From Halobaculum sp. MBLA0143 (GTDB lineage: Archaea; Halobacteriota; Halobacteria; Halobacteriales; Haloferacaceae): a stretch of DNA of 64,000 nt. The first letter of the stretch is position 1. Each line of letters starts with the position of its first letter. The translations under genes were made by a program, and so were the position numbers. Under the pieces are notes generated by a model that saw only the letters and a list, made by a program, of their open reading frames with translations, had not been told where the DNA came from and ran no database searches. Shown one piece after another: positions 1 through 64,000 of this stretch. The stretch is from contig NZ_JBGKAC010000001.1 of NCBI RefSeq assembly GCF_041361465.1, positions 1,674,001 to 1,738,000 on the forward strand. The letters are read 5' to 3'.

Positions 1-147
1 CGACTCCCCGGTGCGTTCGTTCTCGACGTGGACGGAGAACCGCGACCGTTCGACGCCGCGCTCCCGGGCCGCCTCGCAGGTGTCACACTCACACCCGACG
101 GTGGGAGTGCCGGTCGTGTCGCCGGTCCCGAGCAGCGTCACCCGCAT
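1..147 (-). CDS. MBL-fold metal-dependent hydrolase, N-terminal part (runs off the left edge)
   Basis: Only the first 49 codons are inside the window. They read from an ATG at 147 and begin MRVTLLGTGDTTGTPTVGCE, followed by CxCDTC and an Arg/Glu-rich stretch. The opening beta strand with a GTGxxxGxP turn and the early cysteine cluster are typical of the PhnP / phosphoribosyl cyclic phosphodiesterase branch of the metallo-beta-lactamase fold. The HxHxDH metal motif would lie outside the window, so the exact substrate cannot be given. The start lies 3 bases from the stop of the upstream DHH gene, which suggests co-transcription with it. Confidence 0.72.
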   Translation of the reverse strand, partial: MRVTLLGTGDTTGTPTVGCECDTCEAARERGVERSRFSVHVENERTGES

Positions 148-150
148 CCG

Positions 151-1407
151 TCAGTCGTCCGCCGTCGCGGCGGTCTCTGTGCCGTCCGCCTCGATGTCGT
201 CGGCGACCCGTTCGAACGCCGCGAGGATCACTCGTTTCGCGGCCTCACCCTCCGTCGTCCAGTGACGGGCCACGTCCAGCATGTCGTCGTAGATGTCGGG
301 CTTGCAGCCGGCGGCCTTCGGGTGACCGCCGCCGTTGACCTGCCCGGCCACCTCGTGGGCCCGTTCGAACGTCTCGCTGCCGCGGATCGACGCGCTGCCG
401 GCCGGCTTGACGATCACGGCCGCGTCGGCGCCTCGCTCGCGGAGCGTCTCCGCAACCTCGTTCTGTGAACACCGGCCGTACGTCACGCCGACCGTCCACG
501 GGCCGATCTCGTGTGTCTCCGCCCGACGGACGGCTGCGTCGATCAACGCCTCCTTCTCCTCGCGGCGAGCGTCGACGTACCCCCGGATCGGCTCCGGGAG
601 GTCGACGCCGTACGCGCCGACGACGGCCGCGTACTCCGCGGGTGAGCTCCAGAAGGAGTAGTCCGCCAGGTCGTCGCTCCGTTCGTCCTCCTTCAGCCAG
701 AGGTCGTGGTCGCGGGTGACGGCCGCCAGCGTCTCGAACCGCTCGGGGAACTCGTGGTCCAACGACCGCAGTGTCACGTCCGCGGAACACTCCTCGTCGC
801 TGTCGCCGACGACTAGCTCGATCCCGTGCTCGCGGATCGCCGCCGCCGTCTCGTCGTCCCACTGGTGGTGGTCGTACCAGGCGACCGACGACGCCCGCTC
901 GACGAGGTTCGACAGCGCCGGCTCCACGCTGCCGGCGTCGTCCGGACAGATGTCACAGACGAACACATCGACGCCCGGCTCGGCGTGTTCGGCCGCGCGC
1001 CCCAACTGCTCTCGCAGGCTGTGTGGCCCGGCCGGCAGTAGCGCGACCGTCGAGTCGGCCAACAGTCCGCCGTCGTCGTCGACGGTGACGTTGTCGGCGT
1101 CGGCCGCCAGCGCCGCCGTGTCCAGTTCGTCGGTCGTCCGGTCGTCGTCGATCCGTGCGTCACGGTACGCCTCGAACGGCGCCGGGTCGACGACGGCGTC
1201 GTACGCCTCCCGGACGAGCGCGACACACGCCAGCCCGTCGGCGTCGGAGTCCGTCACGACCACCACGTCCGCGCCCGCCACTGCCGACGCCGCCCGTTCG
1301 TCGACTCGCTCGTCGTCCAAGGAGTCGGGATAGAAGAACCCCGTCCCGGGGAGTCGTGACTTCCGGTCGAGTGAGAGTGTCGCGTCGTCGATCAGATCTT
1401 CGTCCAT
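151..1407 (-). CDS. DHH/DHHA1-family phosphoesterase
   Basis: This 418-residue protein has the RecJ-like DHH architecture. The DSDADG motif (residues 53-58) corresponds to the usual DHDADG metal site, YDHHQWDD is the DHH motif in mid-protein, and a GQVNGGGHPKAAG segment is the DHHA1 GGGH substrate-binding motif near the C-terminus. The family hydrolyses phosphodiesters in single-stranded DNA ends, nano-RNA or cyclic dinucleotides. In archaea, members of this size are usually annotated as RecJ-like exonucleases or simply DHH proteins. The ATG at 1407 is preferred over a longer reading to 1599 because the extension is Arg/Pro-rich and a TATA-like run (cgtttttcacg on the minus strand) sits about 27 bases upstream. 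The next gene starts 3 bases after its stop. Confidence 0.88.
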   Translation of the reverse strand: MDEDLIDDATLSLDRKSRLPGTGFFYPDSLDDERVDERAASAVAGADVVVVTDSDADGLACVALVREAYDAVVDPAPFEAYRDARIDDDRTTDELDTAALAADADNVTVDDDGGLLADSTVALLPAGPHSLREQLGRAAEHAEPGVDVFVCDICPDDAGSVEPALSNLVERASSVAWYDHHQWDDETAAAIREHGIELVVGDSDEECSADVTLRSLDHEFPERFETLAAVTRDHDLWLKEDERSDDLADYSFWSSPAEYAAVVGAYGVDLPEPIRGYVDARREEKEALIDAAVRRAETHEIGPWTVGVTYGRCSQNEVAETLRERGADAAVIVKPAGSASIRGSETFERAHEVAGQVNGGGHPKAAGCKPDIYDDMLDVARHWTTEGEAAKRVILAAFERVADDIEADGTETAATADD

Positions 1408-1626
1408 GCACGGTGTTGGCGCCGTGGCGTGAAAAACGACTGCGGTCCCGATCGCGGGTGAACGCCCGCGACGGAGACTGGTGTCGAGGGTGCCGCTCGT
1501 GGCCGACGGGGCCGGACGCGAGGGTGACACAGTCCTCGCGCCCGACCGCGGCGGCCGGCGGCGAGGCGCCGCGGGGGACGCGCCGTCCGTCCGCGACACG
1601 AGTGGACCCGCGTGGGCCCGAACTGT

Positions 1627-1776
1627 CTACTCCTGGTGGACTGCGAGGTTGCGCACGTCACCTCCACAGTCGTCACACCGGCCTGGGTTGGAGTTGGCCT
1701 CCGTCCGACCGGCACACTCGACACACTCGAACAGTCCGCCCGACGACTCGTACGGGTCGATATTCACTACTGGCAT
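1627..1776 (-). CDS. small rubrerythrin-like zinc-ribbon protein (DUF7129-like)
   Basis: A 49-residue protein starting MPVVNIDPYESSGG and carrying two CxxC knuckles (CVEC and CDDC) separated by 15 residues. This is a single rubredoxin/rubrerythrin-type zinc ribbon. Very similar short proteins are widespread in haloarchaea; I recall them as DUF7129 rubrerythrin-like domain proteins, with no established function. The ATG at 1776 is chosen over an upstream start at 1827 because a TTAACA-type promoter element lies about 27-33 bases upstream of it (around 1803-1808), which fits a leaderless transcript. Confidence 0.78.
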   Translation of the reverse strand: MPVVNIDPYESSGGLFECVECAGRTEANSNPGRCDDCGGDVRNLAVHQE

Positions 1777-1865
1777 CGTACTCAGACCTTTATCGAGATG
1801 TGTGTTAAGGATTGCCCATATACGCACTCTGACTGTATCAGGTGATTATACACATGGAAGGTAGG

Positions 1866-2681
1866 CTACGAGAGTTCTAGTGACTCTGCTATCCTGACTG
1901 CGGCGATTAACGGAAGAAGGCACCACATGACCAGGACGACAGGGGCGATCCAGCCGGCAGGAACTGGAGCTCCAAAAAACGAAACGACGAGGGTGAGGTA
2001 GCTTTTCCCCCCGAGGTACTGGAGCCCGACGAGGAACGCATTTCCGGGCGCGAGAAACAACACACCTCGCCGGAGTTCAAGTGGAAACGACAGTTCTAGG
2101 CGGCTTGCCAGCGCCACGGCGACTACATCGGGTGACACCGGAAACAGTGTATTCCAACACACGACGCCTACCACGTATAAAACGATAGCAGCGAGAAACG
2201 CGCGTCGCTGTGTATTAGCGAAGACAGAGACAGCGGTCCCTACAGCGAGCCAACTCACGGTCAACATCATGATCAAACCGAACAGCACTGCTGGCCGTCC
2301 GGCCGGGGCACTGTACACTGTCGCAAGCCCTGTGGTCACGGCAGTGAGTAGTCCAAACCCGACGCCGAGTACACCACACCGCGTCACGAACGATCCAAGA
2401 ACTACATCTCTGCGTCTCCCTGGAAGAGTGAACAACAGTCGAAGCGTTCCCGACTCTCTGTGCCCGGCAATTGACGAGACGCCAAGCAGTAGTCCGACAG
2501 CCGGGAAGAGAAGCTGTCCAACGAATAAAACGAGCCCGTAGATGCTCGAGAGCGAGAATCCAGCAATTCGGGCACCAGTCACGCCAATCAAGCATCCGCC
2601 GAACAGTCCCAGAACGAGGAGTCCAGCGCGAGAGCGCCACAACTCAACGAGGTCACGGCGGGCATACGGACGGATGTTCAC
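1866..2681 (-). CDS. ABC-2 type transporter permease of the cysteine-rich peptide module
   Basis: A 271-residue hydrophobic protein with about six membrane segments and a short cytoplasmic N-terminus (MNIRPYARRDLVELWRSR), the usual layout of ABC-2 permeases. The segment SIAGHRESGTLRLLFTLPGRR is the conserved region after the second helix that contacts the ATPase. It overlaps the ATPase gene by 4 bases (ATGA), so translation is probably coupled. Codon use and base composition are visibly more AT-rich than in the flanking genes, as in the next two genes. With the ATPase it should form a full transporter; the cysteine-rich exported protein at the head of the operon suggests a role in its maturation, export or self-immunity. 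That role is inferred from gene order only. Confidence 0.88.
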   Translation of the reverse strand: MNIRPYARRDLVELWRSRAGLLVLGLFGGCLIGVTGARIAGFSLSSIYGLVLFVGQLLFPAVGLLLGVSSIAGHRESGTLRLLFTLPGRRRDVVLGSFVTRCGVLGVGFGLLTAVTTGLATVYSAPAGRPAVLFGLIMMLTVSWLAVGTAVSVFANTQRRAFLAAIVLYVVGVVCWNTLFPVSPDVVAVALASRLELSFPLELRRGVLFLAPGNAFLVGLQYLGGKSYLTLVVSFFGAPVPAGWIAPVVLVMWCLLPLIAAVRIAESLELS

Positions 2682-3595
2682 GACTCGCCTCCGTGAACAG
2701 TCCTGTCGAACAGTGCGTCGAGTGACGCACCGTCGGTACTGAGGTCTTCAACTTCGACTTCGTTGAGAGCAGTCTCGACGGCCGTGATCCTATCGCCCGC
2801 TGTCTCACACGTCACCGTGACCCACTGTCCATCTATCTCAACCGACTGGACGCCGTCTTGTGGTGCCAGCACTGCACTGAGTGCCTCAGGACGGTTCAAA
2901 ACTCGGAATCCGACGCTCAAACTGAGTGCCCCAAGAGAGCCGTCTGCAACTGACACTGTCCTCTCGATCTGTCCATCGTGAAGAATCCCCACACGGTCGC
3001 ACATCGTCTCGACTTCTTCGAGACGGTGGCTCGATAGGAAAACGGACGTTCCGTCGTTCCTTAGCTCTGTGACGAGTTGCCGAATTTCTCTGATTCCGTC
3101 TGGGTCGAGTCCACTCGTCGGCTCGTCGAGAACCACGAGTTCCGGATCACCGACAAGTGCCATCGCTAGCCAGAGTCGCTGTTGCATCCCGGTTGAGTAC
3201 TCCGATGCCGGACGGTCGTGTGCTTCTGAATCGAGACCGACGTGCGAGAGTCGTTCAATCGGGTCGACAGCTACTCCTCGTGTTCGGGCCACAAACTCGA
3301 CATGTTCGGTACCAGTGAGGTTCGGGAATGGTGTCACTCCCTCCGGAAGCACCCCGACACGTTGGTGTATCTCGTTACGGTGTGTCTCGACATCGTACCC
3401 AAGCACTCGTGCTGTCCCACTCGTTGGTGATCGGAGTCCAAGAAGAACGTTGATCGTGGTCGACTTTCCTGCCCCATTCGGACCGAGAAAGCCGAACACC
3501 GTTCCCGACTCAACTTCGAGGTCGAGTCCGTCAAGAACGACTGTGCCGCCGAACGATTTAGAGAGATCGTTCAATTCTAGTGCAGAGGATGACAT
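2678..3595 (-). CDS. ABC transporter ATP-binding protein of the cysteine-rich peptide module
   Basis: A 305-residue ATPase with Walker A GPNGAGKS (residues 39-46), an ABC signature variant STGMQQRLW, Walker B VVLDEPTSGLDP and an H-loop SSHRLEE. The C-terminal ~85 residues are a beta-rich extension like that in CcmA/NatA-type drug- and bacteriocin-immunity ATPases. It lies 15 bases downstream of the cysteine-rich protein gene and overlaps the permease gene by 4 bases, so the three genes form one transcription unit. NatA-type pairs often protect the producer against a membrane-active peptide or export it, but no substrate can be read from the sequence. Confidence 0.93.
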   Translation of the reverse strand: MSSSALELNDLSKSFGGTVVLDGLDLEVESGTVFGFLGPNGAGKSTTINVLLGLRSPTSGTARVLGYDVETHRNEIHQRVGVLPEGVTPFPNLTGTEHVEFVARTRGVAVDPIERLSHVGLDSEAHDRPASEYSTGMQQRLWLAMALVGDPELVVLDEPTSGLDPDGIREIRQLVTELRNDGTSVFLSSHRLEEVETMCDRVGILHDGQIERTVSVADGSLGALSLSVGFRVLNRPEALSAVLAPQDGVQSVEIDGQWVTVTCETAGDRITAVETALNEVEVEDLSTDGASLDALFDRTVHGGES

Positions 3596-3610
3596 TAGTA
3601 AGGGAGGGGG

Positions 3611-4255
3611 CTAGCAGTACGAGCTACAGAGGAAGCCACAGTCACAACAGACGCAACTACAGTCACACTGGTTACAGTACTGGAGACAGTCGCCTGTGTA
3701 CGGATCCTCGGTACAGCAGACCGTGTTGCAGTCGCAGTCCTGACAGTGCCCTGGGTCGAGACAGCCTTGTGGTTCCACATCCGGCATACTGCCGTACGTC
3801 TTGAGGCTTCCCTCCCCCAGAGGTTCACCGTCTTCGGTAGGATTCAACACAGCGTGTGCTGCGTCCATCTCTGGGAACACCGACACGGAGAGATAGCCTC
3901 GTTCAACCTTCCGGAACACCTTGATCCTCGGCGTGAACTGAGTGTTGAACTGAGCCACCGTGACGAGTTCTCCTTCACCGTCAGCGGGTTCACTCAGTTC
4001 CGTCAGGTTGTTGACTCGGCCGTTGGGTAGGACTCCATCGTCAGCGAGTTCGTTCAGTAGTTCCGTCTGTTCGTGTACAGCACGACTCACACGTCTTGGG
4101 TCCCTGAACTCTGCAGTGAGTTCTCGTTTCCGAGCGTCGGTCGGTTCTGTGTCTGACTTCTTTGCTGCTGCAGTGCCGAGTCCAGCCACACCGACAGCCG
4201 CCGCAGCGCCCTGTAGTACTGCTCTTCTCCTCGGACCGTCTTCCGTTTCTGACAT
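3611..4255 (-). CDS. Tat-exported protein with a 16-cysteine C-terminal domain (candidate halocin-like precursor)
   Basis: A 214-residue protein. Residues 1-31 form a Tat signal (RRRAVLQG followed by an Ala/Gly-rich helix ending TAAAKK). Residues 32-164 form a charged region with no cysteine at all. The last 50 residues hold 16 cysteines at 165, 171, 174, 176, 180, 181, 190, 194, 197, 199, 201, 203, 204, 206, 210 and 214, the last being the C-terminal residue. Tat leader, Cys-free middle and Cys-rich tail is the layout of halocin C8 precursors, in which the tail is the active peptide and the middle part is the immunity protein. The tail here is more hydrophilic and richer in CxC/CC than halocin C8, so a metal-binding role is also possible. 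The ATG at 4255 is preferred over a TTG 15 bases upstream. The function is not known. Confidence 0.82.
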   Translation of the reverse strand: MSETEDGPRRRAVLQGAAAAVGVAGLGTAAAKKSDTEPTDARKRELTAEFRDPRRVSRAVHEQTELLNELADDGVLPNGRVNNLTELSEPADGEGELVTVAQFNTQFTPRIKVFRKVERGYLSVSVFPEMDAAHAVLNPTEDGEPLGEGSLKTYGSMPDVEPQGCLDPGHCQDCDCNTVCCTEDPYTGDCLQYCNQCDCSCVCCDCGFLCSSYC

Positions 4256-4320
4256 CGATTTACACGACAACGAGAAGATTGTTAACTTTTTTGTTTATTT
4301 TTGTCTAGAACTTTTGCTGG
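4256..4320 (-). promoter_or_regulatory. AT-rich promoter region of the cysteine-rich peptide operon
   Basis: The 65 bases upstream of the ATG are strikingly AT-rich, with an aaaataaacaaaaaag run on the minus strand at about 4280-4296. An archaeal TATA element is expected here, but no single best match can be chosen by eye. Confidence 0.45.
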
Positions 4321-5454
4321 TTATGACAAGATCTCGTTCTCAGTCAGCTCCACCGCCTTCTGTGCGGCGCCGACGCTCGTGAGGTAGCCCGCGCCGACGG
4401 TCGTCTTGGCCGCCTTCGCGGCCGCCCCGGTGAGCACGGTCGGCCCCAGCTGTGCGACGGCACCGTCGCCGACGGAGACGAGCCAGCCGGGTACGTCGAA
4501 GCGGTAGCGGGCGAGTCGTGGGCTGAACCCGTCCGTGCCGCCGTCGACGAGCCGTTCGAGGTTCGTCGCCGCCGTCTTCGCCTCTCGAATCGCCGCCGAG
4601 GCGCTGGCGGGCACCGCCTCCCCGTCGGCGCCGACCACGCGAGCGGCGTCACCCACCGCCAGTGTGCGATCCGTCAGGCGGAGGTCCGCCTGCACGACCG
4701 GGCGGTCGCCGTCGGCGGCCGGTTGGCCGGCGATTCCACCGGTCCACACGAGCGTGTCGGCCGAGAGGTCGCGCCCGTCCGTGACCACCTCCCCGTCGCC
4801 GACGGCGGTGACGGTCGTGTCCGTCCGGATCTCGATCCCACGGTCTACGAGCGCCTCCCGCACGGCCCGGCGGAAGTTCGCGGGGAAGTTCGGCGCGACC
4901 GTCTCCAGCTGCTCGACGAGCGTCACCGACACGTCCTCCGGGACGGTGGCTCCCTCCTCGCGGGCGAGCGCGGCGATCTCGCCGGCGACCTGGACCCCCG
5001 AGAGGCCGGCGCCGCCGACCACTACGTCGCCGCCGTCGGCGATCGTGTCGAGCGCGTCCTCGCGGATCGCCGCCGCGTCTTCGAGCGTCTTCAACGGGTG
5101 GGCGTGTTCGCGGAGTCCGTCGATCCCGTAGTAGGCCGTGTCGGAGCCGAACGCGACGGCGCCGTAGTCGTACTGGAGCGTGTCGCCGGACGCGAGCTCG
5201 ACGTGGCCCGTCTCCGGGTCGAAGGAGTCGACGGGGTCGGTGACGATCTCCGCGCGGTCCAGCACGTCCGCGAGCGGCACCCGGACGGCCTCGGCGACCG
5301 CCGGGCGACGGACCGCACGGTGGATCTCGTGTGTCAGGACGTGGTCGGGCCCGTCGTCGACGACGGTCAGGTCCACGTCCGGCGGGAGCGACCGTTCGAG
5401 TCTCCGCGCGACGCCGAGCCCGGCGTAGCCGGCACCCAGGACGGCAACGTGCAT
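4321..5454 (-). CDS. NAD(P)/FAD-dependent oxidoreductase, type II NADH dehydrogenase-like
   Basis: A 377-residue flavoprotein of the pyridine nucleotide-disulfide family. The N-terminal MHVAVLGAGYAGLGVARRL is the FAD Rossmann motif. GGDVVVGGAGLSGVQVAGEI in mid-protein is the second, NAD(P)H-binding, dinucleotide motif. A TLAVGDAARV segment near the C-terminus is the conserved flavin-binding region. The absence of a redox CxxxxC pair and the C-terminal amphipathic stretch favour the NDH-2 branch, which passes electrons from NADH to menaquinone at the membrane without pumping protons. The start at 5454 is the first ATG adjoining the Rossmann strand. It reads toward the cysteine-rich module but has normal high GC, so it marks the edge of that module. 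Confidence 0.86.
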   Translation of the reverse strand: MHVAVLGAGYAGLGVARRLERSLPPDVDLTVVDDGPDHVLTHEIHRAVRRPAVAEAVRVPLADVLDRAEIVTDPVDSFDPETGHVELASGDTLQYDYGAVAFGSDTAYYGIDGLREHAHPLKTLEDAAAIREDALDTIADGGDVVVGGAGLSGVQVAGEIAALAREEGATVPEDVSVTLVEQLETVAPNFPANFRRAVREALVDRGIEIRTDTTVTAVGDGEVVTDGRDLSADTLVWTGGIAGQPAADGDRPVVQADLRLTDRTLAVGDAARVVGADGEAVPASASAAIREAKTAATNLERLVDGGTDGFSPRLARYRFDVPGWLVSVGDGAVAQLGPTVLTGAAAKAAKTTVGAGYLTSVGAAQKAVELTENEILS

Positions 5455-5503
5455 ACTCGCTCTCGGAGCCCGACGCGAAAGAGCGTAGTGGTCTGCCCGG
5501 CGG

Positions 5504-6508
5504 TCAGAACAACGCGTCGTCGACGGTTCGCGCGGGACCACCGACCTCCCAGACGTCCGTCTCCACACCCACCTCGCCGATCCGGTCGGCCACCCGGTCG
5601 GCGTGGTCGGCCGTCGTGTTGACGTAGACGCTCGCGCCCGTGTCCGTCGAGAAGTACACCGGCACGTCCTCGTCGGTCCGGAGCTCTCGGACGGCGTTGA
5701 ACACCGCGATCGTCTCCGGCTGCCAGTACACCCACCCCGCCGGCCCGGTCATCGTCGTCGCCGCCAGCGACAGCGAGTCGTGTTCCGCGATCTCGAACGT
5801 CCGGTGGAACTCGCCGTCCCGGAGCGCGTCGCGCGCCTCGGCGAGTTGGTCCTGAACGTGCGCCCGTCTGGCGTCGAACATGTGGCTGTCCGCGGCCTCG
5901 CGGTGGGCCGCCTCCGTCTCTTTGTACGACGGAACGAGCGCCGTGACGATCCGGAGATCCTCCTCCAGGTCGAACGGCTCCCCGTCCAGTTCGCCGGTGC
6001 CGGCCTCGATCCGCTCCGAGCGGCTGTCGTGGTCGTTCAGTCCCGTGTGGAGGTCCGAGTACGCACCCGTCACCGCCCGGGCGGCCGACGACGACCCGCG
6101 GCGGGCGAACGCCGACACCTCCGGTCGGGTCAGATCCAAGCCAGCCGCCTCGCAGGCGGCGTACGCCAGCGCCGCGAAGCCGGAGGCCGACGACCCGAAG
6201 CCGACGTTCGACGGGAAGGAGTTCGCCGACTCCACCCGGACGGCGTGGTCGAACCCCGCGTGTTCGCGGATCGCGTCGACGACGTTGTCGATCCGCTCTG
6301 CGCCGCGCCCCTCGGCCGGCTCCCCGTCGATCAGGTAGGTGTCCTCGCTCGCGTCCGGCTCCCACGCCACCGTGGTCGTCGTGTTCGACGGCGCCGTGCA
6401 GACGCTGATCGAGTCGTGGTACGGGTGGCGCCCCTCCGTCTCCCGGAGCCCGTGGTACTTCACGAGCCCCTGAATCGGGTGGGCCCTGGCAGTCGCCTTG
6501 CCTGTCAT
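5504..6508 (-). CDS. mvaD: phosphomevalonate decarboxylase (haloarchaeal MvaD)
   Basis: A 334-residue GHMP-superfamily protein. VESANSFPSNVGFGSSASG is the glycine/serine-rich phosphate loop of diphosphomevalonate decarboxylases. TGAYSDLHTGLND and a C-terminal PVYFSTDTGASVYVNT (the GAGPNV-equivalent motif) also fit the family. Haloarchaeal members are known to act on mevalonate 5-phosphate, giving isopentenyl phosphate for the archaeal branch of the mevalonate pathway that feeds ether-lipid synthesis. I infer that specificity from the lineage; it is not visible in the residues. A TATA-like gcataacccg lies about 27 bases upstream of the ATG, consistent with a leaderless mRNA. Confidence 0.9.
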   Translation of the reverse strand: MTGKATARAHPIQGLVKYHGLRETEGRHPYHDSISVCTAPSNTTTTVAWEPDASEDTYLIDGEPAEGRGAERIDNVVDAIREHAGFDHAVRVESANSFPSNVGFGSSASGFAALAYAACEAAGLDLTRPEVSAFARRGSSSAARAVTGAYSDLHTGLNDHDSRSERIEAGTGELDGEPFDLEEDLRIVTALVPSYKETEAAHREAADSHMFDARRAHVQDQLAEARDALRDGEFHRTFEIAEHDSLSLAATTMTGPAGWVYWQPETIAVFNAVRELRTDEDVPVYFSTDTGASVYVNTTADHADRVADRIGEVGVETDVWEVGGPARTVDDALF

Positions 6509-6699
6509 ACCTCGGGAAGGTGCCGGTGTCGGGTTATGCGTTCCGACTCCGGTCGTTGCCCGAGGTGTCGTGGCGGGTACTCCTCGTCCTCGAACTCGGG
6601 ATCAGTCGCCGCCCGTGTCTCTGGGGCTGGGTCCGTCTCGTCGGCGAGTCCGGTCCGGAGGCCGACGCCGTGCTCGGGGAGACGTCTCGTGTCGTCCAC
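6505..6699 (-). CDS. possible small acidic/basic protein overlapping the mvaD start
   Basis: A 64-codon frame whose TGA overlaps the mvaD ATG in an ATGA arrangement. It has GC-rich third codon positions like real genes here and many Asp, Glu and Arg residues, but no recognisable motif. Against it, mvaD appears to have its own promoter inside this frame. It may be chance coding in a GC-rich spacer. Confidence 0.28.
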   Translation of the reverse strand: MDDTRRLPEHGVGLRTGLADETDPAPETRAATDPEFEDEEYPPRHLGQRPESERITRHRHLPEV

Positions 6700-6815
6700 C
6701 GGTCGAGGTCTGCGAGTCGCGCCGTCTCGGCCAGTCGTTTAACGATACTGGGGTCTGTCGCTCTGTGGCCCACAACCGACTGTGGTTTTTGTCTCGACAC
6801 TGGTTACGGTGTGGT
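6509..6815. other. 307-base spacer between mvaD and the glutaredoxin gene
   Basis: The spacer is divergent. It holds the mvaD promoter at its left end, the doubtful 64-codon frame, and the upstream region of the glutaredoxin gene (a gtttaacg element near 6736 and a T-rich tggtttttgtc at 6783). I see no RNA gene or repeat. Confidence 0.5.
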
Positions 6816-7061
6816 GTGCCAGAGCTCGAACTGTACGACCGCGAGGACTGTCCGTACTCGAAGCGTGTCCGCGACACGCTCGACGAACTGGGACTAGAGT
6901 ACGACGAGACACTCGTCCCGAACGCACACAAGAATCGGACGGAGGTAGAGGAGCTGACCGATCAGACCGGTGTCCCAGTGTTGTTCGACAGTAACGCCGA
7001 CGGTGGGTTCCTCGCAGACACCGACGAGATCGTCTCACACCTGGAGCGACAGTACGCCTGA
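6816..7061 (+). CDS. glutaredoxin-family protein with CPYS active site
   Basis: An 81-residue thioredoxin-fold protein with CPYSKR at residues 12-17, a conserved TGVPVLFD cis-proline segment and a C-terminal LADTDEIVSHLE helix. This is the grx layout: beta-alpha-beta, active site, cis-Pro, then helix. The second cysteine of the classical CPYC is a serine, so it may work as a monothiol glutaredoxin or use another thiol such as gamma-glutamylcysteine, the main low-molecular-weight thiol of haloarchaea. The GTG at 6816 is used because the fold begins immediately after it; longer readings of the frame are low-complexity spacer. Confidence 0.88.
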   Translation: MPELELYDREDCPYSKRVRDTLDELGLEYDETLVPNAHKNRTEVEELTDQTGVPVLFDSNADGGFLADTDEIVSHLERQYA

Positions 7062-7087
7062 CACCGTTGTCTCGTCGTGTGGCTCGG

Positions 7088-8335
7088 CTACCTCGACTCC
7101 TCTCGGAGTTGGACGTCACCGGAGCCGAGCGCGCGGATCTGTGTCTGGTTCGCGGCCGCGATGTCGGCAATCTCCTCCGAGATACGTTCGGCCTTCCGAT
7201 CCGTCTCCTCGATCATCATCGTCAACTCCTCCGTGCTGTCGGCCTGTCGATCCGTACTGGTCTCCACCTCGGCCAACGAGCTCGAAATCCCCGTGACGAG
7301 CTCGCGGATCTCGTCGAACGTGTCGAGCGCGGACGTGCTCACGTCGAGACTCTCGGCGGTCGTGTCGGCCAGTTCGTCGAGTGTGTCGGTCGTCTTGCGG
7401 GCGTCACGTCGGATGTTCTCGACCCGGCCTTCGATCCGTTCTGCCTGCGACTTGCTCTCTTCGGCGAGTGACTTCACCTCGTCGGCGACGACCGCGAACC
7501 CCGCGCCGTCCGCGTCCGCGCGAGCCGCCTCGATCGAAGCGTTCAGCGCCAACATGTTCGTCTGCTCGGCAATGTCGTCGATGATCTCAACCACCTCGTC
7601 GATCGCCTCCGTGTGTGAGCGGAGCGTCTCCACCTGCTCGCGCACGTCGTCTACCCCTTCGCCGACGAGTTCGATCTGGTCGACCAGGTCTGCGCCGCGT
7701 TCGTAGCCGTCGGCCGCCAACGACTCTGCCTCGTCGCTCCGTTCGTTCACCGCCGTCGTCGAACTGGCGATCGCCTCGCTGGCCCCGCTGATCTCGTCGA
7801 TCTCCGTCTTGAGGTTGCGCGTGTTGTCCGACTGCTGTGCGGCGAGTCGTTCGATCTCCTCCATGTCCTCTCGCATCGTCTCCGCGCGTTCGACGAGCGA
7901 CTCTACGGTGAACCCGCCGTCCGTCACCGCAGCCGGCGACTCGCTCGCGTCCGCGTCTGCGACTGCGGCCCGAACGACACCGGTGTCGTGTGCGATCACG
8001 CGAGCGTGTGCGGCGATGGCCGTCTCGCCGCGACGCTCCTCGAACAACCGCGACTGGACCGCCGTGACGGCCGCCGCGAACCTCCCCGGGTCGATCTCGT
8101 CGGCACGGAGTCGTTCGACGAACGCGTCGAGTGACCGCTCGCCGGGCAACACCGCGTCGTAGTACACCGTACAGTAGCCCGCGAGCGACCGGTCGTCGAG
8201 CACGTCTGCGACGAGCGCCGCCGTCCCCCGTGACACCGACCACAACGCTGCGGCCGTCGGTCGGAGCGTCTCGACGTCCATCGAAGGCCGTGCCGCGGGC
8301 CGTTCGGTGTCGTCACCAGAGCTTACTGTCGTCAC
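7088..8335 (-). CDS. soluble methyl-accepting chemotaxis transducer
   Basis: A 415-residue transducer with no membrane segment. The C-terminal two-thirds is the methyl-accepting coiled coil with the signalling hairpin tip [18 protein letters not shown] near residues 257-275 and flanking heptads rich in Glu/Ala for adaptation. The N-terminal ~165 residues (starting around MDVETLRPT) are helical and hold the pattern [16 protein letters not shown] and [10 protein letters not shown]. This resembles the sensor part of cytoplasmic haloarchaeal Htr proteins, possibly a degenerate globin or helical bundle, but I cannot assign a ligand. The GTG at 8335 is supported by a TTTATG element about 27 bases upstream. 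An internal ATG at 8281 is the alternative. It should signal through CheA/CheW to the archaellum. Confidence 0.87.
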
Positions 8336-8435
8336 TGTTTCACGTAGCCGCAGGACCGAACATAAACGGTTCGCCGCCGTCCGGTGGCCCCGTAGACCCC
8401 GGTGGCTTTTTGCCGTGTCGCACGTCGCCCCAGCC

Positions 8436-8816
8436 GTGACACGCCTCGCGCTCGTCGCCCACGACGACGAGAAGCCGGAGATGATCGACTTCGTCGAGAG
8501 TCACGAGGAGACACTCGCCGCGTTCGACCTCGTCGGGACCGGAACGACCGGGCGACGGATCACCGAGGAGACGAACCTGACCGTCGAGCGCAAGGAGAGC
8601 GGGCCACACGGCGGGGACCTCCAGTTGGGATCCGAGATCGCCGCCGGGACGCTGGACGCGGTGATCTTCCTCCGAGATCCGATGACTGCCCAGCCACACG
8701 AGCCGGACATCAGCGCACTGTTGCGGATCTGTGACCTGAACGACGTGCCGCTGGCGACGACACGCCAGTCGGCGGAGTACGTACTCGACGGGCTGGCGCG
8801 CGACGCCGGCGTCTGA
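8436..8816 (+). CDS. mgsA: methylglyoxal synthase
   Basis: A 126-residue protein with the whole MgsA signature: [12 protein letters not shown] at the N-terminus, GTGTTGRRI phosphate-binding loop, [13 protein letters not shown], and [20 protein letters not shown] with the catalytic Asp and His. The enzyme converts dihydroxyacetone phosphate to methylglyoxal and phosphate, a bypass of lower glycolysis when phosphate is short. The GTG at 8436 gives the usual family length, and a T-rich gctttttgcc box sits about 25-31 bases upstream, fitting a leaderless message. The glycerol genes at 39.5-43.7 kb produce the same substrate, but they are far away and no direct link can be claimed. Confidence 0.93.
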
Positions 8817-8851
8817 TCGGCTCGGTCACGACCGCGGACGAACTCGGGAGC

Positions 8852-10048
8852 TCAGTCGTCGCCGGGCACGCCCGGCTCCGGGGTCGACAACGGCCCCTCT
8901 CGCCGGGCGACGCCGCGGAACCGTCGACCGTGAACGTCACGCGCCACCAGCGCGTCCGGAATCTCCCCGGTCAGCCACGCGCCGGTCGGCGACTCCCCGG
9001 CGGGCGTGCCGTCGAACCCCTGTCGTCGGACACGCGGCGGGAGGTAGCGATCGTAGACGGGTAGCCGTTCGTGGAGCGGGACGCCGCCGTGGGCCGCGAT
9101 CTCCGAGAGCTCCCGCAGCGCCGGCCACTCGTAGTCCGGGTTGATGTAGTCGTCCGTCACGGGAGAGACACCACCCAGGTCGTCGATTCCGCAGTCCAAC
9201 AGCTCCCGGACGGGCGCGAGGTTCGGGGGCGCCTGGACGGACACCGTCTCCGGCAGCAGTCGGCGGGCCATCGCGGTGACACGCCGCATCGTCGTCACCG
9301 ACGGCGACGAGAAGTCCGAGCGGTCGTTCTCGACGACCGGTTGGACGATCACCTCTTGGACGTGGCCGTACCGCTCGTGGAGCCGGCGGATCGCCGCAAG
9401 CGACTCCGCGCGGTCGCGCGGCTCCTCGCCGATCCCGACCAGGATCCCGGTGGTGAACGGGACGCCGGCCTCGCCCGCGGCGCGGATCGTCTCCAGCCGG
9501 TCGCCCGGCTCCTTCTGGCGGGCACCGGAGTGAGCCTGCACGTCCGCGGTCGTCTCCAACATCACGCCCATCGAGGCGTTGACGGGCTTGAGGCGCTCGA
9601 ACCCGGCGCGGTCCAGGTCACCCGGGTTTGAGTGAGGGAGCAGCCCCTCCTCCAGGGCGATCTCACAGGCGCGGACGTGGTAGGCCCGCAGAGAGTCGTA
9701 CCCCCAGTCGGCCAACTGCTCGTGAATCCGGGTGTAGCGGTCGTCCGGCTCGTCGCCGAACGTGAACAGTGCCTCCGTGCAGCCGGCGTCGGCGCCGACC
9801 CGACACCGCTCGCGCACCTCCGACTCCGACAGGAGTGAGGCCTCCCCCGGCGGGTCGTAGTAGGTGCAGTACGTACAGGTGTACCGACAAGCGGTCGTCA
9901 GGGGGACGAACACGTTGCGGGCGAACGTCAGCTCGTCGGCCGGCGACACGTCCTCGGGGCCGGTCGACAACGCCGTCTGGACCGACGACTCTGGCACCGA
10001 CAGCTCGAACGGGAGACCCAGCCGTGCGGCGAGATCGACCGTCGACAC
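8852..10048 (-). CDS. cofG: 7,8-didemethyl-8-hydroxy-5-deazariboflavin synthase, CofG subunit
   Basis: A 398-residue radical SAM enzyme. CRYTCTYC at residues 54-61 supplies the three cysteines of the [4Fe-4S] cluster (Cys54, 58, 61), followed by TYYDPPG and a TFGDEPDDRY segment typical of CofG. With CofH it makes the deazaflavin F0, precursor of coenzyme F420. The GTG at 10048 is supported by a GATTTATGA element about 27 bases upstream on the minus strand. It is divergent from the creatininase-family gene, whose likely product ArfB acts earlier in the same flavin/F420 route. It converges with mgsA, 35 bases apart. Confidence 0.95.
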   Translation of the reverse strand: MSTVDLAARLGLPFELSVPESSVQTALSTGPEDVSPADELTFARNVFVPLTTACRYTCTYCTYYDPPGEASLLSESEVRERCRVGADAGCTEALFTFGDEPDDRYTRIHEQLADWGYDSLRAYHVRACEIALEEGLLPHSNPGDLDRAGFERLKPVNASMGVMLETTADVQAHSGARQKEPGDRLETIRAAGEAGVPFTTGILVGIGEEPRDRAESLAAIRRLHERYGHVQEVIVQPVVENDRSDFSSPSVTTMRRVTAMARRLLPETVSVQAPPNLAPVRELLDCGIDDLGGVSPVTDDYINPDYEWPALRELSEIAAHGGVPLHERLPVYDRYLPPRVRRQGFDGTPAGESPTGAWLTGEIPDALVARDVHGRRFRGVARREGPLSTPEPGVPGDD

Positions 10049-10186
10049 GCGCCCGAATCAGCGGCCGACGGTCATAAATCCACCACTACCGGCACACACT
10101 GGAGCACTCGCAGGTCCGGCGAGCGCGTCGGCCGCCGCCCCGCGCCGTCCCCGGCGGATAAGTGCGAGCCCCCCCGAGCACCCGAC

Positions 10187-10960
10187 GTGACACTGCTGCA
10201 CGAAGAGACGACAGTCACCGCCCGCGAGACGTTCGAGACGGCCGAGGTCGCTCTGCTGCCGACCGGCGCCGTCGAGCAACACGGCCCCGCGCTCCCGCTG
10301 GGGACGGATCTCCTGGCGGCCGAGGCGGTCGCCCGCGCCGTCGACGACGAAGACGACGTCGAGACGGTGACACTCCCCACGGTCCCGGTCGGGGTGTCGG
10401 ACCACCACCGCCAGTTCCACGGCACGCTGTCGACGACGCCGGAGACGTTCGCGGCCTACGTCGGGGACGTGACCGAGAGCCTGGCCGCCCACGGGGTCCG
10501 GAAGGTCGTCGCCGTCAACGGTCACGGCGGCAACGACGACGCGCTCCGCCGGGTCGCCCGCGAGCTACGGGGCGACGGCACTGCCTTCCTCGCACCCTGG
10601 AACTGGTTCTCGGACCTGGGCGGGTTAGACGAGGAGCTGTTCGATCAGTCCGGAATCGGCCACGCGGACGCCGCGGAGTCGAGCATGGTGTACGCCGTCG
10701 CCGCCGACCTCGTTCGGGAGGCGGCGCTCGCGGACGCCGAGGCCGACGGCGCCGACTCCTGGGGTCGGGCGATCCACGGGGCGGAGCTGGGGTTCGACAC
10801 CGCGGACTTCTCCGCGTCCGGCGCAGTCGGTCGGCCGACGGACGCGTCCCGGGAGAAGGGCCGACGGTTGTTCGAGCACGCGACGAACGAACTCGGGGCG
10901 CTGACGGAGTGGCTCGCCGACCGCGAGTTCGAGGCGTTGCTGCCGGAGCCACACCGATGA
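10187..10960 (+). CDS. arfB: creatininase-family amidohydrolase, probably ArfB formamide hydrolase
   Basis: A 257-residue protein of the creatininase superfamily: LLPTGAVEQHGPALPLGTD holds the first metal ligands (Glu, His, Asp), SDHHRQFHGT and VNGHGGND the others. The archaeal member ArfB removes the formyl group from the ring-opened GTP product made by ArfA, the entry to riboflavin and F420 synthesis. The location back-to-back with cofG favours that role over creatinine or mycofactocin-type activities, but the residues alone do not decide. The GTG at 10187 has a ggataagtgcg TATA-like box about 25-33 bases upstream. The stop overlaps the next gene by 4 bases (ATGA). Confidence 0.8.
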   Translation: MTLLHEETTVTARETFETAEVALLPTGAVEQHGPALPLGTDLLAAEAVARAVDDEDDVETVTLPTVPVGVSDHHRQFHGTLSTTPETFAAYVGDVTESLAAHGVRKVVAVNGHGGNDDALRRVARELRGDGTAFLAPWNWFSDLGGLDEELFDQSGIGHADAAESSMVYAVAADLVREAALADAEADGADSWGRAIHGAELGFDTADFSASGAVGRPTDASREKGRRLFEHATNELGALTEWLADREFEALLPEPHR

Positions 10961-12156
10961 CGGTCGGCCGCGTCGCCGTCGTCGGTGCCGGCGCGGTCGG
11001 CGCGACGACCGCCCGCGACCTGGCGGACCACGGGTTGGACGTGACGCTGTTCGAACGCGACCGGATCGACTGGGACGGGGACCGCGCCCGGCGGACGCCG
11101 TCGGAGGCCGCCTCGGCCCGCGCCGCCGGCGTCGTCTACGACGCCTACGCCGAGGACATCGACGCCGCGCTCGCCGCCCGGGCAGTCGAACGGTTCCGGG
11201 CGTTCGACGGCGCTCGGGGGTTCCAGTTCCACGACTGTCCGTACGCGATTCTCGTCCACGAGGGAGACGACGAACGGATCGAGGCGACACGCCGGGCCGC
11301 AGCGCGGATGCGCGAGCACGGGCGTGCCGTCGAGACGCTCGCGCCGGCGGCGTTCGGCGACCGGTTCCCGAGCGTCGCCGTCGACGACCTGGCGGTCGCG
11401 GCGGTCGCGGCCGACGCCGGCTGGACGGACACGCGGCGCTACGTCGCCGCGGCGCTGGGAGCCGCCCGCGCGGCCGACGTGACCGTCCGCGACGCGACGC
11501 CGGTGACGCTCGAGACAGCGACACGGCTCTCGCTCCCCGACGGTACGGTGTCGTTCGACGCGGTCGTCGTCGCTGCCGGCGCCCACACCCCGCAACTGGC
11601 CGCCGGAGTCGGCGTCGACCTCGCGGCCGTCCCGTACCGGGTCCAGGCGCTCACCGTCGGCACCGACGACTCGCCACACGGTGGTCCGATGTGGTACGAC
11701 GCCACCGAGGGGGTGTACGCCCGCCCACACCCGGACGGGTTGTTGGTGGGCGACGGCACTGTCCCGGAGGCGACGGCACCGGACGGCTGGGACCGCACCG
11801 CAGACGACTGGTTCCGCGCAGACGCGCTGGCCGTCGCCCGCGAACGGACCACGGGACTGGACGTCCCGACAGACGCCTGGGCCGGGGTCTGTACCGCGAC
11901 ACCCGACGGCGACCCGTTGCTCGGTCGGGCAGACGAGGGGTTGTACGTCGCGACCGGCTGGCAGGGACACGGGTTCATGCGGGCGCCAGCCCACGCGGAG
12001 CTGCTCGCGGCACGCGTGGCCGCCGACCTCGGCGCCGACGCCGACCCCACGACCGTGCCGGGCGGGGCGACGGCACTCGCGGCGTTCGACCCGGCGCGAT
12101 TCCCCGCCGGCACGGAGTTCGAAGTGCGTGAAGGGATGCTCGTCGAGGAACGCTGA
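10957..12156 (+). CDS. FAD-dependent oxidoreductase, D-amino-acid oxidase (DAO) family
   Basis: A 399-residue flavoprotein. VAVVGAGAVGATTARDLADHG is the N-terminal FAD dinucleotide fold, and the C-terminal GLYVATGWQGHGFMRAPAHA is the second FAD contact typical of the DAO/glycine oxidase/sarcosine oxidase family. The substrate is probably an amino or imino acid. A nearby PYRVQALTVGTDDSP segment corresponds to the sarcosine oxidase-like beta sheet. Its ATG overlaps the stop of the creatininase-family gene, so they are translationally coupled. No link between a DAO enzyme and F420 synthesis is known to me. A GC-rich hairpin follows the gene. Confidence 0.87.
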   Translation: MTVGRVAVVGAGAVGATTARDLADHGLDVTLFERDRIDWDGDRARRTPSEAASARAAGVVYDAYAEDIDAALAARAVERFRAFDGARGFQFHDCPYAILVHEGDDERIEATRRAAARMREHGRAVETLAPAAFGDRFPSVAVDDLAVAAVAADAGWTDTRRYVAAALGAARAADVTVRDATPVTLETATRLSLPDGTVSFDAVVVAAGAHTPQLAAGVGVDLAAVPYRVQALTVGTDDSPHGGPMWYDATEGVYARPHPDGLLVGDGTVPEATAPDGWDRTADDWFRADALAVARERTTGLDVPTDAWAGVCTATPDGDPLLGRADEGLYVATGWQGHGFMRAPAHAELLAARVAADLGADADPTTVPGGATALAAFDPARFPAGTEFEVREGMLVEER

Positions 12157-12165
12157 CATCTCGAT

Positions 12166-12181
12166 CGGGGGGACGCCCCCG
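12166..12181 (+). terminator. GC hairpin after the DAO-family gene
   Basis: CGGGGG at 12166-12171 and CCCCCG at 12176-12181 are perfect inverted arms with a four-base loop, 10 bases past the stop codon. No strong T run follows, so the terminator reading is tentative. Confidence 0.4.
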
Positions 12182-12200
12182 CTCTGGGGCACTAGTGTCA

Positions 12201-12224
12201 CTGAATTTCAGAAAGTCTTATCCA
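12201..12224 (+). promoter_or_regulatory. promoter and operator-like palindrome of the second Tat-exported protein
   Basis: CTGAATTTCAG (12201-12211) is a perfect 5+1+5 palindrome. It lies just upstream of a TATA-like gtcttatcc (12216-12224), which is 26-34 bases before the ATG at 12250. A regulator binding at 12201-12211 would block TBP/TFB access. Confidence 0.45.
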
Positions 12225-12249
12225 ATCAGCACGGATATTACCTGGTACG

Positions 12250-12891
12250 ATGCCAGAAGAAGACTCACGGCACGTGGAACGGCGTACAGTAGTGAAGTCA
12301 CTGGCGGGTGTCGGTGCCACCGGCCTGGCGACACAGACGGCGGCCGCAGCCTCGGGAGACCGCGAGGAGTACAAGCTCGGTCCGCTCGCAGACGCTCCGG
12401 CGTCGGAGAAGCTGAGCTTCGAAGAGTACCGCCGAGCGCTCGAGAGCGGTGACAACGGCTCCGTGGACCTCGTCCGCGGTGACGTCGTCAGTCAGGGGAC
12501 GTACGTCGGCGACAGCCCCGACGTGTCGGTCGCGGAGACCGAGGATCGCTTCGACGGTGGCCTCACGGCCGACGAGACGTTCAACTACTGTCTCGAGACG
12601 CCGTGGTACGCGCCGACGGTGTGCGCGGACCTCACGGTGAACGTGACGGACGCCGGCATCGAGGTCACGCTCGTCGTCGCCGGCTACCCGATCGTCGACG
12701 TCACGCTGCCGAAGAGCGCCAGCGCGACGTACAACTTCGAGGTGCCGGTGCTGCCGGTCACGGGGACGCTGACGGTCTCCGGCGAGCTGACGGGCTTCTG
12801 CAGCGCCGAGGTGTCGGCGGCGCTCACGCTGGAGGGCTTCGACGCGCAGCTGGGCCCCGTCGAGGAGACCAGAGAGTTCAACTACTGCTGA
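12250..12891 (+). CDS. Tat-exported four-cysteine protein of unknown function
   Basis: A 213-residue protein. Residues 1-36 are a Tat signal (ERRTVVKSLAGVG followed by an Ala-rich end). Residues 37-105 are acidic. The last 100 residues are beta-rich, alternating polar and hydrophobic residues. Only four cysteines are present, at 114, 125, 184 and 213, enough for two disulfides. The tetrapeptide FNYC occurs twice, at 111-114 and as the last four residues. I do not recognise the family. The beta-rich region resembles small secreted beta-sandwich proteins and lacks a C-terminal membrane anchor, so it is likely released or held on the surface by other means. It stands alone, followed by a strong hairpin. 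Confidence 0.82.
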   Translation: MPEEDSRHVERRTVVKSLAGVGATGLATQTAAAASGDREEYKLGPLADAPASEKLSFEEYRRALESGDNGSVDLVRGDVVSQGTYVGDSPDVSVAETEDRFDGGLTADETFNYCLETPWYAPTVCADLTVNVTDAGIEVTLVVAGYPIVDVTLPKSASATYNFEVPVLPVTGTLTVSGELTGFCSAEVSAALTLEGFDAQLGPVEETREFNYC

Positions 12892-12902
12892 ACACGGGTA
12901 GC

Positions 12903-12924
12903 GACGGACGGAGCCCCGTCCGTC
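12903..12924 (+). terminator. 9-bp stem hairpin after the four-cysteine protein gene
   Basis: GACGGACGG (12903-12911), loop AGCC, and CCGTCCGTC (12916-12924) make a perfect 9-bp stem 12 bases after the stop codon. A T-rich ccttctttgc follows about 25 bases later. Since purF converges on this spot it may end both transcripts. Confidence 0.55.
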
Positions 12925-13010
12925 CGCCACACCGAGCCGTCACACCTTCTTTGCAGCGCAGTGTCGAGAGGCGCGAATCGGGTACTACTCCCGAGTGCGC
13001 GACCGAGCGG

Positions 13011-14498
13011 TCAGTCGTCCGCCTCGGCGGGTTCGCCGACGGTCGGTCGGCTCACGTCGCGGTCCGTCGCTTCCCCGTCCACGTCGTACGGGTACTCCCC
13101 GGTGACACAGCCGAGACAGAGGTCGTCGCGGGTCTCGTCGAGCGCGTCGGCGACGGCGTCGACGGAGAGGTACGACAACGAGTCGGCGCCGACCGTCTCG
13201 CGGATCTCCTCGGTCGTGCGGTCGGCCGCGATCAGCTCCTCGCGGGTGGCCATGTCGATCCCGAAGTAACACGGCGCGACGATGGCGGGCGCGCCGATCC
13301 GGACGTGGACGGACTCCGCGCCGGCGTCGCGCAACAGCTCCACGAGCTGCGTCGAGGTGGTGCCGCGGACGATGGAGTCGTCGATCAGTGTGACGGTCCG
13401 CCCCTCCACCGTCGACCGGATCGGGTTGAGCTTCAGCCGGACGGCCCGCTCCCGTTCGTCCTGGGTGGGCATGATGAACGTCCGGCCGACGTAGCGGTTC
13501 TTCATCAGTCCCTCGGCGAACTCCACGTCGGCACCCGTCTCGCTCGCGGCGTCGGCGTAGCCGGACGCGAACGCCCGCCCGGAGTCCGGCACGGGCATCA
13601 CCACGTCCGTGTCGATGCCGGACTCACGCCACAGCGCCCGTCCGAGTTCGCGGCGGGCCTCGTACACGAGCGTCCCGTCGATCACGGAGTCCGGCCGGGC
13701 GAAGTAGACGTGCTCGAAGAAGCAGTGGGCGGTCGTCTCCAGGTCGAACAACCGAACCGACTCGTACCCCTGGCCGTCGGCGTCCAGGACGATCGCCTCT
13801 CCCGGACGCACGTCCCGGACGAGTTCACCGTCCAACACGTCGACGGCGGCCGACTCCGACGCGAGCACGTAGCCGTCGTCCAGCTCGCCGAGCACGAGCG
13901 GCCGGTTCCCCCGCGGGTCCCGCACCCCGAGGACGCGGTCGTCGTACATCACGGTCAGCGAGTAGGAACCGTGGAGCCGACGCATCGTCTGCTCGACGGC
14001 CGACGACAGGTCGGCGTCGAGGAGGTTGCGCGCGAGGCTGTGGGCGATCACCTCCGTGTCGCCGTCGGAGGTGAACGCGTGGCCCAGCCGCGCGAGCTCG
14101 TCTCTGAGCCCGGCGGCGTTGACGAGGTTGCCGTTGTGTGACAGCCCCAGCGAGCCGGAGTTGAACGAGACGGAGAACGGCTGGGCACACGACTTGTCGA
14201 CGCTGCCGGCGGTGGGGTACCGGACGTGGCCGATCCCGGTCGACCCCGCCAGCTCCGCCAGGTCGCCCTCGTCGAAGGCGTCGCCGACGAGCCCCATCTC
14301 GACGTGGTCGTGTTGTTGGAACCCGTCGTGGGTGACGATCCCCGCGGAGTCCTGACCGCGGTGCTGGAGCGCGTACAGCGCGTAGTAGACGGGACGGGCG
14401 GCGTCGCGGTCCGACAGCGACACCCCGACGACCCCACACTTCTCGCGGGGTTCGTCGTCTGACCGCGTCGCCTCCCCGTCCACGTTGCCGGCCTGCAT
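13011..14498 (-). CDS. purF: amidophosphoribosyltransferase (PurF)
   Basis: A 495-residue glutamine PRPP amidotransferase, first step of purine synthesis. Cys21 in EKCGVVGV is the nucleophile and would be exposed by removal of a 20-residue propeptide. ALQHRGQDSAGI and SHNGNLVN are the Ntn glutaminase motifs. VTLIDDSIVRGTTS is the PRPP-binding loop. Additional cysteines in HCFFEHVYF, PCYFGID and CLGC fit the four ligands of the [4Fe-4S] cluster found in Bacillus-type PurF. The ATG at 14498 is preferred to a longer reading because TTTTAG lies 25-31 bases upstream, a good haloarchaeal promoter position. Confidence 0.95.
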   Translation of the reverse strand: MQAGNVDGEATRSDDEPREKCGVVGVSLSDRDAARPVYYALYALQHRGQDSAGIVTHDGFQQHDHVEMGLVGDAFDEGDLAELAGSTGIGHVRYPTAGSVDKSCAQPFSVSFNSGSLGLSHNGNLVNAAGLRDELARLGHAFTSDGDTEVIAHSLARNLLDADLSSAVEQTMRRLHGSYSLTVMYDDRVLGVRDPRGNRPLVLGELDDGYVLASESAAVDVLDGELVRDVRPGEAIVLDADGQGYESVRLFDLETTAHCFFEHVYFARPDSVIDGTLVYEARRELGRALWRESGIDTDVVMPVPDSGRAFASGYADAASETGADVEFAEGLMKNRYVGRTFIMPTQDERERAVRLKLNPIRSTVEGRTVTLIDDSIVRGTTSTQLVELLRDAGAESVHVRIGAPAIVAPCYFGIDMATREELIAADRTTEEIRETVGADSLSYLSVDAVADALDETRDDLCLGCVTGEYPYDVDGEATDRDVSRPTVGEPAEADD

Positions 14499-14569
14499 AC
14501 GACACCCTCCGTTCGTCCCCAAGCTAAAACCTTCGACATCGTGAACAGCCGCCCGACCGCTCCGCCGGA

Positions 14570-14591
14570 TCTGTACACGAACGCGTACAGA
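14570..14591. promoter_or_regulatory. 7-bp inverted repeat in the purF / dehydrogenase divergent spacer
   Basis: TCTGTAC (14570-14576) and GTACAGA (14585-14591) are perfect inverted arms with an 8-base spacer. The site is about 75 bases upstream of the purF ATG and 59 upstream of the GTG of the dehydrogenase gene. Which gene it serves is unknown. Confidence 0.4.
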
Positions 14592-14626
14592 CGGCGTTCG
14601 TCCGGTCGGAGCCGAAACCCACTTGA

Positions 14627-14640
14627 TTAGGCTCACCTAA
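14627..14640 (+). promoter_or_regulatory. iron-box-like palindrome TTAGGCTCACCTAA
   Basis: A perfect TTAGG-N4-CCTAA palindrome ending 9 bases before the GTG of the gluconate dehydrogenase-type subunit gene. TTAGGnnnnCCTAA is the type of site bound by DtxR/IdeR-family metal repressors, including the haloarchaeal Idr and SirR proteins. Its position overlaps the region where the TATA box of a leaderless transcript would be, so a bound repressor would block initiation. Confidence 0.62.
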
Positions 14641-14649
14641 ACCGGCGGC

Positions 14650-15294
14650 GTGAAACTGACGAGACGCGACGCGCTGGCGGCGCTGTCGTTCGCCGGGGCC
14701 GCCGTCGGCGGTGGGGTCGCCGCCGACCGGCTCGCGGAGGGTGGTGAGGCGACGCTGGGAGAGGACCTGTTGGGGGCGGACGCCGATCCGCCGCCGGTCT
14801 CCCGGTCGGAGCTGACGACGGTCGTCGCCGTCGCCGAGGTGGTGTACCCGGACCGGCTGGACGGGGTCGCCGAGTTCGTGGAGACGTACACCCGTGGCCG
14901 GCTGTTGGCCGACGAGGATCGCCGGGAGGGGTTGTCGACCGTGCTCGCGGAGTTAGACGAGGTGTGTCGGGAGTGGGAAGGGTCGACGGTCGCCGACCTC
15001 GCTCCGGCCGACCGGGACGCCTTCCTCCGGGAGCTGTCCGTCGACGACGCCGACCCGGCGCCAGACGGGCTGCTCCCCGGACAGGTGCGGTACTACCTCG
15101 TCAACGACCTCCTGTACGCGCTGTACGCCTCGCCGACCGGCGGGGAGATGGTCGGTACCCCCAACCCCATCGGCCACCCCGGAGGGTACCGGACACAGCT
15201 GTCACCGGAGTACGAGCGGGCGAGCCCGGCGGCGACGCACGACCCGACGGCGACACGCGACTCGACGACCGACGGGGGTGGTGACGGTGGGTGA
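14650..15294 (+). CDS. Tat-exported gluconate 2-dehydrogenase subunit 3-like protein
   Basis: A 214-residue protein with a Tat signal (KLTRRDALAALSFAGAAVGG) followed by a helical domain containing VAEVVYPDRLDGVAEFVETY and PTGGEMVGTPNPIGHPGGY. This is the small subunit of periplasmic membrane-bound sugar/polyol dehydrogenases. In that family the small subunit carries the Tat signal and takes the flavoprotein partner across the membrane. The gene overlaps the GMC flavoprotein gene by 17 bases, so the two are coupled. The GTG at 14650 places the Arg-Arg motif at residues 5-6. Promoter control is likely through the palindrome at 14627-14640. Confidence 0.86.
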   Translation: MKLTRRDALAALSFAGAAVGGGVAADRLAEGGEATLGEDLLGADADPPPVSRSELTTVVAVAEVVYPDRLDGVAEFVETYTRGRLLADEDRREGLSTVLAELDEVCREWEGSTVADLAPADRDAFLRELSVDDADPAPDGLLPGQVRYYLVNDLLYALYASPTGGEMVGTPNPIGHPGGYRTQLSPEYERASPAATHDPTATRDSTTDGGGDGG

Positions 15295-16870
15295 CCGGAC
15301 GCCGTCGCCGCGGGCGGACGTGTGTATCGTCGGCTCCGGTCCTGCGGGTGCCATCGTCGCCGCCAGGCTGGCCCGGGCTGACCACGACGTGGTCGTGTTG
15401 GAGGCTGGCCCCCGGTTCGACGAGGACGACCGGACCGAGCAGTTGGACGCCCACCTCCGGCCGGGTGAGGGGAACCCCTGGGAGATGGGCGGCGAGCGCG
15501 ACGCCTACACGGACGCCGGCGACCGCGACTACCCTCTGAACGCCGCCCGGGTGAAGGGGGTCGGCGGCTCCACCCTCCACTGGCAGGGGATGGTGATGCG
15601 GCTCCACGAACGCGACTTCGAGATGGAGACGCGCCACGGCGTCGGCACGGACTGGCCCATCGACTACGACGACCTCCGGCCGTACTACACGGCCGCCGAG
15701 TCGGAGTTGGGTGTCGCCGGCGCCGACGACAACCCGTACGCTCCACCCCGCGAGGAGCCGTTCCCGTTGCCGGCGTTCCCCCCCTCGCGGTCGGATTCCG
15801 TGTTCGCGGAGGCGTGTGAGTCGCTGGGGCTGGACATGCACAGCGTCCCGAACGCTCGCAACTCCGAGGCGACCGACGACGCGCCGGCGTGTGTCGGCTA
15901 CGGCACCTGCAAGCCCGTCTGCCCTTCCGGCGCGAAGTACACCGCCGAGCGGCACGTCCGCGCCGCAGAGGCCGCTGGCGCCCGGGTGATCGACCGTGCC
16001 CCCGTCCAACGGCTCGAACACGACCGTGCCGGCGACGCCGTCACCCGCGCCGTCTACGCCACGCCCGACGGCGCGACACACACCCAGACCGCCCGTCAGT
16101 TCGTCGTCGCCTGCGGCGGGGTCGAGACCCCACGGCTGTTACTCCTCTCTCGATCGGAGACGTACCCAGACGGGCTCGCCAACTCCTCCGGGGCCGTCGG
16201 GCGTTACTTCTTCGACCACCTGTTCGCCGGCGCCGGTGGCCGGCTCGACCGCCAGACGGACCAGAACCACGTCGGGTTCAACACGAGCGAGTGTCACCAG
16301 TTCTACGACGACGCCGAGCCGGTCGTCGGCACCAAGCTGGAGTTCCTCAACTACGCCGGTCCGTCGCCGGTGACGGCCGCGTTGGACGCCGACACCTGGG
16401 GTGACGACCTGCTCGCCGATCTCCAGCGCTCGTACGGCACCCACGCCGCCATGGGCGCGCTCGTCGAACAGCTCCCGCGCCGCGACAACCGGATCGAACT
16501 GGACTCCTCTCGCACGGACGACCACGGCAACCCCGTCCCGGAGGTCCACTGGTCGCTGGACGACCGGACCCGCGCCGGGCTCCGGAAGGCCAACGAGGTC
16601 CAACGAGCGGTGTTGTCGGAGTTGGGCGTCGAGCCCGACTGGGTCGTCGGCCCGGCGGACACCGGTCCGGCGTACCACCACATGGGGACGACCCGGATGG
16701 GGGCGGACCCGGACGAGAGCGTGGTGAACCCACAGCTCCGGACCCACGACCTGGACAACTGTTGGATCGTCGGCTCCAGCCCGTTCCCGACCGGCGGGGC
16801 GATGAATCCCACCCTCACTATCGCCGCTCTGGCCGTCAGGGCTGCCGACCGACTGGACGCAGAACTGTAG
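15278..16870 (+). CDS. GMC-family FAD dehydrogenase with a probable [3Fe-4S] cysteine cluster
   Basis: A 530-residue flavoprotein. CIVGSGPAGAIVAARLA is the FAD motif; VKGVGGSTLHWQGMVMRLH is the GMC signature; the C-terminal HHMGTTRMG and TGGAMNPTLTIAALAVRAAD contain the catalytic-domain His/Asn region. CVGYGTCKPVCPSGAKY has the C-x5-C-x3-C spacing of the cysteines that bind a [3Fe-4S] cluster in FAD-dependent glucose dehydrogenase. No signal peptide is present, so it probably travels with the Tat-bearing partner upstream. The substrate is probably an aldose or polyol oxidised outside the membrane; which one cannot be read here. It converges with tfb, with only 6 bases between the stop codons. 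Confidence 0.89.
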   Translation: MVTVGDRTPSPRADVCIVGSGPAGAIVAARLARADHDVVVLEAGPRFDEDDRTEQLDAHLRPGEGNPWEMGGERDAYTDAGDRDYPLNAARVKGVGGSTLHWQGMVMRLHERDFEMETRHGVGTDWPIDYDDLRPYYTAAESELGVAGADDNPYAPPREEPFPLPAFPPSRSDSVFAEACESLGLDMHSVPNARNSEATDDAPACVGYGTCKPVCPSGAKYTAERHVRAAEAAGARVIDRAPVQRLEHDRAGDAVTRAVYATPDGATHTQTARQFVVACGGVETPRLLLLSRSETYPDGLANSSGAVGRYFFDHLFAGAGGRLDRQTDQNHVGFNTSECHQFYDDAEPVVGTKLEFLNYAGPSPVTAALDADTWGDDLLADLQRSYGTHAAMGALVEQLPRRDNRIELDSSRTDDHGNPVPEVHWSLDDRTRAGLRKANEVQRAVLSELGVEPDWVVGPADTGPAYHHMGTTRMGADPDESVVNPQLRTHDLDNCWIVGSSPFPTGGAMNPTLTIAALAVRAADRLDAEL

Positions 16871-16876
16871 TCGAAG

Positions 16877-17848
16877 TCAGGCCGCGAGACCGCTCTCGGC
16901 CTCCAGCAGTTCGTGATAGCGGTTCCGGATCGTCACCTCGGAGATGTCCGCCACCTCCGACACCGCCGCCTGCGTGGTCTTCTCGTTCGTCAGCAGTGCA
17001 GCCGCGTACACCGCCGCCGCGGCCAGCCCGACCGGGGACTTGCCGGAGTGGATCCCCTTCTCTTTCGCGTTCGTCAACAGCTCCTTGGCCCGCAGTTCCG
17101 TCTCGTCGGACAGTTCGAGGTCGGAGGCGAACCGGGGGACGTAGCTCTCCGGATCCGCCGGCTTCACCTCGAGCTTCAGCTCCCGGACGACGTAACGGTA
17201 CGTCCGAGCGACTTCGTCTTTGCCGACCCGCGAGACCTCGCTGATCTCGTCCAACGAGCGGGGGACGTCTGCCATCCGCGCGGCGGCGTACGTACACGCC
17301 GTCGACACACCCTCGATAGAGCGGCCGGGCAGCAGGTCCTCGTCTAAGGCGCGTCGGTAGATGACGGAGGCCGTCTCCCGGACGTTCTCCGGGAGCCCCA
17401 GGGCCGACGCCATCCGGTCGATCTCCCCCAGCGCCTGCTTCAGGTTCCGTTCCTTCGAGTCGCGGGTGCGGAACCGCTCGTTCCACTTCCGCAGCCGACG
17501 CATCTTCTGGCGCTGCCGGGAGTCCAGCGACCGCCCGTAGGCGTCCTGGTCGCGCCAGTCGATGTTCGTCGACAGCCCCTTGTCGTGCATCGTGTTCGTC
17601 GTCGGGGCACCGACACGGGACTTCTCGTCTTTCTCTTGGGCGTCGAACGCGCGCCACTCCGGCCCACGGTCGATGTCGTCTTCCTCCACGACGAGCCCAC
17701 AGTCTGCACACACGCTCTCGCCGTGTGCCTCGTCGGTGATGACCTGCCCGCTACACTCCGGGCAGACGAGGCCGTCGTCCTGTTCGTTCTCTTCCGTCGT
17801 CGTCTCTTGATCCCGCCGCCGGGACCGAGTCGTTCGTCTCTCGCTCAT
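16877..17848 (-). CDS. tfb: transcription initiation factor IIB (TFB)
   Basis: A 323-residue TFB. The N-terminal zinc ribbon uses Cys29, 32, 47 and 50 (CPEC and CADC), followed by the B-finger/reader segment PEWRAFDAQEKDEKSRVG and two cyclin repeats (for example YRRALDEDLLPGRSIEGVS and GKSPVGLAAAAVYAAAL). The C-terminal repeat ends with a helix-turn-helix-like SEVTIRNRYHELL that reads the BRE next to the TATA box. Haloarchaea have several TFB paralogues with partly different promoters; this one cannot be assigned to a numbered paralogue without alignment. The ATG at 17848 begins the basic MSERRTTRSRRR tail. A ttaaat element about 80 bases upstream may be the promoter. Confidence 0.95.
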   Translation of the reverse strand: MSERRTTRSRRRDQETTTEENEQDDGLVCPECSGQVITDEAHGESVCADCGLVVEEDDIDRGPEWRAFDAQEKDEKSRVGAPTTNTMHDKGLSTNIDWRDQDAYGRSLDSRQRQKMRRLRKWNERFRTRDSKERNLKQALGEIDRMASALGLPENVRETASVIYRRALDEDLLPGRSIEGVSTACTYAAARMADVPRSLDEISEVSRVGKDEVARTYRYVVRELKLEVKPADPESYVPRFASDLELSDETELRAKELLTNAKEKGIHSGKSPVGLAAAAVYAAALLTNEKTTQAAVSEVADISEVTIRNRYHELLEAESGLAA

Positions 17849-18080
17849 GAGTGAATCGCGGCGCCGGGGCGAAACCCACGAGACCCCCCCGGGGCCTTCT
17901 CCGTGTCTACGGTTGTACACTCACCCTGTAGTTAAATCGGTCGGAGTCGGCCGGCGACACCGCGGTGGTACTACTGTGAGAAGCCTCCAGTGCTACTCTA
18001 CTCGTATTCAGAGAATACCCGCCGGTGTCGGGCCGCCTCGATTCGGTGGGTTCTCCAGGGTCGCGTTCCTCCTCGTGGGT

Positions 18081-18638
18081 GTGCTCGTCGCTGTTGGCTC
18101 CGGCAACCCGGTGAAGCGTGACGCCACGGCGGCCGCCCTCTCCGACCCGGCCGCCGACGACCGATTCGTGGACGCGACCGTCGTCCGGGAGCCGGTCGAC
18201 TCCGGCGTCGCAGAGCAGCCTCGCGGCGCCGCCGAGACCCGGCGTGGTGCCGTGAGACGGGCCGTCGCCGCCCGCGAGGCCACCGACGCCGCCGTCGGCG
18301 TCGGAATCGAGGGCGGCGTCGGCTCGTACGACCCCGTGGAGACGGCCGCCGGACCGGTCGGCGGTGAACTGTGTCTGCTCGTCTGGGCCGCCGTGACGGA
18401 CGGGACGGAGATGGGTGTCGCCGCGGGCCCGTCGATGCCGTTGCCTGCGCCCGTCGCCGAGCGGGTCGCGGACGGCGAGGAACTCGGTCCGGTCGTCGAC
18501 GACCTCCTGGACGAGTCCGGGGTCGCTCGTGGCCGCGGCACGTCCGGCGTCGTCACCGGCGGGCGCGTCGAGCGAGAAGCTGCCCTCCGGACGGCCGTCG
18601 CCGGCGCGCTCGCTCCGTTCCGGTCACCAGTCGAGTGA
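18081..18638 (+). CDS. DUF84-family inosine/xanthosine triphosphatase
   Basis: A 185-residue protein starting VLVAVGSGNPVKRDA, the SxNPxK nucleotide motif of the ITPase-like YjjX/DUF84 family, with an AVGVGIEGGVG segment and a C-terminal SGVVTGGRVERE. These proteins hydrolyse deaminated purine triphosphates (ITP, XTP) so that they are not built into nucleic acids. The GTG at 18081 is chosen because the fold starts there; the open frame continues far upstream through low-complexity spacer. A gtagttaaatcgg box is farther upstream, shared with the tfb promoter region. Confidence 0.87.
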   Translation: MLVAVGSGNPVKRDATAAALSDPAADDRFVDATVVREPVDSGVAEQPRGAAETRRGAVRRAVAAREATDAAVGVGIEGGVGSYDPVETAAGPVGGELCLLVWAAVTDGTEMGVAAGPSMPLPAPVAERVADGEELGPVVDDLLDESGVARGRGTSGVVTGGRVEREAALRTAVAGALAPFRSPVE

Positions 18639-18648
18639 GGTAGCCGGA

Positions 18649-19024
18649 ACGACCACCACGACCGGTGTCGTACCGCGAGGCACGACCGACGCGGTGCGGG
18701 CGGACCTGGAGGACGCCGGGGCGGAGCTGGGTGCCGAGCCCGGGCTCGTCGGCGGCGTCACCGGCGGGCTCGTCCGGGAGTGTCGCCGACGCGACGTGCC
18801 CCCTGCACTCCTGATCGTGGACGCACACCCGTACTTGCCGGACCCAACAGCCGCCGCAGCCGTCGTCGACGAGGCGCTAGGGCCGTTGCTCGGCTCCGAC
18901 GCCGACACGACGCCGCTGGCGGAGCGCGCAGAACGGATCGAACGCGAGATGGGTGGCACGACGGTCCCGCGCCGCCGAAGCACGACGCGAGGAACAGTCC
19001 GTCGACACCCGGATGTCCCGGTAG
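18649..19024 (+). pseudogene. remnant of a PAC2-family (proteasome assembly chaperone-like) gene
   Basis: The +1 frame from about 18649 encodes TTTTGVVPRGTTDAVRADL, then GLVGGVTGGLV and LLIVDAHPYLPDPTAAAAVV. This matches the C-terminal half of haloarchaeal PAC2 proteins. The N-terminal half (about 130 residues with the GLPGVGLVG motif) is missing; DUF84 coding sequence is there instead. After REM at about 18954 the frame runs on into nonsense, whereas the next frame continues as VARRSRAAEARREEQSVDTRMSR and stops at 19024, which looks like the normal C-terminal tail. So both a lost 5' half and a frameshift are seen. An assembly error at the frameshift cannot be excluded. Confidence 0.6.
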
Positions 19025-19029
19025 GCGGC

Positions 19030-20865
19030 TCAGTCGTCCGTCGGCGTCGTCTCCTCGAGCTCCTCTTCGTCGGCCTCTGCGACGGCGGTCGTGAGCGAGA
19101 CGTTCAGCGACAGCATCGACCCGACGCCGCCGACGACGGTGACGAGATTCTTCACCGCGTGGTCCAACACGGCCGCCGCGAACGCCGTCGCCGCCGGGAC
19201 GCCTCCCAAGCCGACGACGAACGCGGTGAAGGCGGCCTCGTACAGCCCGATTCCACCAGGCGACAACGGGAGCACCTTCGCCAGGTTGCCGACGGAGACG
19301 GCGAAGAAGCCGACCGCCAACAACGTCGGCACGGACAGGTCCACCGCCGGGAACGCGATCAACACCAGCAGTGCCGTCACTACGTCCAGCGTCCAGACGA
19401 CGACGCTGGAGGCGCCGATCCGGACGACCGACCGACGGCTGCCGGCGACCCGTTGGACGCCGGCGGCGAACTCCTCGATCACGCCGGCGACGTAGTCGGC
19501 GTACGAGTCCGACGACAGTCGACCCACGGCCGCCCGGGCGAAGTTACGCTCCGACCGGGCGGTGAACACGGTGACGAGCAACACCGCGACGGCGGCGACC
19601 CCGACGACGGCCGCTACCTGGACGGCTCGCTGGACTGCCGTCGGGGTCAACACGTCGCCGCCGACGTTGCCGGAGATGGCGGTCGCCAGGTCGGCAGTGC
19701 CACCGGTCGCCAACAGCCCCACGAGCACACCGCCGGCCATCGCGGTGATCGTCAGCAGGTCGAACACCCGTTCTGCCGCCAGCGACGCGCCGCCGGTCGG
19801 GTACGGGATCGACCGTCGGGTCTTCACCACGTACGCTCGGACGGCGTCGCCCGCCCGCGCCGGGAACACGAGGTTACCCGTCTGGCTGATGAACACGGCG
19901 CCAGTGAGGAACCCCAGCCGTTCTCGGTAGTCCAGCTCCGCGAGGATGTCGCGGTACCGGAGCCCACGGAGCGGCCACGAGGCGGCGTACACGACCGCGG
20001 CGGCGACGACCGGCGCCGGGTCCGCGCTCGTGAACGCGCGCTGCACCTCGCCCAACGGGATGTACACCGTCATCAGCCCGAGCGCGGCGACGGTGAACAG
20101 TAGTCCGACGAGGAACGTCACCCGGCGTGTCACCCGCGGGGCGACCGACAGCTGCCAGAACAGCCGGAGTACCTGGCTCCCCATGCCGAACACGTCCCGG
20201 ACGAGATCAACCTTCGAGTCACCCTTCGGCTCCCAGTCGACTGGGAACTCCGCGACCGCCAGCCCCTCGCGTTGGGCCCTGACGAGCAGTTCCGTGTCCC
20301 AGAACCAGTGGTCGTCTTCCACGTCCGCTCGGAGCCGTTCGAACGCCGGCCGGGACACGGCCTTGAACCCACACTGGTGGTCCCGCAGCTCCGACCGCAA
20401 CAGGAGTCGGACGATTCCGTTGAACCCGCGGCTCGGCACGCCTCGCTTCGGCGGCCGGTCGGCCTCCTCGCCCGGCATCCACCGCGAACCCGTCGCCACG
20501 TCCGCCTCGCCCGAGCGAACCCGTTCGACGAGCTCCTCCAGGTGGCGCATGTCGGTCGCCAGGTCCGTGTCGAAGTAGACGAGGGTGTCGCCGGCCGCGT
20601 GGTCGAAGGCGAACTCCAGGGCGCCGCCGCGACCCAGCCGCTCGTCGCTGTGGAGGTGACGGACTCGGTCGTCTTCGGCCGCGAGCCGGTCGGCGATCTC
20701 CGGGGTTCGGTCCTCACAGCCGTCTTCGGCGACGATCACCTCGAACGTCCCCGCCGGCAGGAACGACGCCAGCGTGTCCAGACTCACCTGGACCGTCTCC
20801 GCGATCGTCTCCGCCTCGTTGTACGCTGGGAGGACGACACTCACTTCGACGGCCCGTCCGGTCAT
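19030..20865 (-). CDS. aglD: AglD-like dolichyl-phosphate glycosyltransferase fused to a flippase-type membrane domain
   Basis: A 611-residue two-part protein. Residues 1-260 are a GT2 glycosyltransferase: VSVVLPAYNEAETI, EDGCEDRT, a DTDLATD metal motif, GFKAVSR and a DTELLVRAQ motif. Residues 270-600 hold about eight membrane helices of the lysylphosphatidylglycerol synthase TM / UPF0104 family (GNLVFPARAGDAVRAY and LPLSPGGIGLYEAAF). Haloferax AglD has this same fusion and adds the last hexose of the S-layer N-glycan via a dolichol-phosphate carrier. The ATG at 20865 has an AAGTACTT element at 20892-20899, about 30 bases upstream, so the longer reading to 21069 is rejected. Whether it acts on the S-layer here is an inference. 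Confidence 0.88.
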   Translation of the reverse strand: MTGRAVEVSVVLPAYNEAETIAETVQVSLDTLASFLPAGTFEVIVAEDGCEDRTPEIADRLAAEDDRVRHLHSDERLGRGGALEFAFDHAAGDTLVYFDTDLATDMRHLEELVERVRSGEADVATGSRWMPGEEADRPPKRGVPSRGFNGIVRLLLRSELRDHQCGFKAVSRPAFERLRADVEDDHWFWDTELLVRAQREGLAVAEFPVDWEPKGDSKVDLVRDVFGMGSQVLRLFWQLSVAPRVTRRVTFLVGLLFTVAALGLMTVYIPLGEVQRAFTSADPAPVVAAAVVYAASWPLRGLRYRDILAELDYRERLGFLTGAVFISQTGNLVFPARAGDAVRAYVVKTRRSIPYPTGGASLAAERVFDLLTITAMAGGVLVGLLATGGTADLATAISGNVGGDVLTPTAVQRAVQVAAVVGVAAVAVLLVTVFTARSERNFARAAVGRLSSDSYADYVAGVIEEFAAGVQRVAGSRRSVVRIGASSVVVWTLDVVTALLVLIAFPAVDLSVPTLLAVGFFAVSVGNLAKVLPLSPGGIGLYEAAFTAFVVGLGGVPAATAFAAAVLDHAVKNLVTVVGGVGSMLSLNVSLTTAVAEADEEELEETTPTDD

Positions 20866-20891
20866 CGTCTCCCGTTCGTCCGGCGCCGAGT

Positions 20892-20899
20892 AAGTACTT
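20892..20899 (-). promoter_or_regulatory. AAGTACTT promoter element of the aglD-like gene
   Basis: The palindromic AAGTACTT lies 27-34 bases upstream of the ATG, the expected TATA-box distance for a leaderless haloarchaeal mRNA. The same octamer precedes the tiny gene at 48741. Confidence 0.5.
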
Positions 20900-21134
20900 T
20901 CCGACCCCGCGCGACGTGTGTCTCGACGACTGACCGAGCGGCGAGCCGGGGGCACGCGAGGTCGGTGTGAACCCCACACGGAGTCGGGAACCGTTAACGG
21001 GCCGTACCGAGACGGACAGTCACGCCGGCTCGCCGCCGGTCGTGTGGCGGTCGCGTGGGGAACAATCACGAGACGGCGTGGTGTTAACCCGTCGTACCAA
21101 ACGCCCTTTTTCGGTGGCGTTCGTGTGAAACAGT

Positions 21135-21383
21135 ATGAGCGCCACCACGGCCGCGACGGCAGAGACGGAGACGAGCCTCAACCAGAAGCAACGGCAGATC
21201 CTGTCGTACCTCCGCGATCACGCCGACGACCAGACCTACTTCAAGTCGCGGCTGATCGCGGAGGACCTGGGGCTCACTGCGAAGGAGGTCGGCGCCAACA
21301 TGACCGCGATCCGTGACGGCGAGTTCGACGTGGACGTCGAGAAGTGGGGCTACTCCTCCGGGACGACCTGGATGGTGACCTGA
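21135..21383 (+). CDS. small winged-helix-like protein (DUF7123-type)
   Basis: An 82-residue protein with LNQKQRQILSYLRDHADD, then TYFKSRLIAEDLGLTAKEVG and a C-terminal WGYSSGTTWMVT. The pattern helix, helix-turn-helix, beta hairpin is a compact winged helix. I recall this as a haloarchaea-specific conserved family (DUF7123) with no proven function. DNA binding is likely from the fold. A cgccctttttcgg box sits about 27-33 bases upstream of the ATG. The next gene, pstB, converges on it. Confidence 0.82.
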   Translation: MSATTAATAETETSLNQKQRQILSYLRDHADDQTYFKSRLIAEDLGLTAKEVGANMTAIRDGEFDVDVEKWGYSSGTTWMVT

Positions 21384-21408
21384 CACGACGTGCCGCGACC
21401 CGACGGAG

Positions 21409-22431
21409 CTACCCGAACTTCCCGGTGATGTAGTCTTCCACCCGTTGGCTCTCCGGATTCTCGAAGATCTTCTCCGTGTCGTCGTACTCCACCAGCTGTC
21501 CGCCCGTGAGGAACACGGCCGTCTGGTCGGAGATCCGCGCCGCCTGCTGCATGTTGTGGGTGACGATCACGACCGTGTACTCCTCGGCGAGATCCTCGAT
21601 CAGGTCCTCGATCTTCGAGGTGGCGATGGGGTCCAGTGCCGACGCCGGCTCGTCCATCAGGATCACCTCCGGGTCGACAGCCAGACACCGAGCGATACAC
21701 AGTCGTTGTTGCTGGCCGCCCGACAGCCCGAGCGCGTTGTCGTCCAACCGGTCGCTCACCTCGTCGTACAGCGCCGCCTGCTTCAGTGACCGCTCCACGA
21801 GCCGTCGTTCCCGTTCGGAGTCGTCACGGCCCAGGAGCCGGGCGACCAGCCCGGTGTCGATCTCCCCGTGTTTCCGCGGGCCGTAGCTGATGTTCTCCCG
21901 GATCGACTTCGGGAACGGGTTGGGGTGTTGGAACACCATCCCCACCCGTTTGCGGAGTTCGACGAGGTTGACACCGTCCTGGTAGATCTCCTCCCCGTCC
22001 ACCGTCACGGAGCCATCGATACTGGCACTCTTGATCCGGTCGTTCATCCGGTTGAGCGACCGGAGGAACGTCGACTTCCCGCAGCCGGAGGGGCCGATCA
22101 GTGCCGTGACGCTCTCTCGTGGAATGTCCACCGACACGCTGTCGATTGCCTGTTCGTCACCGTAGTGTACGTCCAGGTCCGTCGTGGAGATCGCCGCCGA
22201 TCCGTCGAACTCGTACTCCGTCCACTCCGCCCGGGACTCCTCGTGACTCTCGCCTTCGGTCGTGACCCGACCCCCAGCGCTCGTCTCGACGCTCGGTGAC
22301 TCCGTCTCCGTGACGGTACTGTCGCTGGTGGTGCCGCCGTCTGCCATCGCGTCCGTGTCGGTGTCAGCGTCGGTGTCACCCGGCGTCCCCGGGGTGTCGG
22401 TGCCCGTCGTGGTGCGTGTGTCGTCTGTCAT
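21409..22431 (-). CDS. pstB: phosphate ABC transporter ATP-binding protein PstB
   Basis: A 340-residue ATPase with Walker [10 protein letters not shown], the PstB-specific LRSLNRMND and [11 protein letters not shown] segments, signature LSGGQQQRL, Walker [14 protein letters not shown] and H-loop [10 protein letters not shown]. It powers uptake through PstC/PstA. The first ~85 residues, before [16 protein letters not shown], are an acidic Thr/Asp-rich extension not found in bacterial PstB; such tails are common in haloarchaeal cytosolic proteins. The ATG at 22431 lies 2 bases after the pstA stop, so it is the last gene of the pstSCAB unit. Confidence 0.96.
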
Positions 22432-22433
22432 AG

Positions 22434-24041
22434 TTACTGGTCTCTGTCGAGCTTCCGCCGGAAGTAGACGCGCGACGCGATACCGATCGCGTAGAAGCCG
22501 AGAACGACCAACAGCAACACGAGCGCCGTCCCCCAGCCGAACGCCTGGGTCTCGCCGACTCCGGCGGTGATGACGGCGTACAGCTGGTACGGCAGCGCCG
22601 ACCCCGCCTCCAACAACGCCGGGTTGGTGACGAACGGCGGCGACGCCTGGAGCTGGAACGAGCCCAACACCGCCGGTGCGCTGGACGGGAACGTCGCCCC
22701 CGCCGCGACCAGGAGGATCGGAGCCGTCTCGCCGGCGATCCGGCCGACCCCGAGGATGACCCCCGTGATGATCCCCGGCATCGCCGCCGGCAACACCACA
22801 GACCGGATCGTCTGCCACCGGTTGACGCCCAAGGCGACGCTGGCGTCGCGGTACTCGTCCGGCACGCTCTTGATCGCCTCCCGGCTCGTGATGAGACACA
22901 ACGGGAGGAGCATGAATCCGAGCACCAACTGCCCGACCAACAACGACCGCGTGTCGTTGAACCGGGGGACGAGGAAGGCGAGTCCGAAGAGTCCGTACAC
23001 GACGCTCGGTGTGCTCCAGAGCCCGTTCGTCGCCACCTCGACGCCCTGGGTGAACCGGCCCTGCTCGGCGTACTCCGTGAGGAACACCGCCGCGCCGACT
23101 GCCAACGGGACGGAGAAGCTCACGGCGCCGACGACGAGCCAGACCGTGCCGACGATCGCCGGGAACACCCCGGGCTGAATCCCCAGCCCCTGTGAGGGGT
23201 TGGTGACGAACGGCCAGTCGATCCCGGAGAGACCCACGGTGAACCCCTCCATCATCGGACCGAAGCCGCGGATCGCGACGAACCCGATCAGCGCCGCCAA
23301 CACGGCGATCATCGCGGCCGCGTTCATACTGATCAACAGGAACGACCCCTGTTGGCGGCCGCGGGTGCCGAAGCCGGCGTGCGCCTTCGCACCGCTCCAG
23401 GCCGCCAACAGCCCGCCGCCCATCGCGAACACCGGCACGACCGCCTGCGACGGGAACTCCGCGATCAGCGTCTCCGGGTCGTACACCCACTCGGGCCCGA
23501 TCACGCCCGCCAGCAGCGACAGCCCGACGACCGCGACGAGCGTACCGACCGGAACCGTCGAGCCGACGTCCTCGCCGGCCCGGAGCCCGATCACGAACGC
23601 CGCGACGGCGGTCACGACCCCGAGCGCGACGCCACCGACCGCGCCCAGCCCCAAGACGGCGCTGCCCAACACCGACCCGGTCGCCAGCCACAGCAGACTG
23701 ACGATCGCCATCGGCACCGCTCCGGTGTACGGGTCCGGCGCCGTGTCGGCGATCCCGGCCCGCGACACCAGCCCGAGGGCGGCGACGCCGACGCCGGCGA
23801 CACCCATCGCCAGCCCGAACGACTGGTACAGTCCGAGTCCGAGGATCCGTGTGCTGCCGGTCTCCGTCACCCGGAACAACGTCGTCACGCCCAACGAGAA
23901 GGTGACGACGCTCAGCCCGACCAGACTCGCCGCCACCCGTTCGTACACCGTGGTGTCGCCGGTGACGAGTGCCGACTGTTCTTCGCCGTCCGTGACGCCC
24001 AGCGTCCCGCCGTCCGTTCGCGTGTCGTCTGGGTCGCTCAT
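22434..24041 (-). CDS. pstA: phosphate ABC transporter permease PstA, with extended N-terminus
   Basis: A 535-residue membrane protein. The C-terminal ~300 residues are the usual PstA permease: [33 protein letters not shown] and the EAA-like loop [18 protein letters not shown], with [16 protein letters not shown] afterwards. The N-terminal ~200 residues add about six further helices and acidic loops, so the protein is much longer than bacterial PstA (about 300). Long PstA forms are usual in haloarchaea as far as I recall. It overlaps pstC by 4 bases and ends 2 bases before pstB. Confidence 0.94.
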
Positions 24042-25126
24042 CCGTCACCCTCCAGGTTGCGCTTCATCCGCCACTCGACGAGCTGTGAGACGACGCTGAT
24101 GACGGCGACCGTGGCGAACAGGATGACGCCCGCGCCGTACAGCGCACTCAACTGCGTCTCCGTCGCGTTGCCGTACTGGCTGGCGATCACACTCGTCAGG
24201 GTCTCCCCGTTGAAGAACACGTCGTACAGCGGCGCCGGGAGGTTCTGACTGTGACCCAGCATCACCGTCGCGGCCATCGTCTCGCCGAGAGCCCGACCGA
24301 CGCCCAACAGGACGGCCGCGGTGATCCCCGAGAACGCCGCCGGCAGGGTGACGCTCTTCATCGTCTGCCAGTCTGTCGCGCCGACCGCCAACGACCCGGA
24401 CTTCATCGAGTCCGGCACGGAGTCGATGGCGTCCTCGGCGACCGTGACGACCGTCGGCAGCGACATCAGCCCGATCACCAGCCCGACGGAGAACAGACTC
24501 CCGTAGCTCGTCCCCAACACGTCGAACGTGTACTGGTTGATGACGACGAAGCCGATGAACCCGTAGACGATCGACGGGATGCCAGCGAGGATCTCGACGC
24601 CCGGCTTGACAACCTCCCGGGCCCAGTCGGGGGCGATCTCTGCGATGAACAACGCGCCCGCGATGCCAAGCGGACCCGCGATCGACACGGCCAACAGCGT
24701 CGTCACCACGGTCCCGTAGATCATCGGGACCATCGAGAAGACCTTGTCGCGGGCCGCCCAGAACGGCTCCGAGGTCTTCGTCAACATCCCCAGTCCGGGG
24801 ACGGAGACCCCCAAGACGGTGTCGCTCATCGCCCGTGCCGCCGGGATCGACTCGACGAACACGAACACCGCGATCAGTCCCAAGACGAGCACCGTCGAGA
24901 CCGTCGCCACGAACGTCAGCGCCCGGGCGGTCGTCGCCTGGTGGCGGCCCCAGCCGTACACCACAGTGGAGACAGTAACGAGCAACGGGACGGCCGTCAG
25001 TGACGAGTTCAGTAAGAACAGTACGAGAGTCGCCACCAACGACAGACCACCGACCGCCTGCAACACGGCGCCTCGGTCGGTCACGTCCACGTCGGCGATG
25101 CGACGCCCGATCTCAGTCGTTGCCAT
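24038..25126 (-). CDS. pstC: phosphate ABC transporter permease PstC
   Basis: A 362-residue permease with about eight membrane segments. [36 protein letters not shown] and the EAA loop [23 protein letters not shown] followed by [15 protein letters not shown] are PstC signatures. The first ~90 residues add two to three helices before the PstC core, as in PstA. It overlaps the pstA start by 4 bases. The start ATG at 25126 is preceded by a 294-base gap from pstS, so it may be co-transcribed with pstS or have its own weak promoter. Confidence 0.95.
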
Positions 25127-25420
25127 CCGTTTCCTCCGTACCAGTAAGCTTCATTATGTCTTTCCCTCCGATTCGTGTTCGGGACTCACTCCCGAGTACC
25201 CACGGCGGCCCGGGCGACGGCACACGACGCCGGGGACCCGACCGTGTCGAAGCGAGGGTCCGCGAGGACTCGGCCGGTAGAACCGCGAGAACGGTCGCTC
25301 GTGACGTGGCAGGTCGCCGTCGATCCGGGTTGTCGTGTGGTCGCACGCACTGTCGCCACGGGTCTCGAGTCGGTTCACCGGGTGTGTGCCCGGGTGGCTG
25401 TCCTCGTCGACGACCGGTCG
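25127..25420. other. 294-base gap inside the pst operon, between pstS and pstC
   Basis: No gene is seen on either strand. In other genomes pstS often stands apart from pstCAB because far more binding protein than permease is needed; a partial terminator or processing site here would serve that. An AT-richer patch (aagcttcattatgtc, 25147-25161) near the pstC end is the only promoter-like stretch. Confidence 0.45.
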
Positions 25421-26488
25421 TCAGGACTGGTCCGGCAGCTTCGCCCGTTCCTCCTCGCGGCGGCTCTGTGGCAGCTTGAAGTAGTTGTTGGAGGCGACGA
25501 ATTTCTCCTGGCCGAAATCAGTCAGGATCATGTTGATGAACGCGGCCTCCTTGTTCGAGGTGTCCTCCCAGGTGTAACAGTGGAGGTCACGCGAGAGCGG
25601 GTACCCCTTCGCGCCGAGGTTCTTGCCGTACTCGTACACCGTCCCCTCCAGCTCCAACGAGATCGGCGGGACCGCACCGTCCTCCTCGACGAACGCCAGC
25701 GCGATGTAGGCGATCGCGTTGTCCGTGTTGGAGACGAGCGTCTTCACCTGCTGATTCTGACCCTTCCGGACGTCCGGGCTGATCGACGCGTCCGGGCTCC
25801 CGTAGAGGTTGGAACGGAACGAAGTGTCCGTCCCGGAGCCTTCCGCACGGCCGATGGCCTGGATCTCCTTGTCCGGGCCACCGACCTCGCTCCAGTTGGT
25901 GATCTCCTTCTTGTAGATCGCGCGCAGCTCGTCGCCCGTCAGCCCCGTGACGCCCCCGTCGTAGACCTCCCGAGAGACGACGATCGGCTGGCCGTCGACG
26001 CCGACGACGTGGTCGACGAAACTGTCGAGTGTGGACTGCTCGGCCTCCGGCAGCTCGGCCGAGACCGGCGCCGAGGAGTCACCGATGTCGACGCGCCCCT
26101 TCTGGACCGCCTCGACGCCCGTCCCGGAGTGAGACAGAGCGACGTTCACGAGGAACGGCGGCGTCGAGCGCTCTCCGGTCGCCTCGAAGCCGTACTGTCC
26201 CGCGAAGTAGTCGGCCAGGTTCTGGTCCGTGTCGATGTCGTACTGTCCCGGGCCCCAGTACTCCTCGTCGGCAGCCGGCGGGTTCCCGTTCCACAGGGCG
26301 GCCGCGCCGTTGGTGATCGGGTACACCGTAGAGGAGCCGTCGGCCGTCAGCGGGCCCGTGTCTCCGCCACCCCCGCCGCTGCCGCCGGTCTGTGTGCTGG
26401 CACAGCCGGCCGCACCGACGACTCCCGCTGCGGTTGCTGTCTGAACGAACCGACGTCGTGACACCGAGTCGGACGCATCTTGCGTCAT
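25421..26488 (-). CDS. pstS: phosphate-binding lipoprotein PstS
   Basis: A 355-residue binding protein. SRRRFVQTATAAGVVGAAGC joins a Tat motif to a lipobox (VGAAGC), so it is exported folded and lipid-anchored at Cys29, followed by a Gly-rich linker. LTADGSSTVYPITNGAA and ALSHSGTGVEAVQKGRVDIGDSS contain the phosphate-contacting Ser/Thr and Asp residues of PstS, and AIGRAEGSGTDTSFR is the hinge-side phosphate loop. It delivers phosphate to PstC/PstA. The gene is divergent from the AbrB-PhoU regulator and carries its own TATA-like box. Confidence 0.96.
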   Translation of the reverse strand: MTQDASDSVSRRRFVQTATAAGVVGAAGCASTQTGGSGGGGGDTGPLTADGSSTVYPITNGAAALWNGNPPAADEEYWGPGQYDIDTDQNLADYFAGQYGFEATGERSTPPFLVNVALSHSGTGVEAVQKGRVDIGDSSAPVSAELPEAEQSTLDSFVDHVVGVDGQPIVVSREVYDGGVTGLTGDELRAIYKKEITNWSEVGGPDKEIQAIGRAEGSGTDTSFRSNLYGSPDASISPDVRKGQNQQVKTLVSNTDNAIAYIALAFVEEDGAVPPISLELEGTVYEYGKNLGAKGYPLSRDLHCYTWEDTSNKEAAFINMILTDFGQEKFVASNNYFKLPQSRREEERAKLPDQS

Positions 26489-26790
26489 CGCTCTGACTCT
26501 CAGTTGGAATCGTTAAGTAGGCTTGTATGTCTTCTATATATGTCGCTGCGTGACAACTGTTTTCATGGACGCTGGAATCGACTCCGTGCCACTACCACAG
26601 GGTCGTACCACTGCATCCCGACAAACCGGCCGCCTCTGCCGGGAAACGAGAGATATCGAGATGTACCGAGACGCCGGCAGTTCCTATCAAGATTATGAAA
26701 CGCGCGGGGACTGAAGTCTGTGGCCGACCCGGACGGCAGAATATATAGATATTCGGCAGGCTTTTACCCGTGGTCACAGAAGCGGCGGAC
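26489..26790. promoter_or_regulatory. divergent pstS / phoU-like promoter region
   Basis: This 302-base spacer is the AT-richest DNA of the pst region. The nonamer ATATATAGA occurs once for each gene: at 26533-26541 on the minus strand (45-53 bases before the pstS ATG) and at 26741-26749 on the plus strand (42-50 bases before the phoU-like ATG). Equal sequence and nearly equal distance suggest a shared promoter design, with leaders of roughly 20 bases. A regulatory box for phosphate starvation is likely between or near them; I could not define one by eye. Confidence 0.6.
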
Positions 26791-27807
26791 ATGGTCGAGA
26801 CCCGGAAGGTCCAGGTCACGGGCGGATCGACGTACACGGTGTCGATCCCCAAAGACTGGGCCACCGAGAACGGCGTCAGCGCCGGGAGCGAAGTCGAGTT
26901 CTACCCGGAGGGTGACTCGTTGTTCCTCACGCCAGTCTCCGAGGAGGAGCGCACGGAGGGGACGTTGGACGTCGGCGAGCTCGCCGGCGAGGAGCTCACC
27001 CGGGCGGTGATGACGATGTACGTCTCCGGATTCGACATCATCGCTCTGGAGTCGTCACGGATCACCAACGACCAACGCCGGACGATCCGGGACGCCGTTC
27101 AGGGGCTCGTCGGGCTCGAAGTGCTGGAGGAGACCCGCGACCGGGTCGTCATCCGCGACCTGTTGGACTCCTCGGAGCTGTCGATCCACAACGCCGTCAC
27201 CCGGATGCGGCTGATCGCCCTCTCGATGCTGGAAGACACCGTCGCGGCGCTCACCGAGGGGGACTCCGACATGGCTCGGGACGTCATCCAGCGCGACGAC
27301 GACGTCGACCGGCTGTACATGGTGGTCTCTCGGATCTTCCGGTCGACGCTCCGGACACCGAAGGCCGCCGAGGAGCTGGGACTGGACAGAGAGTCCTGTT
27401 TCGACTACCACGCCAGCGCCCGGCAGCTGGAGCGCACGGCCGACCACGCCACCAAGATCGCACACCTCACGCTGGAACTGGACACCTCCGAGGACGCCGG
27501 ACCCGTCCCCGAGGAGCTGACCGACGCCCTGGAGGAACTGCGCGTCAAGGCCGCCGCCGTCGTCAACGACGCGATGGACGCACTGTTCGAAGAGGAGCCG
27601 AACGACGCGAACCGACAGGCGAACCGAGCCCGCAGCCGCGTCCGCGAGATCGACCAGCGAGCCCGCGAGATCGACGAACTCCTCCGTGATCTCAATCCCG
27701 CACGCGCACAGTTGCTCGGGCTCGTCGTCGACTCCGTCTCCCGAGCGGCCGACTACGGCGGGAACATCGCCGAGACGGCGCTCCAGAAGGCCGCCCCGAC
27801 GCCGTGA
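26791..27807 (+). CDS. phosphate regulator: SpoVT/AbrB DNA-binding domain fused to PhoU domains
   Basis: A 338-residue protein. Residues 1-45 (VETRKVQVTGGSTYTVSIPKDWA, then GSEVEFYPEG) are a swapped-hairpin AbrB/SpoVT domain, a DNA-binding fold. The rest is helical with PhoU repeats: EDTVAALTEGDSDMARDVIQRDDDVDRLY carries the conserved E/DxxxD metal-cluster motif, and YHASARQLERTADHATKIA the second copy. PhoU proteins restrain the Pst transporter when phosphate is ample; here the fused AbrB domain would let it act on the pst promoters directly. The ATG at 26791 is preferred over a GTG at 26770. It is divergent from pstS. Confidence 0.93.
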   Translation: MVETRKVQVTGGSTYTVSIPKDWATENGVSAGSEVEFYPEGDSLFLTPVSEEERTEGTLDVGELAGEELTRAVMTMYVSGFDIIALESSRITNDQRRTIRDAVQGLVGLEVLEETRDRVVIRDLLDSSELSIHNAVTRMRLIALSMLEDTVAALTEGDSDMARDVIQRDDDVDRLYMVVSRIFRSTLRTPKAAEELGLDRESCFDYHASARQLERTADHATKIAHLTLELDTSEDAGPVPEELTDALEELRVKAAAVVNDAMDALFEEEPNDANRQANRARSRVREIDQRAREIDELLRDLNPARAQLLGLVVDSVSRAADYGGNIAETALQKAAPTP

Positions 27808-27855
27808 CGCGGGGCGATCCCGAGAGGTGAAGTTCACCCCTGGCGTACGCCGAGT

Positions 27856-28416
27856 ATGCGACTCCAGGTCCGCGATCACGTCCCGGCGGTCACGGCGATC
27901 CTGACGGTCGTGTCGCTGGCGCTCGTGTTCGGTGCCGCGCTCCAGGTGTTTCCCGCTTCTGCGATCCCCCGGCTGTCCGAGCGAGGGTTCGACCTGATCC
28001 CACACGTCAACGCCGTCGTCAGCACGGCCGCGATCGTGACGATCCTGGGAGGTGTTCGCGAGATCCGCCGCGGCAACGTCTCTCGCCACCGTGCGCTCAT
28101 GCTCGCCTCGCTCGGTCTGTTCGCCGTCTTCCTCGTGTTGTACCTCTACAAGGTGACGGTCCAGGGTCCCGCCGACTTCCCCGGACCGGAGACGATCTAC
28201 CAGTTCGTCTACCTCCCGGTGTTGGCGATCCACATCCTGCTCGCCATCGCGTGTATCCCGTTGCTGTACTACGTCGCCCTACTGGGGCTGACCCGCCCGA
28301 TCGCCGAGATCTACGAGTCGAGTCACCGCCAGTTCGGCCGGGTCGCCGCGTCGCTGTGGCTCGTCTCGTTCGTGTTGGGTAACGTCGTGTACGCGATGAT
28401 CTACGTGGTCTACTGA
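27856..28416 (+). CDS. DUF420 membrane protein
   Basis: A 186-residue protein with about five membrane helices. HVNAVVSTAAIVTILGGVREIRRGNVSRHRALML and YKVTVQGPADFPG, then VYLPVLAIHILLAIACIPL, match the DUF420 family, which in bacteria (YozB/CtaM) is linked to assembly of heme-copper terminal oxidases. The conserved His residues in the second and fourth helices are present. In haloarchaea the family occurs near oxidase or heme genes, but here its neighbours are phoU-like and dsbB. Its 3' end overlaps the convergent dsbB gene by 7 bases. Confidence 0.86.
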   Translation: MRLQVRDHVPAVTAILTVVSLALVFGAALQVFPASAIPRLSERGFDLIPHVNAVVSTAAIVTILGGVREIRRGNVSRHRALMLASLGLFAVFLVLYLYKVTVQGPADFPGPETIYQFVYLPVLAIHILLAIACIPLLYYVALLGLTRPIAEIYESSHRQFGRVAASLWLVSFVLGNVVYAMIYVVY

Positions 28417-28844
28417 CCCAGCCACGCTAGCAAGCTCCCGGCGCCGATCAGGAGAAACGCCGTCAGCGCCAGGTTCGGCACGGACAGCCCGAGCAGTTGG
28501 TACTGTACCGCGCCACACGACACGGCGCCGCCACAGGTCGTACTCGTCGTCGTCGCCTGGAGGTACGAGTGGTACGCGGCCGTCGCCGCTCCCAGCGTCG
28601 ACAGGGGGAGCACGCTCCGCACGACGGTCGCTCGGCCCTCTACGGTCGCCACACCCAAGACGACGACCAACGGGTACGCGAAGATTCGCTGCACCCAACA
28701 GAGCTCACACGGGACCAACCCCAGCACCTCGCTGAGGTAGAGACTCCCGCCGGTGGCCGCGAGCGCGACGAGCCACGCCGCCCCGAGCAACGGCCGCGTG
28801 CCGAGTCGGTCGGTCAGTCCGGTTCCCGCCTGGAGTGTACTCAC
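28410..28844 (-). CDS. dsbB: disulfide bond formation protein DsbB
   Basis: A 144-residue four-helix membrane protein. PCELCWVQR (Cys46, Cys49) is the first catalytic pair on the outer loop, preceding helix two; TCGGAVSC (Cys104, Cys110) is the second pair on the large loop. DsbB reoxidises the exported thiol oxidase and passes electrons to quinone. It would be relevant to the disulfide-rich exported proteins encoded elsewhere in the window, though not linked to them. No DsbA-like gene is adjacent. The start is the ATG at 28844. Confidence 0.93.
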   Translation of the reverse strand: MSTLQAGTGLTDRLGTRPLLGAAWLVALAATGGSLYLSEVLGLVPCELCWVQRIFAYPLVVVLGVATVEGRATVVRSVLPLSTLGAATAAYHSYLQATTTSTTCGGAVSCGAVQYQLLGLSVPNLALTAFLLIGAGSLLAWLGQ

Positions 28845-28925
28845 AGTGTATAGTTCATCGTATGCGTGTGAATAGTTCTGTCGCCCACGGCGGGTTCTGT
28901 CGCCCGTTCGCAGCCGGCAGCGTCG

Positions 28926-29582
28926 TCAGCCGCCGTCGGCGTGGTTGAGTGCGGTCGTGTACGCCTCCCGAACCTCGGTGAACGTCTCCCGGTCTCCTCC
29001 CTGGTCCGGGTGGACCTCCTTCACCCGTTCGCGGTAGGCCGCCTCCACCCGCTGGCTGTCCGCGGTCGTCTCCAGCCCCAGGGTGTCGAACGCCTCGGCG
29101 ACCGGGTCGGGCGCCGACTCCGGGCCGAGGTGGACGTTCGGCACGTCGAACGGCAGCCGGCGACCGAGGTGGTGGCCCGGCATCTCCTCTTCGATCAGGA
29201 CGACGAACAACCCCTCCGGGTCCGGCTCCGCGTCGAACTCCACGTTGCCGGTCGCGTCCGGGTCGGCGTTCGTCAGCCCGAAGTACGTCTGCGGGTCGAA
29301 CGTGATCGCCACCTCCCGGTCCGGGAGGTAGAACGCGACCCGTCGGTCGAACAGTTCCACCTTCTCGGCGTAGCGTTCGTCGATCTGGCCGAGGTAGTCT
29401 CTGATCTCGGCGTGGCGACGCGTCGTCCCGTCGACGCGCCGGCCGTCCGTCCGTGACTCCGTCGCCGGCGACAGCCGGACGCCGACCGCGAACAACAGCG
29501 CGACCCCCGCAGACAGCGCAGCCCCCAAGACGAGCCCGGTGACGAGCCAGCCCGGGAGCGCGGCGAACAACTCGGCGAGCAC
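28926..29582 (-). CDS. membrane-anchored J-domain protein
   Basis: A 218-residue protein starting at a GTG (VLAELFAALPGWLVTG). Residues 9-37 form a membrane helix. A middle region of about 110 residues has no known motif. The C-terminal ~55 residues are a J domain: LGLETTADSQRVEAAYRERVKEVHPDQGGD with the HPD tripeptide that stimulates DnaK ATPase. The longer reading to 29735 starts in low-complexity DNA and is rejected. The protein probably recruits Hsp70 to the inner face of the membrane; its client is unknown. The gene is next to the helicase gene with the same direction. Confidence 0.8.
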   Translation of the reverse strand: MLAELFAALPGWLVTGLVLGAALSAGVALLFAVGVRLSPATESRTDGRRVDGTTRRHAEIRDYLGQIDERYAEKVELFDRRVAFYLPDREVAITFDPQTYFGLTNADPDATGNVEFDAEPDPEGLFVVLIEEEMPGHHLGRRLPFDVPNVHLGPESAPDPVAEAFDTLGLETTADSQRVEAAYRERVKEVHPDQGGDRETFTEVREAYTTALNHADGG

Positions 29583-29650
29583 ACTCCCCCCTGTGTGCCC
29601 GGCGGATTTCAATTTCCCGGGAACGGCGGCGCCGTCGTCTCGGGAACGAC

Positions 29651-31600
29651 TCAGAGCTGCCCGCGGAGCCGAGTGATCTCGGGGACGGACACTCCTTCCA
29701 CGTCCGCCAGTGCCGCCGCGGCCCCCAACAGCCACTCTGCGCGTTCGACCCGCGACTCCAGGTCACCCGGGCCGATCCGGTACTCCGCCACCAACTCCTC
29801 GGCGCTCGCTCCCTCCGTCCACGCCAGGAGAATACGGGCGGTCTTGACCGACTCCAGCCAGGACTCGAACGCGTCGGGCTCGTCCATCCCGGTCGTCAAC
29901 TCGTCGGCGTGTCGCCTGGCGAACTGGTACAGCGACGCCCGTTCGCTGTTGCCCAGGTACGTGTCGTCCATGTCCGGCGTGTCACACACCACCTCCAACA
30001 CGGTGAGCGGGGTGACGCTGTCTGCCGGCCGGTCAGCAATCTGACGGAGTCCGTCGACGATCCGGCGGCCCGTCTCCGGGGTGACGTACTGGCGAGACAC
30101 CTGTCGGCCCAACGCCGTCGCCGACAGTTCTACGCCCGGCTCGTCGACGGGCGCGAGGAACTCCGCCTCGATCAGCTCCGCGATCACGTCGCCGACGACG
30201 CCGCCCAGGTCCGGGTTCGGCGTGCGGTGGGCGTAGAACGTCTCCCCCAACAGTTCCAGGATCTCGGCCTGTGAGTCGGCGAAGCCGGCCGCGACGACCG
30301 CGAGGACGTGGGTCCGCAGCGCCGCCCGGTCTCGCAGTTGGCTCTCGACGGCCTCCGGGTCGGCGTCGACGTACCGCTCCCACAGCTCCTCGCGGCTGTC
30401 CGGGCTGCCGACGAGCACCGCCTCGCCGTACGGGTCCAGGCCGGGACGGCCGGCCCGCCCGGCCATCTGGTGAACTTCGAGCGTCGGGAGCCACTCCGTG
30501 CCGGAGCCGGTGTAGCGGCGTTGGTCGCGGACGACCACCCGCCGGGCGGGGACGTTCACGCCCGCGGCCAGCGTCGGGGTGGCGCAGATCACCGCCAGTT
30601 CCCGGTCGCGGAACGCCGTCTCGACGGTCGACCGGTGGTCCGAGCGGAGCCCGGCGTGGTGGAAGGCGACGCCCCAGGCGGCGGCCTCCGCGAGGCGGCG
30701 CCCCTGCTCCGTCGTCCCGGTCTGGCGCAGTTCCTCGGCGACCGCCGCCGCTTCCATGCCGATGCCGGCCGTCTCGGCGAACCGTTCTTCGGCGAGCCGC
30801 TCTGCCAGCTCCTCGGCCTCCCGGCGTGACCTGACGAACGCCAGCGCCTGCCCGCCGTCGGCGACGGCGGCGTCGACCAGGTCCGCCGTCGCCACCGTGT
30901 CGTCGGCCGGCTCGCTCGTCTCGTCGGACGGGAGTCGCCGACGCTCGCCGTCGTCGAACGTCACGAGGCCGTCGGCGTACACCCCGGTCCGGAGTTCGAT
31001 CGGTCGCCACTCGGACTCTACGAGTTCGGCGTCCAGCCAGCCGGCGATCGCGGCCGGGTTGTCCACCGTCGCCGACAACGCCACCACCTGCGGGTCGTCC
31101 GTCCGGCGGCGGAGCGTCGCCAGCGTCACCTCCAGTGTCGGTCCGCGACCGGGCGACCCGAGGAGGTGGACCTCGTCGACGACGACACACGCCAGGTTCT
31201 CGATCCAGCCCGCACGGTTCCGGATCGCAGAGTCCACCTTCTCGGAGGTGGCGACGACCACGTCGTGGTCGGCCAACTCCGCGGCCGCAGAGTCGTAGTC
31301 ACCGGTCGCGATGCCGGCGCTCACGCCCGGGAGTTCGGCGAACTCCTCGTACTTCTCGCGGGCCAGCGCCCGCAGCGGACAGACGTACAGCCCCGGACCG
31401 TCGGCCGACAACAGCGCCAACTGCGCGACGAGCGTCTTGCCGGAGGCGGTCGGGATCGCACACACCAGGTTCTGTCCGTCACAGACGCCGCCCTCGACCG
31501 CCGCCGCCTGCGGGGGGTACAGCTCCTCGATTCCCGCGGCCGCGAAGTGGTCCGTGTACCGCTCCGCGAGCGGGAGTTCGCCGACGTGCACGTTACTCAC
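29651..31600 (-). CDS. Ski2/Hel308-type DEAD-box helicase
   Basis: A 649-residue superfamily 2 helicase. IPTASGKTLVAQ is motif I, PLRALAREKYEEF Ia, VVVDEVHLLG motif II (DEVH), ALSATV motif III, FHHAGLRSDHR motif IV region, CATPTLAAGVNVPA motif V and QMAGRAGRPG motif VI. The C-terminal part carries the winged helix and ratchet domains of the Hel308 family. Hel308 unwinds lagging strands at stalled forks; haloarchaea often have a long Hel308 and a shorter paralogue such as this one. The GTG at 31600 is the first start next to the conserved N-terminus; a TTG at 31618 is the alternative. Confidence 0.9.
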   Translation of the reverse strand: MSNVHVGELPLAERYTDHFAAAGIEELYPPQAAAVEGGVCDGQNLVCAIPTASGKTLVAQLALLSADGPGLYVCPLRALAREKYEEFAELPGVSAGIATGDYDSAAAELADHDVVVATSEKVDSAIRNRAGWIENLACVVVDEVHLLGSPGRGPTLEVTLATLRRRTDDPQVVALSATVDNPAAIAGWLDAELVESEWRPIELRTGVYADGLVTFDDGERRRLPSDETSEPADDTVATADLVDAAVADGGQALAFVRSRREAEELAERLAEERFAETAGIGMEAAAVAEELRQTGTTEQGRRLAEAAAWGVAFHHAGLRSDHRSTVETAFRDRELAVICATPTLAAGVNVPARRVVVRDQRRYTGSGTEWLPTLEVHQMAGRAGRPGLDPYGEAVLVGSPDSREELWERYVDADPEAVESQLRDRAALRTHVLAVVAAGFADSQAEILELLGETFYAHRTPNPDLGGVVGDVIAELIEAEFLAPVDEPGVELSATALGRQVSRQYVTPETGRRIVDGLRQIADRPADSVTPLTVLEVVCDTPDMDDTYLGNSERASLYQFARRHADELTTGMDEPDAFESWLESVKTARILLAWTEGASAEELVAEYRIGPGDLESRVERAEWLLGAAAALADVEGVSVPEITRLRGQL

Positions 31601-31752
31601 TGGGGCGTGATCGTACAAAAACCCGGGGTACGCCGGGGTTGGAGGCGACTTCCGGGTCGGCCGCGTGTGCTGCCGTTCGTCGGTGACTCCCGGGTCGGCC
31701 GTGTGCGCTGCCGTGCGTCAGCGACTTACCGGCCGACCGCGAACCGTCCGGC

Positions 31753-32550
31753 GTGACAGACGAGACGGACGCCGCGACCGTGGCGACGGACGGCGGGAGC
31801 GACGAGAGCGAGGCGGACGACGGAGACGGCACGCCCCAGGCGGACGGCGCCTGGATCTCCTTGTTCTCCGGGGGCAAAGACTCCTCGTGGGCGCTGTACC
31901 GAGCGCTCGAACGCGGCCTCCCGGTCGAGCGACTGCTCACCGTCCACCCGGGCGACGACTCGTACATGTACCACGTCCCGGAGACGGGGCTGACGACGCT
32001 GGCGGCCGAGAGCGTCGGCGTCCCACTGATCGAGGTGGACCCCGGGTCGTTCGACGCCGAGGAGGCGACGGACAGCGGCGCCCAGGGTGACCGGGAGCTG
32101 GAGCCGATGGAGGAGCGACTGGCGGCGTTCGCCGACGAGCGAGGGCTCGCGGGCGTCACCGCCGGGGCCGTCGAGTCGGAGTTCCAGACCAGCCGCATCC
32201 AGGCGATGTGTGACCGGCTCGACATCGACCTGTTCGCGCCGCTGTGGCAGCGAGACCCCGTCGAACTGGGCGAGTCGATGCTCGCGGCCGGCTTCGAGAT
32301 CACGGTGATCCAGGTCGCCGCCGCCGGGTTAGACGAGTCCTGGCTCGGCCGCACGCTGGACCACGACGCACTGTCGGAGCTGACGGAACTCCGAGAGGAG
32401 TACGGTGTCCACCCGCTCGGCGAGGGCGGCGAGTTCGAGACGTTCGTCACCGACGGCCCGCACATGGACCGCCCGGTCGAGATCGACTACGAGACGGAGT
32501 GGGACGGCAGCCGCGGCCGGATTCGGGTAACGGACGCACGGCTCGGGTGA
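31753..32550 (+). CDS. dph6: diphthine-ammonia ligase (Dph6)
   Basis: A 265-residue PP-loop ATP pyrophosphatase with SGGKDS at residues 39-44 (the N-type ATP loop), then GDDSYMYHVP, and a late EYGVHPLGEGGEFETFVTDGPHM that is the Dph6 signature. It performs the last amidation in the synthesis of diphthamide on elongation factor 2. The first ~32 residues are an acidic, low-complexity tail. The GTG at 31753 is supported by a cttaccg element 22-29 bases upstream. It is divergent from the helicase gene. Confidence 0.92.
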   Translation: MTDETDAATVATDGGSDESEADDGDGTPQADGAWISLFSGGKDSSWALYRALERGLPVERLLTVHPGDDSYMYHVPETGLTTLAAESVGVPLIEVDPGSFDAEEATDSGAQGDRELEPMEERLAAFADERGLAGVTAGAVESEFQTSRIQAMCDRLDIDLFAPLWQRDPVELGESMLAAGFEITVIQVAAAGLDESWLGRTLDHDALSELTELREEYGVHPLGEGGEFETFVTDGPHMDRPVEIDYETEWDGSRGRIRVTDARLG

Positions 32551-32607
32551 CGCAACGACCCGACGACAGGGTCGTCGCCGTCGGTCACCGGAGGTGTTGC
32601 CGCGACC

Positions 32608-33576
32608 TCAGTCGTCGCTGTCGATCCGAGAGTGTTGCCCGATCAGACTCCCGGTCAGCGACACGCCCGTGACCGTCGCGGCCTCGTCGACGACGGACCG
32701 CTCGAGGCTCGCACCCCGAACGGTCGCGTCCGGGAACACGACCGTCTCGGAGAGGTCCGCGTCCTCGACGGTCGCGCCGGGCATGACGTGGACGCTCTCG
32801 CCCAACTGACTGTCCGTCACGGTCGCGTCGTCGGCCACGAGCGTCTCCCCGCCCAAGGCGTAGTCGACGGCGTCGAGGTACGACGACGCCGTCCCGATAT
32901 CGAACCACGCGCCGTCGAAGGTGAACGCCTCGACCCGCTGGCGCTCCTGGAGCCACTGGAGAAGCCACCCCGGCTCGTCCGGGTTGTTGTCGTCCGAGAG
33001 GTAGGTGTCCAGCTCCGGCAGCGTCTCTCGCGGGAACGCGTAGCAGGCGATCGACACGAGCGTGCTCTTGGGGTCGTCCGGCTTCTCCTGGAAGTCGATC
33101 ACCTCCGTCCCGTCCAGTTCGACCAGCCCGTAGCTCTTGGCCCGTTCGCGCGAGCCCACGTCGTAGGCCGCCAGCGTCGGCGCGCCGGCGTCCTCGAAGA
33201 AGTCCACGAACGACGCCACGTCGAACGACAGCATGTTGTCGCCCGCGACGACCATCAGATCGTCGTCGACCCCCTCCCGTTCGATCAACTGCGCCAGCGC
33301 CCCGACGACGCCGAACTTCTCCGACTCCTCGGTCGTGTCCTCGACGGACACCGTCGGCTTCTCGAAGTCGGAGTCGGCGAGGTACGACTCGAACTCGCCG
33401 GCGAACCGTTCGTTGGTCGAGACGTAGACGGTGTCGATCCGGTCGTCTGCCTCCAGGTCGGCGAACACGCCGTCGATCACCGTCCGGTCGCCGACCGGCA
33501 GGAACATCTTCGGTCTGTGCCGCGTGATCGGCCACATCCGTGTCGCGTACCCACCGGCGAGGACGATTGCCTCCAT
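32608..33576 (-). CDS. NDP-sugar synthase (nucleotidyltransferase with left-handed beta-helix tail)
   Basis: A 322-residue protein. EAIVLAGGYATRMWPITRHRPKMFLPVG is the sugar-1-phosphate nucleotidyltransferase motif (LAGGxGTRL...KP variant). VVAGDNMLS holds the metal-binding Asp, and YGLVELDG and FQEKP are the sugar-contact segments. The last ~75 residues are hexapeptide repeats (VHVMPGATVEDADLSETVV). It is close to haloarchaeal AglF and RmlA-like enzymes that make UDP- or dTDP-glucose for surface glycans, but the exact sugar is not decided by motifs. The ATG at 33576 begins the fold. Confidence 0.88.
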   Translation of the reverse strand: MEAIVLAGGYATRMWPITRHRPKMFLPVGDRTVIDGVFADLEADDRIDTVYVSTNERFAGEFESYLADSDFEKPTVSVEDTTEESEKFGVVGALAQLIEREGVDDDLMVVAGDNMLSFDVASFVDFFEDAGAPTLAAYDVGSRERAKSYGLVELDGTEVIDFQEKPDDPKSTLVSIACYAFPRETLPELDTYLSDDNNPDEPGWLLQWLQERQRVEAFTFDGAWFDIGTASSYLDAVDYALGGETLVADDATVTDSQLGESVHVMPGATVEDADLSETVVFPDATVRGASLERSVVDEAATVTGVSLTGSLIGQHSRIDSDD

Positions 33577-33681
33577 ACTCGATGTGTCTGTGGGCCCCGT
33601 CAAGACGTTTGCCCTTCCGAGGCTACTCGGTCGGCGGTCGCCACCCGAGGCTACTTGGTCGGCGACCCACTCGGGGGAGAC

Positions 33682-34482
33682 GTGAGTACAGAACACGTCA
33701 GAGAGCCGTACGATCCGGACGCCGACCACGCCTACCCGGACGACCGGCTCAACGAGATCCTGCCGGCGGTACGCGAGGACGCAGAGATCCAGACGTACCT
33801 CCGGGCGCAGAACGTCAACGCCGTCACCCGGAAGGGGTACAACGACCACGGCGCCAAACACATCGAGATCGTCCGCAACCGTGCGCTGACGCTGTACGAC
33901 CTCCTCAAACGCGGCGGTGTCGCGTTCAACGGCGCGAGCGACCAGGGGTTAGACGAGGCGGACGAACCCGTGATCGTCGCCTTGGCCGCCACGCTCCACG
34001 ACATCGGCCACGTCGTCCACCGCGACGAACACGCCTACTACTCCATCCCACTCGCCGCCGACGTGTTGGACCGGTTCCTCGCCGACTTCTACGACACGAG
34101 CGAACGCGTCCGGGTGAAAGGCGAAGTGCTCCACGCCATCCTCTGTCACCACACTCCCGAGGACCCGCTCACGACCGAAGCCGGCGTCATCCGCGTCGCC
34201 GACGCCCTCGACATGGAACGGGGACGTTCGCGGATGCCCTACCAGAAGGGCTCGCGTGGCATCGACACCCTCTCGTCGCAGGCGATCAAGCGCGTCTCGC
34301 TGCGCGCCGGGGAGGATCGCCCCGTCCTCGTCGAGATCGAGATGGAGGGCGCCGTCGGCGTCTACCAGGTCGACAATCTGCTGAAGGCGAAGCTGGCCGA
34401 CTCCAGGCTGGAAGACGACGTACGGATCGTCGCCGTGAACGCGACGGAAGACGAGGCGTTGGTGGAACGGATCGAGTTGTAG
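33682..34482 (+). CDS. HD-domain phosphohydrolase
   Basis: A 266-residue protein with HGAKHIEIV and ATLHDIGHVVHRDEH, which supply the H...HD...D metal residues of the HD superfamily (the HD pair is in LHDIGH), and AILCHHTPED with further His residues. It probably hydrolyses a nucleotide or phosphate ester. Many haloarchaea have this protein, annotated only as HD domain-containing. The GTG at 33682 begins VSTEHVREPYDPDADHAY. It is divergent from the sugar synthase. The stop codon is directly next to the stop of the convergent DUF6338-like gene, with no spacer between 34482 and 34483. Confidence 0.87.
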   Translation: MSTEHVREPYDPDADHAYPDDRLNEILPAVREDAEIQTYLRAQNVNAVTRKGYNDHGAKHIEIVRNRALTLYDLLKRGGVAFNGASDQGLDEADEPVIVALAATLHDIGHVVHRDEHAYYSIPLAADVLDRFLADFYDTSERVRVKGEVLHAILCHHTPEDPLTTEAGVIRVADALDMERGRSRMPYQKGSRGIDTLSSQAIKRVSLRAGEDRPVLVEIEMEGAVGVYQVDNLLKAKLADSRLEDDVRIVAVNATEDEALVERIEL

Positions 34483-35979
34483 TCACGGTGTGTTCACTCG
34501 CCGGATAGCGAAGGATCCGAGAACGAGGGCTGGGAGAAACGCACCGAGCGAGATAGCTCTGACTGCCGGCGGGGCGACCAACTGTGACGGTACGGCAACC
34601 GCTGCCGCGACGACCCCGAACAGCAGCCACTTCATCGTGTCGGCAGCGACTCGCTCCCAGTCGTCGAACTCCTCGGCAGTCCCGACACGGAGTCTGTTCA
34701 CAGCTAGCGTAACTATCGTGACGAGCAAAAGCATCAGAATAACCTGCTGTGTGATACGACCGCCAAACCCAAACACCGAGTGAGCTAACGCGACGGCCGC
34801 CGACAGACCGACGGTCACATACACCGCAGGCGTAACACCGTACTCTCTGGTGACAGAGACGTACAACGGCCCGATCAGGCCCCCGACGAGAACACCCCGG
34901 GCGAGTGTGAGCGGCTGTCGAACGAGGCCGACGAAGAACACGAGCGGAAACAGTGCAATTACGCTCGAACCGAACAGCCAGGCCAGCTCGTCGCCGGTAC
35001 ACCGGTTGGCTAAGACGACAGTCGACCCGGTCAAGCACGCGCCGAGGGCTCCGAGCAGAGCTACTTCGGCCTCGTGTCCAGGCTGTGGATGTGTCCCGGT
35101 GAGTAGGAAGACACAGCCGACGAGCGACAGGAAAGCCGCCACGGACAGCGTCGACGGGCCTGAAATGGGGTCGGCCAACCGTCGAAAACACGGTGCAACC
35201 TCGTACGGCTCGAACTGAGAGTACACGTCACCCAGGAAGGACTGTGCCCTGTCGTTCTGGTCCTTCTGTGGTACGTTCGGATCTTCAACGAACTCGTCTA
35301 AGAAGAACACAGTCTCGATCTCTTCTTTTGGAAAGTACGTGTACTGTGCGTTTGAGTCCTCGAGTTGGACGTGTTCTGTGTCTCGGCTCTGGGCCGCCGG
35401 CCACCGGGACGTAGTCGTGTCCTGTTCGTCCCTGAACTCTTCTCTCACCGCAGCAGTGTCGTTCTCGTCCGCTGCGGTCGGATCGGTCAGCAAGACGCCT
35501 TCGCTCCGGTCGATCTGCGTTCCTTCGAGAATCTCACCGCTGATTTCCTTTCCACTGTTGGTCCTGACGAGTAGTTCCCCCGACTCGTACCGATCGAAAG
35601 CGAACTCCCAACTGTCGAACTCGTCTAGACCGCGTGCGGTCCCGACGTAGTTGTGAAAAAACGAGCCGACGGCGACGCCGATGACCACTGTGAGGAGGAA
35701 GTGAACGGGGACGACGGCGACGAGAGTGGCAAATTTCACCTCGTCGTCCGGGGACAGCGGCTCCCACCACAACAGAGACCACCCAGAGTAGATGATGAAG
35801 AAGGAACTACTACTGAACACGACGCTGTACACCACCTTCTGGAGACGCGACAGTGTGTCTCGGAGGCGCGCAGTCCACAGAGCCGGGCGGAGAGCGAGGA
35901 GCCCCGGGGCGAGAAACAGGATCGGGAAGAGGAGTGCCCGCAACAGCGGAACACCGACCGACGACTGTAACGGCGGCAC
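34483..35979 (-). CDS. multi-pass membrane protein with a DUF6338-like N-terminal half
   Basis: A 498-residue protein. Two to three N-terminal helices (residues 8-110, with LLFPILFLAPGLLALRP) precede a ~150-residue polar region rich in Asp, Glu and Gln (GKEISGEILEGTQIDRSEGV looks like a small SH3/beta barrel segment), and then about eight helices up to the C-terminus. The N-terminal part resembles DUF6338, a membrane family of unknown role seen in mobile regions of bacteria. Base composition is lower in GC than the flanks, with more TTC/AAC-poor codons, and the gene belongs with the next one. Function unknown. Confidence 0.72.
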   Translation of the reverse strand: MPPLQSSVGVPLLRALLFPILFLAPGLLALRPALWTARLRDTLSRLQKVVYSVVFSSSSFFIIYSGWSLLWWEPLSPDDEVKFATLVAVVPVHFLLTVVIGVAVGSFFHNYVGTARGLDEFDSWEFAFDRYESGELLVRTNSGKEISGEILEGTQIDRSEGVLLTDPTAADENDTAAVREEFRDEQDTTTSRWPAAQSRDTEHVQLEDSNAQYTYFPKEEIETVFFLDEFVEDPNVPQKDQNDRAQSFLGDVYSQFEPYEVAPCFRRLADPISGPSTLSVAAFLSLVGCVFLLTGTHPQPGHEAEVALLGALGACLTGSTVVLANRCTGDELAWLFGSSVIALFPLVFFVGLVRQPLTLARGVLVGGLIGPLYVSVTREYGVTPAVYVTVGLSAAVALAHSVFGFGGRITQQVILMLLLVTIVTLAVNRLRVGTAEEFDDWERVAADTMKWLLFGVVAAAVAVPSQLVAPPAVRAISLGAFLPALVLGSFAIRRVNTP

Positions 35980-36043
35980 GTCTGTGGTCGTCTATCCGAG
36001 ACTAGACTAAACGCTTTTCGAACTTTGATTAGTTCGACGGGAT

Positions 36044-36523
36044 TTACAACGAGTTCAGATCGAGTTCACTGTTTTCGGCGTAGTCCGGATAGTCGTCGTA
36101 GACTTCGTTGAGCAGCTTGAACAGTGGCGTGTCGTTGTACAGGCGCTTGACACTCCACAGTAGTCGCTCCTGCTCTTCTGGGATCGCGTCGTCCAGTGCC
36201 TGCTCTCCCTCGGGCTCGATGCGGTAGTCCTCCCGAGAGTTTCCGCTGTTCGTGCTCGCAGTCGACTTCTCGATCAGCCCTTTTTCCGCCAAGTCGTCGA
36301 CAGTCTGTGCGAGTTCCTTGGAGAAGGGCCCGTAGTTGTACGGGTCAAAGTCGAACGCTTCGAACCCCTCGTCGTCGGGAATCGGATCGTCGTCTAGCCC
36401 ACCGTTCTGCGCCAAGAACACGAGTTTCTGGAGACGAGTCTTCCCCTGCACCTCGCTCCCGTCGACGGCAGACAGGAGGGCGAGCGGGACTGTCTCGGTC
36501 TCACTCACGTTCTGGCGGCTCAT
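36044..36523 (-). CDS. YwgA-like protein
   Basis: A 159-residue acidic protein with GKTRLQKLVFLAQNGGL near the N-terminus and FDFDPYNYGPFSKELAQTVDDLAEKGLIE, the pattern of the YwgA/SocA-like family of helical proteins, followed by a variable tail. Related Panacea-type domains serve as antitoxins or proteolysis adaptors in bacteria; whether that applies here is unknown. The ATG at 36523 is chosen over 36547. The gene is upstream of the DUF6338-like membrane protein, 64 bases apart, and both are lower in GC than the flanks. Confidence 0.74.
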   Translation of the reverse strand: MSRQNVSETETVPLALLSAVDGSEVQGKTRLQKLVFLAQNGGLDDDPIPDDEGFEAFDFDPYNYGPFSKELAQTVDDLAEKGLIEKSTASTNSGNSREDYRIEPEGEQALDDAIPEEQERLLWSVKRLYNDTPLFKLLNEVYDDYPDYAENSELDLNSL

Positions 36524-36651
36524 ACTTCTATCTCTAGTCCGAGGCATAATAACTCTTCCACTTATAACTACCGGGTAACGTTGCCGTCAGTTATCCGGCT
36601 GTGACCGCCTCACACACCCCTCCGCGAAGACGGGGCTTAAGACTAGCCGGG

Positions 36652-37971
36652 ATGTTTCGATACGTAACAGTGGACTTCGGCAACTCCGTCGCACTCCTCC
36701 GGGACAGAGAGTTCGCCGCGCTCGCGGGGACGGCGTTCGCCCGCAGTCAGGCGTACTCCACGATTCTGATCGCGTTGGCGTTGTACGCCGACCAGTTCGG
36801 GACGACCGGGTTCGTCGAGGGGCTGTTCGGCACCGGCTTCGCGGTCGTCCAACTTCTGATCGTCCTGCCGCTGGGGCGGCAGGTGGACAAGGGTAACGCC
36901 AAGCGGTGGCTGCTGGGTGGGCTGGCGATCAACGTCGTCGTGTTCTTCGGGTTCATGTTCGTCGAGTCGTCCGTCCACGTCATCCTGATCCGGATGCTCC
37001 AGGGCGTGGGTGCGAGCATCCTCTGGATCACTGGCTCGACCGTGATCGGGACCATCGCGCCGGACGACGGGAACGGGCGCTGGCTGGGGTCGTACAACCA
37101 GGTGGCGGCGTTCTCGTCGCTGGCGGGCGACGCCGTCGGGGGGTACCTCCTGTACACCTACGAGTTCACGTTCACCTACGTCGTCCTGTCTGGGGTCACG
37201 ATCGCGGCGTTCCTGCTCGTGTTCGCGTTCCTCCGGGACGATCCCGGGGGTGGCGTAGAGGGTGACGCCGGGGGTGGCCGGGCGACGCTACGGGCACTCC
37301 TGGACCTGCCGATGGTGAAGGCGCTCGTCACGTTCCGGATCGCCTTCTCCGTCGGCAAGATGGCGGTGATCATCTTCCTGCCGATCCTCGCCCGGACGGA
37401 GTTCGGGATCAACGCGCTCGTCATCGGGTGGATCCTCGCGGGCGGCAAGCTGACGAAGTCGCTCACACAGGGGTACGTCGGTGACCTCTCGGACCGCGTA
37501 GGGAAGAAACAGTACTTCGTCGTCGTCGGCGCACTACTGTACGGGCTCGGGACGGCGCTGATCCCGTTGTCGTTCTACTTCGAGGGAGCGATCACGCCCG
37601 TGTCGATCCAGGCGTTCGGCGGCGTCCAGGAGCTCGGTGGTGCCTTCTTCGCGTTGTTCGGGGCCTACTGCGTCCTGGGGGTCGCGGACAGTATCCGACT
37701 GCCCGCGAGCATGGCGTTGTTCGTGGAGGAAGGCGAGAAGTTCGACTCCGTCGCCTCCAGCATGAGCCTCCGGTCCATCTCCTGGAAGGTGGGCCAGGTG
37801 GCCGGCCCGGTCGGGGTGGGTCTGATCAAGGACTTCGTCTCCGTCGAGGCGGCGTTCTACACCGCCGCCGGCTTCATCGTCGTCGCCTCCGGGATCTTCT
37901 GGGTGGTGTTCACCCGGGCGTCGGCCGCGGCCGAGCAGTCCGCCGACCCGAGTGTCGACCCCGGAGACTGA
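36652..37971 (+). CDS. major facilitator superfamily transporter
   Basis: A 439-residue protein with about twelve membrane helices. PLGRQVDKGNAKRWLLGG is the loop 2-3 motif A (GxxxDRxGRR-type) of MFS proteins, and YVGDLSDRVGKKQYFVVVG is its second copy between helices 8 and 9. The presence of ILIRMLQGVGASILW in helix 4 fits the drug-proton antiporter subgroup, but substrate is unknown. The ATG at 36652 (MFRYVTVDFGNS) is used; an upstream GTG at 36601 would add a basic tail. It converges with malQ, their stops 2 bases apart. Confidence 0.88.
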   Translation: MFRYVTVDFGNSVALLRDREFAALAGTAFARSQAYSTILIALALYADQFGTTGFVEGLFGTGFAVVQLLIVLPLGRQVDKGNAKRWLLGGLAINVVVFFGFMFVESSVHVILIRMLQGVGASILWITGSTVIGTIAPDDGNGRWLGSYNQVAAFSSLAGDAVGGYLLYTYEFTFTYVVLSGVTIAAFLLVFAFLRDDPGGGVEGDAGGGRATLRALLDLPMVKALVTFRIAFSVGKMAVIIFLPILARTEFGINALVIGWILAGGKLTKSLTQGYVGDLSDRVGKKQYFVVVGALLYGLGTALIPLSFYFEGAITPVSIQAFGGVQELGGAFFALFGAYCVLGVADSIRLPASMALFVEEGEKFDSVASSMSLRSISWKVGQVAGPVGVGLIKDFVSVEAAFYTAAGFIVVASGIFWVVFTRASAAAEQSADPSVDPGD

Positions 37972-37972
37972 C

Positions 37973-39463
37973 TCACCGGAGGGTCGCGTCGGTGATCCGC
38001 GCCAGCCGGTCGGCGACCGCGCCGTCCAACTGCTCGGCGGTGACGCGCCACCGCCAGTTCCCCTCGGCGGTCCCGGGGGTGTTGAACCGCGCCTCACTGC
38101 CGAGCCCGAGCAGGTCCTGGACGGTCGTGATCGCCAGTCCGGCCTCGGAGTTCCACACCGCCTCGATCACGTCCCAGGTCACCTCCTCGCCGTCGGAGCC
38201 GAGGTTGTAGTGGAGACAGTCGCGCTGGTCGCCCGGGAGGTCGGCGTAGTAGCCCGCGAACGTGTCCGTGTCGTGTGTCGAGGTGTATCCGACGCTGTCG
38301 GCCGGGTAGTGCATCGGCTGGTAACGGTCACCCTCGGTACACCAGTCGGCGTACTGCGGCACCCGCATCCCGGGGAAGCCGAACCGATCCCGGAGCGCGA
38401 CCGTCGACTGGTCCAGAAAGCCCAGGTCCTCGGCCAGGAACGGGAGGTCGCCGAGCTCTCGTTCGACCGTCTGGAAGAAGTCGGCGCCGGGACCGTCGCG
38501 CCACTCCCCGGCGGCCGGGTCGTCGGCGTCGGCCGGAATCGCCCAGAACTCGTCGAACCCTTTGAAGTGGTCGATCCGGGTCACGTCTACGAGGTCGAAC
38601 AGTCGACGGAGGCGTCCCAGCCACCAGTCGTAGCCGCGGTCGGCGAGCCGGTCCCAGTCGTACAGGGGGTTGCCCCAGCGCTGACCGTCGTCACCGGGGT
38701 TCGGGGGGACCCCGGCGACCGCCGACGGCGTCCCGTCGTCGTCCAACAGGAACGCCTCCGGCGCGGCCCACACGTCCGCGGAGTCGAACGCGACGTAGAT
38801 CGGGAGGTCACCGACGATCTCGATCCCGCGGTCGTGTGCCGCCTCGCGGAGCCGCCGCCACTGCTCGTCGAACAGCCACTGGCAGAACGCTCGAAACTCG
38901 ACTTCCGTCGCCAGCTCCTCGCGGGCGTCCGCCAGCGCCTCGGGGTCCCGCCGGCGGACGGGCGCCGGCCAGTCCGTCCAGGCGGCGCCGTCGTGGCGCT
39001 CTCGGAGCGCGGCGAACAGGGTGTAGTCGGCCAGCCAGTCCGACTCCCGCTCGCGGAACGTCTCGAACGCGTTCCGGTCACCGTCGGCCGGGTGGTCGCG
39101 GAACCGCTCGAACGCCGTCCGGAGCCGGTCACGCTTGAACTCACGGACCGCATCGTAGGCCGTCTCCGTCGCGGAGACGCCGGCTGGCGGCTCCAGTTCC
39201 CCGTCGTCGAGGTAGCCCCGGTCGCCGAGGTCGTCCAAGTCGATCAGGAGTGGTTCGCCCGCGAACCCCGACAGGGTCTGGTACGGGGAGTGGCCGGCCG
39301 CAGCCGTCGTCGGACCGAGCGGACACACCTGCCACAGCGACTGGTCCGCGCGGTCTAAGAACTCTAAGAAGTCGACGGCGCCGTCACCGAGGTCACCGAT
39401 CCCGTGCCGTCCCGGCAGCGAGGTGACGTGGAGGAAGACGCCGCTTCGGCGGTCGAATCGCAT
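37973..39463 (-). CDS. malQ: 4-alpha-glucanotransferase (GH77)
   Basis: A 496-residue GH77 enzyme. RRSGVFLHVTSLPGRHGIGDLG is the N-terminal donor-site segment; IVGDLPIYVAFDSADVWA, RIDHFKGFDEFWAIP (with the catalytic nucleophile Asp), FLAEDLGFLD (acid/base Glu region) and YTSTHDTDTFAGY are the conserved GH77 regions. It rearranges alpha-1,4 glucans to feed glycolysis from maltodextrins or glycogen-like polymers. The ATG at 39463 begins MRFDRRSG, directly before the conserved segment. It lies 51 bases downstream of the GlpA-like gene and may be co-transcribed with it. Confidence 0.94.
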   Translation of the reverse strand: MRFDRRSGVFLHVTSLPGRHGIGDLGDGAVDFLEFLDRADQSLWQVCPLGPTTAAAGHSPYQTLSGFAGEPLLIDLDDLGDRGYLDDGELEPPAGVSATETAYDAVREFKRDRLRTAFERFRDHPADGDRNAFETFRERESDWLADYTLFAALRERHDGAAWTDWPAPVRRRDPEALADAREELATEVEFRAFCQWLFDEQWRRLREAAHDRGIEIVGDLPIYVAFDSADVWAAPEAFLLDDDGTPSAVAGVPPNPGDDGQRWGNPLYDWDRLADRGYDWWLGRLRRLFDLVDVTRIDHFKGFDEFWAIPADADDPAAGEWRDGPGADFFQTVERELGDLPFLAEDLGFLDQSTVALRDRFGFPGMRVPQYADWCTEGDRYQPMHYPADSVGYTSTHDTDTFAGYYADLPGDQRDCLHYNLGSDGEEVTWDVIEAVWNSEAGLAITTVQDLLGLGSEARFNTPGTAEGNWRWRVTAEQLDGAVADRLARITDATLR

Positions 39464-39514
39464 ACTCGGGGGTTCGCCCGTCGGGTTCTTCGCCTTTCCG
39501 GTCGCCACGGGCCG

Positions 39515-40741
39515 TCAGTCGGCGGCGGCGACCACGTCGCTGTCCGTCTCTCCGTGTGCGTCGTAGCGGGTGACGAACTCGTCGAGGCGAGCGGGGTCGT
39601 CGGCGCCCGGCAGCTGGCGGTCGGCGGTGACGCAGTCCTCGTCGACGCCCAGCCGGTCGCAGACGTGGTCCGTGGTCGTCTCGGCCATCTGGCGGTGGGT
39701 GGTGAGCTTCCCGCCGACGACGCTGACGGCGTTGTCGACGCCGTCACGGGTGTGGTCGAGCAGGGTGAACCCCCGAGAGATCCCCCGACGGTCCGTGCCG
39801 TCCTCGTCCGGGGCGTACAACGGCCGGACCCCCCACCAGGTCCGGACCACGTCGGCGTCGGCGACCGGCGGGAGCATCGCCGCACACTCCGTCACGGAGC
39901 GGTCCACCTCCCACTGTTCGCGCTCGTAGTCGTCCGGGTCGGACACCGGGACGCTGGTCGTCCCGAGCACGGTCTCGCCCGCGTGCGGGACGACGATGTC
40001 GCCGTCGTCCGGCTCGCGACAGCGGTTCAACACGGGGTGTGGACCGTCGTAGTCGACGGACACCATCACGCCCTTCGCGGGTGCCATCCCGACGGAGACG
40101 CCGAACGTCTCCGCCACGTCGCCCGCCCACGCGCCGGTGGCGTTGACGACGACGGACGGCTCTACCGTCTCGTCTAACTCTCCCCCGACCGTGACGGAGG
40201 CGACGCGGCCGTCGGTGACGGTCGCGTCGACGACGGGGCTGTGGGTGTGGATCCGTGCGCCGGCGTCGGCGGCGTCGGCGGCGGTCGCGGCGACGAGCCG
40301 CGAGGGGTAGACCACGGCGTCGTCCACCCACATCGCCCGTTCCGTCTCCGGGGCGAGATCCGGCACCGCCTCGCGGGCCGTCGCCCCGTCGACGACCTCC
40401 GTCTCGATGCCGACGTCGGCACACGCCTCGCGCTTCCGTTCGAAGTAGTCGGCGGAGTCGGACGACAGCTGGACGAACAGCCCTCGAGTCTCTCGGACAC
40501 AGGCGCCCGCGATCTCCCGGACCGTCGTCGACTCCGCGCGACACTCCGCGGCCCCCTCCGGGTCCGACTCCGCGTACCGCGCCCCGCTGTGGAGCAGCCC
40601 GTGTGAACGTCCGGAGGTGCCGCCGCCGAGCCCACCCGCCTCCGCGAGCGTCACGTCGACGCCTCGTAGAGCGAGGTCCCGTGCGACGCCCACCCCGGTC
40701 ACGCCGCCACCCACCACCAGTACCGTCGTCGAGTGTGTCAC
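39515..40741 (-). CDS. GlpA-like glycerol-3-phosphate dehydrogenase, short form lacking the C-terminal domain
   Basis: A 408-residue flavoprotein. TVLVVGGGVTGVGVARDLALRG is the FAD motif, and GTSGRSHGLLHSGARYAESDPEGA is the GlpA/GlpD glycerol-3-phosphate segment. It oxidises glycerol 3-phosphate to dihydroxyacetone phosphate. Bacterial and haloarchaeal GlpA proteins are usually about 540-580 residues, with a C-terminal domain holding a cysteine cluster for [2Fe-2S]; here the protein ends after DVVAAAD with no cysteine cluster. No glpB or glpC gene is near, although these are usually next to glpA in Haloferax. It may therefore work alone or with another quinone reductase. It is divergent from glpK. 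Confidence 0.86.
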   Translation of the reverse strand: MTHSTTVLVVGGGVTGVGVARDLALRGVDVTLAEAGGLGGGTSGRSHGLLHSGARYAESDPEGAAECRAESTTVREIAGACVRETRGLFVQLSSDSADYFERKREACADVGIETEVVDGATAREAVPDLAPETERAMWVDDAVVYPSRLVAATAADAADAGARIHTHSPVVDATVTDGRVASVTVGGELDETVEPSVVVNATGAWAGDVAETFGVSVGMAPAKGVMVSVDYDGPHPVLNRCREPDDGDIVVPHAGETVLGTTSVPVSDPDDYEREQWEVDRSVTECAAMLPPVADADVVRTWWGVRPLYAPDEDGTDRRGISRGFTLLDHTRDGVDNAVSVVGGKLTTHRQMAETTTDHVCDRLGVDEDCVTADRQLPGADDPARLDEFVTRYDAHGETDSDVVAAAD

Positions 40742-41029
40742 GCTACGCCACTTCGGCCCCCGACCACTTCAGTTCACTGGCATTTCGCGGTCGCCAGTCG
40801 AGAAGACCGCGCGCGAGCCGAGCCCGGTGCGTACGCGCTGCCGAGGAGGGTAAAGAACGCTCGCTCTGGCGGGTAGAAACCGGTCTTTTCGCTTCGTGCA
40901 AACGATTCCCACGTCACTGAAGTGAAAATCTTCACTGACGGCCCCGCTTCGGCAGTAACTTTTATAATGATCCCTCAGAGTTGTCGGCGGTAAGCGAGCC
41001 CCACGGCGGGGGTCGCCAGGAGTCAACAG
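40742..41029. promoter_or_regulatory. divergent control region between glpA-like and glpK genes
   Basis: The spacer is 288 bases. At the glpK end, TTTATAATG (40961-40969) is a strong TATA box 61-69 bases before the ATG, so the leader is about 35-40 bases. The perfect palindrome AGTGAA-AATC-TTCACT (40921-40936) lies 24 bases upstream of that TATA box, and TCACTGA occurs twice around it (40914-40920 and 40932-40938). This is a likely operator for a glycerol-responsive activator or repressor. The glpA end has no obvious TATA box. Confidence 0.62.
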
Positions 41030-42568
41030 ATGACAGACACGTACGTTGGCGCAATCGACCAGGGGACGACCGGCACGCGGTTCATGGTGTTCGACCACGA
41101 CGGCCAGGTCGTCGGTAACGCATACGAGACACACGAACAGATCTACCCGGAGCCCGGCTGGGTCGAACACGACCCCGTCGAGATCTGGGAGAACACGGAA
41201 GAGGTGGTGCTCGCTGGCTTGGACGACGCCGGTGTGAGCGCAGACCAGCTGGCGGCGCTCGGAATCACCAATCAGCGCGAGACGACGATCGTCTGGGACC
41301 GGGAGACCGGTCGCCCGGTGTACAACGCGCTCGTCTGGCAGGACCGCCGGACGACCGATCGGGTCGAAGAGCTGGAGGCCGACGGTCTCGTGGAGGAGAT
41401 CCGCGAGAAGACCGGGCTGGAGGCCGACGCCTACTTCTCGGCGACCAAGACGGAGTGGATCCTCGACAACGCGGAGCCGCTGAAGATGGAGAGCAGCCGG
41501 GCGCGTGACCTACGCGACCGGGCCCGCGACGGTGAACTGCTGATGGGCACCATCGACAGCTGGCTGATCTACAAGCTCACCGGGAACCACATCACCGACG
41601 TGACGAACGCCTCCCGGACGATGCTGTACGACATCGAGGCGATGGACTGGGACGAGGAACTGTTGGAGGAGTTCTCCGTCCCACAGGAGATGCTGCCGGA
41701 GGTTCGCCCCTCCGCCGACGAGGCGACGTACGGCGCGACGGACCCGGACGGGTTCCTGGGCGCCGAGGTGCCGGTCGCGGGTGCGCTGGGCGACCAACAG
41801 GCCGCGTTGTTCGGACAGACCTGCTTCGACGCCGGCGACGCCAAGAACACCTACGGCACCGGCTCCTTCTACCTCATGAACACGGGCGAGGAGGCGGTGT
41901 CGTCGGACAACGGCCTGCTGACGACCGTCGCGTTCCAGCTGTCGGGTGAGCCCGTCCAGTACGCGCTGGAGGGGTCGATCTTCGTCACCGGCGCCGCCAT
42001 CGAGTTCCTAGAGGACATCGACCTGATCAACAACGCCGCACAGACGGCCGAACTGGCCTCTTCGGTCGACTCGACGGACGGGGTCTACATGGTGCCGGCG
42101 TTCACCGGGCTCGGCGCGCCTCACTGGGACGGCCGCGCCCGCGGGACGCTGGTCGGCATGACTCGCGGCACGGAGAAGGAACACATCGTCCGGGCCACTC
42201 TGGAGTCGATCGCCTACCAGACGCGCGACATCGGCGCCGCGATGGAGGCGGACTCCGGCGTCGAGACCACGACGCTGCGCGTCGACGGTGGCGCGGTGAA
42301 GAACGACTTCCTGTGTGGTCTCCAGGCGGACGTGCTCCAGACGGAGATCGCTCGCCCGGAGGTCGACGAGACGACGGCGCTGGGGTCGGCGTACGCCGCC
42401 GGGCTCGCCGTCGACTACTGGGAGGACCTGGACTCGCTGCGGTCGAACTGGCAGATCGACGAGACGTTCGAGCCGGATATGGACCCGGAGAAGGCCGACA
42501 GGATGTACGACCGCTGGGGTGACGCCGTCGAGCGTTCGCTGGACTGGGCACAGGAGGGTGACGAATGA
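41030..42568 (+). CDS. glpK: glycerol kinase
   Basis: A 512-residue FGGY kinase. VGAIDQGTTGTRFMVFDHDG is the N-terminal phosphate-binding motif, ERETTIVWDRETGRPVYNALVWQDRR the glycerol-binding core, DQQAALFGQTCFDAGDAKNTYGTG the mid FGGY motif, and LRVDGGAVKNDF the second nucleotide motif. It makes glycerol 3-phosphate from glycerol, the main carbon source in brines where Dunaliella lives. Transcribed from the TATA box at 40961. The stop overlaps the next gene by 4 bases (ATGA), so both proteins are made together. Confidence 0.96.
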   Translation: MTDTYVGAIDQGTTGTRFMVFDHDGQVVGNAYETHEQIYPEPGWVEHDPVEIWENTEEVVLAGLDDAGVSADQLAALGITNQRETTIVWDRETGRPVYNALVWQDRRTTDRVEELEADGLVEEIREKTGLEADAYFSATKTEWILDNAEPLKMESSRARDLRDRARDGELLMGTIDSWLIYKLTGNHITDVTNASRTMLYDIEAMDWDEELLEEFSVPQEMLPEVRPSADEATYGATDPDGFLGAEVPVAGALGDQQAALFGQTCFDAGDAKNTYGTGSFYLMNTGEEAVSSDNGLLTTVAFQLSGEPVQYALEGSIFVTGAAIEFLEDIDLINNAAQTAELASSVDSTDGVYMVPAFTGLGAPHWDGRARGTLVGMTRGTEKEHIVRATLESIAYQTRDIGAAMEADSGVETTTLRVDGGAVKNDFLCGLQADVLQTEIARPEVDETTALGSAYAAGLAVDYWEDLDSLRSNWQIDETFEPDMDPEKADRMYDRWGDAVERSLDWAQEGDE

Positions 42569-43656
42569 GTCCGAGCCTGTTACTCCAGGTGCCGGTGTTC
42601 GGAATCGGTGTCGAACAGCTCCTGCTCCTGCTCGTCACGGCGCTCGCGGGCGGGGCGTTCGGCGCCGCCGTCGGCGCACTGCCGGCGTTCATCTTCACCG
42701 GGTTCGTCGTCTTCCTCGGCGAGGGAGTGGCGATCCTCCAGCGCGAGGTGGGCGCCGTCGCGGACATTCCGGCGGGTGAACTCGCTGCCGGGATCACCGG
42801 CGTAATCGGATTCGGGCCGATCACCGGGCCACACATCGCGTTCGCGGGCGGCGTCGCCGCCTCCGCGTACGCCGGCAAGAAGTACCCGGAGATGAACCCC
42901 GCAGACGAGGGCTACCACTTCGGGAAGGACATCACGTACGCCTTCGGGACGAAGCCGGACATCCTCGCCGTCGGCGCGATCTTCGGTGCGCTCGGGATGC
43001 TCCTGTTCCGGTTCCTCAACGGGTTGTTCATCAACGTCGTCGGCGTGATGCCGCCGACGGACTTCCTGGCCGTCTCCGTGTTCACGACGGCGTTCCTCGC
43101 GCGACCGGTGTTCGGCTACCCGCTCGTCGGCCGGCCGGCCGGCGACGGCCTGCTGGACATGGGGCCGTTCGAACGCGACGAGAAGCGGACGGCGACTGAC
43201 GGCGGCGCCGTCTCCAGTCGCCCGGCGACGGAGCCGTGGCTCCCCCACCAGTACGAGTGGGCGGGCGTGACCGCAATCGGGCTCGTCGGTGGCGTACTCG
43301 CGGGGTTCATCTGGCTGGAGACGGGGAGCTTCTTCCTCGGCTACGGCCTGTCGGCGATCAGCCTGTTGTTCCTCAACCTGGGCGTCGAGAAGATCCCGGT
43401 GACACACCACATCACGCTGCTCGGCTCCGTCGGCGCCGCCGTTGCCGCTCCCGCCGTCGGGTTCGACCCGCTGATCGTCCTGGTCGGTGGGCTGTTCGGC
43501 GCCGCCAGCGCGCTCGTCGGTGAGGTGACCCAACGGATGTTCTACTCCCACTCGGGCACCCACGTCGACCCGCCGGCGATGGCGATCGGTATCATGATGC
43601 TGTTCGTCGGTGTCCTGGCGATTCTGGGGGTGTTGCCGAGCGCGGGCTACCTCTGA
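42565..43656 (+). CDS. polytopic membrane protein linked to glpK, candidate glycerol transporter
   Basis: A 363-residue protein with about nine hydrophobic segments, rich in Gly and Ala: GAVGALPAFIFTGFVVFLGEG, GIGVIGFGPITGPHIAFAGG-type loops, and NPADEGYHFGKDITYAFGTKPDILAVG in a polar loop. It is not an aquaporin/GlpF (no NPA boxes) nor an ABC part. In Haloferax a gene of this type follows glpK and is called glpX, a putative glycerol facilitator, from its position and expression. I recall that from the literature; the activity has not been proven as far as I know. Translation is coupled to glpK. The gene ends 119 bases before the Orc1-like gene. Confidence 0.78.
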   Translation: MSPSLLLQVPVFGIGVEQLLLLLVTALAGGAFGAAVGALPAFIFTGFVVFLGEGVAILQREVGAVADIPAGELAAGITGVIGFGPITGPHIAFAGGVAASAYAGKKYPEMNPADEGYHFGKDITYAFGTKPDILAVGAIFGALGMLLFRFLNGLFINVVGVMPPTDFLAVSVFTTAFLARPVFGYPLVGRPAGDGLLDMGPFERDEKRTATDGGAVSSRPATEPWLPHQYEWAGVTAIGLVGGVLAGFIWLETGSFFLGYGLSAISLLFLNLGVEKIPVTHHITLLGSVGAAVAAPAVGFDPLIVLVGGLFGAASALVGEVTQRMFYSHSGTHVDPPAMAIGIMMLFVGVLAILGVLPSAGYL

Positions 43657-43777
43657 GCCCGCGGTACTCCCGACCGGGGTGACAACACATCGACACACAC
43701 AGGCGTATCGGCGACGAGAGAGAGAGACGAGGCGCGGCCGAGACACACGTAGACCAACACACGGGGTCACGAGGACG

Positions 43778-44947
43778 ATGGACATCGAGACGCGCGTGAG
43801 ACGGCGGCGGACCGGGGGGGAGGAGACGGGGTTGATCGACCTGGAGGCGTTGTCGCCGGTCGCACACGTCCCGGAGCCGAGCGGCCGAGGACCGACACTG
43901 GAACGGTTGCTCGACCACCTCGACCCGGCGTTGGACGGCCGGCTCCCGCCGAACGCCTACGTGTACGGTCCGTTCGGCGCCGGGAAGTCGGCCGTCGTCC
44001 GAGCGTTGTTCGACCACCTCGCCGGTCTCTCGACGAAGGTGGGCGACATCGTCCACACGACCACCCGGGCGCGTACGCCGCCGGTGCCGTCGTTCGTGAC
44101 CGTCGACACCCGGATCGCCGACAGCGAGTTCGGCTTCTACCACTCCGTCCTCGACGGGCTCGCCGACGAGGAGGTTCCCGAGCACGGCGTCGGAACGACA
44201 CAACTGCGCGAACGCATCCACGAGCGGCTCGCCGACGCGACCGTCGGCGTCGTCGTCGCCGTCGACCACGTCGGCGAGCCGGGGAGTCTCTCGGGCGACC
44301 GGCTCGCGGAGCTGTTCGCCGGCCTCCCGAGCACGGTGTCGTGGCTCGCCGTCGGCCGTGACCCTCCCTCGGAGGTGTCGCTGACAGAGTACACCGCGCG
44401 GTCGATCCAGATCGACCGCTACGGCCGCCAGGCGCTCGTCGACGTGTTGACCGCCCGGGCGGACGACGGCACCGGGCGGCGGGTGTTGGCGTACGACCAC
44501 GCTCGTCGGATCGCGGAGTGGGCCGACGGCAACGCACACCACGCGCTGGCGGCCGCGTTCGTCGCCGCCGACCGTGCCCGCCAGGACGGCCGGGCGACCG
44601 TGTCGGCGGCGGACGTGACGGGCGCCATCCGCGCCGTGCCGCGTGCGTCCGTCTCGCTCGGGCGGGTGCTGTCGCTGCCGGAGAACAGACGCCGGGTGTT
44701 GGCGGTCGTTGCCGCCCTCCCGGCAGACGAGCGCACCTCCGTGAGCACGACCACGGACGCGGTCGTCGACGACCCGTCCGTCGACCTGTCGGGGACGACC
44801 GTCCGGCGAGTGCTGTACGAACTGGCCGAGGTCGGGATCTTGGAACGGATCCAGGCGGAGGAGACGGCCGGGAAGGGCCGGCCGCCGAGCCGCGTGGAGG
44901 TCCGGTTCCCCGCCGTCGTGTTCCGTCGACTCACCCGCAGAGAGTAG
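43778..44947 (+). CDS. Orc1/Cdc6-like AAA ATPase with winged-helix C-terminus
   Basis: A 389-residue protein. VYGPFGAGKSAV (residues 62-73) is the Walker A loop. The Walker B segment reads VVVAVDHVGEPG (about residues 155-166), keeping the Asp but having His where the catalytic Glu of DE would be. RIAEWADGNAHHALAAAFVAADRARQDG is the sensor-2 region, and the last 90 residues form a winged helix. This divergence suggests a regulatory paralogue rather than an active origin recogniser. No origin-like ORB repeats (direct repeats flanking an AT-rich stretch) are seen nearby. The ATG at 43778 begins the protein; the frame is open further upstream. Confidence 0.8.
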   Translation: MDIETRVRRRRTGGEETGLIDLEALSPVAHVPEPSGRGPTLERLLDHLDPALDGRLPPNAYVYGPFGAGKSAVVRALFDHLAGLSTKVGDIVHTTTRARTPPVPSFVTVDTRIADSEFGFYHSVLDGLADEEVPEHGVGTTQLRERIHERLADATVGVVVAVDHVGEPGSLSGDRLAELFAGLPSTVSWLAVGRDPPSEVSLTEYTARSIQIDRYGRQALVDVLTARADDGTGRRVLAYDHARRIAEWADGNAHHALAAAFVAADRARQDGRATVSAADVTGAIRAVPRASVSLGRVLSLPENRRRVLAVVAALPADERTSVSTTTDAVVDDPSVDLSGTTVRRVLYELAEVGILERIQAEETAGKGRPPSRVEVRFPAVVFRRLTRRE

Positions 44948-45101
44948 CTCACCCGGTCGCCGTACTCTGCCGACCGGGAGTGGCTCACCCGGTCGCCGTG
45001 CTCTGCCGACCGGGAGTGGCTCACCCGGCCGCCGTGCTCTGCCGACCGGGAGTGGCTCACCCGGTCGCCGTGCTCTGCCGACCGGGAGTGGCTCACCCGG
45101 T
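44947..45101. repeat. 36-bp tandem repeat array, four full units plus an 11-base partial unit
   Basis: Units start at 44947, 44983, 45019 and 45055; the partial fifth unit is 45091-45101. Unit one differs by one base (gtactc for gtgctc) and unit three by one (ggccgcc for ggtcgcc). Each unit holds CCCGGTCG and CGACCGGG, inverted arms of 8 bases with an 11-base loop, and neighbouring units pair again across the junction. The array begins at the last base of the Orc-like stop codon and its partial copy contains the PEP carboxylase stop codon, so it fills the whole convergent gap. It probably works as a two-way terminator or structural barrier. Confidence 0.9.
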
Positions 45102-47801
45102 GTTCTTCATCCCGGAGGCGATTCCAGTGACGGTGAGCCGCAGGGCGCGCTCCTCCACGTCCGTGAGGTGTGACCGCGAGAGCAGATCCACCTGGAGCAG
45201 ACTCAACGGGTCGACGTACGGGTTCCGGCGGTCCAGCGTCTCCCGGAACCACTCCCGGTTCAGCGGCTCGTCTTCGTCCGTGACGACACCGACGAGCTCG
45301 AGGGCGCGGTCGTACTCCGCGCGGATCTCCGGGAAGAACCGTTCGCGGAGGTGGTCGGGCGCCAGGTCGGCGTACTCCGCGGCGATCTCCATCTCGACGC
45401 GCGCCAGCGACACGGAGACGTTGTCGATCGTCGTACGGAAGAACGGCCACTCCTCGTACATCTCCCGCAGCGTCGTCCGACGGGCGGCGGTGTCCACCGT
45501 CTCGTCGTCCGGGGCGAGGTAGGCGTCGATCCCGGCGGCGACGGAGAACCACCCCGGGATGATCGCCCGGGACTGCGTCCAGGAGAACACCCACGGGATC
45601 GCCCGGAGGTCCTCGACGGTGCGGTCGTCGCTCCGCGAGGCCGGCCGCGACCCCAGGTTCAGCTCCTCGATCACGCCGATCGGGGTCACCGTCTCGAAGA
45701 ACTCGACGAACCCGTCCGTCTCCAACAACGAGCGGTAGCGCTCCCGGGCGGCCTCCGCCATCGTCGACATCGCGGCCCGCCACTCCTCGCCCACGGGCGG
45801 GGTGTCGCCTTCCATCGCGCGGAGCCGGGCGCGGATCTGGCCGTCCACCATCAGCCCGAGCTCTCGCCGGGCCACCTCCGGAGTGGCGAACTTCTCTGCG
45901 ATGGCCTCCCCCTGTTCGGTGAACTTCACCTCCCCGGTGGCCGTCTCCGGCGGCAGTGCGAGTAAGGCGTCGTTCATCGGACCGCCGCCGCGGGAGATCG
46001 ACCCCCCGCGGCCGTGGAACAGTCGGAGGTCCACGTCGAAGTCGTCGGCGACCCGAGCGAGCTGCCGGGCGTTGCGGTGGAGGTACCAGGAGGCCGCCAA
46101 CGGCCCGTTCTCCTTGTTGGAGTCGGAGTAGCCCAGCATCACCTCCTGGGTGTCGCCGCGGGCCGCCAGTGCCGCCCCGTACGCCTCGTTCTCGAACAGC
46201 GTGCCGAGGATCTGCCTGGCGTTCGACAGCGCCGAAGCTGTCTCCAACAACGGCACCACGTCGATACCGCAGTGGTCCGGCAGCGACACCACGCCCGCGG
46301 CGTCCGCCAGGAACAACACCTCCAGGACGTGTGACACCTCCTCCGTCATCGAGATGCAGTAGGCGTCGATCGCCTCGACGCCGTACTCCGCCTGCCAGTC
46401 GGCCAGCGTGTCGAACCGCCGGGCGACCCGGGTCGCCGTGTCCGACAGCTCCTCGCGGTCCGTCAGCGAGACGACCGTCTCGTCGGCGACGATCGCGTCC
46501 GTGAGGAACCGTGTCCGTTCGGACTCCGACATGTTCGCGTAGTCGGCGTCCTCGCGGGCGAGGAGCTCCGTCACCGCCTCCGTGTGGTTCTGGCGGTGGT
46601 CACGCAGGTCCAGCGGCGCGAGGACGAACCCGAACGTCTCCACGCGCCGGGCCAACGGCGCCACTTCCTCGCGGGCGACGGCTGTCAGGCCGTTCGCCCG
46701 GAGGTCCGCCGCCAGCGTCTCCACCGCCTGGAGGAACTCGTCCGAGTCGTCGTAGCCCCCTGGGCGAGGGTCGTCCACCCGGGCCACCCGTTCGCGGACG
46801 ACGGCGACGAACGCCCGGTGTGGCTCGCCCGGGTACGCCTCCGCGGCGCGCTCGGCGACCGTCGGCAACGCCTCTCGGTGGGCCGTCTGCACCCGTTCGA
46901 ACGCCTCCGTGTGTTCGATCCGGTCACTGTCGCCGCTGACCGCCCCCGCCAGCGCCGCCAGCTCCTCGTCGTACCGTTCCAACACGGCCGTCCGTTGACT
47001 CGCCAGCGTCTCGCTGGTCGTCTCGACGGTGACGTACGGGTTGCCGTCACGGTCGGAGCCCGCCCACGACCGGAACGACAGCACGGACGGGACGGAGAGG
47101 TCGGCCCCGTGCTCGGCCAGCCGGTCGGAGAGGTCCGTGTACAGCTCCGGCAACACGTCGTACAACGGCCCCTCCAGGTACCACCGGACGTTGCGCGCCT
47201 CGTCGCCGGGCGTCGGCCGTCGCTCGCGCACCTGACGGGTCGACCAGAGGCTCTCGACGACTGCCTCCACGTCCGCCCAGACGGCCGCCTCCTCCTCGTC
47301 CGTCAGCCGGCGCTCGTCCAACTCTCGGACCGCGTCCGCGACCCGACGGAGCTTCGCTTTCACAGTCTTGCGGCGGGCCTCGGTCGGGTGAGCCGTGAAC
47401 GTCGGCTCGACGGACACGTCCGCAAGCGCCTGCCGCGCTACCTCCGGGTCGGCGTCCGCGAGCGCGGCCGCGGCCGCGTCGACGCCGTCGGGCAGCTCCT
47501 CCGCCGCCCGTCCGGCCCGCACCGTCCGGACCCGCTGGCGTTCCTCGGCGAGGTTGACCAACTCGAAGTAGCTCCCGAACGTCCGGGCGACCGTCCGGGC
47601 CGTCTCCGGATCCAGCCCGGAGAGTCGTTCGCGCAGCGGATCACGGCTGTCGAGCTCCCCACGACGGTAGTCGATCGCGTCCGTCCGCAGTCCCTCGACC
47701 GTCTCGAACGCCTCCCGCGAAGCCTGCCGCTCTACCACGTCGCCCAGCAGCGCCGCGAGCTCCCGTACGTCGTCTCTGATCGACCGATCACTGTGTGACA
47801 C
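45093..47801 (-). CDS. ppc: phosphoenolpyruvate carboxylase
   Basis: A 902-residue enzyme. FTAHPTEARRKTV holds the first catalytic His region; VLSFRSWAGSDRDGNPYVT the Arg/Asp region; VMLGYSDSNKENG and FHGRGGSISRGGGP contain the second His/Arg set; and RAIPWVFSWTQSR is the late conserved segment. It carboxylates PEP to oxaloacetate for refilling the TCA cycle. Size and motifs are those of the bacterial-type ppc. The GTG at 47801 (VSHSDRSIRDDVREL) is chosen because homologous proteins begin near this helix; the ATG at 47834 or TTG at 47843 are alternatives. The stop lies inside the partial fifth tandem repeat. Confidence 0.94.
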   Translation of the reverse strand: MSHSDRSIRDDVRELAALLGDVVERQASREAFETVEGLRTDAIDYRRGELDSRDPLRERLSGLDPETARTVARTFGSYFELVNLAEERQRVRTVRAGRAAEELPDGVDAAAAALADADPEVARQALADVSVEPTFTAHPTEARRKTVKAKLRRVADAVRELDERRLTDEEEAAVWADVEAVVESLWSTRQVRERRPTPGDEARNVRWYLEGPLYDVLPELYTDLSDRLAEHGADLSVPSVLSFRSWAGSDRDGNPYVTVETTSETLASQRTAVLERYDEELAALAGAVSGDSDRIEHTEAFERVQTAHREALPTVAERAAEAYPGEPHRAFVAVVRERVARVDDPRPGGYDDSDEFLQAVETLAADLRANGLTAVAREEVAPLARRVETFGFVLAPLDLRDHRQNHTEAVTELLAREDADYANMSESERTRFLTDAIVADETVVSLTDREELSDTATRVARRFDTLADWQAEYGVEAIDAYCISMTEEVSHVLEVLFLADAAGVVSLPDHCGIDVVPLLETASALSNARQILGTLFENEAYGAALAARGDTQEVMLGYSDSNKENGPLAASWYLHRNARQLARVADDFDVDLRLFHGRGGSISRGGGPMNDALLALPPETATGEVKFTEQGEAIAEKFATPEVARRELGLMVDGQIRARLRAMEGDTPPVGEEWRAAMSTMAEAARERYRSLLETDGFVEFFETVTPIGVIEELNLGSRPASRSDDRTVEDLRAIPWVFSWTQSRAIIPGWFSVAAGIDAYLAPDDETVDTAARRTTLREMYEEWPFFRTTIDNVSVSLARVEMEIAAEYADLAPDHLRERFFPEIRAEYDRALELVGVVTDEDEPLNREWFRETLDRRNPYVDPLSLLQVDLLSRSHLTDVEERALRLTVTGIASGMKNTG

Positions 47802-47885
47802 CTGTTGACACCTGTGAAGTAACGTTCGGGGCATTCCACTCAAAAGGCTTCCTCTGAGGCGAGAATTTGCCGTCCCGTCTGGCGG

Positions 47886-48689
47886 TCAGAACGCACCCAG
47901 GCTGGACTGGAGCTGTCGGTCGTCCGTCTCCGACCGGAGCTCGTAGCCGACGAGATCCCGGAGGTCGACGGCGTACGCCGTCCCGCTGCGGTCCAACACG
48001 GCCACGCGGCCACGGGCACCCCGGACGGTGCCGCTGGCGAGCGTCTCCGCCACCGGGCGCTCGTCCAACGACAGCCCGTAGTCGAAGGTGAACGTCTCTC
48101 GCGGGTCGAACTCCGACAGCAGTTCCGTCCAGGCCGTCTCGTCGACGGCACGGCCGAGCCCGTCGACCTTCGTCGACACCCGGACGCGGTCGGACATCGT
48201 CTCCGCGACCCCGGCTTCGATCTCGCGGGCGATCCGGCCGTTCTCGACCGTCCGGAGGTGAGCGGCCCTGACGGCACCCTGTTCGCGCAGCCGGGTCTCC
48301 AGCCGTTCGCGCCGGGTGACCCCGACTTTGAACGCCGCCGGCGGGAACGCCGCGAGGTAGATCGCGTGGTCGTCGTAACAGTCCATCTCGTCTTTGAGAC
48401 ACGTTCCGGTGCAGCGAGCACACACCCACGTCGACGTGTGGTGGTCGCAGTGTGGCGCCGCCGGAGCGTCACACGACCGGTGTCCACCGTCGGTGACGAC
48501 CCCGGCACAGTGGCGCTCCCCCAGCGACCACGACAGCTCCCGACCGGGCTCCAACGGCTCGAACGTCACCTGCCGCTCGCCGTCGCGCTCGCGGGCGACG
48601 TACAGTCCCGTCTCCGGGGTGGCGTAGCCGACGACCTGCACGTTCCAGAGTACGGCGTCGTCGGTCAAATGCGTGTCTATCCGACCCAC
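47886..48689 (-). CDS. DUF2797 protein
   Basis: A 267-residue protein. HCAGVVTDGGHRSCD and CDHHTSTWVCARCTGTCLKDEMDCYDDH hold two groups of Cys/His residues that look like zinc sites, followed by AIYLAAFPPAAFKVGVTRRERLETRLREQGA, a GIY-YIG-like segment. This is the pattern of DUF2797, a conserved but uncharacterised archaeal and bacterial family. The GTG at 48689 starts VGRIDTHLTDD. A palindromic AAGTACTT element 19-26 bases upstream is shared with the divergent tiny gene at 48741. Confidence 0.84.
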   Translation of the reverse strand: MGRIDTHLTDDAVLWNVQVVGYATPETGLYVARERDGERQVTFEPLEPGRELSWSLGERHCAGVVTDGGHRSCDAPAAPHCDHHTSTWVCARCTGTCLKDEMDCYDDHAIYLAAFPPAAFKVGVTRRERLETRLREQGAVRAAHLRTVENGRIAREIEAGVAETMSDRVRVSTKVDGLGRAVDETAWTELLSEFDPRETFTFDYGLSLDERPVAETLASGTVRGARGRVAVLDRSGTAYAVDLRDLVGYELRSETDDRQLQSSLGAF

Positions 48690-48707
48690 CCCGACAGCGG
48701 ACGGGCA

Positions 48708-48715
48708 AAGTACTT
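48708..48715. promoter_or_regulatory. AAGTACTT element between DUF2797 and the tiny PGF-CTERM-like gene
   Basis: The octamer is palindromic. It sits 26-33 bases before the GTG at 48741, the TATA distance of a leaderless gene, and 19-26 bases before the DUF2797 GTG on the other strand, which is a little short. Confidence 0.5.
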
Positions 48716-48740
48716 GTCGTCGGCCGGTAGACGTGTGGGC

Positions 48741-48872
48741 GTGACACCGACGACGCTCGTCGCCACCACGACCACCTCGACGGGGACGGCCGTCGGTGCG
48801 GCCGGCTTCGGATTCGTCGTCGCGGTGGTCGCCGTCGCGGTGGCGGCACTGCTGTCCCGACGCCGAGAGTGA
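48741..48872 (+). CDS. 43-residue orphan PGF-CTERM-like membrane peptide
   Basis: The protein reads VTPTTLVATTTTSTGTAVG followed by AAGFGFVVAVVAVAVAALLS and RRRE. The parts are a Thr-rich linker, a Gly-Phe-Gly start, one hydrophobic helix, and a basic end. This is exactly the layout of the PGF-CTERM sorting tail recognised by archaeosortase ArtA, except that the key Pro-Gly-Phe is Ala-Gly-Phe and no exported domain precedes it. The gene has its own leaderless-type promoter. It is too short for usual gene calling, and I do not know of a described protein consisting of the sorting tail alone. Confidence 0.6.
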   Translation: MTPTTLVATTTTSTGTAVGAAGFGFVVAVVAVAVAALLSRRRE

Positions 48873-49057
48873 GTGGCGTGGCCTCCGGGCGCACCGATAT
48901 CGTCAGTTTCGCGTCTGCCGCGCGTCTGCTCGGCGTCTGACGCCCGTCTGACGCCGTGAAAACCGCCAGCAGGCGTCGGAGCGGGCTGACGGGCCAGTGG
49001 GGCGTCCTCCCCCGAACTTTCTTTACCGCACGCCGTGAATCTCCGGTAGAGACGAGT

Positions 49058-49462
49058 ATGGCGAAGGACACCGTGCGGTACCCCGACGAGGTCGTCGACG
49101 AGATCGACAGTCTCGTCGAGAACGGGGTGTTCGAGAGCAAGTCGGAGTTCTATCGCTTCTCCGCCGAGTACGTCCTGGCGCTCGTCGACGACGAGTACGA
49201 CCCCTCCACGTTCAACTACGGAGAGCTGAAGGACGAACTCGACTTGGACGAACAACCGCGGCTGTTGGGAGCCGACGGCGGCCGAGACTTCCTCGACGCC
49301 GTCATCACGGTGCGACAGTACGGGCTCCGCAACGACTTCGAGGCCGCAGAGGCGTACATCGACGAGAACTACGACGCCACGGACCGCCCGGGGATGATTC
49401 TCGAAGAGCTGTTGCGGGTGTACCGTGACCGCGCGGACGAGAACGGGCCGGCCGGGCTCTGA
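49058..49462 (+). CDS. ribbon-helix-helix (CopG-type) transcription factor
   Basis: A 134-residue protein. The first 45 residues (AKDTVRYPDEVVDEIDSLVENGVFESKSEFYRFSAEYV) are a ribbon-helix-helix DNA-binding unit: strand, helix, turn with a GVFxSKSEF motif, helix. The remaining ~90 residues are acidic and helical with YGLRNDFEAAEAYIDENYD. This resembles the longer haloarchaeal CopG proteins such as the cell-division regulators CdrS/CdrL; I cannot decide whether it is one of these. The ATG at 49058 has a tctttacc element about 35-42 bases upstream. The stop is directly next to the stop of the convergent permease gene. Confidence 0.84.
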   Translation: MAKDTVRYPDEVVDEIDSLVENGVFESKSEFYRFSAEYVLALVDDEYDPSTFNYGELKDELDLDEQPRLLGADGGRDFLDAVITVRQYGLRNDFEAAEAYIDENYDATDRPGMILEELLRVYRDRADENGPAGL

Positions 49463-50644
49463 CTACCCCCGGAGCGCCTCCACCGGCCGGTCGTTGGCCG
49501 CCCGCCAAGCCGGGTAGATCCCGGCGATCAGACTGATCAACACTCCGAACACCGCCGAGCCACCGAGGTACAGCAACGCCTCCCGGGTGAACGCGAACGG
49601 ACCACCGAGGAAGATCTGGTTGGCGATCATCGTCGCCACGGTCGCCAACACCACCCCGACGGCCGTGCCGATGGCGCCCAGCATCGCCGACTCCACCAAC
49701 AACACCCGCAACACGTCGCCGCGCTGGTAGCCGACGGCCCGTAAGACGCCGATCTCCTCCCGGCGCTTGATGACGGCCATCAGCATCGTGTTGGCGATGG
49801 CGACGCCGGCCACGATCAACGAGATCGACCCCAGCGCAACCAGGAACAGGTTGATCGAGTTGACAAGGTTCTTGAAGAAGTTGACGAGCGACGACAGCTC
49901 TAGGATGAACAGCTCGGACTCCCGCCCGTTGAACTCCCGGTCCAGTTCGTCGGCGATCGACTCGGCGGCGGTCGCGTCCGCCGCCGCGATCTGCACCTCC
50001 GTGAAGGCGTCCGCCGGAGCCTGCTCCATCGGGAGGAACACCTCGCTGGCGCCGAACTGACTCGTCGGCGCCAACACGGCAGACACTCGGTAGGTGCGCT
50101 TGCGGGTGACCGTCTGGCCGCCGAGATCCTCTTCGACGAACAACGTGATCCGGTCACCGACGCCCAGCCGGTGCTCGCGGGCGAACTCGTCGCGGATCAC
50201 GACGCTGTTGCGCCAGTTGACCGGCAGTTCCCCGCGGCCGATCTCGTACAACACCCGAGGGTCTTCCGTGTACGTCGTGCTCACGTCCGTCCGTCGGCCG
50301 GCACGCTCCCGGAACTGTGCGCTCCCGCCGTAGTTGCCGACCACCCCCTCGGCACCGACCGTCTCGCGGATCGCGAGGAGCTCCTCGCGGTCGAACGTGC
50401 GGTCGTCCGCGTCGAAGCCCGGCTGGACGTAGACGTTGTTGGCGCCCTGATCCTGAATCAGCTCGAACGTGCTCTGCTTGAACGCGACGCTGCCGCCGCC
50501 GATGGCGCCGATGGCGACGACACCGATGACGATCGCCAGCGCCGCCAACGCCGACCGGGTCTTCGCCCGCGAGATGTTCCGGCGGGCGATCACGAGCGCC
50601 GGGACGCGGCCGAACAACCGGTACAACAGACCGTCTCCGCTCAT
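49463..50644 (-). CDS. MacB/FtsX-type ABC transporter permease (second copy)
   Basis: A 393-residue permease. The N-terminal RRNISRAKTRSALAALAIVIGVVAIGAIGGGS is the first membrane helix of the FtsX/MacB family. A ~220-residue extracellular MacB periplasmic-core-like domain follows (VQPGFDADDRTFDREELLAIRETVG), then three helices including GVLRAVGYQRGDVLRVLLVESAMLGAIGTAVG. The ATG at 50644 overlaps the end of the first permease gene by 4 bases. It ends YPAWRAANDRPVEALRG, a typical MacB tail. It is the fourth gene of the operon that begins at 54466. Confidence 0.92.
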   Translation of the reverse strand: MSGDGLLYRLFGRVPALVIARRNISRAKTRSALAALAIVIGVVAIGAIGGGSVAFKQSTFELIQDQGANNVYVQPGFDADDRTFDREELLAIRETVGAEGVVGNYGGSAQFRERAGRRTDVSTTYTEDPRVLYEIGRGELPVNWRNSVVIRDEFAREHRLGVGDRITLFVEEDLGGQTVTRKRTYRVSAVLAPTSQFGASEVFLPMEQAPADAFTEVQIAAADATAAESIADELDREFNGRESELFILELSSLVNFFKNLVNSINLFLVALGSISLIVAGVAIANTMLMAVIKRREEIGVLRAVGYQRGDVLRVLLVESAMLGAIGTAVGVVLATVATMIANQIFLGGPFAFTREALLYLGGSAVFGVLISLIAGIYPAWRAANDRPVEALRG

Positions 50645-51807
50645 CCTAACGCCTCCACGGGTCGTTTGTTCGCCGCCCGCCAGGCGGGGTACAGTCCGCC
50701 CACGAGGGCGGTCAACACGCCGAACGCGACGCCGACGCCGATGTACCACAGGCCGGTCTCGGTGAACGCCAACGGATTGCCGACGAGCAGTTCGTTGGCG
50801 ACGACACCGACACCGAGCGCCACGGGCGCGCCGATGGCGACACCGAGGACGCCCAGCAACGTCGCCTCCGCGACGAGCAGCCGGACGACCGCGAACTTCG
50901 AGTAGCCCACCGCACGCAGGACGCCGATCTCACCCTCGCGCTCGATGGCGGACATCAGCATCGTGTTGGCGATGGTCACCGCGGCGACCAGGAGCGAGAT
51001 CCCGCTGATCCCCAGCAGGAACTGGTTGATCAGTTCGAACTGCTGTTCCTGTTGCTCCTTCCGGCTCTGGCTCGTCGTCACGGAGACGGTGTCTTGCCGG
51101 CCGTTCAGCTCCGACCGGACGTTCTCGGCGACCGTCTCGATCCCGGCGACCTGGACGTTCGCCTGGATGATGAGCCGGTCGTACGTCTCTCGGTCGAACT
51201 GGGAGTTGGGGACGAACACGCTGCGGTCGGCCCGCAACGGGTCACCACTCCCCTGTTCTTTCAGCACCGCCGAGACGCGGTACTCCTTGTCGATCTCGCC
51301 GACGAGCCGGAGCTTGTCGCCGACGGACACGTCGTTCGAGTCGGCGAACCCCGAGCCGACGACCACCGTCCGGTCGAAGTTCTCCGGAATCTCACCCGCC
51401 TTCGCCTCGTAGAACTTCGACGGATCGTCGATTCCGGTCGAGCTGGCGAAGACGATCGGGTCGCCGTCCGGACCGTTCACGAGCCCGTTGAACGAGCGTG
51501 TCTTGACGATCTCACCGCTGCCGGCCGCCTGTCGAATGCGGTTGATCTCCTGTTCGTCGAACGTCCGGCCCCCGGGGTCGCCCGGGCGAAACACCGGCGT
51601 CACCGTCGCCGTCCCGCCGAACCCCTCGTAGGCCGCCAGTTGGTCCTGTTTGAACGCCTCGCCGCCGACGCCGATCCCGCCGATTGCGACGACGCCGATG
51701 ACGATCGCCAGCACCGCCAGCGCCGAACGGGTGGTCGCACGCGAGACGTTCCGACGTGCCAGCACGACCGTCGGAACCTGTGCCGTCAGTCGCCGGAGCA
51801 GACTCAC
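50641..51807 (-). CDS. MacB/FtsX-type ABC transporter permease (first copy)
   Basis: A 388-residue paralogue of the following gene, with the same helix-core-three-helices layout: ARRNVSRATTRSALAVLAIVIGVVAIGGIGVGG, an exported core of ~220 residues, and GVLRAVGYSKFAVVRLLVAEATLLGVLGVAIG. It ends YPAWRAANKRPVEALG. The two permeases probably form a heterodimer, as seen in archaeal MacB-like systems. GTG at 51807 overlaps the ATPase gene by 4 bases. Confidence 0.92.
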   Translation of the reverse strand: MSLLRRLTAQVPTVVLARRNVSRATTRSALAVLAIVIGVVAIGGIGVGGEAFKQDQLAAYEGFGGTATVTPVFRPGDPGGRTFDEQEINRIRQAAGSGEIVKTRSFNGLVNGPDGDPIVFASSTGIDDPSKFYEAKAGEIPENFDRTVVVGSGFADSNDVSVGDKLRLVGEIDKEYRVSAVLKEQGSGDPLRADRSVFVPNSQFDRETYDRLIIQANVQVAGIETVAENVRSELNGRQDTVSVTTSQSRKEQQEQQFELINQFLLGISGISLLVAAVTIANTMLMSAIEREGEIGVLRAVGYSKFAVVRLLVAEATLLGVLGVAIGAPVALGVGVVANELLVGNPLAFTETGLWYIGVGVAFGVLTALVGGLYPAWRAANKRPVEALG

Positions 51808-52673
51808 CCCGTGTCACCCCCGTCCGGCTCTGGGCCTCTGGCAGCGCCCTGTGCGGCGTCACCGCTCTCGCGGAGTTCACCGTCGATCAGGTTGACTACG
51901 CGGTCTGCGGCCTGTGCGACGTAGTCGTCGTGGGTGACGGTCACTACCGCCACTCCCTCCTCCTCCCGGAGCTCGTCGAACAGGTCGAGGATCTGGTCGC
52001 CGGTGTCGCGGTCGAGGTTCCCGGTCGGCTCGTCTGCCAACAACAGTTGCGGGTCGTTGATGAGCGACCGCGCGATGGCGACGCGTTGCTTCTGTCCGCC
52101 CGACAGCTCGTCCGGGTAGTGGTCCAGTCGGTCACCGAGTCCGACGCGTTCCAACAGCTCCGTGGCCCGCCGACGAGTCTTCTCCGGCGTCCGGTCGAGC
52201 ATCCGCGGCATCTCGACGTTCTCCAGGGCCGTCAGCGTCGGGATCAGGTAGAAGCTCTGGAAGACGAAGCCGATCACCTGTTTGCGCTGGCGGGTGCGCT
52301 CGGCGTCGTCGAACGACGCCACGTCTCGCCCCTCCAGCGTCACCTCGCCGCGGGTCGGCACGTCGAGGAGTCCCAGGAGGTTCAACAACGTCGACTTCCC
52401 GCTGCCGGAGGGACCGACGACGGCGACGAAGTCGCCCGGGGCGATTCCGAAGTCGATCCCCTTCAGCGCTCTGACGAGCTGGTCACCCGTCTGGTACTCC
52501 TTGACGACGTTGCGCCCGCGGAGGATGGAGTCGTCCGGGATGACTGCCTCCACGTCGCCGGCCGACTTCCGGTCGAACCCGCCGGTGGCCGGGGCGTCGT
52601 CCCCGGCTGACTCCGTCCCACCGTCCGCGCGTGTCGCGTCGTCCGTCGGTTCGTCTCCCGGCACGAGAGTCAC
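51804..52673 (-). CDS. MacB/LolD-type ABC transporter ATP-binding protein
   Basis: A 289-residue ATPase with Walker A GPSGSGKST, the LolD/MacB-type FVFQSFYLIPTLTALENVEMP, signature LSGGQKQRVAIARSL, Walker B LLLADEPTGNLD and VTHDDYVA. The ~45-residue N-terminal acidic tail is haloarchaeal. It drives the two permeases downstream. In bacteria such transporters export lipoproteins, toxins or antibiotics by a mechanotransmission stroke rather than by pumping through a channel. The start GTG at 52673 overlaps the end of the surface-protein gene by 4 bases. Confidence 0.94.
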   Translation of the reverse strand: MTLVPGDEPTDDATRADGGTESAGDDAPATGGFDRKSAGDVEAVIPDDSILRGRNVVKEYQTGDQLVRALKGIDFGIAPGDFVAVVGPSGSGKSTLLNLLGLLDVPTRGEVTLEGRDVASFDDAERTRQRKQVIGFVFQSFYLIPTLTALENVEMPRMLDRTPEKTRRRATELLERVGLGDRLDHYPDELSGGQKQRVAIARSLINDPQLLLADEPTGNLDRDTGDQILDLFDELREEEGVAVVTVTHDDYVAQAADRVVNLIDGELRESGDAAQGAARGPEPDGGDTG

Positions 52674-54466
52674 CCCCGAACCCGGTACGCGACCGCCAAC
52701 ACGATCACGAGTACGCCCACGGCCGCAATGGGGATAAGCGGAACGCCCCCACCGCTGCTCGACGAGCGGCTCGGCCGTTGGATCGTCTGTCGCTGGACGG
52801 GGACCTCCGCCGTGAGTGTCTTCTCGACGTTGTCGACCACGTACGTCACCTCAACGGGGAGCGTAGAGACGTTCTCGCCGGCCGTCGTCGACACCGTGAA
52901 CGACGAGAAGTCGCTGGCGTCGACGCCGCCGACGAAGTAGTCCGTCCCGGTCACGTCCGCCGAGTCGGGGATCGTCACCACGACGGAGTCGACCGACTCC
53001 GATCCGACGTTGCTCGCGGTCGCCGACAACTCGACGGTGTCGCCGCGCGCGACCGCCTCGACGCCGGTCAGTGTGATCTGCCCGGGGTTCGAGGGCGCAC
53101 TGAAGTCCGCCTGGAACGTTCGAGTGACGCGCTGTTGCACACCGTCGTCACGGTACACCAGCGTCACGTTCACCGGGTAGTTGCCGGCCTCCTCGGCGAC
53201 CGCCGAGAACTGGAGCTGTGTGGTCCCGCCGGCCTGGAGCGTCGACCGCACCTGCTCGTTCGAGTTGAACCTCACTGCCGGTGAAGACACCGTCACGCCC
53301 ACCTGGCGTACGCCCTGCTCCAGCCCGTTGGCGACCGTGACGTTCACCGATCGGGTCGCTCCGGGGACTGCCTCCTGTACGTCCAGCTGGAGCTGTGGGT
53401 GCTCCGTCGGTTCGACGTCCGAACTGAAGTCCGTCTGCAGCTCGTAGTCCACCCCACGGCGCTCACCGTCGGTCGTGTACGCGAGCTCGATTCTGACCGG
53501 GAGGCTCGTCTCCGCCTCCGGCGTGACCGTGAACTCGAACGTCTCGGTCGCGCCGCCCGACACCGCAGCCGACACCCGACGCGTGTCACTCACGTCGATC
53601 CGGTCACCCGCGAGTCGTAGCTCCACGTTGCGGACTGTCTGCTCCAGCCCGTTCGAGAGGTTGACCGAGACCGTCCGGGACTCTCCCGGCTCGCCCGCTT
53701 CGGTGTCGACCGCCACCTGCGGGTGCTCCACGTCGCTCGTCGGCGTGAAGTCGGGCGTGAGCTCGTACGTCGTCTCACGCCGGTCGCCCTCGTAGGTGTA
53801 ACGGACAGTCACGTTCACCGGCTGAGTCGTCTCCGCGGCCGGCGTCGTGCGGAAGTCGAACGACATCGACGCGCCCGTGCCGATCGTCGCCACGACGCGC
53901 CGCGGGTTGCGAATCTCCACGGTGTCGCTGTCCACGGTCAACTCCACGTTGTTGACGGCCGCCTCCAGCCCGTTGGAGACGCCGACGGTCATCGTCTGGT
54001 CGTCACCCGGCAGCGCCGCGTCCGTCGACACGTCCGTCTGCGGGTGGCCCTCGATCACCTGGACCGTCACCGGCTGGACCAGAACCCGCCGGTCGCCCGT
54101 CCCGTCGCGGAAGATCAGCCGAACGAACACCTCGTGGGTGCCCGACTCGTTGAGTGTCGCGTCGACGTCGACCGTCGTTCTAGTGCCGGGACCGATCCCG
54201 GCACGGTACCCCTCCTCGGAGACGAGGTCCGCGTTCGGCCCGGAGCCGCGTCGCACCTCCGCCTCCACGAGTCGGTAGTCCGTCGTCGTGTCACTGGAGG
54301 AACTGATCGTCGTCTGTATCGTGAACTCCTCTTCTGGGACCGGCTGTGACGGCTCCACCGCCGTCGAGACCGAGACGAAGCCGTCCGCCGCCGCCGGAGC
54401 CGTCCCGGCGGGGATCGCCGCCGCCATCAGTACTAGTGTCAGTACGGGAACGAGACTGCGTTGCAT
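52670..54466 (-). CDS. surface-anchored protein with CARDB-like repeats, partner of the MacB-like transporter
   Basis: A 598-residue exported protein. A Sec signal (residues 1-28) is followed by an N-terminal domain and then four ~105-residue beta-sandwich repeats. Three are near copies beginning HPQ and containing SNGLE-type turns (GVSNGLEAAVNNVEL, NLSNGLEQTVRNVEL and TVANGLEQGVRQVGV); the fourth has diverged. They resemble CARDB/COG1361 S-layer-type domains. The C-terminus has a Ser/Gly linker, a membrane helix (VPLIPIAAVGVLVIVLAVAY) and RVRG. It lies at the head of a four-gene operon with the MacB-like ATPase and permeases, and may act as the outside adaptor in place of MacA. TTTATA lies 30-35 bases upstream (54496-54501). 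Confidence 0.88.
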   Translation of the reverse strand: MQRSLVPVLTLVLMAAAIPAGTAPAAADGFVSVSTAVEPSQPVPEEEFTIQTTISSSSDTTTDYRLVEAEVRRGSGPNADLVSEEGYRAGIGPGTRTTVDVDATLNESGTHEVFVRLIFRDGTGDRRVLVQPVTVQVIEGHPQTDVSTDAALPGDDQTMTVGVSNGLEAAVNNVELTVDSDTVEIRNPRRVVATIGTGASMSFDFRTTPAAETTQPVNVTVRYTYEGDRRETTYELTPDFTPTSDVEHPQVAVDTEAGEPGESRTVSVNLSNGLEQTVRNVELRLAGDRIDVSDTRRVSAAVSGGATETFEFTVTPEAETSLPVRIELAYTTDGERRGVDYELQTDFSSDVEPTEHPQLQLDVQEAVPGATRSVNVTVANGLEQGVRQVGVTVSSPAVRFNSNEQVRSTLQAGGTTQLQFSAVAEEAGNYPVNVTLVYRDDGVQQRVTRTFQADFSAPSNPGQITLTGVEAVARGDTVELSATASNVGSESVDSVVVTIPDSADVTGTDYFVGGVDASDFSSFTVSTTAGENVSTLPVEVTYVVDNVEKTLTAEVPVQRQTIQRPSRSSSSGGGVPLIPIAAVGVLVIVLAVAYRVRG

Positions 54467-54495
54467 CTCTCGGATACCTCTCCGTCACTGTTCTC

Positions 54496-54501
54496 TATAA
54501 A
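54496..54501 (-). promoter_or_regulatory. TTTATA box of the MacB-like operon
   Basis: TTTATA on the minus strand, 30-35 bases upstream of the ATG at 54466, fits a leaderless haloarchaeal promoter for the four-gene export operon. Confidence 0.62.
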
Positions 54502-54601
54502 CCGGAGCCGAGGAATTCACCCCCCGTGAACACGGGAAACGCTTAACAGTCTCCGGTAGCCCGTCGGGTTACTTTTCACCGCCCCGAACCTCTCCCGGCG
54601 T

Positions 54602-54838
54602 ATGTCGGATCCGAGTGACGGCGACGACCCGACCGTCCCGCCTGCCGGCACCGGTGCCTGCCACGAACCGGGTGACTCGCCAGACGACTGTCCCGTCTGT
54701 GGTGACGGTTACCACTCCGTCACCGACCACACCGGCGGGCTCATGGTCAACCTCGAACCCAACGAACGGTTCGACCGGGTCTGCTTCCAGCCCGTCGGCG
54801 GCGGCGACGAGCCGAAGATTCGGTTCTTTCACCACTGA
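54602..54838 (+). CDS. small zinc-binding-like protein of unknown function
   Basis: A 78-residue protein with CHEPGDSPDDCPVCGDGYH in the middle, the cysteines and histidines resembling a small zinc site, and ERFDRVCFQPVGGGDEPKIRFFHH at the end. Haloarchaea have many such small proteins of unknown function. A gttacttttcac box is about 22-33 bases upstream of the ATG, which supports real expression. Confidence 0.72.
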   Translation: MSDPSDGDDPTVPPAGTGACHEPGDSPDDCPVCGDGYHSVTDHTGGLMVNLEPNERFDRVCFQPVGGGDEPKIRFFHH

Positions 54839-55104
54839 CCGGTCTTCTCTCCGTCGGGTGCGCGCCTGCGGCGCCCACCACTCACGGTAAAAAGCTCGAG
54901 CAAAAAGAGCGCTCGCTCGGCCCTACGGGCCTCGCTCGCGTCCCGATTCCAGTGCTGTCCCGCACCGCCACCGCACCGCTACCGCTCCACGACTGATCTT
55001 CTCGGAGTCGTCCGCGCTCCCCTCGCTCGTATCGAGCGGGTCACGGATCGTGGCCGTACTGATTCGATCCGTGGCGGGACCGGACAACGTCGGAGACGGG
55101 AGTC
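54839..55104. other. spacer with no gene found
   Basis: About 270 bases between the zinc-like protein gene and the toxin remnant. Open frames on both strands are short and have no motif. Composition is still GC-rich. Confidence 0.5.
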
Positions 55105-55456
55105 TCACTCGCCGTCCCGATCTGTGACGGTCTCCGCCCGTGCTTCGATCGTGTCTAGATCGCGGTCGTACGCGGTCGGACGAGGGCCGGCTCCGATACA
55201 GTACAGCGTCGATCCGTCACGGACGAAGAAGAGTCGAAAGTCGCCCTGTCGGCGTCTGTAGAGTTCCTCGTCGTCTGTGTCGTCAGAATCTCCACCGCGT
55301 CAGTCGGCGACCGGTCCCAACTGTGAGTTTCTCCTCCAGGTCGCCGATGTCTTCGAGAACCTCGGCAGTGACTTCGTCGGTGAAGACATCACCGGACAGG
55401 TCGTCTGCAGTCACTCTTCGATAACGACGACGGGTTCGACTCCGGTCGTGCTGCAC
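55105..55456 (-). pseudogene. frameshifted RelE/ParE-like toxin remnant
   Basis: Two pieces in different frames. The first, from about 55456, reads VTADDLSGDVFTDEVTAEVL and continues to TRWRF with a stop at 55283. The second (stop at 55105) reads EELYRRRQGDFRLFFVRDGS, LYCIGAGPRPTAYDRDLDTI and ends DRDGE. The segment RRRQGDFRLFFVRDG is like the central strand pair of RelE/ParE toxins. The frameshift is near 55285-55310. The intact antitoxin-like frame lies just upstream on the same strand. The toxin assignment rests on a short motif only; a sequencing error is possible. Confidence 0.45.
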
Positions 55457-55473
55457 CCCTCCGACCGGGGGAG

Positions 55474-55638
55474 TCAGAGGTCCAGGCGGTCCCGGAGTTC
55501 GTCGGTCGTGCAGGTGTCCTCCTCGTCGAGCGCGTCGAGATCGATCTGGTCGACTCGCTCGGAGAGCGTGTCGCCGTTCCCGAGGAGCACCTCGTCGGGG
55601 CCTTCCTCGGGCTCGGCGTCCTCCGAGTCGACTGCCAT
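55474..55638 (-). CDS. small acidic protein, possible antitoxin
   Basis: A 54-residue protein beginning MAVDSEDAEPEEGPDEVLLG, with SERVDQIDLDALDEEDTCTTDELRDRLDL at the end, strongly acidic. It is just upstream of the toxin remnant with the same direction, as an antitoxin would be. It has no recognisable DNA-binding motif. Confidence 0.45.
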   Translation of the reverse strand: MAVDSEDAEPEEGPDEVLLGNGDTLSERVDQIDLDALDEEDTCTTDELRDRLDL

Positions 55639-55795
55639 ACATCACCGCTGCCGTCTCCATTTGTAATCTCTGGGGCCCGTCGTTACTGCGGACTGATACA
55701 CGAGCGGTGGCTCACCGTGCGGACTGTCCGCGTGCGCGTGCTGCAGCGACTAATGGGTGCCGCGAGAGGGACAACCCGACGACCGAGCCGTCTCC

Positions 55796-57769
<1,974 letters not shown>

Positions 57770-57900
57770 GTAGCCGCATCGTTCCGTGGGACGGGCTTAA
57801 ATCTACCCGCAGTTCCGGAATCCCAGAAAGACGACTCGGAGCCGAGTACCCGCTGGTGGGAGCCGCTGGATTCACCTTCGCCGGCGACGACTCACGGACG

Positions 57901-58827
57901 ATGGCCGAGGAGGCGACGGGAGACCTGCAGTACCACGTCGACGGGGAACTGGTCGCGGCCGACGAGGCGACGGTGAGCGTCCACGACCGCGGGTTCGCGT
58001 ACGGCGACGCCGTGTTCGAGACGATCCGGGTGTACGGCGGCGTCCCGTTCCGGTGGGACGCCCACGCCGACCGCCTCCGCGCGTCCGCCGAGGCGCTGTC
58101 GCTGCCGGTGCCCCTGTCGGACGCCGCGCTCCGCGGCCGGATCGTGGAGACGGTCGCCGCGAACGACCTCCGGGAGGCCGCGGTGAAGCTGTCCGTCACC
58201 CGCGGCCCGGACACGCGCGGGCTGACTCCGCCGACGGACCCGGACCCGACGGTCGTCGTGACGGTGTCGCCGCTCGCGCCGGGCGGCAGCGACGGGGACC
58301 GGGCGTGGGGGGAGCCGGCGCGGCTCCAGACGGCCAAGACCCGTCGCGTTCCCGACCGCGCGCTCCCGGCGGGCGCGAAGACCCACAACTACCTCAACCC
58401 GATTCTGGCGCGATTGGAGACACGCGTGAGCGACGCCGACGAGGCGCTCGTGTTGGACGGGGAGGGGTACGTCGCGGAGGCGGCGGCGGCGAACCTCTGG
58501 TTCGTCGACGAACGGGGGCTGTACACGCCGTCGCTGGAGGGGCCGGTGTTGCCGGGGATCACCCGCGAGACCGTGGTGGAGATCGCCGAGTCGGAGGGGA
58601 TCCCGGTGACGGAGGGGCGGTTCGAGCCGGACGACGTGCGCGACGCCGAGGAGGCGTTCCTCACCTCCTCGATCCGAGAGATCCGGCCGGTCGAGACGGT
58701 CGACGGCGTCGCCGTCGGCGGCGGCCCGGTGACGAGCCTGCTGACCCGGCTGTACGACGCGCGTGTCGACGCCGCGTGTTACGACGGGGACGACACGGAC
58801 GGCGACGGTCAGGCCAACGGGCCGTAG
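57901..58827 (+). CDS. class IV aminotransferase (PabC/IlvE family)
   Basis: A 308-residue PLP enzyme. SVHDRGFAYGDAVFETIRVYGGVPFRWDAHADRLRASA is the class IV N-terminal signature; KTHNYLNPILARLE contains the lysine for PLP, and GYVAEAAAANLWFVDERGLYTP and LPGITRETVVEIAE are the cofactor-phosphate and substrate loops. Within the family this could be aminodeoxychorismate lyase (folate/PABA) or branched-chain aminotransferase. The AHADRL pattern and size favour a PabC-like enzyme, but no pabA/pabB gene is nearby, so I leave the symbol empty. The ATG at 57901 is preferred over the longer open frame from 57739. Confidence 0.82.
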   Translation: MAEEATGDLQYHVDGELVAADEATVSVHDRGFAYGDAVFETIRVYGGVPFRWDAHADRLRASAEALSLPVPLSDAALRGRIVETVAANDLREAAVKLSVTRGPDTRGLTPPTDPDPTVVVTVSPLAPGGSDGDRAWGEPARLQTAKTRRVPDRALPAGAKTHNYLNPILARLETRVSDADEALVLDGEGYVAEAAAANLWFVDERGLYTPSLEGPVLPGITRETVVEIAESEGIPVTEGRFEPDDVRDAEEAFLTSSIREIRPVETVDGVAVGGGPVTSLLTRLYDARVDAACYDGDDTDGDGQANGP

Positions 58828-58958
58828 GCGAACGCCCACACCGCGGCGATTCCGAGGAGTGCGATCAGCCCCGCGAACAGTGTCAGTCCGACGAGCACTC
58901 GCGCGGTCGCGCCCGTCCCGTCGTCCGTCGCCTCGTTGCCGTCCGCCTGGCGTGTCAT
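58809..58958 (-). CDS. small single-helix membrane protein
   Basis: A 49-residue protein: a polar acidic N-terminus (MTRQADGNEATDDGTGATA), then one membrane helix (VLVGLTLFAGLIALLGIAAVWAFAYGPLA) at the C-terminus. Haloarchaea have many such tail-anchored peptides. Its 3' end overlaps the aminotransferase stop by 19 bases on the other strand. Function unknown. Confidence 0.58.
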   Translation of the reverse strand: MTRQADGNEATDDGTGATARVLVGLTLFAGLIALLGIAAVWAFAYGPLA

Positions 58959-59001
58959 ACCCGTCGTAGCGTCGCCGGCGACATGAACCGTACGCCTCGG
59001 G

Positions 59002-59433
59002 CTACCCCACGACGGTGACCGGCACGTCCGTCCGGTCGAGCAGCCCGACCGCGACGCTACCCAGGACCCGGTCCGAGGCGCTCGACTGCCCACGGTGACC
59101 GACGACGATCTCGTCGGCCCGTTCGCGGGCGAACGTCGGAATCGTCTCCGTCGGCTCCCCGTACAGGAGGTGCGTGTCGGGAACCGTGACGCCGTCACCT
59201 CGGAGCCGCGCGGCCGCCTCCGAGACGGCGGTCTCGCCGCGCGCCGCCGCCGTCTCGATGTCCGGGGACCGGCTGTCGTCCGTCGGCGCCGGGGAACACG
59301 CCGCGGCGTACTCCCGCGGGGTGACGGCGTGAACGACCCAGACGCGTCCGTCCGTCGCCGCCGCGAGCCGCCCGGCGTGTCGAACCGCCGGGTCGCTGTC
59401 CGACGAGCCGTCGACCGCTACGAGGTACTCCAC
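59002..59433 (-). CDS. universal stress protein (UspA family)
   Basis: A 143-residue protein with the UspA layout: VEYLVAVDGSSDSDPAVRHAGRLAAATDG at the start, VHAVTP in strand two, and a C-terminal DEIVVGHRGQSSASDRVLGSVAVGLLDRTDVPVTVVG with the G-2x-G-9x-G(S/T) ATP-binding pattern in a GHRGQSSASDRVLGSVA form. Such proteins bind ATP and help in stress. The GTG at 59433 is chosen because the beta strand EYLVAVDG starts there. It lies 43 bases from the small membrane protein gene, same direction. Confidence 0.9.
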   Translation of the reverse strand: MEYLVAVDGSSDSDPAVRHAGRLAAATDGRVWVVHAVTPREYAAACSPAPTDDSRSPDIETAAARGETAVSEAAARLRGDGVTVPDTHLLYGEPTETIPTFARERADEIVVGHRGQSSASDRVLGSVAVGLLDRTDVPVTVVG

Positions 59434-59535
59434 GGCCGACGGTTCTCGCGGCCACACCTCACACCCCACGACGATATCGAGTCGGTGAGAGCGGACAGAA
59501 CAGTTATGACGGGCTGTGTGCGATTCGGACGAAAC

Positions 59536-59745
59536 TCACCGCATCTCCGAGAGGTCCCGCAGCACGTCGGCGGAGACGGTGAGCCAGTTCGTGACGAGGT
59601 CAGCGTCGTCGGCGTCGGCCGGCGCGACGGTGTAGGCGTCCGGTCCGTCGGACCGCGGCTCGAGGTAGCCGACGAGCGCCGACTCCGCCGCGGCGGCTTC
59701 CGCCCGGTCCGTGTCCGTCTCCGTCTCGCGGGGGCTGGCAGCCAT
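59536..59745 (-). CDS. DUF7511-type small protein
   Basis: A 69-residue protein ending YTVAPADADDADLVTNWLTVSADVLRDLSEMR, a pattern I recall from a haloarchaea-specific family (DUF7511). The N-terminal third is acidic and Ala-rich. Function unknown. The ATG at 59745 is preferred over a GTG at 59754. Confidence 0.72.
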   Translation of the reverse strand: MAASPRETETDTDRAEAAAAESALVGYLEPRSDGPDAYTVAPADADDADLVTNWLTVSADVLRDLSEMR

Positions 59746-60166
59746 CTGAGACACCTACGCGCTCGTTGCGGGCAGGCCCACCTAATACCGTGGTGTGGTT
59801 CCCAGGCCCTGGAATCGAGTGGCTCGTCTCGAGCCACCCCGCTCCGGTCGGTCGGCGTGGCGACCGTCGGAGGCCGCGAGTTCGTCGTCCGGTCGGAGCG
59901 TCGGGTCGGAGACGGACGACGAGGACGCCAGCGTCGAGGAGCCGACGGCGAGTCGTGTCGGATCGGCTGCGGTCGGTCCGTGGGGGTCGTCGCCCGCTTC
60001 GCGGACAGACGTACTCCGGGACTCCCGTCGAATCCACCCGTCAGTTCCCGCCCGGACAGAGCCGTCACGGGCTCGCGGTGACGACCGGAGAGTCGCGTTC
60101 CGGGCCCGAGCTCGTGTGTCGCTCCCGTGCGACCCATTAAGTGGGAGCCTCGCCACGAGGGAGACG
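59746..60166. other. 421-base spacer upstream of the glycosyltransferase gene
   Basis: GC-rich DNA with long open frames on both strands but none with sensible protein composition (Arg/Ser/Pro-rich shadows). At its right end ccattaagtgg (60133-60143) is a TATA-like box 24-34 bases before the glycosyltransferase ATG. I see no RNA gene. Confidence 0.45.
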
Positions 60167-61246
60167 ATGAGCTACACCGTGCTGATGCTGGGATGGGGGT
60201 TCCCACCGAACGTCACCGGCGGGCTCGACACGGCCGTCGGGGAGCTGTACGAGCAGTTCACCTCGGACGAGGAGGTGACGGTGGAACTCGTGTTGCCTGC
60301 GGAGTACGCCCCCGCAGACCGTCCGGGGATTCACGGCGTCGAGACCGGCGACGGGGACATCGTCACCCGCATCGGGCAGCTGTCGGAGACGTTCGTCGAC
60401 CACGCCGCCGACGCGGACCTGATCCACACGCACGACTGGTTCGGCTACAACCCCGGTTCGCGCGCACAGTCGGAACACGGCGTCCCCTGGGTCACGACGT
60501 TCCACTCGCTGTCGTCCGACCGGAACGCGGAGCCGCCCGACCGGGAGCGCCGGACGGAACGCCGGGTGGTCAACCGCTCGGACCACCTGATCGCCGTCAG
60601 CGACTACACCGCCCGGAAGCTCCGCCGGGAGTACGAGGGGGAGGCGGCGGTGATCCACAACGGGTTCCCACGGGTGGAGCCGAGCGATCGCGACGTGAAG
60701 GCGGAACTGGGGATCGACGGGCCGATGTTGTTCTTCGTCGGTCGTCACACGGACCAGAAGGGGATCGAGTACCTCCTGTACGCCCTCTCGGAGCTGCGCC
60801 GGGACGACGTGACCCTGGTCGTCGGCGGCACCGGCCACCTCACCGCACAGCTCCGGAAGTTCGCCGAACTCGCCGGCGTCGCCGACCGGACGGAGTTCGT
60901 CGGCTTCGTCCCGGAGGCGGAGCTGCCGGACTACTACGCCTCCGCGGATCTGTTCGTCTCCCCGTCCCGGTCGGAGCCGTTCGGGATCACGGTCGTGGAG
61001 GCGCTGTCGGCCGGCACCCGCGTCGTCTCGACGGAGTGTGGTGCCGCCGAGGTGCTGCCCGACGACTGTCTGATCTCCGTCGACCGCGACTCGACGAGCA
61101 TCGCCGCCGGGATCGAACGGGGTCTCGCCGCCGAGGGACCCGTCGAGTACGAGGAACGCGGCTGGGAGGCGGTCGCGGACGACCACCGCGCGTTCTACGA
61201 GGCGGTGTTGGACGAGGAGGACCCTCACGCCGCGCTGGAGGGGTGA
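60167..61246 (+). CDS. glycosyltransferase family 4 protein
   Basis: A 359-residue GT-B enzyme. LMLGWGFPPNVTGGLDTAVGELYE is the N-terminal acceptor loop; LIHTHDWFGYNPG and AVIHNGFPRVEP lead to the second Rossmann domain with FFVGRHTDQKGIEYLLYAL, and SPSRSEPFGITVVEALSAGTRVVST is the EX7E-type donor-sugar motif of GT4 proteins. It adds a sugar to a lipid, glycan or small molecule. The ATG at 60167 begins SYTVLMLGWG; the long open frame upstream is spacer. Its neighbours (UspA, DUF7511 and phototaxis genes) give no hint of substrate. Confidence 0.9.
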   Translation: MSYTVLMLGWGFPPNVTGGLDTAVGELYEQFTSDEEVTVELVLPAEYAPADRPGIHGVETGDGDIVTRIGQLSETFVDHAADADLIHTHDWFGYNPGSRAQSEHGVPWVTTFHSLSSDRNAEPPDRERRTERRVVNRSDHLIAVSDYTARKLRREYEGEAAVIHNGFPRVEPSDRDVKAELGIDGPMLFFVGRHTDQKGIEYLLYALSELRRDDVTLVVGGTGHLTAQLRKFAELAGVADRTEFVGFVPEAELPDYYASADLFVSPSRSEPFGITVVEALSAGTRVVSTECGAAEVLPDDCLISVDRDSTSIAAGIERGLAAEGPVEYEERGWEAVADDHRAFYEAVLDEEDPHAALEG

Positions 61247-61330
61247 GCTACCCCCCAACAGTCGGTGTCGACCGCGCCGGAAGGCCGTGTGCGACTGGGA
61301 CAGAAACCTTTGTCTCTGCTCAGCTCGAAC

Positions 61331-61387
61331 TTCTGTAGAAATTCTGTACTTATCGAACGAACGGTGCTCTATCTATCATTTTTGATA
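61331..61387 (+). promoter_or_regulatory. AT-rich control region of the htrI-sopI operon with direct and inverted repeats
   Basis: TTCTGTA occurs at 61331-61337 and 61342-61348, 11 bases apart (one helical turn). TATCA-TTTT-TGATA (61374-61387) is a perfect palindrome further downstream. The region is strongly AT-rich against a GC-rich background. It lies 46-102 bases before the transducer ATG at 61433 and is a likely promoter and regulator site. Confidence 0.55.
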
Positions 61388-61432
61388 AATCGTCGAGAAC
61401 GCTGAAGTGGTGGGCGGAGGAACCGGAGATTT

Positions 61433-62995
61433 ATGCCACGACCTGTGCGAGACAGATACGGGGTGAAGCTGGCAGTCGGTTACACGGGCGTCGGAGGGGT
61501 GATCGTCGCCACTGGGGTAGTGACCGGGAGCGTCGCGACGACGGTGTTGTCGGGGCTCGTCGGGTTGCTCGTCCTCGGGTCGATCACGGGGACGGCGACG
61601 GTCACGACGCTCCGGTTCCTGGAACGGCGGACGGCGGCCATCGCCGACGGAGAGTTCGGAGAACGCGTCCAGACGGACCGGACCGACGAGTTCGGGCGGG
61701 TCGCCGACTCCGTCGACCGGATGCGGCGGAAGCTGGCCGACCGGATCGAGGCGGCCGAGACGGCACGCGAGGAGGCGGAGGCGGCACGCGAGGAGGCACG
61801 GACGCTGGCCAGACAACACCGGGAGATCGCGGAGCAGTACGCGGAGACGATGGCGGAGGCCGCGACGGGTGATCTCTCCAGCCGGATCGACGTCGAGCAG
61901 GTGGAAGCGACCGAGGAGTTCGAGTCGATGGAGGTGATCGGCGAGCAGTTCAACACCACTCTCGACGAGCTGGAGGCGGCGTTGGCGGAGGTGGTGTCGT
62001 TCGCGGAGGCGGTCGACGACGGCACCGTCGCGGTGGCGGACGCCGCCGAGGAGATCGGGACGGGCACCGAGGACGTCGAGGCGGCCACCGAACAGACGAC
62101 GACGGCAGTCGACGACCAACGACACCAGCTCCGCGAGGCGACCAACGAGATGGACGACCTCTCGGCGACGGCAGAGGAGATCGCCGCCACGACCGACGAG
62201 GTGGCCCGCGAGACGACCGCGGCCGCGGAGGCGGCCGACGAGGCACAGACGACCGCCGGCGAGGCGATCCAGACGGTCGAGACGGTCCAGTCGGAGATGG
62301 CCGACGCCGTCGACCGGATCGAACGGGTCGACGAGCGCACGGCGGAGATCACCGAGGTCGCCGAGATCATCGGCGACATCGCCGAACAGACGAACATGTT
62401 GGCGTTGAACGCCTCGATCGAGGCCGCCAGGGCCGGCGGGAACGGCGGTGGCGGCGACGGGTTCGCAGTCGTCGCGAGCGAGGTGAAGAGTCTCGCCGAG
62501 GAGACGGCCGAGCAGGCGGACGCCATCGGCGATACGATCGAGGAACTGCGGGCGGAGACGCGCGCCGCGACCGACCAGATCGGGACGACCAGCGAGTCGT
62601 TGGCCGGGAGCGTGGAGACGACCCGGAGTGCGGTGTCGGAGATGGAACGGGTCTCCGAGACGGTGGGCCGGATCGACGACGGGGTCGCCGAGATCGCGGA
62701 CGCGACCGACGAACAGGCCACCTCGACCCAACGGCTCACGAGCAAGGTGGACGAGGTGGCCGCGGTGGGTGACACGATCGCGGAGAACACGGAGGCGGTC
62801 GTCTCGGCGACGGACACGGCTGGCGACGCCGTCGAGGCGGTGCTCGACACGAGCGACGAGCTCCGGGCACGGACGAGCGACCTGACGGGGGAGTTGGCCC
62901 GGTTCGACCTGGCGGTCGACGGCCAGCCGTCGCCCGCGACCGGCGACGCGGAGCCGGCGGCCGTGCGGTCCGACGGGGGTGATCGACGGTGGTGA
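61433..62995 (+). CDS. htrI: sensory rhodopsin transducer, HtrI type
   Basis: A 520-residue membrane transducer. Two helices (about residues 11-32 and 36-58) are separated by only a few residues, so there is no extracellular sensor domain, as expected for a protein that receives its signal from a rhodopsin within the membrane. HAMP-like regions (about 60-190) are followed by the methyl-accepting coiled coil with the tip [25 protein letters not shown] at about 310-335. A Gly-rich insertion (GGNGGGGDG) is seen right after the tip. The gene overlaps sopI by 7 bases. It pairs with the sensory rhodopsin and signals to CheA. The ATG at 61433 lies close behind a GGAGG-like sequence. Confidence 0.93.
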
Positions 62996-63747
62996 CCGCC
63001 GAGACGGTCTCGTTGTCGCTGGGTGTCGTCGGGATGGCGTTGGGTGCCGTGGTCTGGTACCGGCTGTGGGCAGACAGCGACGCCGCGACCCGCGAGCGCG
63101 GGGCGTTCGTCTGGATCGCGGTGATTCCCGTGGCGGCCGCAGTCGCGTACGCGCTGATGGCGCTGGACGTCGGGTTCGTCTCCGTCGGTGGCGTCACGGT
63201 GCCGGTGCCGCGGTACGTCGACTGGCTCGTCACCACGCCGGTGTTGATCGGCTACACCGCCCACGTCGCTGGCGCGAGTCGGCGGACGACCGGGTGGATC
63301 GTCGCCGTCGACGTGGCGATGGTCGTCGTCGGCTGGGCGGGCGTCGTCACGGGCGGGACGACCCGGCTGGCGGCGTTCGCAACCTCGTCGCTGTGTTACG
63401 TCGGGCTGTTGTACGCGTTGTACGGCGTGTTACCGGACGTGGCCGCCGAGCGGAGCGGCTCCCGTCGACGGTTGTTCGAGGTGCTGCAGAACCACGTCGG
63501 ACTGTTGTGGGTCGTCTACCCGGTCGTCTGGGCGGCTGGCCCGCTCGGGTTGGGCTACGTCGAGACGATCGGCGTCACGCTGCTGATCAGCTTCGTCGAC
63601 GTGATGGCGAAGACGCCGTACGTCTACTTCGTCTCCGTGCACCGGTCGGCGTTCACCGACCCCACCGAGACCGCCGCGACCGAGTCGGCCGAGACGCCGG
63701 CCGGGACGCCCGCGGCCGCCGACGGCGGGGAGGCGACCGCCGACTGA
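62989..63747 (+). CDS. sopI: sensory rhodopsin I
   Basis: A 252-residue seven-helix retinal protein. [19 protein letters not shown] is helix C with Asp78 (position of SRI Asp76, counterion) and Tyr89 (SRI Tyr87, in place of the bacteriorhodopsin proton donor). [20 protein letters not shown] is helix F with His169 (SRI His166, a residue specific for SRI). [14 protein letters not shown] is helix G with the retinal Schiff-base Lys208 and Asp204. The Asn-His-x-Gly-Leu-Leu-Trp and AKTPYVYF segments are closer to SRI than to SRII or pumps. The tail after helix G is ~30 residues, Thr/Ala/Glu-rich. It is likely an orange/near-UV phototaxis receptor with HtrI. GTG start, translation coupled to htrI. 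Confidence 0.95.
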
Positions 63748-63923
63748 CCGGCGGCTGCGGGCTCGTCCCCGAGGCGGAGTGTCTCGCGACACCCGACCGG
63801 AGCGGCCCGCACACCGGCCGTCACCACCCCACGGCCGGCCGTGTCTTTCGAAATTCGTAATCTACTTCGAATCGCGTCTCAGATTCGCGGGTCTTATTAC
63901 GATACACGGACCACCACGGGGTA
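63748..63923 (+). promoter_or_regulatory. spacer with the carB promoter
   Basis: The first ~90 bases are GC-rich trailer of sopI. From 63845 the DNA is AT-rich: ATTCG-N10-CGAAT forms a 5-bp inverted repeat near 63851-63870, and tcttattacg (about 63892-63901) is a TATA-like box 23-32 bases before the carB ATG. The inverted repeat is a possible operator for pyrimidine or arginine control; this is weak evidence. Confidence 0.42.
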
Positions 63924-64000
63924 ATGGACGACGGACGGACGATCCTGCTCGTGGGGAGCGGCCCGATCCAGATCGGACAGGCGGCGGAGTTCGACTACTC
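63924..64000 (+). CDS. carB: carbamoyl-phosphate synthase large subunit, N-terminal 25 codons (runs off the right edge)
   Basis: The visible start reads MDDGRTILLVGSGPIQIGQ then AAEFDYS. The ILLVGSGPIxIGQAxEFDYS pattern is the invariant N-terminus of CarB. The enzyme makes carbamoyl phosphate from glutamine nitrogen, bicarbonate and ATP for pyrimidines and arginine. The carA gene is not seen upstream, so it must be downstream or elsewhere. The ATG at 63924 has a TATA-like box 23-32 bases upstream. Confidence 0.93.
   Translation, partial: MDDGRTILLVGSGPIQIGQAAEFDY

Follow-up and report, generated by a model that had tools for sequence, protein, structure and literature searches.

An AT-rich islet in the archaeon Halobaculum sp. 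MBLA0143 carries a cassette of three genes, encoding a cysteine-rich protein with a Tat leader, a NatA-type ATPase and an ABC-2 permease. It lies at ~1862-4320 of the window, i.e. the whole stretch of 64,000 nucleotides that was analysed. The first protein belongs to a family of precursors found across haloarchaea, which resembles a second type of archaeal antimicrobial-peptide precursor alongside that of halocin C8. On balance we favour the view that these are preproproteins resembling that of halocin C8, in which a Tat leader and a companion domain precede a releasable, disulfide-rich antagonistic peptide, with the ABC pair providing self-protection where it is present.

All three genes of the cassette are on the minus strand. 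The precursor gene (3611-4255, ATG start, 214 aa) is followed after a gap of 15 bases by the ATPase gene (2678-3595, 305 aa; ABC_tran, PF00005, E 2.6e-28, Pfam), and this overlaps by 4 bases the permease gene (1866-2681, GTG start, 271 aa; ABC2_membrane_2, PF12679, E 2e-17, Pfam). Gene order and spacing are thus as given in the first-pass annotation, and they recur in a second cassette described below. Its claim of a base composition unlike that of the flanks is also borne out, the GC content being ~0.54-0.59 inside the islet and ~0.70-0.75 on either side. The islet is an insertion between the gene for an NADH-dehydrogenase-like (NDH) flavoprotein (4321-5451, minus strand) and a small zinc-ribbon gene (1627-1776, minus strand), because six relatives (G002, G034, G007, G021, G018 and G001) keep these two markers of the empty site side by side, the NDH homologue being followed by the zinc-ribbon gene within ~0.1-0.2 kb. 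The limits of the islet were taken from the drop in GC and from DNA alignment of the NDH gene end; the left boundary was read by eye, the zinc-ribbon gene being conserved on its promoter side up to ~1861. Short direct repeats at the ends look like chance.

In a distant relative (L017, G117:C2, 4180-6870 and 8101-10303) another precursor and a divergent NatA/ABC-2 pair lie close to homologues of two genes from the flanks of the islet in the window, those for NDH and mevalonate decarboxylase, and this neighbourhood is possibly an insertion hot spot. At 11-1599 of the window, both strands carry long open frames that run antisense to each other. These look like an effect of GC content only, and the frame at 151-1407 (minus strand) is likely to be the real gene among them, resembling by eye a DHH-type phosphoesterase.

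The Tat leader of the precursor (residues ~1-32; 4160-4255, minus strand, as are the positions that follow) contains the motif RRRAVLQG and lacks a lipobox cysteine. It scores 14.0 bits against TIGR01409, for which the cut-off is 16.7; the twin-arginine motif with its hydrophobic stretch is present, and the two arginine residues are found in 73 of 73 members of the family. A central domain (residues ~40-155; 3791-4138) is joined through the sequence MPDVEPQG (residues 157-164; 3764-3787), which stands where the family has its junction motif D-D-D-V-T-T-Q, to a C-terminal tail of 50 residues (165-214; 3614-3763) that is the proposed released peptide. The tail contains 16 cysteine residues, the last of them C-terminal, and there are none in residues 1-164. 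The leader and the cysteine-rich end can be read directly from the gene as first described. The 130 cysteine-free residues of that description hold approximately for the region after the leader, the whole cysteine-free stretch being 164 residues when the leader is included. AlphaFold run on the single sequence predicts two helices and then three strands for the central domain, at low confidence (pLDDT 42). Neither Pfam nor NCBIfam has a model for the precursor or its family, and comparison with solved structures gave only weak matches of the Tat-leader type.

Of 394 haloarchaeal genomes, no fewer than 46 encode proteins matched by a profile of leader plus central domain, with the tail removed (profile A2, E <= 1e-7); nine candidates were scored per genome, so that this count is a floor. 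There are up to nine copies in one genome (G095). Matches at E ~1e-4, mostly to the Tat leader only, were left uncounted. When the Tat part is left out, a model built on the central domain still picks up each of the 73 proteins collected as members, with the best shuffled control at E 0.13, and the homology of the family is therefore not based on the leader. The consensus comprises a helical segment VRxAVxEHAxDLLxELADEGxL and a strand region TaxIxIxRxTDDGxLxLxVQPExDRAYAxVEP, followed by the tail. Clustered as whole proteins at 50% identity the members fall into 51 groups; this replaced BLAST clustering of the tails alone, which is unreliable because of their cysteine composition. In two pairs (L067/L075 and L068/L077) the tails are more alike (60-71%) than the central domains (34-41%), a comparison in which cysteine inflates the identity of the tails. 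Tails and chassis may have been exchanged between members.

When 394 genomes were sampled from the phylum, the family was seen only within the order of the host. Scans of genome contigs and viral contigs found no relatives, nor did tblastn with the window protein against phages and plasmids. Apart from those linked to a transporter, the members are solo genes beside varied and unrelated housekeeping genes, multicopy and patchy in distribution. The GC content of member genes is below that of their flanks by 7 points on average, and is the lower of the two in 66 of the 73. Clustering of the neighbours revealed no conserved partner, including any regulator or sensor, and no recurrent gene of metal homeostasis. 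We found no paper describing the family as such in the literature searched. A survey of archaeal conflict systems by Makarova et al. (mBio, 2019) is said to expand halocin C8 and to list further candidate archaeocins, so that some of these proteins may already appear there as hypothetical candidates.

The number of cysteine residues is even in every one of the 73 members, over a range of 6 to 22. By comparison, other called proteins from the same loci with at least six cysteine residues divide into 29 with an even and 19 with an odd number. The members were picked through the central domain, so the parity is not biased by the choice of tail. The tails are 23% cysteine and 2% histidine plus methionine, with a mean net charge of -5.3. 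Even parity points to full disulfide pairing and would be hard to explain otherwise; it disfavours a thiolate metal cluster.

A motif learned by expectation maximization (EM) from this family alone, D-D-D-V-T/S-T/I/P-Q or, more loosely, D-D-x-V-T/S-x-Q, lies directly before the first cysteine of the tail. The motif trained in this way scores higher at the junctions of 14 precursors of the halocin C8 type than elsewhere in the same proteins (p 2.7e-7, which is approximate because the scored windows overlap). Its score there also exceeds that in control proteins, with 5 of the 14 junctions against 2.8% of 1,588 control windows (binomial p 2.7e-5). This enrichment lends support to the architecture like that of halocin C8 that had been suggested for the window protein. 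The motif also occurs elsewhere at a low rate, and part of the signal could come from acidic linkers. Judged by eye, the junction of the window clade (DVEPQGC) is a weak version.

From these features we infer cleavage, disulfide formation, killing and the role of the ABC pair as follows. The Tat pathway would export the precursor in a folded state, with up to eight disulfides holding the tail of 50 residues. An extracellular protease would then cut at the acidic/Thr-Gln junction and so free the tail. The released peptide would have neighbouring cells as its target, its likeliest role being that of an antagonist in the manner of a bacteriocin. The cysteine-free central domain, with its predicted helix-loop-helix and strands, might keep the tail inactive, guide its folding or give immunity, the part that HalI plays for halocin C8. 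The NatA/ABC-2 pair would more likely be a pump for self-protection than the exporter.

What counts against an antagonist is that a dedicated immunity gene is not seen beside most members. The absence of both transporter and immunity gene from most loci would suit a secreted disulfide-rich peptide used in signalling or surface recognition (kin recognition, mating or a virus-receptor decoy), for which the ABC pair would act in sensing or uptake. Several paralogues per genome with differing tails agree with such a role, and an even number of cysteine residues and variable tails would suit any secreted disulfide scaffold. Yet no regulator or sensor is conserved beside the members, and the junction motif and layout are shared with the precursor of a known antimicrobial. 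We regard this alternative as possible and rather less likely.

The first-pass annotation had also raised a secreted metal-binding protein. The tail would then resemble metallothionein, its thiolates holding Cu, Zn or Hg while the ABC pair exported the metal or its chelate, and the cysteine content of the tails and their CxC, CC and CxxC clusters could be read in this way. However, thiolate clusters do not need the parity seen throughout the family, histidine and methionine are scarce in the tails, Pfam gives no match to a metallothionein family, and Tat export leads to the oxidising exterior. The neighbours of the members are housekeeping genes, with no recurrent gene of metal homeostasis. 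Since the cysteine number is invariably even, disulfides are preferred, and metal binding appears improbable.

A transporter of its own, which had been taken as a defining feature of the system, is not a property of the family as a whole. Close homologues of NatA occur no more than 1.5 kb away from 5 of the 73 members, compared with none of 118 control genes (p 0.007). These five rank 3, 4, 7, 9 and 10 by profile score, and are thus all among the ten closest; on the favoured reading the window-type clade gained the ABC pair. All three genes recur together in a second full cassette, and the 68 members outside these five have no close NatA nearby. Within the window clade the ABC pair probably serves self-protection. 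This is likelier than export, because the Tat pathway already exports the precursor and because the ATPase has no peptidase domain detectable with Pfam. The tight operon of three genes in two cassettes might suggest that the pair exports or processes the tail, as in double-glycine bacteriocins; in view of the missing peptidase domain, the precursor's own Tat leader and the 68 members without a close NatA, we consider this very improbable.

The second cassette, at G000:C1:415.7-418.1 kb in the genome of the window, has the same order and spacing. Its precursor, NatA and permease are 59%, 53% and 37% identical to those of the window. The window permease is closest to its counterpart there (37%), and the homologues that follow are generic (~30%). 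Of 30 permease loci fetched, the window's own is the only one with a cysteine-rich Tat gene alongside; the generic ABC-2 homologues in other genomes have none. This repetition of genes and spacing, together with the presence of the central domain in all 73 related proteins, indicates that the layout is not due to chance. At the window and in the second cassette the precursor, NatA and permease are a unit. The same genome also contains a more divergent cysteine-rich Tat gene (L021) with a divergently transcribed NatA neighbour.

A cassette related to that of the window in another genome (L065, G224:C5) comprises two NatA/ABC-2 pairs and a precursor with 16 cysteine residues. Around it the 3' end of the dihydrolipoamide dehydrogenase gene is duplicated over 239 bases at 93% identity, and there is a third piece of 35 bases (the copies and pieces lie at 2886-2920, 5759-5997 and 8455-8693). 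It is as if insertions at this locus had used the end of that gene repeatedly. The dihydrolipoamide dehydrogenase gene also adjoins family members in L016 and L097. The duplicated 3' ends, the insertion and the low GC would agree with a mobile element carrying a precursor and an ABC pair that are functionally unrelated, but the second cassette keeps order and spacing and ABC pairs adjoin precursors in other genomes too, in differing layouts, so we give this little credence.

We consider it an evenly balanced question whether the family forms a large haloarchaeal class of the kind 'chassis plus warhead', in which one conserved export and companion domain carries many different disulfide-rich peptides, several in each genome, on small mobile islets, with one clade recruiting an ABC pump for self-protection. 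The genes of only a very small number of archaeal antimicrobial peptides are known, though halocin activity is widespread. If the proposal is correct, a family present in at least 12% of the sampled haloarchaeal genomes would provide many concrete peptides with which to test haloarchaeal antagonism. Tails with up to 22 cysteine residues (possibly 11 disulfides) in ~70 residues would be very disulfide-dense natural scaffolds exported via the Tat pathway, and orphan NatA/ABC-2 pairs would gain a testable role.

Several known systems share parts of this arrangement. HFX_0892 (HmHapP) of Haloferax mediterranei is by its description an antagonistic precursor that is secreted and then activated outside the cell by a serine protease; it differs in that the active part is an N-terminal helical fragment, and a cysteine-rich tail is not described (PMC12893001). 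The archaeal lanthipeptides (archalans, PMC10105419) are ribosomal, cysteine-containing haloarchaeal antagonists, but they need a LanM enzyme. No LanM was seen among the three genes of the cassette or in its flanks, which look like housekeeping genes. Archaeal lanthipeptides are not known to be Tat exported. The lantibiotic-protection (TIGR03740) and drrA (TIGR01188) transporters are similar in pairing an ATPase and an ABC-2 permease beside the gene for a toxic product; however, the window ATPase scores below the curated cut-offs of both models (175.5 bits for a cut-off of 309.75, and 211.9 bits for one of 312.45) and lantibiotic genes are absent.

The precursor of halocin C8 (ProC8, HalI-HalC8; TIGR04449) is the closest in layout. 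This protein of 283 aa is exported by the Tat pathway and matured into HalI and a halocin of 76 aa, and work cited in the same paper has HalI beginning with a helix-loop-helix (PMC11509114); in the low-confidence model the middle domain of the window protein also opens with two helices. All 14 precursors of this type that we read have a Tat leader, a cysteine-free middle and an even number of cysteine residues (10 or 12) at the end, and, as in our family, the genes mostly stand alone and the junction motif is shared. The central domain of the family aligns with the HalI region colinearly over 89 columns, at an hhalign probability of 4.9% and E 0.008, which falls short of significance. The family tails are far more variable (6-22 cysteine residues) and acidic, unlike the hydrophobic character ascribed to halocins (PMC11509114), and the window clade differs in its adjoining ABC pair. 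The halocin C8 domain model (halocin_C8_dom, TIGR04449) matches neither the window precursor nor its relatives at E <= 1, and they are therefore not placed in that family. The best reading of the sequences is that the window precursor resembles that of halocin C8 in layout rather than as a demonstrated member of its family. The genome of the window also encodes a halocin C8-type precursor that does match TIGR04449, with 12 cysteine residues (G000:C1:330049-330258; L033, L204), and the strain may therefore make several kinds of cysteine-rich peptide.
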